Below, piece by piece: positions 1 to 45,646 of a stretch of DNA of 45,646 nucleotides. The notes below the pieces were generated by a model. That model was not told where the DNA came from, searched no databases, and worked only from the letters and a program-made list of their open reading frames with translations. The position numbers were made by a program, and so were the translations under genes. The stretch lies in IMG/VR virus record IMGVR_UViG_3300007734_000701, positions 1 through 45,646 of that record. One strand, 5' to 3'. Source of the stretch: a virus. Within the stretch, counting starts at the first letter, position 1. Each line of letters opens with the position of its first letter.

Positions 1-266
1 TCATCGAGGAAGCGGTCTCAAACCTTAGAGAGGATAGAGAACTAACCTATGAACTTCTCAGTGAACTCAGAGCAGATATCACAACCAGCAAGTCCACCCA
101 CAGAGATTCTGGAATAATTGTTTCTAAATACATGGAAACACTCCAGAGATCAAATGAACAGATGGTAAAGATTATTGCTATAATAAAGAAAGATAAGCCA
201 GACAGCGGACCCCTGAGCCTCTCGGACAAAGAGGCTGATGAGCTATTTGATATAATCAAGGGGTAA
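1..266 (+). CDS. C-terminal part of an unrecognised phage protein (truncated by window start)
   Basis: An open frame enters from the left edge (first whole codon at base 3) and stops with TAA at 264-266, leaving 87 visible residues. The visible part is charged and looks helical, with many Glu, Lys and Arg residues and no Cys. It ends in a short acidic helix containing LSDKEADELFDIIKG. It lies seven bases before the next gene and on the same strand as the baseplate genes, so it is probably a tail or baseplate component or assembly factor. No family was recognised, and the start and full length are outside the window. Confidence 0.7.
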   Translation, partial: IEEAVSNLREDRELTYELLSELRADITTSKSTHRDSGIIVSKYMETLQRSNEQMVKIIAIIKKDKPDSGPLSLSDKEADELFDIIKG

Positions 267-272
267 AAATGT

Positions 273-2180
273 ATGGGCGCAGTTGCACACAAAAAATCTC
301 ATACGGCAGAAAGAATAGCATTTGATCCCTTTCTACCGAAAGATGAGATAATAAACGAATACATCAGAAATACAATAACTCCAGACATTGACATTGGGCA
401 AAGTTATTACCTGGGAACAATTGTTCATGTTGTTGAAAAAGACGATAGGGATGTAGATGGTCGAGACATCTTCTATAGCATGTCCGACAATCACGAAAGA
501 GTTACAAAGTCTATCGCTGACAAGAAATACAATTCAAATAGAAAAACTCTGTTTGTTCACATACCCTCGTTTATGACAAGCCAGACATTCGATCCGGCAA
601 AGATTTTAAACTTTAATAGTTTTACGAAAATACGTGTTGATTATTTGGGAGACAAATCTCCCAAACCCGGAGATCTTGTTAAATTACAATTCAGAGACAA
701 GAATTCCTATTCTAATCCATTTATAATCGACATAGAAAGTGTTGAGGGTGCTTCTATAGATAGCAGAGTTGCTTCTGCCAAGGCATTATTTGAACAATAT
801 ACAAGTTGCGGTAGTCCGAGGATCGGACCCCTAGAAGGGCTCTCACAAGAGGATTTGGCTATCTCAACTTACGGAGGCTACTATCAAGCCCTAAGAGAGA
901 TAGGAAATATATTCTCTCCAGAATATATTTCCATGTTTTTCTCAACAGAAAAGGAAAAGGAAAAAGAAAGTCTTATTTCTATAATAAGCCTTGGTCTAGC
1001 TGAAAAGGCGTATAAAGAAGTACAAGATGTTCCAGATAGTATTAGGAATTTAGTTAAAGGAAGAGCTGATAAAAATGTCGAAATTACCGGAATTGTTGAT
1101 ATATCAACAATCATCGCAAAGAAATTTTTTACATTTGTACAACAAAACCTAACATCAAAGACAAACTGGTTTTTTCATTTTAATCTGGAAGAAAAAAGTT
1201 TTGGTCTAGACATAAACTTGGACGTAAAGGGGACCGAAGAGGAGAAACTTGATGGATATATTAAAATAAGTACTGAATTAAAGAACAGTACCACCAGATA
1301 CTCTGCCATTAAACCAGAGAAACAAAAATCAACAACCTCATCTTCTATAAAACAATCTTCTGAGATAACCAGCTGCGAAGATAAAATTATTAAGGATAAG
1401 AGTATCTATCCTGCGGTTTATGAGGGTGTCGTGAAATCAGAATATGATGTCAATGTCATAAAGGGGTTTCATGATAATTCCGTAAACCCCGCCAGTTTTT
1501 TAACCAAGAACTACTTCGAGAAATTATACGATGGACCACTAAAGGTTAAAAAGCCGTTTTATGTTGACGATAAGCCAACTAATGATAATTATAATAGTAA
1601 GGAGATAAATGTTTTTAACATAAAGGAGCTTGATTCTAATTTTAAGATTATTATCCGTTTTCTTAACGATCTGAGATCCAAAATATCATCGACAGAAAGA
1701 GTGCCAATAGAAGACGTACTAATACTTCCTAAACAGGTTTTGAAATTAAAAAAAGGGACAGCAAAGGGAGATACTAACTCAAGACACTATTATGGCAAGG
1801 CTGTAGACTTTAGAGTCTATATAAAAGACAAGGATAATAAAGTGTTCCAAATCCCTCCGGATATAGTGGCATTGTACGCAGATCAAGTTGGAGAAAATTT
1901 TAAGTTTATAGGTCAGGGAGTTTTTCTGTCTCCCAAGACATTCTATAATCATGTTGAATTTTTGGGAGACTGGTCTGGTCTAGGAGAAGAAAGAGAGCAA
2001 CACATCCTTTACTTTGGAAGAACAAATGGTGAAAAACTTTCTAAGTCTGAAGAACAAATAGAAGCCCAAGTCACCGGAGCTGACAAACTCAGAGTGTTAA
2101 AGAAGATTGTGGCGACTAATGGGAAATATATTAATCCCACAACGAAGCGACTTGATTCTAGAATTGAGGGACTTATCTAA
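273..2180 (+). CDS. Baseplate/tail-associated protein with M15-type peptidase domain
   Basis: This 635-residue protein has an unrecognised N-terminal region of about 450 residues. Its C-terminal part (about 470-590) carries the signature of M15 zinc peptidases (D-Ala-D-Ala carboxypeptidase/endolysin type): SRHYYGKAVDF, giving His505 and Asp512 in an H-x6-D spacing, and a later NHVEF with His560, like the HVD end motif of the Peptidase_M15_3 family. Members cut peptide cross-links in peptidoglycan. From its place at the head of the baseplate genes I infer a virion-associated enzyme that opens the cell wall during injection, the role that the lysozyme domain of gp5 plays in T4. A stand-alone role in lysis cannot be excluded. 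Its stop codon overlaps the next start by one base (TAATG). Confidence 0.65.
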   Translation: MGAVAHKKSHTAERIAFDPFLPKDEIINEYIRNTITPDIDIGQSYYLGTIVHVVEKDDRDVDGRDIFYSMSDNHERVTKSIADKKYNSNRKTLFVHIPSFMTSQTFDPAKILNFNSFTKIRVDYLGDKSPKPGDLVKLQFRDKNSYSNPFIIDIESVEGASIDSRVASAKALFEQYTSCGSPRIGPLEGLSQEDLAISTYGGYYQALREIGNIFSPEYISMFFSTEKEKEKESLISIISLGLAEKAYKEVQDVPDSIRNLVKGRADKNVEITGIVDISTIIAKKFFTFVQQNLTSKTNWFFHFNLEEKSFGLDINLDVKGTEEEKLDGYIKISTELKNSTTRYSAIKPEKQKSTTSSSIKQSSEITSCEDKIIKDKSIYPAVYEGVVKSEYDVNVIKGFHDNSVNPASFLTKNYFEKLYDGPLKVKKPFYVDDKPTNDNYNSKEINVFNIKELDSNFKIIIRFLNDLRSKISSTERVPIEDVLILPKQVLKLKKGTAKGDTNSRHYYGKAVDFRVYIKDKDNKVFQIPPDIVALYADQVGENFKFIGQGVFLSPKTFYNHVEFLGDWSGLGEEREQHILYFGRTNGEKLSKSEEQIEAQVTGADKLRVLKKIVATNGKYINPTTKRLDSRIEGLI

Positions 2181-3211
2181 TGGCAATAAAATTTACTGGT
2201 AATATTGATACATCTCCGTGGAGCAAGCCATCACAAGAATATTTAAATAAGTTAACGACCGATAGGCGGGAGTTTATTAAACAGTCTACAAAGAAAGCCG
2301 AGATCGCTAGGGCAGAATCAATAAAAAGATTAAGCGAAAACATTGAAAAGGGAGGAGTTGAACAACAAATTTCCCTAGAAAAAAAACAAAGAGAAGTAGA
2401 TCAAAATCTTAAAGAAATCTACAGTAGGCCAATTCCTATACCGGAAATAATCGAAGGAGATAATGGAAGAGTTGCCGTAAAGCACAAAAACAAGACTGCG
2501 TTCATATTTGTTGGAGATGCTGAAAAAACAGATCGACAATTGGGCGGGATAAATTCTCCCAAGATGGCCCTGGTGGTCGGAGGTGGGATAGAAACGTCAA
2601 CTGCCCAGATAGACCCGCGCAAGGATTCCATTCTGGGGATATCGTCCGAAATTCATCTAACCTCTATGTCCGACGTAAATGTTGATGGAATCTTTGGGAA
2701 AGTAACCCAATTAAGCAATCGAGCGGCAATAAGAACAAACACCGATGTTCTAGAACTATCTGCCAAAGAAACTGTTATAATAAGAAGCCTGGGGACGTCC
2801 TATAACTCGAAAGGGGTGAGAATATTCACCCCCGGCGGAGTACACGTAATTTCCGGACAGACAACACCAGAAAAAAAGATTAAAGAGCCAGAACCAATGG
2901 TTCTCGGGAAGGCGCTTGCCGATACCATTCAAGAGCTGGTTAGTAAAATTAGCGAAATGAACTCTGTCATGATCAGCATGAACGAAGACATTCTAAGCCT
3001 AAAGGATGCCCTGCTAACTCACTTCCACGTAGGAGTAGGCGTCCCATCGGCAGACTTGGCAGCAAGGATTCTTCCAACATTGATATCCGAGACGACACTA
3101 AATATAATGAATGGATATTCTAATCTGATAAACCTAGAAATCCTAAAGGCAAATAAGCTAACGGCCTTCTCCGCTGGAAAATTCCTAAGCGAATTTAATA
3201 GAGTAAATTAA
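2180..3211 (+). CDS. Putative baseplate spike or hub-associated structural protein
   Basis: This 343-residue protein has three visible parts. Residues 20-90 are charged and helical. Residues about 95-230 are beta-rich, with alternating short strands and Gly turns (for example VIIRSLGTSYNSKGVRIF, then a TPGGVHVISG turn). The last 110 residues are helical, beginning with a heptad-like stretch around ELVSKISEMNSV. The beta-rich middle resembles the C-terminal beta-structures of phage central spikes (gp5/VgrG type), and the gene follows the peptidase gene directly. The spike assignment is an inference from order and texture; no diagnostic motif was found. Both ends overlap neighbouring genes by one base, which suggests translational coupling. 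Confidence 0.45.
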   Translation: MAIKFTGNIDTSPWSKPSQEYLNKLTTDRREFIKQSTKKAEIARAESIKRLSENIEKGGVEQQISLEKKQREVDQNLKEIYSRPIPIPEIIEGDNGRVAVKHKNKTAFIFVGDAEKTDRQLGGINSPKMALVVGGGIETSTAQIDPRKDSILGISSEIHLTSMSDVNVDGIFGKVTQLSNRAAIRTNTDVLELSAKETVIIRSLGTSYNSKGVRIFTPGGVHVISGQTTPEKKIKEPEPMVLGKALADTIQELVSKISEMNSVMISMNEDILSLKDALLTHFHVGVGVPSADLAARILPTLISETTLNIMNGYSNLINLEILKANKLTAFSAGKFLSEFNRVN

Positions 3212-6200
3212 TGATAAAGCCAAACATAAATCAAATAAGAGAATATACCACCAGGAAAGATGTGGCGAAGTGGCTACCAAGCTTTCCAGGCGGAGATAAT
3301 TTCCTTAGGACTTTTCTTCTGCCAGGAAAAAATATTGATGGAAGCAAAAGCGACGGAGAGATAAACACTCTGACGGAGTTTAAGGAGACGCAACCCGGGG
3401 GCTTATACGAGGAGGACTTAAAGAGATTCATGCTTGTTATGGCCTGTTTTAAACAACAGCCGTATCATACGGCGTTGATTGAGACATCAGAAGGTAATGT
3501 CTTACTGACAAATGAACTTTCTGGATTTTTGGAGAGCGTTCAAACTGGCAACGGACAACCTTGTTCTCGAGGACTAACGGCTGACATAGTAAGATATTAT
3601 CGAGGCTCAAAACTAAAGGATTCTCCCCCAGATGACGAAAAGAACATTCAGTCATTATTAAATTATTCAAGAAGCAGCGTGGATTACAAGAAGAATGTTG
3701 CTGGCGTCCTAGGAAGGGTTACTTATGATAGTATTGTCAAACACACCCTTTATTCTCTCCTTCTATCAAATGAACTAATAGACAAGGATCTAGAAAAAAA
3801 GGCGGGGACCTCATGGATAGATAGTGCGACACACTTACTACCAAATAACTTTGGGCTATTTATTGATGTCGGAGGCGGCCCATATGCCAGAGCCTTTCCT
3901 GTAATATGTGTTTATACAAAAGCCGCTAGCTCAACAAAGGAATCCGACCTGTTTGAAAAAGCGAATTCCTTTGTTGCGTCAAAATTATCTAGAACGCCAA
4001 CGAAAGAAGAGTTAGTATCTCCTATAAGACCGAGCGGTAAGAAAGAGAATTTCCTTACAGTCCCGATAAGCACCACTGGGGATTCCGTATTTTGTTTTCT
4101 GTATGATTTCGCAGAGGTTATTACGCTTGAGCAATCATCTGTCAATGACTTTACTCTAGATATTTTAAAGATTGCACTGTCTCTTCTATCTACCAAAATA
4201 TTGACCTTTGATAATAAAGAAAATTTGAGATTGTTCGCTAAAGAGTTGGAGGGAAAACTTTTCGCTAGTTTTGGAGATGTTGCAGAAGAAGATTTTTTTT
4301 CTATAGTTTATAAGATAAAACACGGAGAAGAATGCAAATATGCACTAGATCGTGGAATCTCGACAGCCATAAACAAAAGTTTTAAGATTCAATTTAAAAA
4401 AGTACTTTCTTCCCTTGTGTCGGTTATGGAAGAAATTGGAAATAAGTTTAACGATACCGAAAATATAAAGCTACATTTTGATAATTTTTATAACCTGCTG
4501 GCGGCAACGACAACAAAAAGTCTAGGAAAAAATCAAGAAAAAACATACCTAGAATCTATTCCATTTAATATGAAGGAATATGAAGTCAACAAGACCGAGA
4601 GTAATCTGCTTATCAAATTTTATTTAGATCCAGGAAGTCTCCCTAGTTATCCCGCTGGGAAATCAGACTATAAATACAGCCCCGAGATTGGTCTTGGTTT
4701 AAACCTTAAATTCGTAACAGATGTCTTTCTAAAGCAGGTTTATGAAAATCTCGATTCTAGTGGAGCCGGACTAGTCTATGAACTTGACAATAATAGAAGA
4801 AACGATAACTCTCTGTCGTTCACTTCTATAAAACTATTACAAGAAATTAACAGTAGAACCTCTAATAAGATTGGAAATAAACACAGAGATGATTATTTTA
4901 TATATTCTCCTGGAAACGTTGTCCTAAAAAGTCCGGTTGTGCAAAAAATTAATTTGAATTCTCTTGGCCTCTCGTTTGAGGGGACAGGAGAAGATAAAAT
5001 AAAACTTCAAACAATTTGTTTCCTACTAAACGTGAACAAGGGTCAAATTAAACCAAATCCTACAATAGAAACGTTTATCGATCTCGCTTATTACCCCAGG
5101 ATTCAAGAGGGAATATCAGAAACTCCAGAGACTCTCCCAGAAAACCCACTTCCTGCTCTGCCGCCCACCACAATAACGGCAGATGCTCCAAAGAACAACA
5201 ATTATCTGATCAACAATATAATATCAAGCGAACTTGCCTGTTATGAAGACATCGTCGATTCCTTCGACAAAGCAATAAACGCAGAGGCTTCCAGCGACAA
5301 ACTATACTATGCATTTCAGACTCTCGTTCATACGGGGCTTCCGTTCCTGCTAACATATGCTGCCCAAAAGCTAGCAGCTAAGTTACAGGAATTGTCTGAG
5401 AACGGTGCAGATAAATCACTACTAGAGTGCCTGCTTTCCGATAGGAATAATCTTAAGAAAACTATAATAACGTTCGCAGATCTTCTATTGAACGGGGATC
5501 CGGAATCACTGTTGTTGCAACAAATCCCAGAACTTCCACAAATCCCAGAAATTATATTCTTGTCAACGTTCGACGCGGAGAAGGAATTAAAAAGGAAGCT
5601 GTTGGGTTTTATTATAAAGAAGATGATCGATCTTCTAAAATCACAATTAAACTTGGCAATTCAACCGCTTATAGATATGTGCAACGCGGATAGTTATTTA
5701 AATGCCTTTCTTGATTTGGCCTATTCTGGCAAAACAGAGTCTTCCGGAAACAAAGTTGGTGCTCCATCTCCAAACGGGCTGCCAATTGTAGGATCGTCAA
5801 CGACTCATATCCCGCACGTAGTCGTCGATATAAACGATCTAATTGAGAAAACCGGCCTAGAGATAAAATCGTTTGTTTATGCAGAGTTTAGAGCGAAATA
5901 TTGCACGAACGTTCAGGGACACCCAGTTGAAACCTATACAGACGATGCCATATCCTCGTTCTTTGATAATGTTAGTTCTGTAATGGAAATGTCCGAGATG
6001 GCGGCTCTTTTAAGAGGAACCGGAAGTCCCTCAACAAAAAACGTTATATTAAGTTGCATAAGAAATTATTCTAGTCAGTTTAGGGTATTATTTGAGGATA
6101 TCAAGTCTGTTGCAGACCTGTTCGTTTTTCTAGCAGATTATATTGATTATATAATCTGCTTAGAGATAATCGGCTCAGAAGTAAGAAATTTTACTCCAAC

Positions 6201-6831
6201 GGTTTGTTTCGATGTAAATTCTAATTTTGATAACCTGGTAAATAAATTCGGGGAAGAAGCAGTAACAACTCAAATTACTGAGCTGTCTAATCAATTAAAC
6301 GATTTGTGTGTATTAAAAAATCCACTAAAAATTGATTTATTCTCGGATGGCCCGTCGTTCTTAACGGAAAAACTAAGAGGTTTGATAGAGACATCATATG
6401 GAACAATAACGACCTCGTTTTCAAATCTCCATAACGATCTGAAGTATAAGGATTATAGTCTAGATTCGAAGTCTGGTAAGTACGCCAACGTTTTTTCTTC
6501 CCTAGACTTGTCGGACCAAGATGGTGCAACAAGATACTACCTAACTTTGTTTTTGCTCTTTGTATTCAACGATAAGGTTTGGGTGGATGATTCGATAAAA
6601 CCGGTGCTCGAGAATTCAAACAACCACCAGAAGGATGGATATCATACAAAGATAATCGACGGAATTATAAACTCCAACTCTTTTGACAAAACAGACTATA
6701 ATAAACAATTTAAGCTGTCCCTTGCCTCTGTGGGGAACGAAGAACTTAAAACAAGCCCCACTATATTTAATGGGTATAATAAAAAACTAAAACAATATAA
6801 CTTCGCGCCAAGCGTTGATTTGTTAAAATAG
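3211..6831 (+). CDS. Large uncharacterised virion/baseplate protein (1206 aa)
   Basis: This is one of the three largest proteins in the window and I do not recognise its family. The N-terminal 600 residues are mixed alpha/beta. A proline-rich linker around residue 640 (LPALPPTTITADAP) separates them from a mainly helical C-terminal half with many Leu/Ile/Phe residues. There is no signal peptide. Long heptad coiled coils typical of tape-measure proteins are not obvious, so I do not call it a tape measure. It starts at the stop codon of the spike-like gene (TAATG) and lies upstream of gp25, which supports a baseplate hub or wedge role by position only. Confidence 0.5.
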   Translation: MIKPNINQIREYTTRKDVAKWLPSFPGGDNFLRTFLLPGKNIDGSKSDGEINTLTEFKETQPGGLYEEDLKRFMLVMACFKQQPYHTALIETSEGNVLLTNELSGFLESVQTGNGQPCSRGLTADIVRYYRGSKLKDSPPDDEKNIQSLLNYSRSSVDYKKNVAGVLGRVTYDSIVKHTLYSLLLSNELIDKDLEKKAGTSWIDSATHLLPNNFGLFIDVGGGPYARAFPVICVYTKAASSTKESDLFEKANSFVASKLSRTPTKEELVSPIRPSGKKENFLTVPISTTGDSVFCFLYDFAEVITLEQSSVNDFTLDILKIALSLLSTKILTFDNKENLRLFAKELEGKLFASFGDVAEEDFFSIVYKIKHGEECKYALDRGISTAINKSFKIQFKKVLSSLVSVMEEIGNKFNDTENIKLHFDNFYNLLAATTTKSLGKNQEKTYLESIPFNMKEYEVNKTESNLLIKFYLDPGSLPSYPAGKSDYKYSPEIGLGLNLKFVTDVFLKQVYENLDSSGAGLVYELDNNRRNDNSLSFTSIKLLQEINSRTSNKIGNKHRDDYFIYSPGNVVLKSPVVQKINLNSLGLSFEGTGEDKIKLQTICFLLNVNKGQIKPNPTIETFIDLAYYPRIQEGISETPETLPENPLPALPPTTITADAPKNNNYLINNIISSELACYEDIVDSFDKAINAEASSDKLYYAFQTLVHTGLPFLLTYAAQKLAAKLQELSENGADKSLLECLLSDRNNLKKTIITFADLLLNGDPESLLLQQIPELPQIPEIIFLSTFDAEKELKRKLLGFIIKKMIDLLKSQLNLAIQPLIDMCNADSYLNAFLDLAYSGKTESSGNKVGAPSPNGLPIVGSSTTHIPHVVVDINDLIEKTGLEIKSFVYAEFRAKYCTNVQGHPVETYTDDAISSFFDNVSSVMEMSEMAALLRGTGSPSTKNVILSCIRNYSSQFRVLFEDIKSVADLFVFLADYIDYIICLEIIGSEVRNFTPTVCFDVNSNFDNLVNKFGEEAVTTQITELSNQLNDLCVLKNPLKIDLFSDGPSFLTEKLRGLIETSYGTITTSFSNLHNDLKYKDYSLDSKSGKYANVFSSLDLSDQDGATRYYLTLFLLFVFNDKVWVDDSIKPVLENSNNHQKDGYHTKIIDGIINSNSFDKTDYNKQFKLSLASVGNEELKTSPTIFNGYNKKLKQYNFAPSVDLLK

Positions 6832-6838
6832 GTAAAAA

Positions 6839-7705
6839 ATGATAGGTTATGGACTTTTAAATTCAAGTATACAAGGTTTCGCTCTTAAGAGGATTATTTC
6901 TTCTTTTTTTGAAAGAAGTTCTACTTTTCTATTTCCGCTTTTCCATATGCTCATAAAACAATATGGGACTAAGTCCTCTGATGAAATTTTCAATAGTCTG
7001 GTCAGTGGTAAGAGTGTTGAACTAAACCTGTTATATAATTTATTCTGTACAGAAGAAGATGCTCTTCTGAGTGGCGACAAGAAGACTTTTTTCTTAAAAT
7101 ATCTATTTTCTTCCAACATTGCAAAACAACCGGCGTACGATTTTACACAGAAACAGATGGATAAAATTATTATGGAGGGGAAAAACAATTTTAAACGGTT
7201 ATTCGCAGAATCTCTAGAAGATTTTTTTTCGAATGAAGAATATACTCAAGAATTGCTATCTGCGGAAGACTTAACGCAGAAATATTATAATAAAATGGCA
7301 GAATTTATTTACATACAAGAGAAGGGCGGTGCTCCACAAATAAACCTCCCAGATTCTCCGTTTGGAAAATTTACGACGCCTATTCTATCATCCTCGCTAG
7401 ATTTTGATTTTTCTAAGACGGGATTCCCCAGCTTCCCGAAGGTAGGAGTTCTTCCAGAAAAAGTAGTAAGTCAAACATCTGGTAACATAAAATTTAATGA
7501 ATTGTCCGGGAATTTTAATGATGACACGAGTGTCGTATATAATTCTAAATTTATTGGTGTGTTGGCAAAAAAAATGGCGGATATATACTTAAAGGAGAAT
7601 AAGACAATTATATCCTTTTATGAAGAAAAGAAGTTGTTACTAGCAAGAGATTCAAGTCTTGAGTTGCTTAATTCACAGATTAACTCGTTGCAGGAGAGTA
7701 AATAA
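6839..7705 (+). CDS. Uncharacterised baseplate-module protein (288 aa)
   Basis: No family is recognised. The first 30 residues are hydrophobic and aromatic (MIGYGLLNSSIQGFALKRI) and could be a membrane-active or buried helix. The middle is helical and charged, and a region near 160-200 is rich in Pro and Ser (APQINLPDSPFGKF). The C-terminal 50 residues look like a helical hairpin. The start is the first ATG after a seven-base gap. The gene ends with TAATG overlapping the gp25 start, so the two are probably translated together. A small wedge component (the gp53 position of T4-like phages) is possible, but nothing in the sequence proves it. Confidence 0.5.
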   Translation: MIGYGLLNSSIQGFALKRIISSFFERSSTFLFPLFHMLIKQYGTKSSDEIFNSLVSGKSVELNLLYNLFCTEEDALLSGDKKTFFLKYLFSSNIAKQPAYDFTQKQMDKIIMEGKNNFKRLFAESLEDFFSNEEYTQELLSAEDLTQKYYNKMAEFIYIQEKGGAPQINLPDSPFGKFTTPILSSSLDFDFSKTGFPSFPKVGVLPEKVVSQTSGNIKFNELSGNFNDDTSVVYNSKFIGVLAKKMADIYLKENKTIISFYEEKKLLLARDSSLELLNSQINSLQESK

Positions 7706-8085
7706 TGGCCGAAGGAATATCTGTAAGATTGCCGTTGGTTTATAATACCAAGGATGGCCCATTTCAACTAACAAAAACAATTCAGGAAGCCGTAAAACAA
7801 AACTTTAAGAATCTTATCCTTACCAACAAAGGAGAGAGACTGATGGATCCAGAGTTTGGAGTGGGAATCTCGAGTTTTTTATTTGAGAACTTCACACTGG
7901 CAACCCAACATAATATTAGGTCAGAGTCAGTTCAGCAAATTATAAAATATATGCCGTTTGTCGAAATACAAGATTTTATTGTTGCGGAGTCTAAGACAAA
8001 TCTTAATCAGTTTTATATTTACATAAAGTACTCTATAAGTTCGTTGGGAGCCCTAGATGAATTAACCTTTGTAGTGGAAAAATAG
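7705..8085 (+). CDS. 25: Baseplate wedge subunit gp25-like
   Basis: This 126-residue protein has the length and core motif of the gp25/GPW family of baseplate wedge proteins, which link the inner baseplate to the sheath in contractile tails and type VI secretion systems. The motif NKGERLMDPEFGVGISSFLF lies at residues 41-60, with the conserved Gly-Glu-Arg and Pro-Glu-Phe-Gly positions. The gene sits directly ahead of the gp6-like gene, as in many T4-type phages. The family is historically named lysozyme-like but acts as a structural protein. The start is fixed by the TAATG overlap with the previous stop. Confidence 0.9.
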   Translation: MAEGISVRLPLVYNTKDGPFQLTKTIQEAVKQNFKNLILTNKGERLMDPEFGVGISSFLFENFTLATQHNIRSESVQQIIKYMPFVEIQDFIVAESKTNLNQFYIYIKYSISSLGALDELTFVVEK

Positions 8086-8096
8086 GAATACATTTA

Positions 8097-9887
8097 ATGC
8101 CGAAAACAAAACCACCTATCTCGTATACCAATAGAGATTTTTCATCTATACGGAACGATTTGATAAATTATGTTAAGGTTTATTATCCGGACACATATAA
8201 AGATTTTAATGAAGCGTCCTTTGGCGCTCTAATGTTTGATATGGTTGCATACGTAGGAGATATTATGTCCTTCTATGTTGATTTCCAGACGAACGAGAGC
8301 TTTCTCGAGACAGCCATTGAACGAAACAATTTAATCAAGATATCCAAGCAGCTTGGATATAAGTTTACAGGATCTCCTTGCTCATCTGGGATCGCAGCCT
8401 TTTACGTTTCTATTCCAGCACAAACAAATGGAGGACAAGAAAACTCAGATCTGATACCAATTCTCAAACAGGGTACTGCGATGACGTCAGATTCTGGAGC
8501 TTCGTTTGTCCTGACAGAAGACGTTGATTTTAATTCTCCCAAGGTAGAAAAAATAGTTATAAAGGAAACTGCAAATGGATCTCCAACGGGATATGCATAT
8601 AAGGCATATGGAGCCATTGTTTCTGGAGAAATCCAACAAAAAACCGTGATCGTAGGGGATTATCAAAAGTTTCTCAAGATAAAAATTGATGATGATAGAA
8701 TCTCGGAAGTGATCTCCGTAGTAGATTCTGTTGGCAATGAATATTATGAAGTAGACTACCTCACCCAAGATACGATATACAAGGAAATAAAAAACGTATC
8801 GTCCGATTCTCTGAATGCTCCGTTCTTCTTAAAGGAGTTTCAAACATTTAGAAAGTTTGTAACGGAGTTCGACGAAGATGGAAATTGTTATTTACAGTTT
8901 GGATTTGGATCTGAGGCTGAATTTATAGAAAATAATTTCCCGGATCCATCAAGCGTGTCATTACAGTTCTTTGGGAAAAATTATTATACAGACAAGATTT
9001 TCGATCCAAATGTTATTAGTTCTACTGAAACTCTGGGAATCTCCCCCGCCAATACTGCTCTAACTATTTTTTATAGAGCTAATACAAGCGATAGGGTTAA
9101 TGCGGCGGTTGGTTCCATAAAGACAATAACCGATCCCATACTAGATTTTAGAACGACTCTCTACTCGAAACAAGAAGCCCTATCCCAGATAATAGGAATA
9201 GAAGTAGATAACGAGGAGCCTATCGTTGGATCCTCAGAAGTTATGTCAAATGAGGAATTAAGAACAAGAGCCCACGGAGCATTTGCGACGCAAAATCGTG
9301 CAGTAACAAAGCAGGACTATGCCGCTATTGTGTATAGAATGCCATCAAAATTTGGCTCTATAAAAAGAGTTGCAGTAGCTCAAGATCTTGATTCTGCAAA
9401 AAGAAACTTAAATCTTTATATTATATCCTCAACATCCAACGGGGAACTATCCTTGGCGTCAGACAGTTTAAAACATAACCTAAAGACCTGGATTTCTAAA
9501 TATAAGATGATAAACGATACTGTTGATATACTCGATGCCGTAATTGTTAATGTTGGGATCACGTTCGAGGTTATAACAGATCTGACAAAGGATACAAACA
9601 TTATTCTAAGCGATTGCCTCAAGGCGGCTAAGACAACCCTGAAGGAGAAGCTTAATATTGGCGAGCCACTTTATCTTACGGACATCTATAAGTCACTTAA
9701 TGCCGTAATTGGAGTTGTAGATACAAAATCTGTTAATGTTTTCCAAAAGTTTGGAGACGGGTATAGCTCTTCACAATTCTCAGTAGCGGATCATCTATCA
9801 AAGGATGGCCGATATCTATCAGTTCCAGAAGATACAATCATTGAAATCCGAGATCTAAATAACGATATAACTGGAGTGGCGAAATAA
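8097..9887 (+). CDS. 6: Baseplate wedge protein gp6-like (baseplate J family)
   Basis: This protein is 596 residues long, close to the 660 of T4 gp6. The N-terminal 90 residues show the gp6 pattern: YTNRDFSSIRNDLINY, then FGALMFDMVAYVGDIMSFY, then a segment around ESFLETAIERNNLIKI ending in LGYK. A second conserved block near residues 375-430 (SNEELRTRAHGAFATQNRAV followed by DYAAIVYRMP) matches the baseplate J/gp6 middle domain. gp6 dimers form the ring that holds the wedges of the baseplate together. The gene lies immediately after gp25, in the expected order, and ends with TAATG at the next start. Confidence 0.9.
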   Translation: MPKTKPPISYTNRDFSSIRNDLINYVKVYYPDTYKDFNEASFGALMFDMVAYVGDIMSFYVDFQTNESFLETAIERNNLIKISKQLGYKFTGSPCSSGIAAFYVSIPAQTNGGQENSDLIPILKQGTAMTSDSGASFVLTEDVDFNSPKVEKIVIKETANGSPTGYAYKAYGAIVSGEIQQKTVIVGDYQKFLKIKIDDDRISEVISVVDSVGNEYYEVDYLTQDTIYKEIKNVSSDSLNAPFFLKEFQTFRKFVTEFDEDGNCYLQFGFGSEAEFIENNFPDPSSVSLQFFGKNYYTDKIFDPNVISSTETLGISPANTALTIFYRANTSDRVNAAVGSIKTITDPILDFRTTLYSKQEALSQIIGIEVDNEEPIVGSSEVMSNEELRTRAHGAFATQNRAVTKQDYAAIVYRMPSKFGSIKRVAVAQDLDSAKRNLNLYIISSTSNGELSLASDSLKHNLKTWISKYKMINDTVDILDAVIVNVGITFEVITDLTKDTNIILSDCLKAAKTTLKEKLNIGEPLYLTDIYKSLNAVIGVVDTKSVNVFQKFGDGYSSSQFSVADHLSKDGRYLSVPEDTIIEIRDLNNDITGVAK

Positions 9888-11332
9888 TGGGAATTAAGAG
9901 ATACATCGCTAATGCTGATAACACGATAACCAACGCATTTCAGTCCAATCTTGTTACTAGGGGAACTGGCTCAAACATGGGAGCCTCTGATATATTAGAA
10001 ATCTTTTCGATATATGGGCAAACAAGCGGTAGCAGCGGATATTCCTTGGAGGAATCGAGAGTTTTAATTAATTTCCCAATAACCTCCATTACATCTGACA
10101 GAAGCTCCAGATATTTGCCAGCATCCGGAAGTGTAAACTTTGTATTAAAAATGTATAATGCTATACACTCGTCAACGCTCCCAACTCAATATACCCTGAC
10201 AGTGGCTCCTGTATCAGCCTCTTGGACAGAAGGCTTCGGACTGGACATGGATGAATATTTGGATCTGGGAGTATCTAATTGGCAAACTTCATCAGCTACA
10301 ACGGGATGGACGGTAGCCGGAGGAGACTTTCTTACTGGATCATCTGCCCATACTGCATCGCAATATTTTACCCTTGGAACAGAAAACCTAGAAGTTGATA
10401 TAACTTCGCAAGTCGAAAGCTGGGTCTCGGGGCAAACAGGATCATATGGACTAGGACTCTTCCTAACTTCAAGTTTGGTAGATGATGCTAGATCATACTA
10501 TACAAAAAAATTCTTTGGGAGAACGAGCGAATTTGTCTTATATAGGCCATTTATAGAGGCGAGGTGGAATTCTCAAGTTGCTGACGATAGAGGGGAGTTT
10601 GTAATTAGCAGCTCGCTATTATCTACAGACAACATTAATACGGTGTATTTATATAACAACAGAAACGGAAGACCGACAAATATTCCTGGTATCGGAACTG
10701 GTGCTATATATGTTAAACTATATGAGACTCTTGGAGGGTCATCGAGCTCGATGCCTGTCGGAGGCGGAGTGGTCACTGGTAACACAAGCGTGGTCACTGG
10801 AGGATATGTTTCAACTGGAGTATATTCCGCTTCCTTTGGATATACAGGATCAGCATCAACGATTTATGACGTGTGGTATTCCGGATCCGTAACATTCCAT
10901 ACTGGTACAATATTAACAAATGTATATGATTCATCGAACAATGCCGGAATATCCAGTTATGTTTCAACAATACAGAACGCACAAACAAAATATTATGTGA
11001 ACGATAAGCCCAGGTTCCGGTTGTTCACTAGAGAAAAGAATTGGAGCCCAACAATATATACGATTGCATCGAGTCAGATAGAGCCCACGATAATTGAAAA
11101 AGCCTACTATCGTCTATTTAGAGTACAGGACAATTTTGAAGTTGTCCCATATGGAACAGGAAGTACGCAACATACGCTACTTTCGTTTGATGTAAGCGGG
11201 AACTACTTTGATTTTGATATGTCTATTCTAGAGAAGGGATATATGTATGGATTCAAATTTGCCTTTGACTTACAGCAAAATGGCGAGATTGAAGAGCAGC
11301 CATATATCTTCAAATTTAGAGTAGAAGAATGA
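9887..11332 (+). CDS. Baseplate/tail structural protein with DNRLRE-like domain
   Basis: This 481-residue protein is Ser/Thr/Gly-rich and looks all-beta. Residues about 45-205 read like a DNRLRE domain, a beta-sandwich found in bacterial surface proteins: SRVLINFPITSI, then a sandwich strand block, then PVSASWTEGFG, a Trp-containing loop with TGWTVAGGDF, and a closing segment near VDITSQVESWVSG ending GLGLFL. The rest is beta-rich with Gly-rich turns and ends in an aromatic block. It follows gp6 without a gap, so I infer an exposed baseplate or fibre-attachment protein. The domain match is by recall of the family pattern and is moderately secure; the role in the virion is inference. Confidence 0.6.
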   Translation: MGIKRYIANADNTITNAFQSNLVTRGTGSNMGASDILEIFSIYGQTSGSSGYSLEESRVLINFPITSITSDRSSRYLPASGSVNFVLKMYNAIHSSTLPTQYTLTVAPVSASWTEGFGLDMDEYLDLGVSNWQTSSATTGWTVAGGDFLTGSSAHTASQYFTLGTENLEVDITSQVESWVSGQTGSYGLGLFLTSSLVDDARSYYTKKFFGRTSEFVLYRPFIEARWNSQVADDRGEFVISSSLLSTDNINTVYLYNNRNGRPTNIPGIGTGAIYVKLYETLGGSSSSMPVGGGVVTGNTSVVTGGYVSTGVYSASFGYTGSASTIYDVWYSGSVTFHTGTILTNVYDSSNNAGISSYVSTIQNAQTKYYVNDKPRFRLFTREKNWSPTIYTIASSQIEPTIIEKAYYRLFRVQDNFEVVPYGTGSTQHTLLSFDVSGNYFDFDMSILEKGYMYGFKFAFDLQQNGEIEEQPYIFKFRVEE

Positions 11333-14300
11333 GCATAAAAAACCTATTTGATAAACAAAAGCAATCTTCTGCCGTAAAGACAATACAACAGCAGACGGTA
11401 CAAGATATTTCTGAGGAAGTTGATTCTCAGGAATATGTTACGCAATATAACAACAGCATTAACCTATATTTACAAGATGTTGATTTTGCTACGTCATCGT
11501 ACTTCGCAAAGTTTGGATCAGCAAGAAAGTATTATGAAAATATTGTTAATAGAATAACGAATTATTATCCATATGACGGCTCAAGAGCCGAGCAGTTAGA
11601 GTTTGAAAACAATCTAAACCCTTTTGAAAAATACATACATTTATATGAATATCCAAGATCGACAGGTTTTGTTAATTTTGCTTCTGGAGGCTGGGGAGCA
11701 AAAACCGGATCTCTTGTAACGGGATTTGGTAACCCAGCGTCGCAGGAGTATATTTCCTTTTATAACGAATCTAATGATAATATTTATAACCCCAGCGAGG
11801 GTCTTAGAGAAAACACGAGGTTTGTTTTTTCATCTGGAAGTACCGTAGAATTTTGGCTGAAGAAAGATTCCTTTCCAAATGTTACGACACAAACCTCAAA
11901 AGAGGCTATTTTTTATACAACCTCAACTGGATCATCTGATCACGATAAGAGATTTCTGGTTTATGTATCTGGAGGGACCAACAGCACGGGTAGCGTATTT
12001 GCCTCCTACTATACCTATGCATCCCCAACGACAACGGAGGAATTCTCTTTCTCATATGATACTGGCATTCCAACAATTGCGGATTCGACCTGGCACCATT
12101 ACGCATTAACCTTCTACTCCAGTTCTGCTGGATATACAAGCGATTTTTATTTTGATGGCGTGTATAAGGAAACAAATTCTAGCCTTGTTGGAATTACAGA
12201 CTTTACGGGGTCTTCTTACTCAACAATTGGAGCTCTAGGAGGGGAAGTTATTGGAGGCACGGATCTGTTAGGGTATGGAAAATTATCGGGCTCAATAGAT
12301 GAGTTCAGATTTTGGAATACGTCTAGAACCGCAAAACAAATTGGTCTTAATTACTTTATTAATGTTGGCGGAGGAAATGATTTAATTGGAAATACCAATC
12401 TGGGAATCTATTACAAATTTAACGAGGGAATTCTAGGAGATCCATCTCAGGATGCTGTTGTGTTAGATTATGCAGGAAGAACCTGCAACGGCTTCTTCGT
12501 TGGGTATGGATCTTCGTCAAGAGATACAGGATCTGCTATTACAGAAACTCAGGACAAGAGTGAAATAGGATCCCCAATTCTATACCCAACCCATACTGCC
12601 GTAGAGGCTTATCTTTCCGATAAGTTATTGTTGGCTGATGAACATGACTTTTCTAACAATTTTGCATTAAGAAACTCTATGCCATCGTGGATATTAGATG
12701 ATGATGGAAACAACGGAGATATCTTAACAAATTTCCTACAGACGATCTCAAGTTATTTAGATACGTTGCACCTACAGATAACGACCTATAAGGATCTGAA
12801 GAATAAGGATTATTTAAACTACAAAGGTAAGGCCCCTCCTTTTTCTGATTTGCTGCTGACCTCGAACGGGTTCGATTTACCAGCCCTATTTTTAAACACA
12901 GATATAGTGCAAACACTTCTCAATCAGGACAGCAAGAGAACCTACGATGAAAGTATAAATAACTTAAAAAATGTAATATACAAGAATATTTATAACAATC
13001 TTGATATTATATATAAATCTAAGGGAACTGAGAATTCTATTAAGCAGTTGATTAAAACATTCGGAGTTGACGAGGATGTTTTTTCTTTAAATATTTACGC
13101 AAACAATACACAATATTCTCTTGAAGACTCATACGTCAATAAGTCCATAAAAAAAGATAGTGTTGATTTTACACCGTTCTTATCATCAACGAACTCCGAT
13201 GCAGTAATTTATCAAGCACAACCAGACAGCGACTCTACTGCTTATATCTCTGGATCCTCTGATACGTCTGTGTCATTTACGGCAGAATGTGGAATACTGA
13301 TTCCCGAATTTCCGATTACATACGATAAGTTATCTTATCAAACCCTAACATATAACACTTCTTCTGTGTTCGGAATAAGATCTGCGACAGGCTCGGCAAG
13401 TGTCCTAACGATCCCTACCAACGATCCTGCTGGACTGAAGGCTCGATTTGTTTATCGTGACGATAAGGGATATTTCGAATTAAGCTACCCATCCGCGAGT
13501 ATCACCCTTACCTCAAGCGTGTTTCAGGACATAACTAAAAATCAACACTGGAATCTCGCGATAAGACTTTCTCCTGTGGCGACTGGAAGCAGTTATAATC
13601 TAGAATTTTCTGGATATTCAAATTATGTGTCTGACCAACTTAATAGTTTTTCTGTATCCTCGAGTCTATCTGCCGCAAGTGGATCGATATTGTTAGGGAC
13701 AAACAAAAGATTGTATGTTGGAGCAGAGAGAAACAATATCACTGGAACCGTAGTCTACCCGTCCAACATGAAAGCTCTATCAGCGAAATACTGGGGAGAT
13801 TATCTAACAAACGAAGAACTTATAGATCACGCGAAGAATCCCAACAGCTACGGGAGACTGGCTCCCACAGAGCCATATAGTTTGTCTACCTCTAGCTACA
13901 TTCCTAAATCAGAAACGCTGTTGTTGCACTGGGACTTTTCAAATGTTACGTCAAGTGACGGCAGTGGGAACGTGGCAGTTGTTTATGACTTAACTTCTGG
14001 GTCTACTTCTGGAAATTCATATTCGACAGGCCCAATTAATAATTTGGTCGGTAAGACGTATAATGGTGCGGGGTATGGGTTTGAAATTAATTCGGTAATT
14101 AAGACAAGAGAATTAATTTACTCCTCGGAGCAACAACTGCCAGAGAATTTATATTCAAGTCAACTCATCAACATATTGGAAACCGATGATGATTATTACA
14201 CGACAGCTATCCGCCCACAAAAATATTTCTTTGCTCTAGAAAACAGCATGTATGATGTGATATCTAAAAATATGTTAAACATGTTCGCCTCCATTGTAGA

Positions 14301-14847
14301 GTTTAATAATTCTATCGGAAGCCCTATGAACACATATAAATCACAATACTCAAGACTAAAATTCTTTCAACGAATATTCTTTGATAAGGTACAGAACATA
14401 CCGGATCTAGACAAATATGTTGGGGTTTATAAGTGGATTGATGACGCTCTCGACAGTATATTAGTTAACCTTCTACCAGCATCAGCAAACGCTAGCGAGA
14501 AAGTAAGAACAATAATAGAAAATCACCTACTAGAAAGAAGCAAGGTACAATATCCACTATCATCACAGGAAAGCGTTGTTGGTGGGAATCCAAGCGTTGT
14601 TGAAATAAAAAATAACAATATTATCCTAACAAAAGAAGGTGAGCTTGTTAGGATATCAAGGCCAGAACGGAAGAGAGAGTTCGCCTCCGAAAGAAGAGGG
14701 GTTTATAATAATCTACCTTATGCTCTTTGCGGGACTGGAACGGATAGAGAAAAAAACTTGCAACCAGCTCTACGATCAGATAATTTAGGAATACCGGCTA
14801 CTTATCAAAGAGGGACGGTGTCGATTAGAATCGGAAAAAGAAAATGA
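11329..14847 (+). CDS. Large baseplate protein with LamG-like lectin domains (1172 aa)
   Basis: Residues about 160-340 form a convincing LamG/concanavalin-A-like jelly-roll: SSGSTVEFWLKKD, then STWHHYALTF, then SDFYFDGVY, then KLSGSIDEFRFWNTSRTAKQ. A second, weaker copy spans about 645-840 (NQHWNLAIRLSP, then LYVGAERNN, ending in KYWGDYLTNEELIDHA). Such domains bind glycans or act as structural modules. The segment between them and the C-terminal 300 residues look helical and probably anchor the protein in the baseplate. Its size and place after gp6 resemble the gp7/gp8/gp10 region of T4, but no sequence match to those was seen. It overlaps both neighbours by four bases (ATGA). Confidence 0.65.
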   Translation: MSIKNLFDKQKQSSAVKTIQQQTVQDISEEVDSQEYVTQYNNSINLYLQDVDFATSSYFAKFGSARKYYENIVNRITNYYPYDGSRAEQLEFENNLNPFEKYIHLYEYPRSTGFVNFASGGWGAKTGSLVTGFGNPASQEYISFYNESNDNIYNPSEGLRENTRFVFSSGSTVEFWLKKDSFPNVTTQTSKEAIFYTTSTGSSDHDKRFLVYVSGGTNSTGSVFASYYTYASPTTTEEFSFSYDTGIPTIADSTWHHYALTFYSSSAGYTSDFYFDGVYKETNSSLVGITDFTGSSYSTIGALGGEVIGGTDLLGYGKLSGSIDEFRFWNTSRTAKQIGLNYFINVGGGNDLIGNTNLGIYYKFNEGILGDPSQDAVVLDYAGRTCNGFFVGYGSSSRDTGSAITETQDKSEIGSPILYPTHTAVEAYLSDKLLLADEHDFSNNFALRNSMPSWILDDDGNNGDILTNFLQTISSYLDTLHLQITTYKDLKNKDYLNYKGKAPPFSDLLLTSNGFDLPALFLNTDIVQTLLNQDSKRTYDESINNLKNVIYKNIYNNLDIIYKSKGTENSIKQLIKTFGVDEDVFSLNIYANNTQYSLEDSYVNKSIKKDSVDFTPFLSSTNSDAVIYQAQPDSDSTAYISGSSDTSVSFTAECGILIPEFPITYDKLSYQTLTYNTSSVFGIRSATGSASVLTIPTNDPAGLKARFVYRDDKGYFELSYPSASITLTSSVFQDITKNQHWNLAIRLSPVATGSSYNLEFSGYSNYVSDQLNSFSVSSSLSAASGSILLGTNKRLYVGAERNNITGTVVYPSNMKALSAKYWGDYLTNEELIDHAKNPNSYGRLAPTEPYSLSTSSYIPKSETLLLHWDFSNVTSSDGSGNVAVVYDLTSGSTSGNSYSTGPINNLVGKTYNGAGYGFEINSVIKTRELIYSSEQQLPENLYSSQLINILETDDDYYTTAIRPQKYFFALENSMYDVISKNMLNMFASIVEFNNSIGSPMNTYKSQYSRLKFFQRIFFDKVQNIPDLDKYVGVYKWIDDALDSILVNLLPASANASEKVRTIIENHLLERSKVQYPLSSQESVVGGNPSVVEIKNNNIILTKEGELVRISRPERKREFASERRGVYNNLPYALCGTGTDREKNLQPALRSDNLGIPATYQRGTVSIRIGKRK

Positions 14848-17800
14848 CAAAAAAGTTTGTTTTCAGAAGTAATAAGTACAATGTAACACATCAAGATATC
14901 CAGCGCGGAATAGAAGACCGAGGATATGTTGATGATAATCCTATTACATCCGCAGAGACAAACGTACTTGATAAGTGGCACAAGTTTTCTGCCAACAGAG
15001 ATGATGAAAATATCTTTATATCATCTAGTGTAAACATTAGCAGGATTCAGATTCACGACGCTATAAATCGTGCTTACGATCAGGCACAATCAAGCGTTTG
15101 TCAAATATCTATTGACAGACAGCCAGAATATCATTCTGGATATAATTTTGGCAAACAAAAGGCCTATAACTTTGTTGAAGAATATCTGTTAAACAACCCG
15201 GCTTCGGCTCTTGAGTTTATAAGCAACCCACAACAATTTATTGTGAACCTCCCAGGATTGCCAATAAAAAACATCATAGTCTACGAGGGTGGAGAAAACC
15301 TAAACAACAGAACTCTCCCAGTTATAAAGATTAATTCAGATCCTGTTTCTGGGCACCATAAAGACGGAAGGTATGAGAAGGGCCTACAAGGCCCCTACAC
15401 CGAACACAGCGTCGGAGGGTACAAGCACCGCCATCAGCCAATAGGATCGACTACAGACCGTCCTGAGCGTTTTAAAATGGATGATGACGGTGCTAACATC
15501 ACCTTCACCTCGCCCATTAGCGGAGCCTATGGATTAGATTATAATATACCATATTCCAGGTTCAGCAGAGACGGATTTACAAAGGCCGTAGTTGGGATCA
15601 AGAACGTCCAAACGTCCACAAGTGGTTCTGGAAATTATCTAAGAAGATTTGAGATAATCAATGGTTTGCACAGAAGATCACAAAACTTAGCGTTAGTGGA
15701 CAGACCAGGAAATTTCTCTGGAGGACTTTCTCAATGTCCAATTGGAACTGGAGTAACTGACACAATCGTTCCAGACAGAAGGCTGTTAGATAATACATAT
15801 AACAAAACTGTTTTTGTAAATAAATTTGGCGCTCCAGGAGACGCTTTCTCGGCTTCAAAACGTTTTTTAGATTATGAAGCAGAGGAGTTATCTCCATATA
15901 ATACGGTTAACTATAGAAATTTCTTAGCAAGAAAAACCATCAAGGGCCTTTTGTCTACGCCATCATATTTTGGCGGGTATGAATCCGGGTCATTTGGCTT
16001 GACAGCCTCCTATCAAAAAACCCAGAGAAACAATAGAAGAATTCCGGTATCAGGAACTTCTAATTTTCGCCTTAGAGAAGACAACAAATATCAGAGCTAT
16101 GGAATCCCAGCCAGAGACGGTGGTTATTTGTGGATAAAGAACTATGCCACAACAGGAAACAACCCTGGGTTATATACGAATGGGATTGATAACGATATTA
16201 CGTTTATAACTTCTGCTGCCGGAGGACTATTTTTCTCCCCTGTCTCTGGAAACTATTATACGATCAGCGGGAATAACACTCTAACTTTAGATCCGCTAGA
16301 ATCAAATGTTTTAAGAAGATTTAACGTTCAACAAAACGGTATGTGGAATTTTTCCACCAAACAACAGATGCTACAAAATTATAATAAGATTATAGCATTT
16401 AACAAGAAATCTAGTCAGTTTACCGATTTTGTATCGGACTCTGATAACTCTCAAGATTATAAGTCCGATATAAGATTCATGGACTCTCCCATCAAGGATA
16501 AGCACACAAATATTATTAATGTATATTCTGATGGAAAAGAAGAGGAGAGACTATCTTATCCTCTTGGGCAGACATATGCGTCGTTAGCGTCTGATTTTTA
16601 TCGAGCAGAACAAAACAAAATTATAAATCTATACAAGGATCATAGAAATATCCGATCCGCAGATAAGTCAAAGTCTCTGTTCTCAAAATTATTAAGATTC
16701 GATAGATTTGCGAAGAAGAGCGGGCTAGATTGTAAAAAAATTAAAGAAATAATATACGAAGAAAAAATATTTCCAAAGGGGCAAAACGTCTTCCGAAACA
16801 TTACTCGAACCAGAATAAGCTATTATAGCAAGTGGTCAGACACCCTCAGCGATAGAACAACTGAACTTACCAATAGCCAGGGAAATGTTTACATACGAAA
16901 CAACTTTCTTAACCAGATAAGTTCTGGACAGGAATATGGATTTAGTTTTTGGCCGATGGATACCTATACAACCTACAATACAGACTTGGCCTACGCAATA
17001 AGGGATAAGTCTGGCGAACTACTACAGATAGATAACGTTTCGTTCTATACCGGAACGTATGGGACTGATCCTGGTCTTATCGTTCCATCTGGATCTTATT
17101 TTGCTGCAAGATTTGGAAGAAACTGGAACGTCAATCGTCCGGCCAATGTTGTTCACGAACAAGCCGGAAGAGGTCCATATTCAAATTTATATGATACCTT
17201 TAGCTCTGAAATGCGGATAATTGGTAAGAATTGTGCAACTATACCAGAATATAGAATTAGTACGGCCATTGACTTATATAACGATTCGACTGGAAGCATC
17301 TATGATAGACAATATAATTCATTAGAACTAACCGGATCAGTAATCGAATCTGCTAATTTTTCAATTGCCTCTAGTTCGGTGTTCATGGAAGAGAAGTCTC
17401 ATTCAGACTTCATAGAACTAAATCAACATTTCAACAGAACTATTCAAGAATACAAACTGGACAAGATTAAACTTAAGATTAAAGCTGTTAAGAAATTTTT
17501 GCCATACGAAAACTTTTATCCCCAGACAAGGATGGTAAGCCTAGCTGGCCAGTTTTCTTCATCGTACAACGGAATGTTTGAACTAACTGGATCACAAGCA
17601 ACGTTTAGAACAGCACTAACTTCTTTATACGCCCCAGGGGTTGGCTTCAATTCTATTAAGGCAGGAGTTGGAATGCCATTCCCGATTGTTAACGTTCGTA
17701 ATGGTATGAGCGTAATAACAAAAAGTGTAGGCTCCTCTTCTGCATATTATTATAAGCTTCCATGGGAAGCTGTTCTATATCCAGAAATTTATATGCAACA

Positions 17801-19292
17801 AATTCCCAGTGGAAGCATATATGATACAGATACAGATATGCGTATAGATTCTACAGCCTCAATTGTAACGACTGGAAATCCTGACAAAACATATGATAAA
17901 ATGTCAGGAAATTTTTATTCGGAAGTAATCAATTTCTTTAAGGATACTGGAAAGCTAACAACAATAAAATCAAAGCCCGATACAGAATGGTATTTCCCTG
18001 ATCTAACCAAGAAATATTCGTTAGATATTGTTATAAATAAATCGAGCGATTTCTTGACATATTCTTCTTTAGAAAACTTTGGACCAAAACCATATGTATA
18101 TCATGTTCCTCCCTGGTATTCTATCAATGAAGCGAATGCCACCGGAAGCTCCTTCAACTCAGACGTGTCGCTAACTCCCGACTCGTTCTGTTCTGCTGGA
18201 GAAAGCTATGTAAGAGTTGTTTTTGATCCTAGTCTGCTATGCTCAGACTCCTCCGACTATCTAACTCGTGGTATATTCAAGTCTGGCGATATATTAAGAA
18301 ATAGCACTTTTGAATATTATTCAACTCCATTTGGTGGATGTACCTCATCGGCAGTGCCACAAATAACAGACATGGTAGATATTTTTTCTATGTCTAACGA
18401 TAGTACTGTTTGGCAACCAAAGTTGAAGTGGGAGTGCCCCACTGCGGATCTAAATTTTTGCGGTCTCTCTGCGAAATTAACAAACTCTGTTGGTAATGAT
18501 GGTGGAGGCAACAGTGCTGGAGATGCCATACGGGGAATTTGGCACCAGTATGCCCCAATGTGTAACACAAATGATGGATTGTTCCTCTCTATCAGAGATT
18601 CGGGAAGAGACGAAAGCTTAACAGGGTCTCTTCTTGATGTGGTTGGGTTCGACAAGAGGGAGAAGAATAAAATTGGGAAGATTGCCTCCTCTAAGGAAAT
18701 CTCAGAATCTCTTATCATAATTCCGTTTTATGTTGATTCTTGCTCCCAGGAAAGATTTTTTGATATTGATATCAATGAATTTGAAGAATCATATGTGGTA
18801 GATGAAGGGTTTATATCAAAGATAAAGAAGGTTTCGAGAGACTATATTTTACCACCATCAATGGACTTTATTTCGATAAGAGACAGATCGGAGAATAAGC
18901 TTTCAAAAGAAGAATATGGCATTGTAAAGTCTCCATTCCTATTCTTTTCCACAAACTTCTCTACGATATTAGACAAGCAAGATTTGGTGGACATATGGCA
19001 GGGAGTCGCGCCGCAGACAGCTAATAAAATAGAGGTAGAGCATAGAGAATTAGAACTAGATGTTTCGGATTATTTAAAAAACTTTAACTATAAGCTTCCG
19101 GACAATACTAGATTTAAAATTTTCAAGGTGAAGCAAAGAGCTGTAAATAATTATCAAGACATAATAGACAGAACCATCGGCAAAGATGTTGGAACTCCTA
19201 GTTACGGATACAATTGGCCATATGACTTCTTCTCTCTAGTTGAGATGGCAGAAGTTAAGGTTGAATTAACATATAAAGATGAAACGGTCTAA
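14844..19292 (+). CDS. Very large uncharacterised virion protein (1482 aa)
   Basis: This is the longest gene in the window. Its N-terminal 180 residues look helical (RIQIHDAINRAYDQAQSS). A distinctive block near residues 182-215 reads GPYTEHSVGGYKHRH and then TTDRPERF, followed by SRDGFTKAVVGIKNVQTS near 235-255. I recall this kind of block from giant structural proteins of uncultured phages, where its function is unknown. The rest is Ser/Tyr/Asn-rich and beta-like, with a few Cys residues late in the protein. By size and place it is probably an outer baseplate or tail-fibre-network protein. The start overlaps the previous stop by four bases. Confidence 0.55.
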   Translation: MTKKFVFRSNKYNVTHQDIQRGIEDRGYVDDNPITSAETNVLDKWHKFSANRDDENIFISSSVNISRIQIHDAINRAYDQAQSSVCQISIDRQPEYHSGYNFGKQKAYNFVEEYLLNNPASALEFISNPQQFIVNLPGLPIKNIIVYEGGENLNNRTLPVIKINSDPVSGHHKDGRYEKGLQGPYTEHSVGGYKHRHQPIGSTTDRPERFKMDDDGANITFTSPISGAYGLDYNIPYSRFSRDGFTKAVVGIKNVQTSTSGSGNYLRRFEIINGLHRRSQNLALVDRPGNFSGGLSQCPIGTGVTDTIVPDRRLLDNTYNKTVFVNKFGAPGDAFSASKRFLDYEAEELSPYNTVNYRNFLARKTIKGLLSTPSYFGGYESGSFGLTASYQKTQRNNRRIPVSGTSNFRLREDNKYQSYGIPARDGGYLWIKNYATTGNNPGLYTNGIDNDITFITSAAGGLFFSPVSGNYYTISGNNTLTLDPLESNVLRRFNVQQNGMWNFSTKQQMLQNYNKIIAFNKKSSQFTDFVSDSDNSQDYKSDIRFMDSPIKDKHTNIINVYSDGKEEERLSYPLGQTYASLASDFYRAEQNKIINLYKDHRNIRSADKSKSLFSKLLRFDRFAKKSGLDCKKIKEIIYEEKIFPKGQNVFRNITRTRISYYSKWSDTLSDRTTELTNSQGNVYIRNNFLNQISSGQEYGFSFWPMDTYTTYNTDLAYAIRDKSGELLQIDNVSFYTGTYGTDPGLIVPSGSYFAARFGRNWNVNRPANVVHEQAGRGPYSNLYDTFSSEMRIIGKNCATIPEYRISTAIDLYNDSTGSIYDRQYNSLELTGSVIESANFSIASSSVFMEEKSHSDFIELNQHFNRTIQEYKLDKIKLKIKAVKKFLPYENFYPQTRMVSLAGQFSSSYNGMFELTGSQATFRTALTSLYAPGVGFNSIKAGVGMPFPIVNVRNGMSVITKSVGSSSAYYYKLPWEAVLYPEIYMQQIPSGSIYDTDTDMRIDSTASIVTTGNPDKTYDKMSGNFYSEVINFFKDTGKLTTIKSKPDTEWYFPDLTKKYSLDIVINKSSDFLTYSSLENFGPKPYVYHVPPWYSINEANATGSSFNSDVSLTPDSFCSAGESYVRVVFDPSLLCSDSSDYLTRGIFKSGDILRNSTFEYYSTPFGGCTSSAVPQITDMVDIFSMSNDSTVWQPKLKWECPTADLNFCGLSAKLTNSVGNDGGGNSAGDAIRGIWHQYAPMCNTNDGLFLSIRDSGRDESLTGSLLDVVGFDKREKNKIGKIASSKEISESLIIIPFYVDSCSQERFFDIDINEFEESYVVDEGFISKIKKVSRDYILPPSMDFISIRDRSENKLSKEEYGIVKSPFLFFSTNFSTILDKQDLVDIWQGVAPQTANKIEVEHRELELDVSDYLKNFNYKLPDNTRFKIFKVKQRAVNNYQDIIDRTIGKDVGTPSYGYNWPYDFFSLVEMAEVKVELTYKDETV

Positions 19293-19312
19293 CTCTACAG
19301 GAATCAAAAATA

Positions 19313-20059
19313 GTGGGATTTTTTAATAAAAAAGAAGAAGTAATTGATCTCGTCTTGACAAAAAAAGGCAGAGAACTACTTTCCTACGGAAATTTTACTC
19401 CAGCATATTATTCATTTCATGATAATGACATAACCTATGATAACAACTCTGACGAAGAACAAAATTCCATCGTAGAAAGAATTAAGGAAACCCCGACTCT
19501 AAAGCCTGTAACCGGATTACGCCAAGAAAATGATGCATCAAGAAAGTTTATGGGATTAAACGGCAAAGAATACTGTTTAAAGTGTGAGCTGGGATCAAAG
19601 GCAATCGGTGATCAATTCGCCCCAGCCTGGAGGTTAAAATTCCTCAAATCCCCGCCGTTTCAATATGTCGGGACGGATAGGTTTCATATTAAGGACGACA
19701 AAAAATATGAGGTGTCGTTTGTGCCGGAGATAGACGCGGAGACAAGTAACCAAGAATTAATTCCACAAATAAACATACAGACACTAAAATATTCTATCAT
19801 AGGAGTTGACCTTGGCGTCGATGAAAATCTACTGGTTGAGATAGGAGAATTAAATGCAACCAATCCAGATGAATTTGAGGAATATGAAATAGAATATTAT
19901 GTTGTTAACGATAATAACGGATTGTTCGAAAAATTGAGCAATGAAGAAATAAAAGAATATGTTAGTATATATTTTGATAAACTAGCCGATCTACACGATG
20001 ATACCAAAACAAAAAATATCTACGGTAATCAAGTTGAGGTAGATGAATCTCTATGCTAA
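19313..20059 (+). CDS. Tail/baseplate structural protein, GTG start, shares N-terminal module with the gene at 23026
   Basis: The 248-residue frame starts with GTG at 19313, preceded by a weak site (ACAGGA, 10 bases upstream); no ATG is available near the conserved N-terminus. Residues 1-45 match the first 50 residues of the protein encoded at 23026: MGF, then (I/V)D-x-VLT-x2-GR-x2-L-x2-G-x-F, then a DxDIxY segment. The C-terminal half is very acidic (FEEYEIEYYVVNDNNG). The shared start suggests a common attachment domain for the tail or baseplate. The function beyond this is unknown. The stop overlaps the next start by seven bases. Confidence 0.6.
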   Translation: MGFFNKKEEVIDLVLTKKGRELLSYGNFTPAYYSFHDNDITYDNNSDEEQNSIVERIKETPTLKPVTGLRQENDASRKFMGLNGKEYCLKCELGSKAIGDQFAPAWRLKFLKSPPFQYVGTDRFHIKDDKKYEVSFVPEIDAETSNQELIPQINIQTLKYSIIGVDLGVDENLLVEIGELNATNPDEFEEYEIEYYVVNDNNGLFEKLSNEEIKEYVSIYFDKLADLHDDTKTKNIYGNQVEVDESLC

Positions 20060-21219
20060 ACAAGTCTGATTTTAGAAACTTCTTCGATACCGCCCATCTT
20101 TCTATTGATAGGAATAAAGTTCTAGATTGTATAGTAACGATGAATTTCGTTGATTTCCTATCCCTGCAATTTAGAGTTCCAAAGTTGTTTATTCTTAACA
20201 ACCTAGAACTCTTTAGCAGCAAGACCTCCCTACGAATGTTTATTTCGAATGAGCAGGGAGAGACTGTTAAATTATTTGAGCCTCCAACCACAATTGATTT
20301 ATTCGAAAATAAAAAGCTAGCAACTTTTCTTTTTAGAGCAGATGTTAGCGGGATACTTGGAAGCCATAAATTAATTGGAGACTTTATAGTTGATTATGAT
20401 TTTAATGAATATCTTACAAGTGTGCTAATCGATCCGGCTATAGCGGACACACAATTACAGGAATATGGAAAGCTGAAAGTAATCTCAGACCACCCAGTCT
20501 CGGCCCAACGTGGATTATTTAGAGCTAATAACTTATATGGCATAGAGTTCGGAATGTTAAATATTCTCGATCACAAATGTGTAATTTCTCCCATTTATGA
20601 TGTTTATGAGAAAACAATCCCAGCGGATGTCGTTTTAGGTCTCGGGGAGAATGCTAGATCGTTTAAGCTTGTTGATGCGTTATCTGGTCATTCATCAGGG
20701 GCTCACGGGAACTCCAACCAAATATTAATGAGTATTCTACAAAATAGTTATTTTGCTAATGAATATGAGGAATATGCTTTTGAACAAAACATTTTTATTG
20801 AACCGGAAACTGCCAAAAAGAGGGATTTAATCACTCCAAGTTATGAATCGCTTGGTACTGGTCTCGAAGTAGCCGCTTGTTCAAACAATTTATTTGTAGA
20901 CACAAGAGAACAAGGAAGACAAAAATCAGATATCCTGATGTTAGCTACATATTTTAATAATATTGCGGATCTAGATATAAATGACGATTATAAAAATGAC
21001 CTAAAATTAGTTCCAGATTATGTCTTGAATATTCTTTCGAAACCATTATTGTGGTATCTAAAAGAAATAGACGCGGACAGTTTATCGGAAGCTTGGGGAG
21101 AACTAACTAATTTTGAACTACAAAATTTAAAACCCGGGAATTATCTATGTAAGATAACTTCACAAGAAGCAATTGTAAATAAGTTTCTGATAGAAACACA
21201 GTTTGTGTTGGTAAAATAA
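20053..21219 (+). CDS. Uncharacterised tail-module protein (388 aa)
   Basis: I do not recognise a family. The protein is mixed alpha/beta and moderately acidic. An N-terminal 120 residues (CIVTMNFVDFLSLQFRVPK onward) look like a beta-sandwich. A middle part contains VVLGLGENARSFKLVDALSG, and the end is beta-like (LKPGNYLCKITSQEAI). There is no signal peptide, membrane segment or enzyme motif. It overlaps the GTG-start gene by seven bases and abuts the next gene with no gap, so it belongs to the same structural operon. A virion role is inferred from position only. Confidence 0.5.
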   Translation: MLNKSDFRNFFDTAHLSIDRNKVLDCIVTMNFVDFLSLQFRVPKLFILNNLELFSSKTSLRMFISNEQGETVKLFEPPTTIDLFENKKLATFLFRADVSGILGSHKLIGDFIVDYDFNEYLTSVLIDPAIADTQLQEYGKLKVISDHPVSAQRGLFRANNLYGIEFGMLNILDHKCVISPIYDVYEKTIPADVVLGLGENARSFKLVDALSGHSSGAHGNSNQILMSILQNSYFANEYEEYAFEQNIFIEPETAKKRDLITPSYESLGTGLEVAACSNNLFVDTREQGRQKSDILMLATYFNNIADLDINDDYKNDLKLVPDYVLNILSKPLLWYLKEIDADSLSEAWGELTNFELQNLKPGNYLCKITSQEAIVNKFLIETQFVLVK

Positions 21220-22980
21220 ATGGAAGAAAAGAAATATAATAGCGAAAAGAAGTTAAGAGACGCTGTTCTTCACGCCTTCTTTCCAGGAGAGGATTTTGTG
21301 GGACAACTAGACCACTACCTTGTCAGTGCTCCGGACGACATCGCTAAAATTTTAGAAATTTTTAAATCTGCTACAGGGCCAGAATCAATTTTAGAGCTGG
21401 TATACAATATAATAAAAAAAGAATATTTTCAGGAGCTATGGACAAACCGCAATGATCTTCTGGGAGCGTCGGACCCAATCAACGTGGCCATTTTAAAACT
21501 TCCATTTGAGACACAAAAAAGTCCTCTGTTGGCAGCGGTAATTGATAAGGATGGTATTTTAACAAAAATAAATGAGCTAGCGGAAAGTTTTTCTAAGGAA
21601 TTTACAGAACCAGAGCCGAAAATTTATTCTGATTTTGATTATAAGGAGTCTGTTAATGTACTCTCCGCTCTTTATGGCTGGTTTAAAAAAGAAGCTTACG
21701 ACAGCATAGATGATTTTGACGAAGAAGACCCCGGTGGACATACATATCAAAAATGGTGGGATAACGGTGGAAATTCTTTTATAAATGACTTACAGGATCT
21801 GGTGAGTATTAAAAATCCAGAAACGGCATTCTTTGGGACGCTTGATTTTTTATATTTTGTTAATAAAATCAAGGAAGACATAAAAAAAGCAAAAATATAT
21901 GAGCCCGGAAACCTCAGTACAAAATCCAACAGTTTTGTTCATGTTGGGTTTTTTATTAAAACCATTATGGATAAATTGGCCTCGATTGAAAAAACCTATG
22001 TTGACTCTTTTAACGAAGCTCTCAAAAAAACCGAAGAGGAAAAGTTAATTTGGTCTGAAAAAAAGAAAATTTACGAAGAAAACAAATATGGCTCAAAGTA
22101 TGTTTACGAGATATCTAATGCGTTGGATGCGGTTCCGTTTTCTTCTTTTAAGTTTATTCCTATATATAACGAACCAATAATAAACAAAAAAGCTAACGCT
22201 TTTATTCCCAGTCCATCTTTGGATATCAAAATTGAACAAAATACAAAAACCAATATATACAAGAAGGCAGCTCTAAGAACCTTGTTCAGGTTTGACCTTC
22301 CAGTACTAATATCTTTTGACAAGATACAAGAAATGGCTAGTCTGCCTCTGAAGACTGATGACGATAAGACAACCCAACAAAAATTCTTTGAGAAGGCCCA
22401 GCCTAATAAAATATTCCTTCATCGATTTATGGAAGAAGGATTTACAGCAGAAACTCCGTTATTTCTTGATACTCCGCACAAGATTATAGATATCAACAAG
22501 GAAGGGCTGTCTTTTTACGAAGATATGGAGGTCAACAAGACCTACTATTATTTTTATTATCCATATCGAGATTCCCAAGAGGCGAGAGTTAAGGTGGTTA
22601 ATAACTTATATGTTATCGGAATGGCCGAAGATAATTTTGTGGGGCCATTCCAGGGTAGTGAAAATGGTTTATTTTTGAGCTATTTTGCGCTTGGTTCCTA
22701 TATAAACAAAGTTCGTCTAGTCAAGGATGAGAACTTCTACTACTTAGAAAGAGAGATGTTGGTCCCGTCCGATTTAACAAAGAACGAATATAGAAGGGTG
22801 TTTAGAAACAAATTATTCGTAAGCCCCAAGTCAGATACTTTTGTGGCTGGCCCAAGCACCTTTGATAACGGCGCACCATATATAAAATTACGTATTAAAT
22901 CAAAGAAAACAAACAAAAAAATTGATCTAAATTTAAAATACACCACAGTTTCAAACCTTCCACTCGGAAAAAAGAAGTAG
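21220..22980 (+). CDS. Uncharacterised tail-module protein (586 aa)
   Basis: The first 330 residues are helical and charged, with many Lys/Glu pairs (LKKTEEEKLIWSEKKKIYEE looks like a coiled coil around 265-290). The C-terminal 250 residues are more beta-like and aromatic (KTYYYFYYPYRDSQEARV), and the protein ends with a segment near PYIKLRIKSKKTNKKIDLNL. No family was recognised. The gene starts directly after the previous stop and is the last before a 45-base gap holding a promoter-like element. A structural or assembly role is inferred from context. Confidence 0.5.
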   Translation: MEEKKYNSEKKLRDAVLHAFFPGEDFVGQLDHYLVSAPDDIAKILEIFKSATGPESILELVYNIIKKEYFQELWTNRNDLLGASDPINVAILKLPFETQKSPLLAAVIDKDGILTKINELAESFSKEFTEPEPKIYSDFDYKESVNVLSALYGWFKKEAYDSIDDFDEEDPGGHTYQKWWDNGGNSFINDLQDLVSIKNPETAFFGTLDFLYFVNKIKEDIKKAKIYEPGNLSTKSNSFVHVGFFIKTIMDKLASIEKTYVDSFNEALKKTEEEKLIWSEKKKIYEENKYGSKYVYEISNALDAVPFSSFKFIPIYNEPIINKKANAFIPSPSLDIKIEQNTKTNIYKKAALRTLFRFDLPVLISFDKIQEMASLPLKTDDDKTTQQKFFEKAQPNKIFLHRFMEEGFTAETPLFLDTPHKIIDINKEGLSFYEDMEVNKTYYYFYYPYRDSQEARVKVVNNLYVIGMAEDNFVGPFQGSENGLFLSYFALGSYINKVRLVKDENFYYLEREMLVPSDLTKNEYRRVFRNKLFVSPKSDTFVAGPSTFDNGAPYIKLRIKSKKTNKKIDLNLKYTTVSNLPLGKKK

Positions 22981-22983
22981 GAT

Positions 22984-23006
22984 TATTATTTAGAACACTA
23001 TTTAAT
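22984..23006 (+). promoter_or_regulatory. Candidate late promoter element (double ATTTA box)
   Basis: The gap ahead of the gene at 23026 carries TTATTTAG at 22986-22993 and CTATTTAAT at 22998-23006, the second 20 bases before the ATG. A very similar pair (AATTTAG, then CACTATTTA) occurs at 31903-31918, and CTATTTAAT recurs at 40946. T4-type late promoters are a single AT-rich box (TATAAATA) near -10 without a -35 box, so a TATTTA box here would fit a diverged version. This is inference from recurrence; no transcript data are available. Confidence 0.35.
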
Positions 23007-23025
23007 AGGAATAGGGAGATATAGC

Positions 23026-24078
23026 ATGGGATTTTTAGCTAATAACGGAGATATAATTGTAGATGCGGTCCTAACGGATGTTGGAAGACAGAGATTGGCT
23101 ATGGGAGGAAAGAACTTCCAGGTCTCTAAATTTTGTCTTGGCGATGAAGAAATAGACTATAGCCTGTACGATTCTACTAATGCTAGTGGATCGGCCTATT
23201 ATGATATTGATATCCTGCAAACTCCTGTGTTTGAACCGGCGACATTGGCAGCTGGCTCTATGAGCAGCAAGCTGTTTACATACTCAGATCAAAATCTTCT
23301 CTATCTCCCAGTCCTATTATTAAACCAAGATACTCATGTAAAAGATGGGGTTCCGTGTGTACTGGATTCTGATACGAACGCATTTGACCTAATTGCCAGT
23401 GACAACTTCGCAACCCTAATAGGCGGACAGGTTGGCACGTCTAATAGCCTCATTGATGGCAGATTGGGGCTACCAGCCAACAACACTTCCTTCCTCACCT
23501 CTGGACCGGTATCGGCAGCATCGCTCGTGCAGAGGTTCCTGAGAGTATCACAGGGACTAGACAACTATGATGCCAGAGTCTCGTTGGGTAGACTTGAGGA
23601 GACGAGCTTCACTATTTTTGTGAACAGACTCTTTCTACAGGTTGCAGATAAGAATATGCAGAAGACTGTACAACCCGCGATTTCTACAAACGTATTTAAT
23701 CGGGCGCAGGCAACAGATGCATATATCGTTGGCACAGGATATTCGGGAATCATCGATCCATTGTTTAAGACGTCGGGGTTCTTTGGAAGTGTTGGAGAAT
23801 ATAACAACGGAACGAATACTGTTTTAGCGACTAGCATACGAGCTAGCTCTAAGGATCAAGTTGGTAAGGAACTACAATTTTCCCTAAAAATCTCAGATTT
23901 TCTAGCGAGCAATCCGTCCTTCTACTTCAGCACATATGGAGCGTCGTTCAGCGGCACGGTCGCGGGAGCCTCGGTTAGCTCCGGAGATGCTGTCTCAATG
24001 ATTTCTACAACAGTAAGAGTTCTTGGAAACACATATGGGTTTTCAGTAGACATCCCAGTCAAACTATTTTACAAATAA
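23026..24078 (+). CDS. Virion structural protein sharing an N-terminal module with the gene at 19313
   Basis: This 350-residue protein has a strong ribosome binding site (GGGAGAT, 8 bases before ATG) and a promoter-like box upstream, so it is probably abundant. Its first 50 residues (VDAVLTDVGRQRLAMGG, then FCLGDEEIDYSLYD) match the N-terminus of the protein at 19313. The rest is Ser/Gly/Ala-rich and beta-like, with hydrophobic strands such as LLYLPVLLLN. It contains a near-terminal low-complexity beta segment (SFSGTVAGASVSSGDAVSM) typical of phage fibre or decoration proteins. I infer a tail or baseplate surface protein; the exact role is not visible. Confidence 0.6.
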   Translation: MGFLANNGDIIVDAVLTDVGRQRLAMGGKNFQVSKFCLGDEEIDYSLYDSTNASGSAYYDIDILQTPVFEPATLAAGSMSSKLFTYSDQNLLYLPVLLLNQDTHVKDGVPCVLDSDTNAFDLIASDNFATLIGGQVGTSNSLIDGRLGLPANNTSFLTSGPVSAASLVQRFLRVSQGLDNYDARVSLGRLEETSFTIFVNRLFLQVADKNMQKTVQPAISTNVFNRAQATDAYIVGTGYSGIIDPLFKTSGFFGSVGEYNNGTNTVLATSIRASSKDQVGKELQFSLKISDFLASNPSFYFSTYGASFSGTVAGASVSSGDAVSMISTTVRVLGNTYGFSVDIPVKLFYK

Positions 24079-24091
24079 TCGGAGAAGAGTA

Positions 24092-25123
24092 ATGATTTAT
24101 AAAGTTATAACCCAGGATCAAATAAATTCAACAAGAGAGTCTCTTTATGAATCAATTCCTCTTACGGGCACAATCGTATCTGGAACATATGGAACGTATC
24201 CAAACGACACAAATGTTCTAAAGTACACGGCCAGCCACGGATTATTTGAAACAGTATACGATTACGTATACGCAAGTTCTTCAGCGAATCACATATTCGA
24301 TATTACGTTTGGATATAGAGAAGCCGGAACAATTACTCCGGTAACCCAATCAGCCCAGAAATATAGAATGTATAAGCAGATGGCACAGACTCTTCTTGGA
24401 TTCGATGCAACTGGATCTGTCAAGGACTTCGTTGTTAGCGGTTCAACCTCGACAGACAGTATGCTGTTCCTCAATTATTCTAGAATGTTAACCAAGGACG
24501 GAATCAAGATCGGATCCTACACCTCGTCTATGGGGACGGCCTCATACGCGACTCCTTTCGCAGGAACACTTGCGCAAATATCAGACAACCCAAGTTTATT
24601 GGCATCAACAGTGAAGACTGATTCTCCGGTTGGGCAATATTGGTATTTATATACGGGTTCTTCGTTTACAGAAGCTGACAAGGTTGGAATGATCTTTTAT
24701 CAGCAGGGAGTTGTGGCGCTAGACATCGGCAAGACTCCGTTCGCTAATTTAGCCTACAGCAGCTCTATTGATGGCTATTTGAGCGGATCGAACCTTCACT
24801 CTACCGGAACCATCACCGAGGTTGCAGACGGGTTTAGGCGCTATGTAGCTAATATATCATTCCAGAATACGGTTCAAATCAATTCTACCATTTACAACTG
24901 CCAAGTTGGTCTAAACGAATTCAACTACAGTTCTAATCAAACATATACCACTGGCAGCTCAATCAGAGTTAAGCAAGATGTTACAGATAATTCTAGAACC
25001 TACATAACGACGGTTGGATTATATTCAGAAGACAATCAATTGCTGGCGGTTGCCAAGGTGTCTGAGCCGTTATCAAAAACCCCATCCGACACCATAAATC
25101 TAAGAGTTCGTCTAGATTACTAA
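24092..25123 (+). CDS. Structural protein, first of a tandem pair with a shared C-terminal domain
   Basis: This 343-residue protein has a good ribosome binding site (CGGAGAAG) before ATG. It is Ser/Thr/Tyr-rich and beta-like. The last 60 residues read YITTVGLYSEDNQLLAVAKV, then a Pro/Lys/Thr turn, then INLRVRLDY; the next protein ends with the same arrangement. Such C-termini are probably trimerisation or docking strands of tail or baseplate fibres (inference). No carbohydrate-binding or enzyme motif was seen. The gene continues the structural operon with a six-base gap to its paralogue. Confidence 0.6.
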   Translation: MIYKVITQDQINSTRESLYESIPLTGTIVSGTYGTYPNDTNVLKYTASHGLFETVYDYVYASSSANHIFDITFGYREAGTITPVTQSAQKYRMYKQMAQTLLGFDATGSVKDFVVSGSTSTDSMLFLNYSRMLTKDGIKIGSYTSSMGTASYATPFAGTLAQISDNPSLLASTVKTDSPVGQYWYLYTGSSFTEADKVGMIFYQQGVVALDIGKTPFANLAYSSSIDGYLSGSNLHSTGTITEVADGFRRYVANISFQNTVQINSTIYNCQVGLNEFNYSSNQTYTTGSSIRVKQDVTDNSRTYITTVGLYSEDNQLLAVAKVSEPLSKTPSDTINLRVRLDY

Positions 25124-25129
25124 GGGTGT

Positions 25130-26377
25130 ATGAAGAAATTTACAAACAATGATTTGTTTTATAACACTCTTTTGGCCAATCCAAAATATACCATAGTTCT
25201 TTGCTCTGGCTCTCTAAGAATAAATGATCAAATAAATCAAAACACTGAAGAAAGTTCATCTATTTCTGGGGTTGATCATCCGAGATCATTTACATATTCC
25301 AAGACTGGACTTACTGGATCTTACCAATACTCATCGTCAATTAGTAGAGAATTTATATATTCAACGCTGGTGGGCAGCGAGTTGTCCTTTAATTCAAATG
25401 TCACCAGTTATTCCTCTATAAAGAAAATAGCTGCTATGAAGAATATCTTTCAGAAGTATAGACTTGAGAATGAATATTCTAATATAGACTATTATCTATC
25501 AAATAATGGCGTCCCACAAGATAAAAAGAAAAATGCTGCCAATCCGGCGTACACAATAGCTTTATCGCCAAGTTCATATCCAGGATCGTTCATAGTTCCA
25601 ACCGCCTCGATCAATCTTATAGAAATACCGAGAGACTTTTATGGTAATTATATTAAACCTGGAAGTGTATATCTGAACATGTATGTTTCTGGTGCCCTGG
25701 CTGCTTCGGCAACAGATACCGGGAAGAATGGAAAACTAATACAGACTTATGGCCCGAACAGCGGAGGTGTCATTGGGAGCGTTCTTTATGAACACGGCTT
25801 CCTTCTTATAACTGGAGCAAGTGCCCTGACGGCAGATCAGGCTCCATATATCCAGCCACTCCCGTCCGTTGTTAGCACAGCTTCTAGTGATTATCTTAAG
25901 TGGATTTATTTTGGATCTTATCAAAACATAACCGGCTCTGCAATATTAACAAAGTATGAGTTAATATTTGAGGGAACCAACGCTATTCCGACATTAACAA
26001 TGATGTGTCACGCAGAAAAGAATGAATTAAACTGGAGCAATAACAGAACCTTCATTGAGGCCGGGCAGGGAGAAGATCTCGTAATTGGACAAACTACTTC
26101 GTCAACAGACAATACTGGGTCGATATATTACGCCGACTCTGGAACGATACTGATCCCGGCAGATTCTACATACAGAGAAAGCCCATTTATTACCATAAAG
26201 AATACAATTTCAAGTTCCTTTTCGCATTATAGTGCGTCATATAGTCCTCAGACCTTCATAAGCCAGATCGGAATATATGATGATAAAAAAAATCTGATAG
26301 CGATAGCCAAGTTGGCAAACCCGGCCAGAAAAACCAAAGAGACCGATTACACCTTTAAATTAAAACTAGACCTATAG
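25130..26377 (+). CDS. Structural protein, second of a tandem pair with a shared C-terminal domain
   Basis: This 415-residue protein ends with FISQIGIYDDKKNLIAIAKL, a Pro-Ala-Arg-Lys-Thr turn and TFKLKLDL, clearly related in pattern to the end of the protein upstream. An N-terminal Ser/Tyr-rich region and a segment with LNWSNNRTF (compare FNYSSNQTY upstream) extend the similarity. The extra length lies mainly before and inside the C-terminal domain. I infer duplication followed by divergence, giving two related tail or fibre components. The ribosome binding site is weak (AGGG, 3-4 bases before ATG). It is the last gene of the tail module. Confidence 0.6.
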   Translation: MKKFTNNDLFYNTLLANPKYTIVLCSGSLRINDQINQNTEESSSISGVDHPRSFTYSKTGLTGSYQYSSSISREFIYSTLVGSELSFNSNVTSYSSIKKIAAMKNIFQKYRLENEYSNIDYYLSNNGVPQDKKKNAANPAYTIALSPSSYPGSFIVPTASINLIEIPRDFYGNYIKPGSVYLNMYVSGALAASATDTGKNGKLIQTYGPNSGGVIGSVLYEHGFLLITGASALTADQAPYIQPLPSVVSTASSDYLKWIYFGSYQNITGSAILTKYELIFEGTNAIPTLTMMCHAEKNELNWSNNRTFIEAGQGEDLVIGQTTSSTDNTGSIYYADSGTILIPADSTYRESPFITIKNTISSSFSHYSASYSPQTFISQIGIYDDKKNLIAIAKLANPARKTKETDYTFKLKLDL

Positions 26378-26389
26378 TAGCATGAACAT

Positions 26390-26914
26390 ATGATATTAGG
26401 AATCGATGTATCCACGACCACTACCGCCTTTACTGTATTAGATGACAATGGCAAGATAGTCCTGTGTGAAGCTCTGAGGTTAGAAAAACTAAAGGATATG
26501 TTCGCTAAGGCCGCGAACGTTAAGAAATTTGTTGAGAATTTAGAAAAGACATATAAAATAACAGCAGTTTATATCGAAGAACCATTAATGTCATTTCAGG
26601 CCGGAATGTCCTCGGCAAAGACGATATCCACTCTTATGAGGTTCAACGGCATTGTTTCCTGGATATGTTGTGACGTCATAGGACTAGACCCCCACTTCAT
26701 CTCGGCTGGTACGGCTCGCAAGTCATACGGGGTTAAGCTAGAGAAGGGCATAAAGGCCAAACAGGTCGTCTTTAATGCCGTCCTTGACAGAGAACCAGAC
26801 TTCAAAGTAGAATACACCACTCATGGCAATCCCATCCCGGGATCTATGGACAGAAGCGATAGTCTTATAATCGCTAGAGCTGGGTATGCACAATGGAAGT
26901 CTCTGACAAGTTAA
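26390..26914 (+). CDS. RuvC-like Holliday junction resolvase
   Basis: This 174-residue protein has the RuvC/RNase H-fold layout. The first strand reads MILGIDVSTTTTAF with Asp6, the second acidic position is in VYIEEPLMSF (Glu63/Glu64), and the C-terminal helix carries MDRSDSLIIARAG (Asp154 and Asp157). These acidic residues bind the two metal ions that cut DNA junctions. T4 itself uses an unrelated endonuclease VII (gp49) to clear branches before packaging; a RuvC-family enzyme would do the same job here (inference). The gene overlaps the primase gene by 22 bases and starts a three-gene DNA-processing cassette. Confidence 0.75.
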   Translation: MILGIDVSTTTTAFTVLDDNGKIVLCEALRLEKLKDMFAKAANVKKFVENLEKTYKITAVYIEEPLMSFQAGMSSAKTISTLMRFNGIVSWICCDVIGLDPHFISAGTARKSYGVKLEKGIKAKQVVFNAVLDREPDFKVEYTTHGNPIPGSMDRSDSLIIARAGYAQWKSLTS

Positions 26915-27831
26915 ATATAATCAACTCGTTTCTTGGGGACTATCATAGAACCGGAAACGAATATCTGTTCAATTGTCCCTTTTGTCATCATCACAAGAAG
27001 AAACTCTCTCTAAACTTTGAGAAGGGTAAGTATAAGTGTTGGATTTGTGACGAACACGGGAGCATTCGTAAATTAGTCCGCAAGAAAGCTAGGTGGGATC
27101 TTTTCCAGAAATGGAAAATTCTAGATGGAATCGTAGATTTAGACACAAATTTAAGTGATTTATTTACAGAGAAAACTCGTGGGCAAGATGAAATATTCTC
27201 CATGCCAGATAAGTTTGTCACACTAACAAGCAAGAACAGGACATTATCACATAAAAAGCCGCTGGGATATCTCGAAAAACGAGGAATAACAGAGGACGAT
27301 ATTTTATATTGGAAGATTGGATTTTGTTTTGGTGGAGAGTATGTGGATCGTGTTATCTTCCCATCGTTCAATCTAAACGGCGATCTAAATTATTTTGTCG
27401 GAAGAACAATAACCGGTGACAAGTTCAATAAGTTTAAGATGCCCTCGGCGTCTAAGGATGTCATATTCAACGAACTTTATATGGACTTCGATGTCGATGT
27501 TGTACTTGTTGAGGGCATGGTTGACGCCATAAAGGCTGGACAAAATTCAATTCCACTTCTGGGGTCCACTCTCCGGGAGGAAAGCAAACTCTTCCAGAAG
27601 ATTGTTGAATATGACACGGTAGTCTATACAGCATTAGACCCAGATGCGGCAGAGAAAGAGGGAGAAATAATAAGAAAACTTATCAACTACGGTATTGAGG
27701 TCTATAAGGTTGACGTTCTACCATTTGGAGACGTTGGGGAAATGACCAAGGAAGAGTTCCAAAGAAGAAAGTCCTTGGCTAAGTTGATGACATATGACAC
27801 ACTACTACAACAAGAACTGGAGACCGCATGA
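26893..27831 (+). CDS. 61: DNA primase, T4 gp61 / DnaG type
   Basis: This 312-residue protein has an N-terminal zinc ribbon with Cys28-x2-Cys31 (NCPFCHHHKK) and Cys49-x2-Cys52 (KCWICDEHGS). It then has a TOPRIM domain with VLVEGMVDA (Glu207) and TALDPDA (Asp249 and Asp251). This is the architecture of gp61/DnaG primases, which make RNA primers on the lagging strand, and the length fits gp61 (about 340). In T4 the partner is the gp41 helicase, which is not in this window. The start lies inside the resolvase gene, and the stop overlaps the next gene by four bases, so the three proteins are probably translationally coupled. Confidence 0.8.
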   Translation: MEVSDKLNIINSFLGDYHRTGNEYLFNCPFCHHHKKKLSLNFEKGKYKCWICDEHGSIRKLVRKKARWDLFQKWKILDGIVDLDTNLSDLFTEKTRGQDEIFSMPDKFVTLTSKNRTLSHKKPLGYLEKRGITEDDILYWKIGFCFGGEYVDRVIFPSFNLNGDLNYFVGRTITGDKFNKFKMPSASKDVIFNELYMDFDVDVVLVEGMVDAIKAGQNSIPLLGSTLREESKLFQKIVEYDTVVYTALDPDAAEKEGEIIRKLINYGIEVYKVDVLPFGDVGEMTKEEFQRRKSLAKLMTYDTLLQQELETA

Positions 27832-30800
27832 AGATTTTACACCTAGCCGACGTACACATTAAAAATTTAAAATATCATGACATATATCAAGATGTATTTG
27901 GCCAGCTATATGAGACCGCTAAGAATGAAAAGGTAGACGCAATTATTTGTTGCGGAGATATAGCACATACAAAGACAAATATCTCGCCAGAGTTTGTAGA
28001 TATGGCGAGCAGATTTTTTAACAATCTTGCCGATATCGCTCCATTATACATCATCGCCGGGAATCACGATGGAAATCTAAGAAACCTAGATCGACAGGAC
28101 GCTATTACTCCCATCGTAGAGGCGATAAACAGAAAGGAGATCTTCTTCCTAAAAAACTCAGGAGAGTGTCAACTTAATGATAAAATCACATTAAACGTAT
28201 TATCTATCTTCGATCGAGACAACTGGATAAAGCCAACCGATGTGAACAAGATAAATATAGCTTTGTATCATGGAGCAATAGAAGGATCCAGAACCGACAC
28301 CGGCTGGGCCATGAAGGAAACAGACGATGATATTTCTATCTTTGATGACTTTGACTATGCCCTTCTAGGGGACATACACAAGAGGCAGTTTCTCGGCAAT
28401 AGTTTTTCTAGCAGAAAGGGAAATGTTGCATACCCAGGATCACTGGTTCAACAGAATTTCGGAGAAGAGATAGACAAGGGAGCCCTGCTCTGGGACATTC
28501 AGGAAAAAAACAAGTTTACTGTCAAGCCTATTAATTTCAAGAATCCAAGCCCGTTCATAACAATTAACTATGATCCCGCAGAAGATCTAAAACTACAACC
28601 GAATTCTTTTCTAAGAGTCATTCTTGATAAATTTTACTCCAGAGATAAAATCCTAAAGATAAAGGAAGAAATCCATAAAAAATGTGATCCAAGATCTATA
28701 GTTGTTATAGAAAAAAGAGTTGATGACACACAACGAGTAACAGAAACCTCAAAATCTCAAAAATTAAATCTTCGCGATGAAAATGTTCAAAGTCAACTTA
28801 TAAAAGAATATCTGCAACAGGATAATCTGGATGAAGATACGATTAAATCTGTCCTGGATCTAAATACCAAATATAATTTAGAAGCTGAGATATCCGACGA
28901 CTGTGCTAGAAACGTTAAGTGGAGCTTGTCGAGCCTTGAATGGAACAACTTGTTTAATTATGAAGAAGACAACAAAATTCTGTTCGATGAGTTATCGGGA
29001 GTAGTCGGGGTGTTCGGAAAGAATTATTCTGGTAAATCTAGTATTATAGATTCTCTTTTATATACGATTTTTAATTCTACCTCAAAGAAGATTAGAAAGA
29101 ATTTTGATGTTGTAAACGAAAAGAGGACGAGCGGAGACGGAAGGGCAATCATAAAGATAAGAGGTGAGGACTTCTCAATAAAAAGGTCTACAGAAAAAGT
29201 TGTAAAAAAATCTAAGGGAAAAATTGTAGAAGAGGGAAAAACTTCTGTAGATTTTGTTGTTGGTATAGGCGAGGATGAGAAGAGTTTGAACGGAAACGAC
29301 AGAATGGAAACTGACAAGAACATAAGAAGAGAGATTGGATCAATTGAGGATTTTTGTAATACATCCCTTTCAACGCAACATGGATCGTTGGATTTCGTTA
29401 ACGAAGGCTCAACAAAGAGAAAGGAAATCCTTGCTAATTTCCTAGATCTGCAAGTATTTGAAAGAAAACATAAGCCAGCTAATCAAGAAGCGAATGAATT
29501 AAAATCTTTAATCAAAAAACTTCAAGTTAAGGACTGTTCTAAGTTGTTGTCCGAAGCTGTAACAAAAAAAGAAATTTTAGATGTTAATCTCCATGAGATC
29601 GAAGAGAATATGGAGAGCTTAAAGAAAGCCAGAGATGAGAAGATGTTGGAAGTCCAAAGGTTGGACGATGGAATCACAAAGGTAGACATTAACCTAAACA
29701 TTAAAGATCTTGAGCGGAAAAAATCTTATTTTGAAGATCTGATTGAAAAATGCCACGGAGAAATTAGCAGGCAGGAATTAAATATGGAAAAGCTAGGAGA
29801 TTCTCTTGACTTATTAGAACAAGAGAAGTCGCTAATCGACGCTGAGTATCTTTTAGATATAAAAAACAAAGAAGCTGCTCTGGTTTCACAACACAGCATT
29901 TTATCTTTTGATATTTCATCCAAGAAGAAAGATTTAGACATACACAACAAGAATCGTGAAAAGATAAAACTCGCCTCCTGCGGGACATCGCAATTCAACG
30001 ACTGTTCCTTCAAGAAAAGCGCCCTGGAGTCACAAAGACTGTCAATTACTATCAAGAGTGAACTCTCCACACTTCAGCAACAATTAGAAGAAATGACGAA
30101 AGAAATAGATGCACTCATGCCTCATGATGCACGCAGTAAATTAGATTCCTTCGCTTATTACAAGGAAAATATTGCCCAATCGGAGATTCATCTTCTCAAA
30201 TATAAATTATTTCTCAACGAAGAAAACGAAAATTTGAGAAAGCACATAGACAACTTGAATATTATCAATAGTAACCTAAAAAAATATGAAGATAATAAGG
30301 AATTCTATGAGAATATTAATGAATTAAGGGGGAACAAACTAGACATTGAGAATGAGATAAAAATAATTAATCAGAACATAGTGACTGGCGTGAGAGATAA
30401 GTTAGAAATAATAAAAAAAGTTGCTGCAATGGAACAGGTTATACTTGGGCTTGAGGAACAAAGGGTAGAATTGGAAAGATTAAATAAAGAATATTCTGCG
30501 TACGAATTATTTCTAAAGTGCGTACACAATAACGGAATTCCTTTCGAATTGATAAAAAAGAGTCTTCCAATCATAAATGAAGAAATTAACAAGTTGTTGT
30601 GTAACGTTGTTGACTTTGAAGCAAATTTTGAAAATGAAGATGGAAAATTAGAAATTTATATTACCCACCCAGGGTATTCATCTAGATCAATAGAAAATTG
30701 TTCTGGAGCAGAAAAATCCCTTGTCGCTATGGCGATACGATTGGCGTTGGTAAAGTGTGGAAGTCTTCCGGTTAGTGATATCTTTATTCTAGATGAACCG

Positions 30801-30971
30801 GCAACGTCGTTAGACGCCGAACACCTAGAGGGGTTTGTTAGAGTTCTTGACATGATCAAGAGCGAGTTCAAGGTTGTTTTGCTCGTTACTCATCTTGAAA
30901 CGTTGAAAGATTCTGTGGATAAAATAATTGAAGTCCAAAAGAACGAGGATGGGTTTGCCTCTATAAACTAG
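27828..30971 (+). CDS. 47-46: Fused gp47-gp46 (Mre11-Rad50 / SbcD-SbcC) recombination nuclease-ATPase
   Basis: A single uninterrupted 1047-residue frame joins two proteins that are separate in T4. Residues 1-350 are the calcineurin-like nuclease gp47/Mre11: DVH at 8-10, CGDIAHT (Asp44, His47), GNHD at 78-81, His148 and GDIH at 181-184. Residues from about 370 are the gp46/Rad50 ATPase: Walker A GKNYSGKSS at 397-405, a long coiled coil of about 540-930 with a hook-like C-x7-C pair (Cys718, Cys726, in the pattern CG-x4-FxxCxF), signature CSGAEK near 958-963, and Walker B FILDEPATSLD near 986-996. The complex resects DNA ends for recombination-dependent replication. A linker of about 330-370 joins the halves. 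The start overlaps the primase stop (ATGA). Confidence 0.92.
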   Translation: MKILHLADVHIKNLKYHDIYQDVFGQLYETAKNEKVDAIICCGDIAHTKTNISPEFVDMASRFFNNLADIAPLYIIAGNHDGNLRNLDRQDAITPIVEAINRKEIFFLKNSGECQLNDKITLNVLSIFDRDNWIKPTDVNKINIALYHGAIEGSRTDTGWAMKETDDDISIFDDFDYALLGDIHKRQFLGNSFSSRKGNVAYPGSLVQQNFGEEIDKGALLWDIQEKNKFTVKPINFKNPSPFITINYDPAEDLKLQPNSFLRVILDKFYSRDKILKIKEEIHKKCDPRSIVVIEKRVDDTQRVTETSKSQKLNLRDENVQSQLIKEYLQQDNLDEDTIKSVLDLNTKYNLEAEISDDCARNVKWSLSSLEWNNLFNYEEDNKILFDELSGVVGVFGKNYSGKSSIIDSLLYTIFNSTSKKIRKNFDVVNEKRTSGDGRAIIKIRGEDFSIKRSTEKVVKKSKGKIVEEGKTSVDFVVGIGEDEKSLNGNDRMETDKNIRREIGSIEDFCNTSLSTQHGSLDFVNEGSTKRKEILANFLDLQVFERKHKPANQEANELKSLIKKLQVKDCSKLLSEAVTKKEILDVNLHEIEENMESLKKARDEKMLEVQRLDDGITKVDINLNIKDLERKKSYFEDLIEKCHGEISRQELNMEKLGDSLDLLEQEKSLIDAEYLLDIKNKEAALVSQHSILSFDISSKKKDLDIHNKNREKIKLASCGTSQFNDCSFKKSALESQRLSITIKSELSTLQQQLEEMTKEIDALMPHDARSKLDSFAYYKENIAQSEIHLLKYKLFLNEENENLRKHIDNLNIINSNLKKYEDNKEFYENINELRGNKLDIENEIKIINQNIVTGVRDKLEIIKKVAAMEQVILGLEEQRVELERLNKEYSAYELFLKCVHNNGIPFELIKKSLPIINEEINKLLCNVVDFEANFENEDGKLEIYITHPGYSSRSIENCSGAEKSLVAMAIRLALVKCGSLPVSDIFILDEPATSLDAEHLEGFVRVLDMIKSEFKVVLLVTHLETLKDSVDKIIEVQKNEDGFASIN

Positions 30972-30973
30972 TT

Positions 30974-30998
30974 AACATAGGGAGTCTACCTCTATGTT
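30974..30998 (+). promoter_or_regulatory. Hairpin covering the ribosome binding site and start codon of the gene at 30994
   Basis: AACATAGGG (30974-30982) can pair with CTCTATGTT (30990-30998) to form a nine-base-pair stem with one G-U pair and a seven-base loop. Part of the ribosome binding site GGGAG (30980-30984) and the ATG at 30994 are inside the stem. A U-rich stretch follows at 31001-31008, so it could also act as a weak terminator after the fusion gene. The pairing is seen directly; the regulatory effect is inference. Confidence 0.5.
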
Positions 30999-31449
30999 CT
31001 TAATTTTTATAAAAAAAAAATACTGGTCGTATATATTAAACGTATTGTTGGTCATATTAATTGTTCTGATGTATAGGCATTTTTCAACCAACGAATCAGA
31101 TATAAGACTACAATATCTAAAACAATCTGAAGAATCTCAATTAAAATTTTCCCAAGAATTAATATCACTTCTATCTAAGAACGAAGCCGACAACTCTAAG
31201 TTCGTTCAAGAAGTCCAAAGAATTGGCAAAGAAACCGAAGACGCTTTAAAATCTGAAATGGACATTTACAACCAGAGGATAGAGACGCTAAACAATGAGG
31301 AACTCAAGGCTATCGAGGACATCAAAACCTCTAAGGCTGCGAGAATAGCCTCTTTGACAAAATCAACAACAAAAAATCCCGATTCTAGAGCAGAAGACAT
31401 CTACAAGAGATTTGGGATTGAAGTCTATAAAAAGGTCCTACCGAAATGA
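30994..31449 (+). CDS. Small membrane protein with N-terminal anchor and coiled coil (possible inner-membrane spanin)
   Basis: This 151-residue protein has positive residues (IKKKYW) followed by one transmembrane helix at about 10-27 (SYILNVLLVILIVLMY). It continues with a long, charged helical region with heptad character (about 35-115) and a basic C-terminus. This N-anchor plus coiled-coil layout is that of Rz-type inner-membrane spanins, which help to break the outer membrane at lysis, but many other phage membrane proteins share it. A ten-A run lies in codons 6-9. It overlaps the next, exported protein by four bases, as in spanin pairs. The lysis role is therefore possible but unproven. 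Confidence 0.55.
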   Translation: MFLIFIKKKYWSYILNVLLVILIVLMYRHFSTNESDIRLQYLKQSEESQLKFSQELISLLSKNEADNSKFVQEVQRIGKETEDALKSEMDIYNQRIETLNNEELKAIEDIKTSKAARIASLTKSTTKNPDSRAEDIYKRFGIEVYKKVLPK

Positions 31450-31904
31450 AAGTAGCGGTTTTTCTTTTGCTCTTGATATTCCCAGTTGTAGCACTTGGAC
31501 AACAGCCCTCCGGACCCTGCGTGTACCCTATAAAGAAAGGGGAAGAATCCCCATTCGATGGGATCCTGTATAATTATCAGGCAGATGCCCTTATCCAGGC
31601 AGAATTAGAATACACAAATGCTAGTTGTCAAACCAAGGAAGAATTCCGTACCAAGAGAGATGCAGAAAAGTGTCTCTTGGAGAAATCACAACAGAAGACT
31701 TTTTCTGACTCACAGATCGATATATTGAATCTGTCTCTAGCTAACTGTGCTCAAGAAAAAAAGAGACTTCTTGATCTACTGGACAAACAAAAGCCGCCCA
31801 TAGTGATTCGAGAGGACAACTCTAAATTGTGGATGACAATAGGGATAGCAATCGGAGCGGTCGTTGGCGGTGGTTCAATCTATTTATATGAGAAGTTTAA
31901 GTAA
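31446..31904 (+). CDS. Exported protein with signal peptide and C-terminal membrane helix
   Basis: This 152-residue protein begins with a clear signal peptide (MKVAVFLLLLIFPVVALG, likely cut before Gln19). It has four Cys (25, 61, 76, 101), a segment KKGEESPFDGILYN at 30-43, a charged helical middle and a C-terminal transmembrane helix at about 129-147 (WMTIGIAIGAVVGGGSIYLY). The stop-anchor and signal peptide predict a periplasmic domain facing the upstream coiled-coil protein. There is no lipobox Cys after the signal, so it is not a standard outer-membrane spanin. A cell-envelope or lysis-related role is likely; the family is not known to me. Confidence 0.55.
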   Translation: MKVAVFLLLLIFPVVALGQQPSGPCVYPIKKGEESPFDGILYNYQADALIQAELEYTNASCQTKEEFRTKRDAEKCLLEKSQQKTFSDSQIDILNLSLANCAQEKKRLLDLLDKQKPPIVIREDNSKLWMTIGIAIGAVVGGGSIYLYEKFK

Positions 31905-31920
31905 TTTAGCACTATTTACT
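31903..31920 (+). promoter_or_regulatory. Candidate late promoter element (CTATTTACT)
   Basis: AATTTAG at 31903-31909 and CTATTTACT at 31912-31920 repeat the double box seen at 22984-23006; CACTATTTA is identical in both. The box lies about 30 bases before the ATG of the 51-residue gene, which also has the strongest ribosome binding site of the window. The promoter call is inference from recurrence. Confidence 0.35.
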
Positions 31921-31943
31921 ACACAATCTTAGGAGGATTTATT

Positions 31944-32099
31944 ATGGCAGAACAACAGAAAGGAAGCGGCCCAGGAAAGGTTGCTCCATTTACTCAAGCC
32001 CCAGGCGGAAAGGGCCACAATTGGCCGAAGCCGGGTGACCCCAACACTAAGGGCTGGAGCGAGAAGGTTCGCAAGAGCGCGCCAGAACCAAAGAAGTAA
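31944..32099 (+). CDS. Small Gly/Pro/Lys-rich protein (51 aa)
   Basis: ATG at 31944 follows a near-perfect AGGAGG site (31931-31936) and opens a 51-codon frame ending TAA at 32097-32099. The product is rich in Gly, Pro and Lys with a few aromatic residues (APGGKGHNWPKPGDPN, then KGWSEKVRK), so it is probably unstructured and basic. A promoter-like CTATTTACT lies upstream. The strong ribosome binding site suggests high expression, as for a virion or DNA-associated peptide. No family was recognised. A longer frame in another phase covers part of this stretch but lacks a ribosome binding site here. Confidence 0.6.
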   Translation: MAEQQKGSGPGKVAPFTQAPGGKGHNWPKPGDPNTKGWSEKVRKSAPEPKK

Positions 32100-32106
32100 G
32101 GAACTA

Positions 32107-32472
32107 ATGCCGAATTATGATTATAAACAAATTTCGGCCTTAGAAAGGGCTATTGAAGAAAAATATGGTCAACGGGCCATATTAAACCCATCAGACCTTT
32201 GGACTCCTGAAAAAGAAAAAGTTTATCTTGATCAAGTTAAATCTGTAGAGAAATACTATAGACAACAACCACACGAACAGTGCGTCGATCAGGGTGGGTT
32301 TATAATGAAGGAAAAGCTAGTTAATAAGAATAACTTTAAAAATTGTTCATTATGCAGTAAACAGGCATACAAGTCAGAAGATGAAATTTATATGCAGAAA
32401 TTTAATTCCTGTTTTAGATGTTACATCTTGAAATTAGAAGGAAGGATAACAAATGGCCGAAATAGTAAATAA
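32107..32472 (+). CDS. Zinc-knuckle phage protein (121 aa)
   Basis: The start chosen is ATG at 32107, which has the site AAGGA nine bases upstream; an in-frame TTG at 31981 gives a longer frame, but that extension overlaps the 51-residue gene and looks like noise. Residues 1-60 are helical and charged (ISALERAIEEKYG, then WTPEKEKVYLDQVK). Residues 80-105 hold Cys80-x2-Cys83 and Cys102-x2-Cys105, a likely zinc-binding knuckle. The gene overlaps the next by 20 bases and lies two genes before the terminase. It may bind nucleic acid or protein partners in packaging, but its function is unknown. Confidence 0.65.
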   Translation: MPNYDYKQISALERAIEEKYGQRAILNPSDLWTPEKEKVYLDQVKSVEKYYRQQPHEQCVDQGGFIMKEKLVNKNNFKNCSLCSKQAYKSEDEIYMQKFNSCFRCYILKLEGRITNGRNSK

Positions 32473-33043
32473 TGATATTCAAAATGATATCTATGAAATT
32501 GTTAGAGGAATCTACAAGGCGGTATCGTTGGCTTATGATGGTCCAACTTATAATGAAGATGAAGATAACAAGGTCGGTCTTCGTAGAGAAGAAGGGAATC
32601 CTCTTGTTGATAAGAGAATTATGGACGGATTTGGAGTTAAGGTTGGCGGGAGAAAATTAACAATTAATTATCATGTTGAACTCCCATTGCACGATATTTC
32701 TAAGATGGGACCATCAAAATTTGAGGGCGAGATTGAAGATACGATCGAAAAATGTTTGGCCTTTATTAAGAAGCAGTTTAAGAAGACCACCGGAAAGGCG
32801 TTGGCCGTGAAGGAACTCAAGAGAGAAACGAAGAGCGGAAAGAGTGTTAAAGATTTTGATGTTCTGATTCAATCAATCTCTAGAGTTAGAACCTCTGTAA
32901 CCGCACACAAATCATATGAACTAACTGGGATACCAGAGCCAGAAGAATACAAGAGCGAGATAATCGATCAGTATGAAAAATATCACAAGAACGTCCTAAA
33001 GAACAAGAAGAAGGCTGAAGCAACACCGAAAAGAATGGCATGA
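32453..33043 (+). CDS. Uncharacterised protein upstream of terminase (196 aa)
   Basis: This 196-residue protein starts inside the preceding gene and ends with ATGA overlapping the terminase start. Its first 100 residues are mixed (EIVRGIYKAVSLAYDGPTYN, then KLTINYHVELPLHDI), and the C-terminal 80 residues are helical and Lys-rich (EKYHKNVLKNKKKAE). The place is that of the small terminase gp16 in T4-type phages, but the expected DNA-binding and coiled-coil pattern is not clear, so this stays a hypothesis from position. Coupling to the terminase suggests a packaging or head/neck role. Confidence 0.5.
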   Translation: MAEIVNNDIQNDIYEIVRGIYKAVSLAYDGPTYNEDEDNKVGLRREEGNPLVDKRIMDGFGVKVGGRKLTINYHVELPLHDISKMGPSKFEGEIEDTIEKCLAFIKKQFKKTTGKALAVKELKRETKSGKSVKDFDVLIQSISRVRTSVTAHKSYELTGIPEPEEYKSEIIDQYEKYHKNVLKNKKKAEATPKRMA

Positions 33044-34623
33044 CCTATCAGTTAACAAAGAAGGAAATTGTTAAAGAAATTATTAGATGTGGAAAGGATC
33101 CCGTCTACTTTATAAACAACTTTGTTAAAATTTCCCATCCGATGGAAGGTCTGCTAGATTTCAAACTTTACCCGTTTCAAGAAGATTGCATAAAACAATT
33201 TCAAGACTATAGATTCAATATAGTCCTAAAGGCCCGCCAACTCGGACTATCAACGTCAGTAGCGGGCTTCGTTCTATGGATGATGTTGTTTCACAGAGAG
33301 AAGTCGATTCTCTCTGTTGCGACACAGTTAAATGTTGCAGTTGGTATGGTCAGAAAGGTCAAGGGGATGTATAAGAACCTCCCTGAGTGGATTAAGATTG
33401 CAAAAATTGAGGGCGATAACAAAAATACCTTTGAGTTAAATAACGGATCTTGGATTAAGGCTGCATCGACTACTGGAGATTCTGGTCGTTCGGAAGCTCT
33501 ATCGTTGTTGGTTGTTGACGAGGCAGGGATAATCCAGGGCATGGAAGAAATGTGGGCCGGTATTTATCCCACCATCTCTACCGGTGGTCGCTGTATAGTA
33601 GTATCCACTCCAAAGGGAGTGGGGAACTGGTTTCACAAGACCTTTATTGATGCTGAATCGGGGGCCAATGATTTTAACCCAATTAAGCTAAACTGGGATG
33701 TTCATCCTGGCAGAGATAAGAAATGGTTCGATGGTGAATCAAAAAATATGAATGCTAAGTCTATAGCACAAGAGCTAGAGTGCTCCTTCAATTTTTCAGG
33801 TAATACTCTTATCGACGGAGATGTGATTCAAAAGATTCGGGACTGTACACTCAAGCCCACAAGAAAAGCTGGGGTGGATAACAATATTTGGATATTTAAG
33901 GAAGCGGAACAAAATAAAAGATATTTGTTGGCCGCTGACGTAGCAAGAGGCGACGCTGAGGACAGTTCGGCATTTCACGTCTTTGATGTTGATTCTATGG
34001 AGCAGGTAGCAGAATATAAAGGGAAAGTTGCTCCGGAGCTATATGCCGACCTTCTCTATAACACATCTAAGGAATACGGATATTGTCTTATTATTGTAGA
34101 AAACAACACGTATGGGTATGGAGTTTTAGAAAAACTTAAGGCAACAAACCACCCGGCAATATATCATCATAAGCGAGGTAGCTCAGATTTTATTGAGCCA
34201 GTTGAGGCCACCTATGACCCGACTGCGATTCCTGGCTTCACAACGAACCAAAAAATGAGATCTCTTGCTATTGTGAAATTAGATGAGTTTATTAGAACTG
34301 GACAAATAAAAATAAACTCAGAAAGATTGGTAGACGAACTAAAGACTTTCGTGTGGAACAATGGTAAGGCGGAAGCTATGAAGGGTTATAATGATGACCT
34401 TGTAATGAGTTGTGCTATTGCCTGTTGGGTTCGCGAGGGAGCTTTAATAATCTCACAAAGAGATGTAGAATATAGGAAGGCTCTAATTAATTCTATCAAG
34501 ACTGGTTCAAGAACGCTTGATACGACAATTCCTGGGATGTCACAAAACGTTTCGGCAGAAAAGCGGAAGAGATGGTCAGAAGCTTATACAAATTCAAGAG
34601 AATATTCTTGGCTTCTAAAGTAG
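33040..34623 (+). CDS. 17: Terminase large subunit, gp17-like
   Basis: This protein is 527 residues long (T4 gp17 is 610). The ATPase domain has a variant Walker A loop KARQLGLST at 64-72, without the usual Lys after the second Gly position, then Walker B LLVVDEAG (Asp160, Glu161) and motif III VVSTPKG near 187-193. The RNase H-like nuclease has Asp300 (LLAADVARGD), Glu354 (IIVENNTYG) and Asp452/Asp453 (GYNDDLVMS). It packages DNA into proheads at the portal and cuts the concatemer. It is followed by the portal gene nine bases downstream, the usual T4-type neighbourhood without the intervening sheath and tube genes. Confidence 0.93.
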   Translation: MTYQLTKKEIVKEIIRCGKDPVYFINNFVKISHPMEGLLDFKLYPFQEDCIKQFQDYRFNIVLKARQLGLSTSVAGFVLWMMLFHREKSILSVATQLNVAVGMVRKVKGMYKNLPEWIKIAKIEGDNKNTFELNNGSWIKAASTTGDSGRSEALSLLVVDEAGIIQGMEEMWAGIYPTISTGGRCIVVSTPKGVGNWFHKTFIDAESGANDFNPIKLNWDVHPGRDKKWFDGESKNMNAKSIAQELECSFNFSGNTLIDGDVIQKIRDCTLKPTRKAGVDNNIWIFKEAEQNKRYLLAADVARGDAEDSSAFHVFDVDSMEQVAEYKGKVAPELYADLLYNTSKEYGYCLIIVENNTYGYGVLEKLKATNHPAIYHHKRGSSDFIEPVEATYDPTAIPGFTTNQKMRSLAIVKLDEFIRTGQIKINSERLVDELKTFVWNNGKAEAMKGYNDDLVMSCAIACWVREGALIISQRDVEYRKALINSIKTGSRTLDTTIPGMSQNVSAEKRKRWSEAYTNSREYSWLLK

Positions 34624-34632
34624 GAAACAAAT

Positions 34633-36663
34633 ATGGCAGATCGTCACAATAACCCAAAAAATAATACCAATCCTCTGTTTAAGAGATTAACAAAGATCTT
34701 CTCTGGGCCAATTATTAATTTTAGAGCCCAAAGACCAACTAAGGAAAAGAAGTATGAGCTGGATAAATATGCCAGCAAATTCAATTCTCTTGGCGGCCTT
34801 TCCTATAAAAAGAACACCTATAATCCGTTTGATTCTCTGCGATCTGGCAACATGGCTATCCAGAGCCGCGCACAGAGGTATGTTGATTTTGAGCAGATGG
34901 AATTTGCTCCAGAGCTGGCCTCGTGTTTAGATATTTATGCCGATGAGATGACCACCTTCACAGAGGTCTCAAAGGTTCTAAAGATTGATTGTAGAAATGA
35001 AGAAATAAAAAATATCTTGGATGTTCTATTTTATAAGGTCCTTAACATAGAATCTAACTTATTTAATTGGGCTAGAACAATGTGTAAGTATGGAGATTTC
35101 TTTTTATATTTGGACACTGATGAAACGATGGGGGTTAAGTCAGGGATCGGCCTACCATCGGCAGAGATTGAGAGACTAGAGGGTGAGGACGCAACAAATC
35201 CAAATTATGTACAGTTTCAATGGAATGCCGGTGGTCTGACGTTTGAGAACTGGCAAGTAGCCCATTTTAGGGTTCTCGGAAATGATAAATATTGTCCCTA
35301 TGGAACCTCGGTATTGGATCCGGCAAGAAGAATTTGGAGACAGCTCGTTCTAGTTGAAGATGCGATGATGGCATCAAGAGTCATTAGAGCCCCAGATAGA
35401 AAGGTGTTTAAGATTGACGTTACCGGTATCCCGCCAGAAGACGTAGAACAATATATGCAAAAAGTCATGACCCAGATGAAGAGACATCAGGTCGTTAATG
35501 ATGAGTCGGGACAAGTAGATCTAAGATACAATCCGATGAGCGTTGAGGAAGACTATTACCTCCCGGTAAGAGCTGGATCAAATTCAACAATAGAGCCACT
35601 AGCTGGGCAGAAGGGGATAGATTCCATTGACGATATTAAATATCTCAAGGACAAACTGTTCTCAGCAATAAAAATCCCGAAGGCTTATCTATCACAGTCG
35701 GACGGAGAAAGAGACGACAAGTCAACACTCGCCCAGAAGGATGTAAGATTCGCAAGAACAGTTCAAAGACTTCAAAGAGCGATGTTAACAGAGATGGAAA
35801 AAATTGGGATGGTCCACCTTTATACGCTGGGATTTAGAGGAGATGATCTTACTTCATTTAAACTATCTCTAAATAATCCATCGAAAATTGCACAAATGCA
35901 AGAACTAGAAGGGCTCAAGAGCAAGCTGGATGTGGCTGCTTCCGCTACTGGACAAAACTTCTTCTCAAGACAGTGGATCTCGAAGAACATATTTGGATTC
36001 TCTGACGAAGAATTGGAGAAGATGGAAAGACAAAGATTTTACGATAAGAGAGTTGATGCGGCCATTGAGGCATCGGCGCAAGACGTTTCTACTGCCAGCG
36101 ATATGAGCGGGGTCAGCGGAGTTGGCGGAGCGGATCTTGGAGGTGGAGAGCCAACAGGCGGTGCAGAGTCTGAACTTCCGGTGGCTCCTGGCGGCCTCGG
36201 AAATGCATTGGCTCCTGGAGTTCCCGGAGAAGAGGGAGCGGCTCCTATGGGCAGCGAAGAGCCACAGGCCGGAGAAGAAGGCGGAACCCCTTTATTAGCT
36301 ATGCCGCCATCCGAAGCTCCCGCCAAGAGAGATTACAACGCTGTTAGAAGAAATAAGAGCGGGGCTGTGCGAGTGGAATATGCAGACGGATCGTATGTAA
36401 CAGCCGGATCTAAGGGGAAGAGACACACTCCTCCTATCACGGATAAGAGAGAAGACGGCGGGCCAAGAAAGAGACACATGAGTTCTCTTGGCGGAGGGTC
36501 GTTTGGCTCAAATTCCAAGAGAAACGTATTTGGTTATGGATATGTTACAGCGGATAGACTTGCAAAAGGTATTGCTGAAGCAATGGACACTAATTACAAT
36601 AAGCGTGTCGAAGAAGAATTAAATAAACTTGACCAAGACATTAAATCTTTAATGGAAGAGTAA
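34633..36663 (+). CDS. 20: Portal protein, gp20-like
   Basis: This 676-residue protein has a gp20-type core. Recognisable blocks include FAPELASCLDIYADEMTT, AHFRVLGNDKYCPYGTSVLD, RRIWRQLVLVEDAMMASRVI and IKIPKAYLSQSDGERDD. The portal dodecamer sits at one head vertex, nucleates head assembly and passes DNA to the terminase. T4 gp20 has 524 residues; here residues about 480-560 are a Gly/Ala/Pro/Glu-rich extension followed by a basic C-terminal region, which is unusual. The first start with a good site (AGGAAAC before ATG at 34633) was chosen. Confidence 0.93.
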   Translation: MADRHNNPKNNTNPLFKRLTKIFSGPIINFRAQRPTKEKKYELDKYASKFNSLGGLSYKKNTYNPFDSLRSGNMAIQSRAQRYVDFEQMEFAPELASCLDIYADEMTTFTEVSKVLKIDCRNEEIKNILDVLFYKVLNIESNLFNWARTMCKYGDFFLYLDTDETMGVKSGIGLPSAEIERLEGEDATNPNYVQFQWNAGGLTFENWQVAHFRVLGNDKYCPYGTSVLDPARRIWRQLVLVEDAMMASRVIRAPDRKVFKIDVTGIPPEDVEQYMQKVMTQMKRHQVVNDESGQVDLRYNPMSVEEDYYLPVRAGSNSTIEPLAGQKGIDSIDDIKYLKDKLFSAIKIPKAYLSQSDGERDDKSTLAQKDVRFARTVQRLQRAMLTEMEKIGMVHLYTLGFRGDDLTSFKLSLNNPSKIAQMQELEGLKSKLDVAASATGQNFFSRQWISKNIFGFSDEELEKMERQRFYDKRVDAAIEASAQDVSTASDMSGVSGVGGADLGGGEPTGGAESELPVAPGGLGNALAPGVPGEEGAAPMGSEEPQAGEEGGTPLLAMPPSEAPAKRDYNAVRRNKSGAVRVEYADGSYVTAGSKGKRHTPPITDKREDGGPRKRHMSSLGGGSFGSNSKRNVFGYGYVTADRLAKGIAEAMDTNYNKRVEEELNKLDQDIKSLMEE

Positions 36664-36666
36664 AAC

Positions 36667-37485
36667 ATGAAAATATCCCACAACAAAAAAAGAAATACTT
36701 TGTTTCTATATGAGGCTCTTTTAAGAGAATATACAAAGTCAAAGCTTAATAAGGATGAACCACGTCTCTGCGAGATAAAGGCCCTCTTTGTTGAATATTT
36801 TAGCGAGGGGAAAATTCTTCGAGAAGAATTAAAACTATACCGTACAGTTCTAGATACCCAGAATTCAGACAAAGAAATGGCCGAGAAAATTCTAGGAGAG
36901 GCCAAAATTATGTTTGCTGGCCTTAATCAAAAACATATATTTCAGCAACAGAGTTCTATGATTGCGAAGATCAATAGAAAATTAACGCCGAACTTCTTTT
37001 CAAATTACGTTCCGAACTATAAGGATGTTGCAACAGTACATCAGGTTTTTAATAAGAAGGGAGATATACCAACAAGAATGCTGATGGAGAGACACATTGT
37101 TATAAAAATGTCCTCTCCCAAGGAAACTATTGAAGAAAACGTAGAAAAGATCGATAAATATGTTATTCATAGCTTTCTTAATTCATTTAATAAAAAATAT
37201 TCTGGTCTACTAGAAAATCAAAAAACACTTCTAAAAAAGTTTATGATATCAAGCGGAGAGGACAATGCCGATTTCTTAATATTTATGAACGATGAACTCG
37301 GAACGATATCAGAAAGTCTTTCTGGTGCTCATAAAATAGCGGAGGCGAAGTCAGACAAGGAGATCCTTAAGAAATTAAGAGAAGTAAAGATAAGATTTGA
37401 AAAAATGAAAGAAGAGGAAATTGATGAACAATTTTTACAGAAGGTTCTTAAGTTCCAAAAATTAGTACACGAGATCGAGAATTAA
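36667..37485 (+). CDS. Uncharacterised helical head-module protein (272 aa)
   Basis: This 272-residue protein is strongly helical and Lys/Glu-rich. It starts MKISHNKKRNTLFLYEALLR and ends in a coiled-coil-like stretch (IRFEKMKEEEIDEQFLQKVL). There are no transmembrane or enzyme motifs. It follows the portal by three bases, a place used for prohead core or neck proteins in T4-type phages (gp67/gp68, gp13/gp14). The helical character would fit a core or neck component, but no match is recognised. Confidence 0.55.
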   Translation: MKISHNKKRNTLFLYEALLREYTKSKLNKDEPRLCEIKALFVEYFSEGKILREELKLYRTVLDTQNSDKEMAEKILGEAKIMFAGLNQKHIFQQQSSMIAKINRKLTPNFFSNYVPNYKDVATVHQVFNKKGDIPTRMLMERHIVIKMSSPKETIEENVEKIDKYVIHSFLNSFNKKYSGLLENQKTLLKKFMISSGEDNADFLIFMNDELGTISESLSGAHKIAEAKSDKEILKKLREVKIRFEKMKEEEIDEQFLQKVLKFQKLVHEIEN

Positions 37486-37488
37486 TAA

Positions 37489-38097
37489 ATGGCCATAACT
37501 ATTACCATAACAGACAAGGAAATAGCTGCTGCTGGAATGGATGCGAGTTCGTTAGGCGATGAGGCGTTGATACGGCCAGAGGAAGAAGCCGGACTGAAGA
37601 TCGTTTTTGGTGATAGATTAATCAAGATAAAGTTAAACATAAGGAAAACACTAGATAACAATATTGTTATCTATGATCATCCCTCAATGGACATTATCCT
37701 AATTCCAACAAAAAATAAGATATTCACAGTCCCCAAGGAAGATTCCGCATTTGATTCATACCCAGCTCAAGATAGGTATTTTAAATTTCTTGATGACAAG
37801 GGAGCATTGGTAAGAGGAACAACAAGAAGTGGAGTGATTCTTAACTCGCTAGAGTCGTTTTATCCGCCCAACAACAAGATAGACGTATTACAAGTTATAC
37901 TACTCCTTACCAAGAGATTTATGGATAAGGAAAATGAGTTTATAAATGTAGCTGAAAATTATGAAGAAAGTGTTGAGGATATGTATGTCAACCCAGATGA
38001 AGAAGAAACTACAGAACTTGGAGAGATACCACAGAAGGCAAGAAAAGGAAACGTAAACGTTTATCAAACCGCTTACGGCATTCTTTATAGGGTTTAA
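37489..38097 (+). CDS. Uncharacterised head-module protein (202 aa)
   Basis: The N-terminal 130 residues look beta-rich and are interrupted by charged turns (TITITDKEIAAAGMDASS, then IVIYDHPSMDIILIPTKN). An acidic linker (YVNPDEEETTELGEIP) precedes a short basic tail (QKARKGNVNVYQTAYG). The family is unknown. It starts three bases after the previous stop, with a weak site, and ends two bases before the fibre-like gene. A head or neck role is inferred from position. Confidence 0.5.
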   Translation: MAITITITDKEIAAAGMDASSLGDEALIRPEEEAGLKIVFGDRLIKIKLNIRKTLDNNIVIYDHPSMDIILIPTKNKIFTVPKEDSAFDSYPAQDRYFKFLDDKGALVRGTTRSGVILNSLESFYPPNNKIDVLQVILLLTKRFMDKENEFINVAENYEESVEDMYVNPDEEETTELGEIPQKARKGNVNVYQTAYGILYRV

Positions 38098-38099
38098 CT

Positions 38100-39410
38100 A
38101 TGCCAGGAATACCATGTGGAGCGGCTAGAGGCAGACCTCCCACTGGAAGTGCGTGTGGCGACCTCACCGGCTCATATCCCTGCCCAGAGCTCAGAGCAAT
38201 AGGGTCAGCAACGGGACCGTTGGGTGGTGCAACCAGATCAGCAATCGTTACAGTAGACGCCAAGGGAAGAGTCTCTAGTCTTTCATCTGTTCTGATACAA
38301 ATTGCGGATACGCAAGTTACAGGCTTGACGGCGAGTCTTTCAACTCTAAGCTCTAGCATCGTAACACTAAGTTCTTCATCTGCAACAGCATTAACAAATC
38401 TTAGTTCATCAATGGCAACGGAAATCAGCAACGTATCGGCCACGGCCTCCGCTGCAATACCAAAATCTATTGCTACGGCTGCAAATCAAATGCTTTATTC
38501 AACTGGAGCTAGTGCTTGGGCTTCTGCCTCGTTGTTGTCTGGATGGCGATCCTTGCTTGGAAGCACAAAGGCAGCGTGGAACGAAACGACCGGCAAGTTG
38601 GGTATTGGAGCAAGCGTAGCACCAGTCTACGATGTCGATGTGGTCTATTCAACAGCGGCGTCGTTGGACACGCAGTTACCGTCGATCAGCGTGCAGAACG
38701 ACCATGTTTCTACAGCAACATCGGATTACAGTTTTGCGTCATTCCGTATGCAGGGCAAGAACAACTCCGCCGTCCCCACAATGGTAGGTCAGTTCTTTGC
38801 AGACGGGTCTGGTCATTTTCTCGGTAATCCACTGCTCGCTAGTTTGTATTTCAGAACCTTTAACGCACACCCGATTGTATTTGGTACGGCGTTTACACCG
38901 CGCATGATCATTGGACGCACGGGAACAGTAGCGATCGGCTCGACCGGATGGGTTGCTGGCGCTGGTTGGGAAGCCAAGGCTCTGCTACAGGTCGGCGATC
39001 GCAACGCAACGTTCCATACTGGCGGCACGGACGCACGTCTAGCGGTACACGGCGCGGCAATCCAGTCGCAAACAGCAGAAGTACTTGTCCGCTTAGTTCG
39101 CAACCTTGATGCTGCGAACTATTATCCGGCCGTTGTCGATCTGCGCGTGTCCGCATGGCAAGCTGGAGGTCCTGGCAATGGGTATAATCCAGCAACAAAG
39201 CTAGAGTTCAACCTGAAATCGGCTACGTCTTATGCTGAGTCGGCCGATGTCACCGTGATGGATCTGCGTTCCGATGGAACTGTTCGTATACCGGCATTAA
39301 CAGCAGGAAATCAGGTATACGCAACAACTGGCGGAAGATTGACAACGACAGAACCATCAGGTTCTGCACAAAAGAGTTACGCAAGAATATTTATGATGAT
39401 GGGAGCATAA
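38100..39410 (+). CDS. Fibre-like virion protein with mosaic central domain
   Basis: This 436-residue protein starts with a motif common in phage fibres (GDLTGSYPCPEL, then AIVTVDAKGRVSSLSS). A Ser/Thr/Leu/Ala-rich repeat-like stalk follows (residues 75-130). Then comes a beta-rich domain and a C-terminal strand block. Arg codons change inside the gene: AGA in the first 150 and last 30 codons, but 11 of 12 are CGN in the middle (38547-39290), where G+C also rises. This points to a domain acquired from another source. The gene lies in the head module between portal and protease, so it may be a head fibre rather than a tail fibre (inference). Confidence 0.65.
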   Translation: MPGIPCGAARGRPPTGSACGDLTGSYPCPELRAIGSATGPLGGATRSAIVTVDAKGRVSSLSSVLIQIADTQVTGLTASLSTLSSSIVTLSSSSATALTNLSSSMATEISNVSATASAAIPKSIATAANQMLYSTGASAWASASLLSGWRSLLGSTKAAWNETTGKLGIGASVAPVYDVDVVYSTAASLDTQLPSISVQNDHVSTATSDYSFASFRMQGKNNSAVPTMVGQFFADGSGHFLGNPLLASLYFRTFNAHPIVFGTAFTPRMIIGRTGTVAIGSTGWVAGAGWEAKALLQVGDRNATFHTGGTDARLAVHGAAIQSQTAEVLVRLVRNLDAANYYPAVVDLRVSAWQAGGPGNGYNPATKLEFNLKSATSYAESADVTVMDLRSDGTVRIPALTAGNQVYATTGGRLTTTEPSGSAQKSYARIFMMMGA

Positions 39411-39414
39411 AACC

Positions 39415-39738
39415 ATGGGTTTGAAAGTATTGGGTCAGTCTATTCCTTCAGCAGCAACTTCAACGTTGTTTTACACAGTGCCAGTTTCAACTTCAACAGT
39501 TGTTTCAACACTAACTGTTTGCAATCAATCAGCTACACCTACATCGTTTAGAATCTCTATTGGCATAGCAGGTGCAGTTTTGTCAACAGCACAGTATCTT
39601 TATTATGATGTGCCCATTGAAGGTAATACAACATTTGCGGCAACATTGGGAATAACTCTTGCCACAACTGATGTCATAAGAGTTTACGCAACGTTGGGAA
39701 CACTAAGTTTCAATGCATTTGGCGAGGAGATTTCATAA
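39415..39738 (+). CDS. Small virion beta-sandwich protein (107 aa)
   Basis: This 107-residue protein has alternating strands and small residues: MGLKVLGQSIPSAATSTLFY, STLTVCNQSATPTSFRISIG and LGITLATTDVIRVYATLG, ending in SFNAFGEEIS. This pattern is common in small phage structural proteins next to fibre genes, whose function is mostly undetermined. It follows the fibre-like gene by four bases and overlaps the next start by one base (TAATG), so the three probably work together on the virion surface. Confidence 0.65.
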   Translation: MGLKVLGQSIPSAATSTLFYTVPVSTSTVVSTLTVCNQSATPTSFRISIGIAGAVLSTAQYLYYDVPIEGNTTFAATLGITLATTDVIRVYATLGTLSFNAFGEEIS

Positions 39739-40925
39739 TGGCACATTCAGCAACAGGTCCGTTCAAGGTACTTTCTCTTACAGATTCAAAAGAAATATCT
39801 GCATTTGGAGAAGCGAGAACAACAACCCTTTGTCCAGTTGCTGGCTGGACATTTTCTTACAACATCATTGATGAGTTGGTTACAACAAGTTCTGTGAATT
39901 CTGGGAGTGTTACACAAACATCAGGGAGAGCAAAACTAAGTATTATTGGCTCTTCATCAGAAGCAAAGGTCCTAACCAAGAAAGCTGTTCGTTATCTTCC
40001 TGGCATTGGAGGGTTAGTTAGAGCAACTTGTCTTTGGGAAACCGCCCCAGCACCAGGAAACTTTAGAATCATTGGGCTTGGTAATAATGTTGATGGATTG
40101 TTCTTTGGAACTTCTGGATCAAGTTTCGGAATAACTCATAGAGTCAACAGCATTGATACGTTTTATTCACAATCAGCTTGGTCAGACAATACTTGTCCTT
40201 GGCTTGATATAAGCAAGGGAAATTTATACCAAATAAATTATCAATGGCTTGGATTCGGTGAAATAAAGTTTGACATAGAGGACCCAGCTACTGGAAGATT
40301 TGTTCCTGTTCACCGAATTAAGTATGCAAACACCTCTGTCTCCTGTTCATTGTTAAATCCAAATCTTCCAGTCAAAGCACACAACTATAATACATTTGCA
40401 ACAGGAAGTTTTGTTATGTATTCTCCCTCAGCCATGGGATTTGTGGAAAATCCCCAGGGTTATCTTCCCGTATTTCATGATCCGTTGACCATTTCAAGGC
40501 ATACATTGTTTGCAAGAAACTCCGTATCAGCAGAAGCTGTTCTTATTGTTCTTCAGAGTACCGGTTCTTTAAATGGTATAACAAACAGAATGAACATAGA
40601 TCTAACAAATTTAAATCTAACAACTGACGGAACAAAGGTTATTAACTTCAAGATTATAAGAAATCCAACGCTAGGTGGCGCAACTCCAGTTTATACAAAC
40701 ATTCTATTGAACCAATCTCCTATGAATGTTTCAACGACCGCTGGAATAACATACACGGGAGGTACTGAAAGGTGGGCAATGACTCTCATGAAGAATGATC
40801 GTGTTGATGAAGATCTTTCCCCGTGGATATTTGAACTAGCCCCGGGTGAAACAGTAATATTGACAGCACAGTCAGTGTCAAGTGTTGATATAGATGGCGC
40901 TATTCAGTGGTACGAACGTTATTAA
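39738..40925 (+). CDS. Virion surface protein, beta-rich (395 aa)
   Basis: This 395-residue protein is Ser/Thr/Asn-rich and mostly beta. A characteristic block lies near residues 15-90: AFGEARTTTLCPVAGWTFSY, then GSVTQTSGRAKLSI, then RYLPGIGGLVRATCLWE. I recall the same block in other phage structural proteins, but not a proven function. A second region (residues 300-390) resembles a lectin-like or sandwich domain. It is one of four fibre/decoration-like genes in the head module and ends 45 bases before the next gene, which has its own promoter-like box. Confidence 0.6.
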   Translation: MAHSATGPFKVLSLTDSKEISAFGEARTTTLCPVAGWTFSYNIIDELVTTSSVNSGSVTQTSGRAKLSIIGSSSEAKVLTKKAVRYLPGIGGLVRATCLWETAPAPGNFRIIGLGNNVDGLFFGTSGSSFGITHRVNSIDTFYSQSAWSDNTCPWLDISKGNLYQINYQWLGFGEIKFDIEDPATGRFVPVHRIKYANTSVSCSLLNPNLPVKAHNYNTFATGSFVMYSPSAMGFVENPQGYLPVFHDPLTISRHTLFARNSVSAEAVLIVLQSTGSLNGITNRMNIDLTNLNLTTDGTKVINFKIIRNPTLGGATPVYTNILLNQSPMNVSTTAGITYTGGTERWAMTLMKNDRVDEDLSPWIFELAPGETVILTAQSVSSVDIDGAIQWYERY

Positions 40926-40945
40926 GCTTTTATACACAATGCAAC

Positions 40946-40954
40946 CTATTTAAT
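40946..40954 (+). promoter_or_regulatory. Candidate late promoter element (CTATTTAAT)
   Basis: CTATTTAAT is identical to the box at 22998-23006 and lies 17 bases before the ATG at 40971, with the strong site AAGGAGA (40956-40962) between. Recurrence of the box plus strong site at several virion genes supports a late promoter; this is inference without expression data. Confidence 0.35.
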
Positions 40955-40970
40955 CAAGGAGAAATAAAAC

Positions 40971-41438
40971 ATGGCAGGATTTACATACCCAGCAAGTTCG
41001 GGAGGAGCTGCATATGATGATACGGCGTTGGCTGCATCAGTAGCGGCAGTGGCAGCGGCAGTACCAACAACAGTTACTATTCAGTTCGGAACATATACTG
41101 CCGCAAATGGAGGGAACAGCGGAACGATCCCGTTGTTTGACTCTGGATTGTTTGTCAACGGAGACATATGGAATGTTACCGGCCATGTTATTATGGAGCA
41201 CGACACAGATATTGGAATAATAAATTTTTCCGGATATTGGAAAAAGATTGGAGGTTCAATCGTTAAATCGACAACTGTGGCTACTCAATATCCCATATTA
41301 GCCGGGCAAGCTCTTGATCCGAACACATCCACCATTTATTTGGTAAACGGAAGTTGCGGAATTAATGTTAATAATTTCAATGCTAGTTCTTATCCCGTTA
41401 ACATTTCTGTATACGCCGAATTAAAATTTCTTAATTAA
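40971..41438 (+). CDS. Small fibre/decoration-like virion protein (155 aa)
   Basis: This 155-residue protein starts with a sequence typical of fibre attachment ends (MAGFTYPASSGGAAYDDTAL) and a short Ala/Val-rich helix. The rest is beta-like (GTIPLFDSGLFVNGDIWNVT, then YWKKIGGSIVKS). A strong ribosome binding site (AAGGAGA) and the CTATTTAAT box upstream suggest high late expression. It is probably an exposed head or fibre protein, inferred from neighbours and texture. The family is not known. Confidence 0.55.
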   Translation: MAGFTYPASSGGAAYDDTALAASVAAVAAAVPTTVTIQFGTYTAANGGNSGTIPLFDSGLFVNGDIWNVTGHVIMEHDTDIGIINFSGYWKKIGGSIVKSTTVATQYPILAGQALDPNTSTIYLVNGSCGINVNNFNASSYPVNISVYAELKFLN

Positions 41439-41440
41439 TT

Positions 41441-41448
41441 TATTTATA
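41441..41448 (+). promoter_or_regulatory. Possible promoter box (TATTTATA)
   Basis: TATTTATA follows directly on the stop of the upstream gene, 33 bases before the TTG start at 41481. It is close to the T4 late consensus TATAAATA and to the CTATTTA boxes elsewhere in the window. The stretch is AT-rich, so a chance match is possible. Confidence 0.25.
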
Positions 41449-41480
41449 GTGATAAGATATTGTAGTTTGCGGAGAGCAGA

Positions 41481-41834
41481 TTGCTTCAACTAATCTATTT
41501 TATTCTAATATCCTATGGTCTAACATCGATCCTGTGTTATGGTTCAATATTAGATTTCATAAGACCAAGTAATGGTTTTTTTGGGAAGCTGCTTCGTTGT
41601 CCAATGTGTCTAGGATTTTGGATTGGAGTACTTCTTTGTGGAGTTTCTCCATATACAGAACTATTTAGTTTTGAGCGATCCTTTATTAATTGCATCCTCC
41701 TTGGATGCCTAAGTTCTGGAACTAGTTATATATTGAGCATGGGAGTGGATGACGATGGCTTTAATTTTAAGATCAAATCAGGGTCACAATCTTTGGACAA
41801 CAAAGTGGATGAAGAGACCGCCAACAAATTGTAG
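41481..41834 (+). CDS. Small membrane protein with CPMC motif, TTG start
   Basis: The 117-residue frame starts with TTG at 41481, with GGAG at 41471-41474 as the site and no alternative ATG before the first membrane helix. Helices lie at about 4-22, 44-56 and 68-88; the first loop carries KLLRCPMCLGFWIG (Cys40, Cys43), like the CPxC pattern of the DUF1360 group of small membrane proteins. The tail is polar. Such proteins are widespread in phages and spore-formers, with unknown function. Its place in the head module is unexpected; it could affect the host membrane or lysis. Confidence 0.55.
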   Translation: MLQLIYFILISYGLTSILCYGSILDFIRPSNGFFGKLLRCPMCLGFWIGVLLCGVSPYTELFSFERSFINCILLGCLSSGTSYILSMGVDDDGFNFKIKSGSQSLDNKVDEETANKL

Positions 41835-41849
41835 AAAGGGATGCTGACT

Positions 41850-42047
41850 ATGAAAATTTCATATGAAAGATTAAATCAAATTATAGAAGAGGAGGTTGTT
41901 CGGTTTAAGAAATTAAATGAAGATACTCCTCTTGCGAAAGACCCAGCCATGGTTGCGTTTGATGCAGAAGTAACCAGAATTAGCGGTCTGGCCACCACAA
42001 AGGAAGCCGCCGTAAGACTAACAGGATTGCTTCGCGGGATAAAATAA
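41850..42047 (+). CDS. Small helical protein upstream of prohead protease (65 aa)
   Basis: Two in-frame ATGs exist, at 41841 and 41850. The site AAAGG (41835-41839) is only one base from the first and ten from the second, so 41850 is preferred. The product has 65 residues and is helical and charged (MKISYERLNQIIEEEVVRFK). It ends with TAATG overlapping the protease start. Small helical proteins in this place act as prohead core components in T4 (gp67/gp68); that role here is inference. Confidence 0.5.
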   Translation: MKISYERLNQIIEEEVVRFKKLNEDTPLAKDPAMVAFDAEVTRISGLATTKEAAVRLTGLLRGIK

Positions 42048-42643
42048 TGAATAAATATATCCTAACAGAATTCCTAGAATTAGAAAACGACTCAACTCTA
42101 TTAACGGAGGAAGAAAGGTCTCTAAACGCCTCTGGTCAGGAACTCATCCTCGCAGGAAGACTCCAGAAGGCGGATACAAAGAATGGCAATGGAAGAATTT
42201 ATCCAAAGAAAATTCTACAAAGAGAAGTGGAAAATTATAGAAAGTTAGTCTCTGAAAAGAGAGCCCTTGGCGAATTGGACCACCCAGAGAGTAGCGTTAT
42301 TGAGCTAAAAAACGCCTCTCATCTCGTTTCCTTTATTGAAATGAGAAACGATGAGGTTATTGGAAAGTTAAGAATCCTCGATACTCCATCGGGGAAGATT
42401 GCAAAGGACCTCATTAGAGGTGGAGTTAAGCTGGGAGTCTCGTCTCGAGGTCTTGGTTCAACCAGGGAACAGGGTGGGGAAACCGTAGTTCAAGATGACT
42501 TTCAGTTAATTTGTTTTGATCTTGTATCAGAACCATCGACAACTGGTGCCTTCCTATTCAAGGAAAACAAGGATCCTAACATCTTTACAAAGGCTGACAG
42601 AATTTATCGAGCATTAAACGATATACTATTAGAGAGTGATTAA
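42047..42643 (+). CDS. 21: Prohead maturation protease, gp21-like
   Basis: This 198-residue protein (T4 gp21 is 212) has the herpesvirus-assemblin-like fold motifs of gp21: NGNGRIYPKKI near 46-56, ALGELDHPESS with the catalytic His79, and VKLGVSSRGLGS with Ser132/Ser133. It then has FDLVSEPSTTGAF near 171-183. The enzyme cleaves scaffold and capsid proteins during head maturation. The gene lies upstream of the scaffold-like and capsid genes, as in T4, with four small or unrelated genes between. It is coupled to its neighbours by one-base overlaps on both sides. Confidence 0.92.
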   Translation: MNKYILTEFLELENDSTLLTEEERSLNASGQELILAGRLQKADTKNGNGRIYPKKILQREVENYRKLVSEKRALGELDHPESSVIELKNASHLVSFIEMRNDEVIGKLRILDTPSGKIAKDLIRGGVKLGVSSRGLGSTREQGGETVVQDDFQLICFDLVSEPSTTGAFLFKENKDPNIFTKADRIYRALNDILLESD

Positions 42644-43008
42644 TGACAAAACTAGAGATGAAGAAGTTGATGAAGCCTATTGTAAAGGAATGTCTTAGCG
42701 AAATGCTATTAGAGGAGGGGCTTCTCTCTAATCTGATCGGAGAAGTCCTAAAGGGACAGCAGAAGGTTGTTGTATCAGAGAACAGACAACCAACAAACAG
42801 AGTCTTGACTCAATCAAAACCAAAGTTGGCTTCGATAAGTGAAAAGAGAAAGATGCTTGCAGACGCGATTGGCAATGGGGCTTATTCGAATATTTTTGAA
42901 AATGTTACTCCAATATCGGACGCATCTAGCCAGTCGCACGAAGATGAAGGCGACCCGGGCATAGATTTATCAATACTTTCCAGGATTCCTGGAATGAAAA
43001 AGTTTTAA
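42643..43008 (+). CDS. Uncharacterised head-module protein (121 aa)
   Basis: The first 45 residues are helical (KLMKPIVKECLSEMLLEEGL, then SNLIGEVLKGQ) and resemble a short segment often seen next to phage protease genes. The middle is basic and unstructured, and the last 35 residues are acidic and Gly/Pro-rich (HEDEGDPGIDLSIL), ending in KKF. A prohead core or accessory role is possible; no function is known. The start overlaps the protease stop by one base. Confidence 0.55.
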   Translation: MTKLEMKKLMKPIVKECLSEMLLEEGLLSNLIGEVLKGQQKVVVSENRQPTNRVLTQSKPKLASISEKRKMLADAIGNGAYSNIFENVTPISDASSQSHEDEGDPGIDLSILSRIPGMKKF

Positions 43009-43018
43009 AGAGGAAGTG

Positions 43019-43282
43019 ATGGCAAATAAAAATTTTAATGTAGAAGTTAAGGCAAAGCAGTGGGAACACCCAGAGAAACTTATTAAGAGATTCCTTAATA
43101 AGGTCAAGAAAGAAAGAATTGTTGAGGAGGTCAAGAACAGAGAGTTTTATGAGCCACCCTCGGTGAAGAAGGTTAAGGCAAGACATAGACGAAAGAAGGT
43201 CCTTCAAAAATTAAGAGCCGAAAGAGAAGCCGTAGATAATACGACCGAAAGACAGAAAAATAAGAAATCGCGATCTAATTAA
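43019..43282 (+). CDS. rpsU-like: Ribosomal protein bS21 homologue (phage-encoded)
   Basis: The start used is ATG at 43019 after AGAGGA; a GTG three bases earlier is also possible. The 87-residue product aligns along its length with bacterial bS21: an N-terminal strand (NFNVEVKAK), a helix matching the RRFKR region (LIKRFLNKVKKERIVEEVKN), the hallmark REFYEPPSVKK at 41-51 (E. coli: REFYEKPTTERK), and a Lys/Arg-rich helix (ARHRRKKVLQKLRAE). It has a 20-residue polar tail absent from E. coli bS21 (71 residues). bS21 binds the 30S platform next to the anti-Shine-Dalgarno sequence and helps initiation. Phage bS21 genes are known; here it sits among late head genes and could bias host ribosomes toward phage mRNAs (inference). 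Confidence 0.85.
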   Translation: MANKNFNVEVKAKQWEHPEKLIKRFLNKVKKERIVEEVKNREFYEPPSVKKVKARHRRKKVLQKLRAEREAVDNTTERQKNKKSRSN

Positions 43283-43302
43283 TAGAGATCAGGAGATAGA
43301 AC

Positions 43303-43725
43303 ATGGCGAATGAGACAATGCAATGGCCCAGCGCGGGCTTGGGGTCAGTAGGCTCATATCAAATGAGCGGCATCCCATATGCGTCATCTAGCATAACAGT
43401 CCCAGTCAACTCTTCTACTCCATTGTGTATACAATTTCCATATGTCGTCAAGTTTGTAACAATTGCAAATGTTGGCTCCTCTGTGCCATTCCGAGTTGGA
43501 TTTAGTGCAAAGGGAGTTTCTGGCTCGGCATCAAATTATTTTGTCGTACCATCCGGGTCATCGTATACGGGAGATTGGAGAATAGAGGACCTGTATCTTA
43601 TATCTGATACATCTGCCCAAAGTTCTGCTTCTATAATTGCTGGACTTACTCCAATTCCAAGAGGAGTACCTCCGTTGGGTTCCGCGACCGGAAACAACTG
43701 GTCGGGATCATCTGGAGTTGGATAA
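43303..43725 (+). CDS. Capsid decoration-like protein (140 aa)
   Basis: This 140-residue protein is beta-rich with Ser/Gly/Val: QWPSAGLGSVGSYQMSGIPY, then FPYVVKFVTIANVG, then VPFRVGFSAKGVSGSASNYF, ending in SASIIAGLTPIPRGV. I recall similar proteins near capsid genes of marine T4-like phages, often detected as virion proteins. A strong site (AGGAGATA) eight bases before ATG suggests abundance. A head decoration or outer-capsid role is likely, but not shown by a diagnostic motif. Confidence 0.6.
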   Translation: MANETMQWPSAGLGSVGSYQMSGIPYASSSITVPVNSSTPLCIQFPYVVKFVTIANVGSSVPFRVGFSAKGVSGSASNYFVVPSGSSYTGDWRIEDLYLISDTSAQSSASIIAGLTPIPRGVPPLGSATGNNWSGSSGVG

Positions 43726-43734
43726 TTATTTAAC
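43726..43734 (+). promoter_or_regulatory. Possible late promoter box (TTATTTAAC) ahead of the scaffold gene
   Basis: TTATTTAAC differs by two bases from CTATTTAAT and is followed directly by the strong site GGAG (43735-43738) and the ATG at 43747. The short distance (about 13 bases) would give a very short leader, so the box may instead be part of the previous gene's 3' end. The call is weak. Confidence 0.25.
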
Positions 43735-43746
43735 GGAGATAAAAAT

Positions 43747-45486
43747 ATGAGTTCATTGTTAGAACAGGCGATATTAGACGCTAAGGAGTTGAAGGAAGCG
43801 GCGGTAAGAAACGCTCAACAGGCTATTGTTGAGAAATATTCCTCGGAGTTCGAGGGGGAGATAGAACGTCTTCTGGAGCAGACAGAGGTTGCACCTCCCG
43901 TTGGTGATACAGCAGCTACGATTCCTCCTGCCGCTGCTGGTGCTGCACCAGCCATGCCAATGCCTCCAGTTGGAGCAACAGCTTCAACGCAGCCGGTTGA
44001 CCCAGAAAAGGCCAAGAACGATTCTGACAAAAAGTCAGACCTATTTGGCAAGCTTCAATATGCCTTTAAGGATGGAGAAATTATCGACGATAAGGCATAT
44101 CCCACCGGAGTTGTAGAAATAGATCTGGATTCTCTTTCAGAATTTGGGTTTGAAAACAACAAGAAGGAATCGGTCGATCAGATGGCACTTCAGGAACTAA
44201 GACAATTGATGAAGAAATCAAGATTAAAGGAAAACCTTGGATCCTCTAAGGATGACGAGTGGGAAGAAGTCGGTAGCGAGGACTTCCCATATGGCGGCGG
44301 AAATGATGAGGAGCTGGGAGATGACGAGAGGTCTCCTGAGACCTGTGAGGAATGCGGAGAAGGCAGGGAGGATTGTGCGTGTGCAGATCTCGAGGGGTAT
44401 GACGACGATGAAGATTCTCTTGAAGGGTTAGATGAATATCGTGGTGATAAGGTCTCTGGAGTAGATGAGGACGAGGAAGATTTAGACGACGATTTCGACT
44501 CTGATGAAGAGTTGGACGACGACTTTGGTGAGGAAGAAGACTCAGAAAGCGAAGAAAATTTTGAAATAGACTTTGATTCAGAACCGAACAGTGACAGAGT
44601 CAATCTGGGAGATGAGACCAGCGTTGAGGATGATGACTTTGATTCAGACGATGATTTTGACGACATAGATGATGACGAGGAAGGTTTTGACGACGATGAT
44701 ATCCTGCAAGAGGATGAACTCAACGAAGCTGCCAAGAAACAGTCTCTCGCGGTTGTTGTGCAGAAATTAATAAACATGCAGGGCAAGGTTGAGAAGAAGC
44801 ATCCTGGACTCGGAGCCGAACTTAAGTATATTATTGATATGGTGAAGGAACTAGACGACAAGGGAAAGAAGCCTGCTGCTGATAAGAAGACAACGGCTGC
44901 TTCCAAGGACAAGATTGATGAAGCCATTAAGCTTGACTGGAAGAGATCTGGACCTCGCTCTAAGTGGACTGGTGTAAACCCAGAAGAAGCAGAACATGAT
45001 GTAGAGCTCGCAAATCTACAGGCAGAAATCCAGGAAATGGAGCAGGAGGTTGAGACTCTTGAGGAATCAAATAAGAAACTTAAGGCCGGACTCGGAGAGT
45101 CAATTGCTCTCATAGAGAACGTAACCAAGGAAAATCAAAGATTATTAACAAAGATTTCTAGATATGAAAAAAATGTCAATGAATCGAGGTTTTTGAATCA
45201 TAGATTACTATATATAAATAAGGCATTAATGGACGGCTCCTTAAATGAGCGACAGAAAAACAAGATTGTTGAGTCCATCAATGGTGCGAAGACGACAGAA
45301 GAAGTAAAATTGCTTTACGAGACATTACAGAGCACAATGCGGGACGCAACAAGTAACAGTGGACCCAAATCATTGAGCGAGGCAGTTGAAAGACGTTCTT
45401 CTTCAATCCTTCTAAGAGCTTCCCGAGCGGAAGACAAACCGAAGGATGATTTTGCTGAACGTATGAAACGATTAGCGGGAATTTAA
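43747..45486 (+). CDS. 22: Acidic prohead scaffold/core protein (gp22 position)
   Basis: The 579-residue product is about twice the length of T4 gp22 (269). Layout: a helical N-terminus (residues 1-50), a Pro/Ala-rich linker (51-85), a short folded part, then a very acidic Asp/Glu segment at about 169-326. A helical coiled-coil C-terminal half follows (LQAEIQEMEQEVETLEES). Inside the acidic part a Cys cluster, Cys200-x2-Cys203-x6-Cys210-x-Cys212, could bind a metal. An acidic protein directly before the capsid gene fits the scaffold that the gp21 protease removes. The gp22 identity is inferred from place and composition. Confidence 0.7.
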   Translation: MSSLLEQAILDAKELKEAAVRNAQQAIVEKYSSEFEGEIERLLEQTEVAPPVGDTAATIPPAAAGAAPAMPMPPVGATASTQPVDPEKAKNDSDKKSDLFGKLQYAFKDGEIIDDKAYPTGVVEIDLDSLSEFGFENNKKESVDQMALQELRQLMKKSRLKENLGSSKDDEWEEVGSEDFPYGGGNDEELGDDERSPETCEECGEGREDCACADLEGYDDDEDSLEGLDEYRGDKVSGVDEDEEDLDDDFDSDEELDDDFGEEEDSESEENFEIDFDSEPNSDRVNLGDETSVEDDDFDSDDDFDDIDDDEEGFDDDDILQEDELNEAAKKQSLAVVVQKLINMQGKVEKKHPGLGAELKYIIDMVKELDDKGKKPAADKKTTAASKDKIDEAIKLDWKRSGPRSKWTGVNPEEAEHDVELANLQAEIQEMEQEVETLEESNKKLKAGLGESIALIENVTKENQRLLTKISRYEKNVNESRFLNHRLLYINKALMDGSLNERQKNKIVESINGAKTTEEVKLLYETLQSTMRDATSNSGPKSLSEAVERRSSSILLRASRAEDKPKDDFAERMKRLAGI

Positions 45487-45492
45487 ATATTC

Positions 45493-45500
45493 CATTTAAC
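45493..45500 (+). promoter_or_regulatory. Possible late promoter box (CATTTAAC) ahead of the capsid gene
   Basis: CATTTAAC resembles the CTATTTAAT boxes and lies 24 bases before the capsid ATG at 45525, with the strong site AAAGGAGATAAAAC between. As the capsid is the most abundant virion protein, a promoter here is expected, but the motif match is partial and the stretch is AT-rich. Confidence 0.3.
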
Positions 45501-45524
45501 TTTTATCAAAGGAGATAAAACATT

Positions 45525-45646
45525 ATGGCAAGTATAGTTGAAAGATTAACAGAAAATATTGTAGAAAGAAATCTCCTTCGTGAAGGCGCTGCTCTCTCAA
45601 AGAAATGGGAAAAGACAGGTCTACTTGAAGGAATCGATAGAGACTC
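45525..45646 (+). CDS. 23: Major capsid protein gp23-like, N-terminal part (truncated by window end)
   Basis: ATG at 45525 after the site AAAGGAGAT opens a frame that runs off the right edge; 40 full residues are visible. They read as an amphipathic N-terminus (MASIVERLTENIVERNLLRE) followed by AALSKKWEKTGLLEGIDRD. The K-W-E-x-T-G-L-L-E-G segment is typical of the N-terminal region of T4-type gp23 proteins, part of which the gp21 protease removes. Its place directly after the scaffold gene is the standard T4 order. The rest of the gene is outside the window. Confidence 0.85.
   Translation, partial: MASIVERLTENIVERNLLREGAALSKKWEKTGLLEGIDRD

Follow-up and report, generated by a model that had tools for sequence, protein, structure and literature searches.

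The gene located on the plus strand at positions 27828-30971 of the analyzed window, a 45,646-base IMG/VR virus record, encodes, with a probability of about 0.93, a viral Mre11-Rad50 fusion of the Mimivirus R555 kind that would serve as an end-processing machine for recombination-dependent replication. The fusion is real and well conserved, and it is an ordinary example of an architecture described in 2011. Such fusions were reported in Mimivirus R555, Bacillus phage 0305phi8-36, bacterial plasmids, including one of Clostridium kluyveri, and several eukaryotes (Yoshida, Claverie and Ogata, 2011; PMC3175470). In the same study, a His206-to-Asp change was noted in R555, a repeated origin of the fusions in viruses was proposed, and environmental relatives were found on scaffolds with phage primase genes (PMC3175470). 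A literature search for later work on Mre11-Rad50 fusions returned nothing. The window protein fits the published description on the points tested: it shares with R555 the domain order, the single chain, the short linker, the His206-to-Asp change and a viral origin. R555 differs in its length (1351 aa against 1047 aa) and in belonging to a virus of amoebae, whereas the window protein comes from a tailed phage whose portal is of T4 type. The rarity implied by the first-pass annotation was not upheld, the architecture being published since 2011 and widespread in phages.

A single open frame for nuclease and ATPase

The gene is an uninterrupted frame of 1047 codons with no internal stop. Its ATG start overlaps the stop codon of the upstream primase gene by four bases (ATGA). 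Pfam families were found in both halves, Metallophos at residues 1-185 (E-value 9.9e-14) and SMC_N at residues 367-1042 (3.1e-8, below the curated cut-off of that family). Among the PHROG families, the SbcD-like phrog_100 covers residues 1-344 (6.5e-38) and the SbcC-like phrog_77 covers residues 270-1042 (2.4e-51). In a sequence search of the PDB, the N-terminal part matched Mre11/SbcD nucleases and the C-terminal end matched Rad50 ATPases. The same two enzymes are encoded in the same order by T4 (gp47/gp46) and E. coli (SbcD/SbcC), there as two polypeptides rather than one frame. The frame, these domains and the motifs given below bear out the single-chain order of nuclease, linker and ATPase proposed earlier. 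The following features were delineated:

26390..26914, plus strand: RuvC-like Holliday junction resolvase (phrog_159, 1.8e-10; homologue in 52 of the compared loci)
26893..27831, plus strand: DNA primase gene directly upstream (phrog_47, 5.7e-46; homologue in 68 of the compared loci)
27828..30971, plus strand: fused Mre11/SbcD-Rad50/SbcC gene, 1047 aa (ORF, Pfam, PHROG)
27828..28547, plus strand: Mre11-type phosphodiesterase core, aa 1-240, with D8, H10, D44, N79, H80, H148, D182 and H184 (motifs, Pfam, model)
28548..28727, plus strand: Mre11 cap-like domain, about aa 241-300 (secondary structure of the model, conservation)
28773..28895, plus strand: two helices equivalent to the Rad50-binding helix-loop-helix of Mre11, about aa 316-356 (model; 41-45 aa in 63 relatives)
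28896..28916, plus strand: linker from the helix-loop-helix to the first Rad50 strand, aa 357-363 (alignment, model; pLDDT about 90)
28917..29450, plus strand: Rad50 lobe I with Walker A (GKNYSGKS, aa 397-404) and Q-loop (PHROG, alignment, model)
29451..30524, plus strand: antiparallel coiled coil, aa 542-899, with hook region C718-x7-C726 at 29979-30005 (alignment, model)
30525..30968, plus strand: Rad50 lobe II with signature SGAE, Walker B ILDEP and H-loop H1022 (Pfam, PDB search, alignment, model)

The AlphaFold2 monomer model, built from 63 relatives, had a mean pLDDT of 82 and a pTM of 0.48, the latter being expected because the coiled coil is long and flexible. In the model, the nuclease core (1-240) is followed by cap strands and a helix (243-295), a disordered loop (297-310), two helices resembling a helix-loop-helix (318-328 and 336-356), a short ordered linker and the first Rad50 strand at residue 364. 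Lobe I, the coiled coil, whose tip lies at about 716-726, and then lobe II follow. All 63 relatives have 8 or 9 residues in alignment columns 357-364, so the linker length is constant; lobe II varies only between 147 and 149 residues. The domain boundary at about 28896-28916 lies within the stretch of about 28,850-28,960 where the first-pass annotation had placed the junction.

In a fold search of the PDB, Rad50/SbcC and SMC heads ranked first and Mre11/SbcD chains after them, the matches to Rad50 and Mre11 chains including 7zr1, 7yzp, 3av0 and 4lty. Among viral models, the top match was a repair protein of Tupanvirus (1379 aa), with an alignment over the entire length. Other full-length giant-virus repair exonucleases of fused size and proteins of the Tenacibaculum phages PTm1 and pT24 also ranked high.

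As judged from the model and from the lengths in relatives, a cap and helix-loop-helix followed by a short linker precede Rad50, as in the fusions described previously, for which the same argument linking a short linker to Mre11-Rad50 geometry had been made (PMC3175470). The proposal that this domain order sets the Mre11 C-terminus beside the base of Rad50 agrees with the positions of the two helices and the first Rad50 strand in the model, and a set geometry imposed by the fusion is plausible, if putative. The ordinary Mre11-Rad50 complex is already M2R2, and the forced 1:1 ratio suggested along with this geometry therefore adds little.

Catalytic motifs, hook and predicted role

The nuclease motifs found in the window protein are DVH (residues 8-10), GDIAH (43-47), GNHD (78-81), H148 and GDIH (181-184). 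The claim that all metal-binding motifs of Mre11 are present held for six of the seven ligands; in motif V, the first His of the canonical GHxH, retained in T4, is Asp182. This Asp is invariant in the 82 aligned fused sequences, in which the remaining ligand positions are invariant or almost so. Since motif V is GDIH and not GHxH, the details of catalysis may differ from the canonical ones. The replacement in 82 of 82 sequences could even mean a catalytically dead nuclease half, with a DNA-bridging ATPase alone left. Such a loss is improbable given the conservation of the other ligands and the possible metal binding by Asp itself. Moreover, the same change is present in Mimivirus R555 (PMC3175470), the split T5-type D12 of phage pVp-1 has GDLH at this site, and the related fission product G009 has GHIH.

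The Rad50/SbcC set is complete, with Walker A (397-404), Q517 of the Q-loop, the signature (959-962; SGAE in place of SGGE), Walker B (985-990) and H1022 of the H-loop arranged around the coiled coil. Thus, Walker A, signature and Walker B of Rad50/gp46 were all located in the C-terminal half, as had been stated. Across the relatives, the catalytic motifs are invariant or almost so. A CXXC zinc hook is absent from the coiled-coil apex of the window protein, which has C718-x7-C726 instead, whereas the hook of T4 is CPTC. Among the 82 fused relatives, the spacing C-x6-C was found in 49, C-x2-C in 20 and C-x7-C in 10. Details of hook dimerisation may differ from the canonical ones because of the C-x7-C spacing.

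Two observations on the hook were made in addition. The cysteines (window 29979-30005, residues 718-726; relatives L008-L086) precede a conserved KF(I/V)KDA-like stretch, and the three spacings are mixed among contigs of one family.

Nuclease and ATPase activities are predicted from these motifs, and the most likely role of the protein, by analogy, would be to process DNA ends, as a homodimer, for recombination-dependent replication. Two chains would pair through Mre11-Mre11 contacts and ATP-driven closure of the Rad50 heads, giving M2R2, and ATP would drive this homodimer from a closed form that holds DNA to an open form active as nuclease, and back. The machine would recognise DNA ends, open and resect them, and provide 3' single strands for recombination-dependent replication; it may also degrade host DNA, as T4 gp46/gp47 does. 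The fusion would spare the assembly of subunits and allow the pair to move as one gene.

Some phage genes use internal initiation, and an internal start here would supply an extra free Rad50 subunit, so that the parts would not be 1:1. This arrangement is very unlikely. Codons 300-384 of the window gene contain no ATG and two TTG (367 and 375), both without a Shine-Dalgarno motif, and no internal start position is conserved across the 82 relatives. With no plausible candidate in the linker, free Rad50 from an internal start was rejected.

Distribution of fused genes in phages

At least 536 confirmed relatives were found by a scan of IMG/VR, and the best 80 of these were kept; being the top-scoring ones, they are biased to full-length copies and are not a random sample. 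Each of these best 80 has both halves in one uninterrupted frame; five of the loci reach a contig end. The best 80 of at least 536 come from many separate metagenomes and share 38-55% identity with the window protein. The gene order RuvC-primase-fusion-terminase-portal is conserved in the relatives; the window gene itself lies in a replication/recombination cluster. Three further window genes (25130-26377, 24092-25123 and 32453-33043) were observed to be syntenic in 33 to 60 compared loci, and none of the three has a PHROG match. No near-identical DNA was found in phage records, and no plasmid relatives were found at the sensitivity of the search used.

Eight relatives have contigs as long as 115-204 kb, and there the fusion is the sole full SbcC/SbcD homologue; one of the eight fusions runs off its contig, and weak, short extra matches to each of the SbcC and SbcD families occur on one of the eight contigs. 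A second copy may exist elsewhere in the window's own genome, of which the window is a 45.6-kb fragment. Lamassu and Smc-family heads occur among the fold matches, as they would if the gene were cargo, an SMC/ABC nuclease system of anti-phage type, and not the phage's own replication enzyme. This origin is extremely unlikely for a gene that is placed in the conserved core cluster from primase to terminase, matches the phage SbcC/SbcD families and is the only full copy in the large relatives, on contigs of 127-204 kb.

Single-gene fusions were also found in nine cultured phages: Microcystis Mel-JY01 (1066 aa), Tenacibaculum PTm1 (1318), Sphingomonas PAU (1301), Chryseobacterium MA9V-1 (1326), Rhizobium RHph_Y65 (YP_010671389.1, 959), E. 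coli IME392 (921), Acinetobacter Ab1-TPeters (935), Thermus phiLo (866) and Vibrio Va2 (1082). A fused frame of 1202 aa was also seen in LR756501, a huge phage of 735 kb. The closest cultured relative found is the Mel-JY01 protein (WWT39521.1), 31% identical across query residues 3-1038, with a primase gene almost directly upstream. It differs from the window protein in its Walker A, which begins APNASGKS, in its hook region and in belonging to another phage lineage. Two separate genes were found in many isolated phages, namely T4, S-CRM01, Moorella MTATph1, Twort, EF24C, SP-15, KKP_4048, SBSphiJ3 and pVp-1, as well as in the metagenome-assembled Lak-A1.

The proposed search for other phage genomes with the same fusion succeeded in 80 of the 80 best IMG/VR loci and in nine cultured phages. 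Isolated relatives with two genes (T4, Twort, SBSphiJ3, EF24C, SP-15) notwithstanding, an assembly or sequencing error masking a stop or frameshift between two ordinary genes has a negligible probability: by sequence comparison, the fusion is not an artefact, because the frame runs through the junction, with an unchanged linker length, in all 80 best relatives, which stem from many metagenomes, and fused genes are also seen in independently sequenced cultured phages.

One-chain Mre11-Rad50 is thus no curiosity of giant viruses: among tailed phages the class is large and stable. The cultured phages IME392, Thermus phiLo and RHph_Y65 open the fused enzyme to purification or deletion, and a single chain would be handy for structural work. 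Fused genes are often annotated as one half alone, and this is the usual case among the cultured phages. The intact RHph_Y65 version, for instance, is annotated as an SbcD-like subunit alone. Rhizobium RHph_TM39 (L005 4168-8014) was deposited with two genes, which look like one fused gene; its candidacy as a two-gene system, taken from its annotation, was rejected, as the DNA shows one fused gene interrupted by a stretch of N.

Phylogeny, probable breakage and interruption of the fused gene

In maximum-likelihood trees, built without Mimivirus R555, the window group, the huge phages, Mel-JY01 and PTm1/PAU/MA9V-1 form one clade (support 100), separate from E. coli SbcDC, the one cellular sequence in the tree. 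RHph_Y65, IME392, Ab1-TPeters, Va2 and phiLo, single-gene fusions like the window gene, form another clade (support 100), which lies away from the window clade in the ATPase tree; this placement is compatible with an independent fusion. The two fused clades are apart in the ATPase and concatenated trees and nearer in the nuclease tree. Two independent fusions in phages are therefore likely but not proven.

On the contig CACYXI010000001 (MAG RUG12352, binned as Bacteroidales), a protein of the fused family is encoded in two parts that are separated by about 12 kb and stand in reversed order, and it falls within the fused clade in the trees. The nuclease fragment (L093 4971-5822) has about 277 aa and ends near position 256 of the window protein. 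The ATPase piece (L109 1378-3768), a frame of 797 aa, starts with the remaining cap, the helix-loop-helix and the linker, so that the break is inside the cap and off the Mre11/Rad50 boundary. Judged by tree topology alone, two fusions are as parsimonious as a breakage. The later breakage of a formerly fused gene is nevertheless the simplest reading of these sequences, because the cut lies in the cap and the C-terminal part of Mre11 remains on the Rad50 piece.

The interest of the gene rests chiefly on this re-split in the cap domain, the variable hook spacing and the invariant Asp of motif V. Tentatively, these could mark the window clade as a distinct variety of fused Mre11-Rad50 with a GDIH site and an interchangeable hook (C-x6/7-C versus CXXC), which would join DNA ends unlike canonical Rad50 and whose fusion would be so stable that later breakage falls in the cap, off the old boundary. 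We consider such a variety rather unlikely, and the ordinary viral fusion of the R555 kind remains the preferred reading.

Two interruptions or insertions were observed among the relatives. In the 484-kb phage LR756508.1 (L001 6665-7579), an HNH-type endonuclease ORF interrupts the fused gene within the nuclease domain, shortly past the GDIH active-site motif. In another locus (L052 6959-7902), an ORF with a homing-endonuclease-like tail lies 3' of the intact fused gene. An Rfam intron search in these two loci found nothing. Behind this ORF of L052, the final 62 residues of the fused gene occur a second time, which gives the impression that an incoming element brought along part of a related gene.

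Follow-up and report, generated by a model that had tools for sequence, protein, structure and literature searches.

The head block and its bS21 gene

The window, meaning the whole 45,646-nt stretch of viral DNA that was analysed, carries a block of head genes on its + strand (Table 1). The gene order is terminase, portal, p272, p202, 3.4 kb of other ORFs, p117, p66, protease, p121, bS21, p140, the gp22-position gene and gp23. The bS21 gene is the second gene 3' of the protease and the third 5' of the gp23-position gene, and the gaps flanking it are about 10 and 20 nt. Its predicted placement between the prohead protease and the scaffold and capsid genes is borne out, with a PF03420 protease on the 5' side, the gp22 and gp23 positions on the 3' side, and all on the same strand. 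The small protein p121 has no Pfam or PHROG family at E <= 0.001. The acidic protein is a putative gp22 scaffold by its position and by a profile match to the Mel-JY01 gene that precedes capsid (E=3.5e-63). A profile of the first 40 gp23 residues matches the annotated Mel-JY01 capsid protein (E=3e-9).

Table 1. Coordinates of head-block features in the window
Feature	Coordinates	Strand	Evidence
Terminase large subunit	33040..34623	+	PF03237 E=4.9e-7
Portal protein (gp20)	34633..36663	+	PF07230 E=1.3e-72
p117, conserved, DUF1360-like stretch	41481..41834	+	PF07098 E=5.2e-4, just under its cut-off; relatives
Prohead protease, gp21 type (Peptidase_S77)	42047..42643	+	PF03420 E=2.1e-23; phrog_207 E=3.2e-50
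p121, conserved small head-block protein directly 5' of bS21	42643..43008	+	Mantel r=0.70 with bS21
Shine-Dalgarno-like GAGG of the bS21 gene	43010..43013	+	5 nt ahead of ATG; sequence
Phage bS21 gene, 87 aa	43019..43282	+	ATG start; PF01165 and TIGR00030 above curated cut-offs; AlphaFold2 model; dN/dS
p140, conserved protein 3' of bS21, strong SD	43303..43725	+	synteny; group SD strength
Acidic protein, gp22 scaffold position	43747..45486	+	position; profile against Mel-JY01
Major capsid (gp23) gene start, cut by window end	45525..45646	+	AGGAGAT SD; N-terminal profile

No forward-strand terminator-like site was found in 41400-45646, and this absence, together with the short gaps, is consistent with co-transcription of bS21 with the head genes. 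The original prediction also had bS21 made late with the virion proteins; this stands as probable, because the gene is placed in the head block, is co-oriented with it and is not separated from it by a forward terminator-like site.

The T4-type late promoter TATAAATA was considered and set aside, as not one of its 10 sites (4.7 expected) stands clearly 5' of that block. The ORFs between p202 and p117 number four and span about 3.4 kb (38100-41438); the three that were tested have no Pfam match. Relative L002 has a similar gap, and in L003 p202 and p117 are adjacent. Elsewhere in the window, a 1047-aa ORF (27828-30971) has a calcineurin-like phosphoesterase match (residues 1-185) and an SMC_N match (residues 367-1042, under its cut-off), and looks as if it were a gp47 and gp46 (SbcD/SbcC) fusion.

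The bS21 gene lies in an ORF at 43016-43282 with two in-frame starts. The ATG at 43019 is the better one, because the GAGG is spaced 5 nt from it and only 2 nt from the GTG at 43016, and the product from this ATG has the 87 residues originally given. A search with the Pfam bS21 model, suggested earlier as a check, passes the curated cut-off (PF01165, E=1.2e-8, 34.9 bits against 27, residues 10-60), as does NCBIfam TIGR00030 (32.2 bits against 28.95), and these identify the product as bS21. It also matches phrog_21469 (E=3.8e-5), and solved bS21 chains match it by sequence (best E=2.5e-5). The match had been described as running along the whole protein; it is real, but covers residues ~10-66 only. 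The "20-residue extra tail" was overstated, since 40 residues follow the conserved (K/P)PS proline versus 30 in E. coli. The tail is thus about 10 residues longer than that of E. coli bS21 and is no oddity; proteins of 65-95 aa are common in the phage group. The window protein retains the core residues F25, Y44, P47 and S48 as well as the basic C-terminal helix.

An AlphaFold2 model built from a 60-sequence alignment has a mean pLDDT of 88 and a pTM of 0.52. In a PDB search with this model the top 14 of 17 matches are bS21 or organellar homologues (TMt 0.83 to chloroplast bS21), with no match at E <= 0.001, as expected for a protein so small. The predicted helical fold thus matches mainly solved bS21 chains, in line with the identification. 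Compared with the nearest relative, L002, the gene has a dN/dS of 0.026 (21 synonymous and 3 non-synonymous changes), and other measurable pairs give 0.03-0.23. The bS21 gene is under strong purifying selection.

Some relatives have unusual forms of the protein. L007 (6001-6360) encodes a bS21 of 119 aa with a tandem repeat of ~37 residues (EEAKDRRYYKKPSVRKREEQ...) in its C-terminal part, and L046, L047 and L049 have an Asn/Arg-rich N-terminal extension of ~30 residues. KKERIVEE seemed invariant in the first 70 relatives but was dropped as a motif: it was itself among the scan patterns, and KKERI occurs in 14 of 91 bait-independent loci.

Distribution and inheritance of the gene

A bS21-based scan identified 70 relatives, all with bS21 in the same head block, though such a scan selects for bS21 itself. 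To avoid this, relatives were sought with the protease or p117 as bait, the latter a bS21-independent one, and bS21 was found in 48/59 and 48/55 loci, respectively (loci with at least 1.5 kb downstream; the two sets overlap partly and are not deduplicated). Bait-retrieved loci that have bS21 always carry it 3' of the protease and on the same strand. Protease and gp23 are both present in 47 loci; bS21 lies between the two in 42 of these, lies outside that interval in none, and is not detected in 5, where absence means that one profile failed within the retrieved flank and may in some cases reflect a missed gene. Exactly one PF01165 match is present in Mel-JY01 and in the whole records of 14 of 15 long IMG/VR relatives, some of which were chosen through bS21. 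The record of Flavobacterium phage immuto has no PF01165 match anywhere. bS21 is a near-core gene of the head operon in a large phage group. The order of bS21 and the p140 homologue is reversed in L046 and L047, with p140 first.

A cultured counterpart is the Microcystis phage Mel-JY01 (PP395634), in which RpsU (WWT39311.1) is annotated in the same slot. Like the window, it has terminase, portal, protease, one small protein, bS21, the gp22-position gene and capsid on one strand; its bS21 differs in being 75 aa long and divergent, and tblastn with the window protein misses it at E <= 1. The T4-like cyanophages S-H9-1 and Syn1, as well as immuto, share the gp20-gp21-gp22-gp23 order but, unlike the window, have no bS21 between gp21 and gp22.

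Phage bS21 is not new. Mizuno et al. 2019 reported that no other ribosomal protein comes close to it in frequency among uncultivated phages (PMC6375957), and S21 is a core gene of pelagimyophages (PMC7029224). Chen et al. 2022 described hundreds of phages whose bS21 gene lies close to those for prohead protease and capsid (a protease within ten genes of it in 310/900 genomes), found late bS21 transcription by metatranscriptomics and proposed substitution into host ribosomes (PMC9723584). The head-block position and late substitution, put forward for this DNA, therefore have an earlier source. The freshwater Bacteroidetes jumbo phages of that study resemble the window in having bS21 a few genes from the prohead protease and MCP. 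In its five clades the gene is on the reverse strand, whereas in the window and the bait-retrieved loci it shares the strand of the structural genes. The window bS21 is real, conserved and probably ribosomal, and largely a known kind of phage gene. The same-strand arrangement and an SD-compatible residue pattern (see below) may be modest additions, unstated in those parts of the earlier papers that were covered.

Within the group, bS21 distances correlate with protease distances (Mantel r 0.52) and with p121 distances (0.70), with 0/999 permutations as high, which is consistent with long inheritance of bS21 with the head block. The fixed position between gp21 and gp22 and the co-variation with p121 might also be expected if bS21 had been recruited as a virion or prohead-core part, or were packaged and injected, and were no longer mainly ribosomal; Chen et al. 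had considered that the protein might be packaged (PMC9723584). The retention of F25, Y44, P47, S48 and the basic C-terminal helix speaks against such a change of function, which is very improbable.

The phylogeny with bacterial bS21, suggested earlier as a guide to the host, keeps phage and bacterial rows largely apart. The tree, built on 80 aligned columns from 61 phage and 10 bacterial sequences, is weakly resolved. The AU test does not reject one phage clade (p-AU 0.52), but the bacterial sample is small and two rows have very long branches, so that a single origin is no more than possible. The tree bears on the idea that the phage protein, with no mRNA selectivity, tops up the host bS21, which binds loosely and would run short once many ribosomes initiate together. 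bS21 is described as exchangeable between ribosomes (PMC6375957) and the residues common to host and phage bS21 are kept, but the phage proteins are far from the sampled bacterial ones and do not look like recent host copies; this explanation appears unlikely.

Host clues were rejected. A genome scan with bS21 returned three MAGs only, one from FCPU426, one from Elusimicrobia and one labelled Rickettsia typhi, and in each the sole bS21 gene looks cellular. Matches to Pseudomonadota are ~40% identical, hence no host call. Relative G002 encodes a one-piece tmRNA (L250:7969-8327, RF00023, 126 bits, tag ANDNVAFDYAVAA) beside a tRNA array, and this tmRNA gave partial matches only. Relative G001 has 15 tRNA-like genes.

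Shine-Dalgarno usage and the Tyr54 position

The original prediction noted strong SD sites at many genes, and about half of the window starts (~19/36, approximate because the p66 and gp23 starts were misplaced) are indeed preceded by an SD core of 4 nt or more, versus 16% of internal ATGs. Anti-SD pairing in the window averages -5.2 kcal/mol at starts and -2.7 kcal/mol at internal ATGs, and the median difference between the two across 161 related loci is -3.2. There is no SD signal at the starts of immuto. Of the genes compared across the group, the gp23-position gene has the strongest SD (mean -9.75 kcal/mol), followed by p140 (-7.4) and the gp22-position gene (-6.5); starts were taken as the first ATG of the open frame, which makes the values unreliable where further ATGs lie upstream, most of all for terL. 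Loci without bS21 also have a strong gp23 SD (mean -7.8, n=5), so SD strength alone is no argument for selection by bS21, and the earlier proposal that the phage protein favours late mRNAs is hypothetical.

In F. johnsoniae, Tyr54 of bS21 is stacked against A1534 and diverts the 3' tail of the 16S rRNA (PMC9976891). The aligned residue is Lys in both the window protein and E. coli bS21, and across 93 aligned sequences it is R/K in 82 and Tyr in 1. The five clades of Chen et al. have an aromatic residue here, in contrast to the window. The Lys suggests that the window bS21 would leave the anti-SD free. Given the strong SD sites and Lys/Arg where Bacteroidia have an anti-SD-sequestering tyrosine, the protein is probably SD-compatible, unlike those of the Bacteroidota phages of Chen et al. 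2022. This contrast suggests that phage bS21 may adapt to whichever initiation mode its host uses.

Proposed role of the phage bS21

It is fairly likely that this is a genuine bS21 that is made late, enters the host 30S and keeps or tunes SD-dependent initiation in the late burst. A T4-like phage would encode it as a near-core gene of the head operon and make it together with the late virion proteins; the protein would then enter host 30S subunits, replacing or adding to the exchangeable host bS21, and SD-dependent initiation would be maintained or adjusted while the late burst lasts. Ribosome incorporation is presumed by analogy with bS21 of the Pelagibacter myovirus HTVC008M (AGE60443), which is the one tested and which enters E. 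coli 70S ribosomes (PMC6375957). Its gene lies near CobS, a heat-shock gene and the sliding clamp genes, whereas that of the window is in the head block. Late transcription is likewise inferred from the phages of Chen et al. (PMC9723584).

Ribosomes with HTVC008M bS21 made ~5% of the reporter protein in vitro, and those with tagged E. coli bS21 ~75% (PMC6375957). The low activity suits inhibition as well as redirection, and phage bS21 could mainly inhibit host ribosomes as a translation shut-off, not redirect them to phage messages. The HTVC008M test crossed species, placing a SAR11 phage protein in E. coli, and a late ribosome block would also harm capsid synthesis while bS21 sits in the capsid operon, so that shut-off seems quite improbable here. 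Within the favoured reading of a late, SD-compatible bS21, a more specific version is doubtful but worth stating: operon-coupled bS21 in an SD-using host may retune the 30S to strong-SD late messages (p140, scaffold and capsid). If so, capsid synthesis and ribosome composition would rise together. The near-core single-copy gene, the strong-SD group and the cultured Mel-JY01 make this a good test system for specialised ribosomes.

A small translation-related cluster occurs in another phage, L287 (Vibrio phage 2.275.O), where genes annotated as IF-3, RpsU and an L7/L12/ClpS-like protein follow one another.
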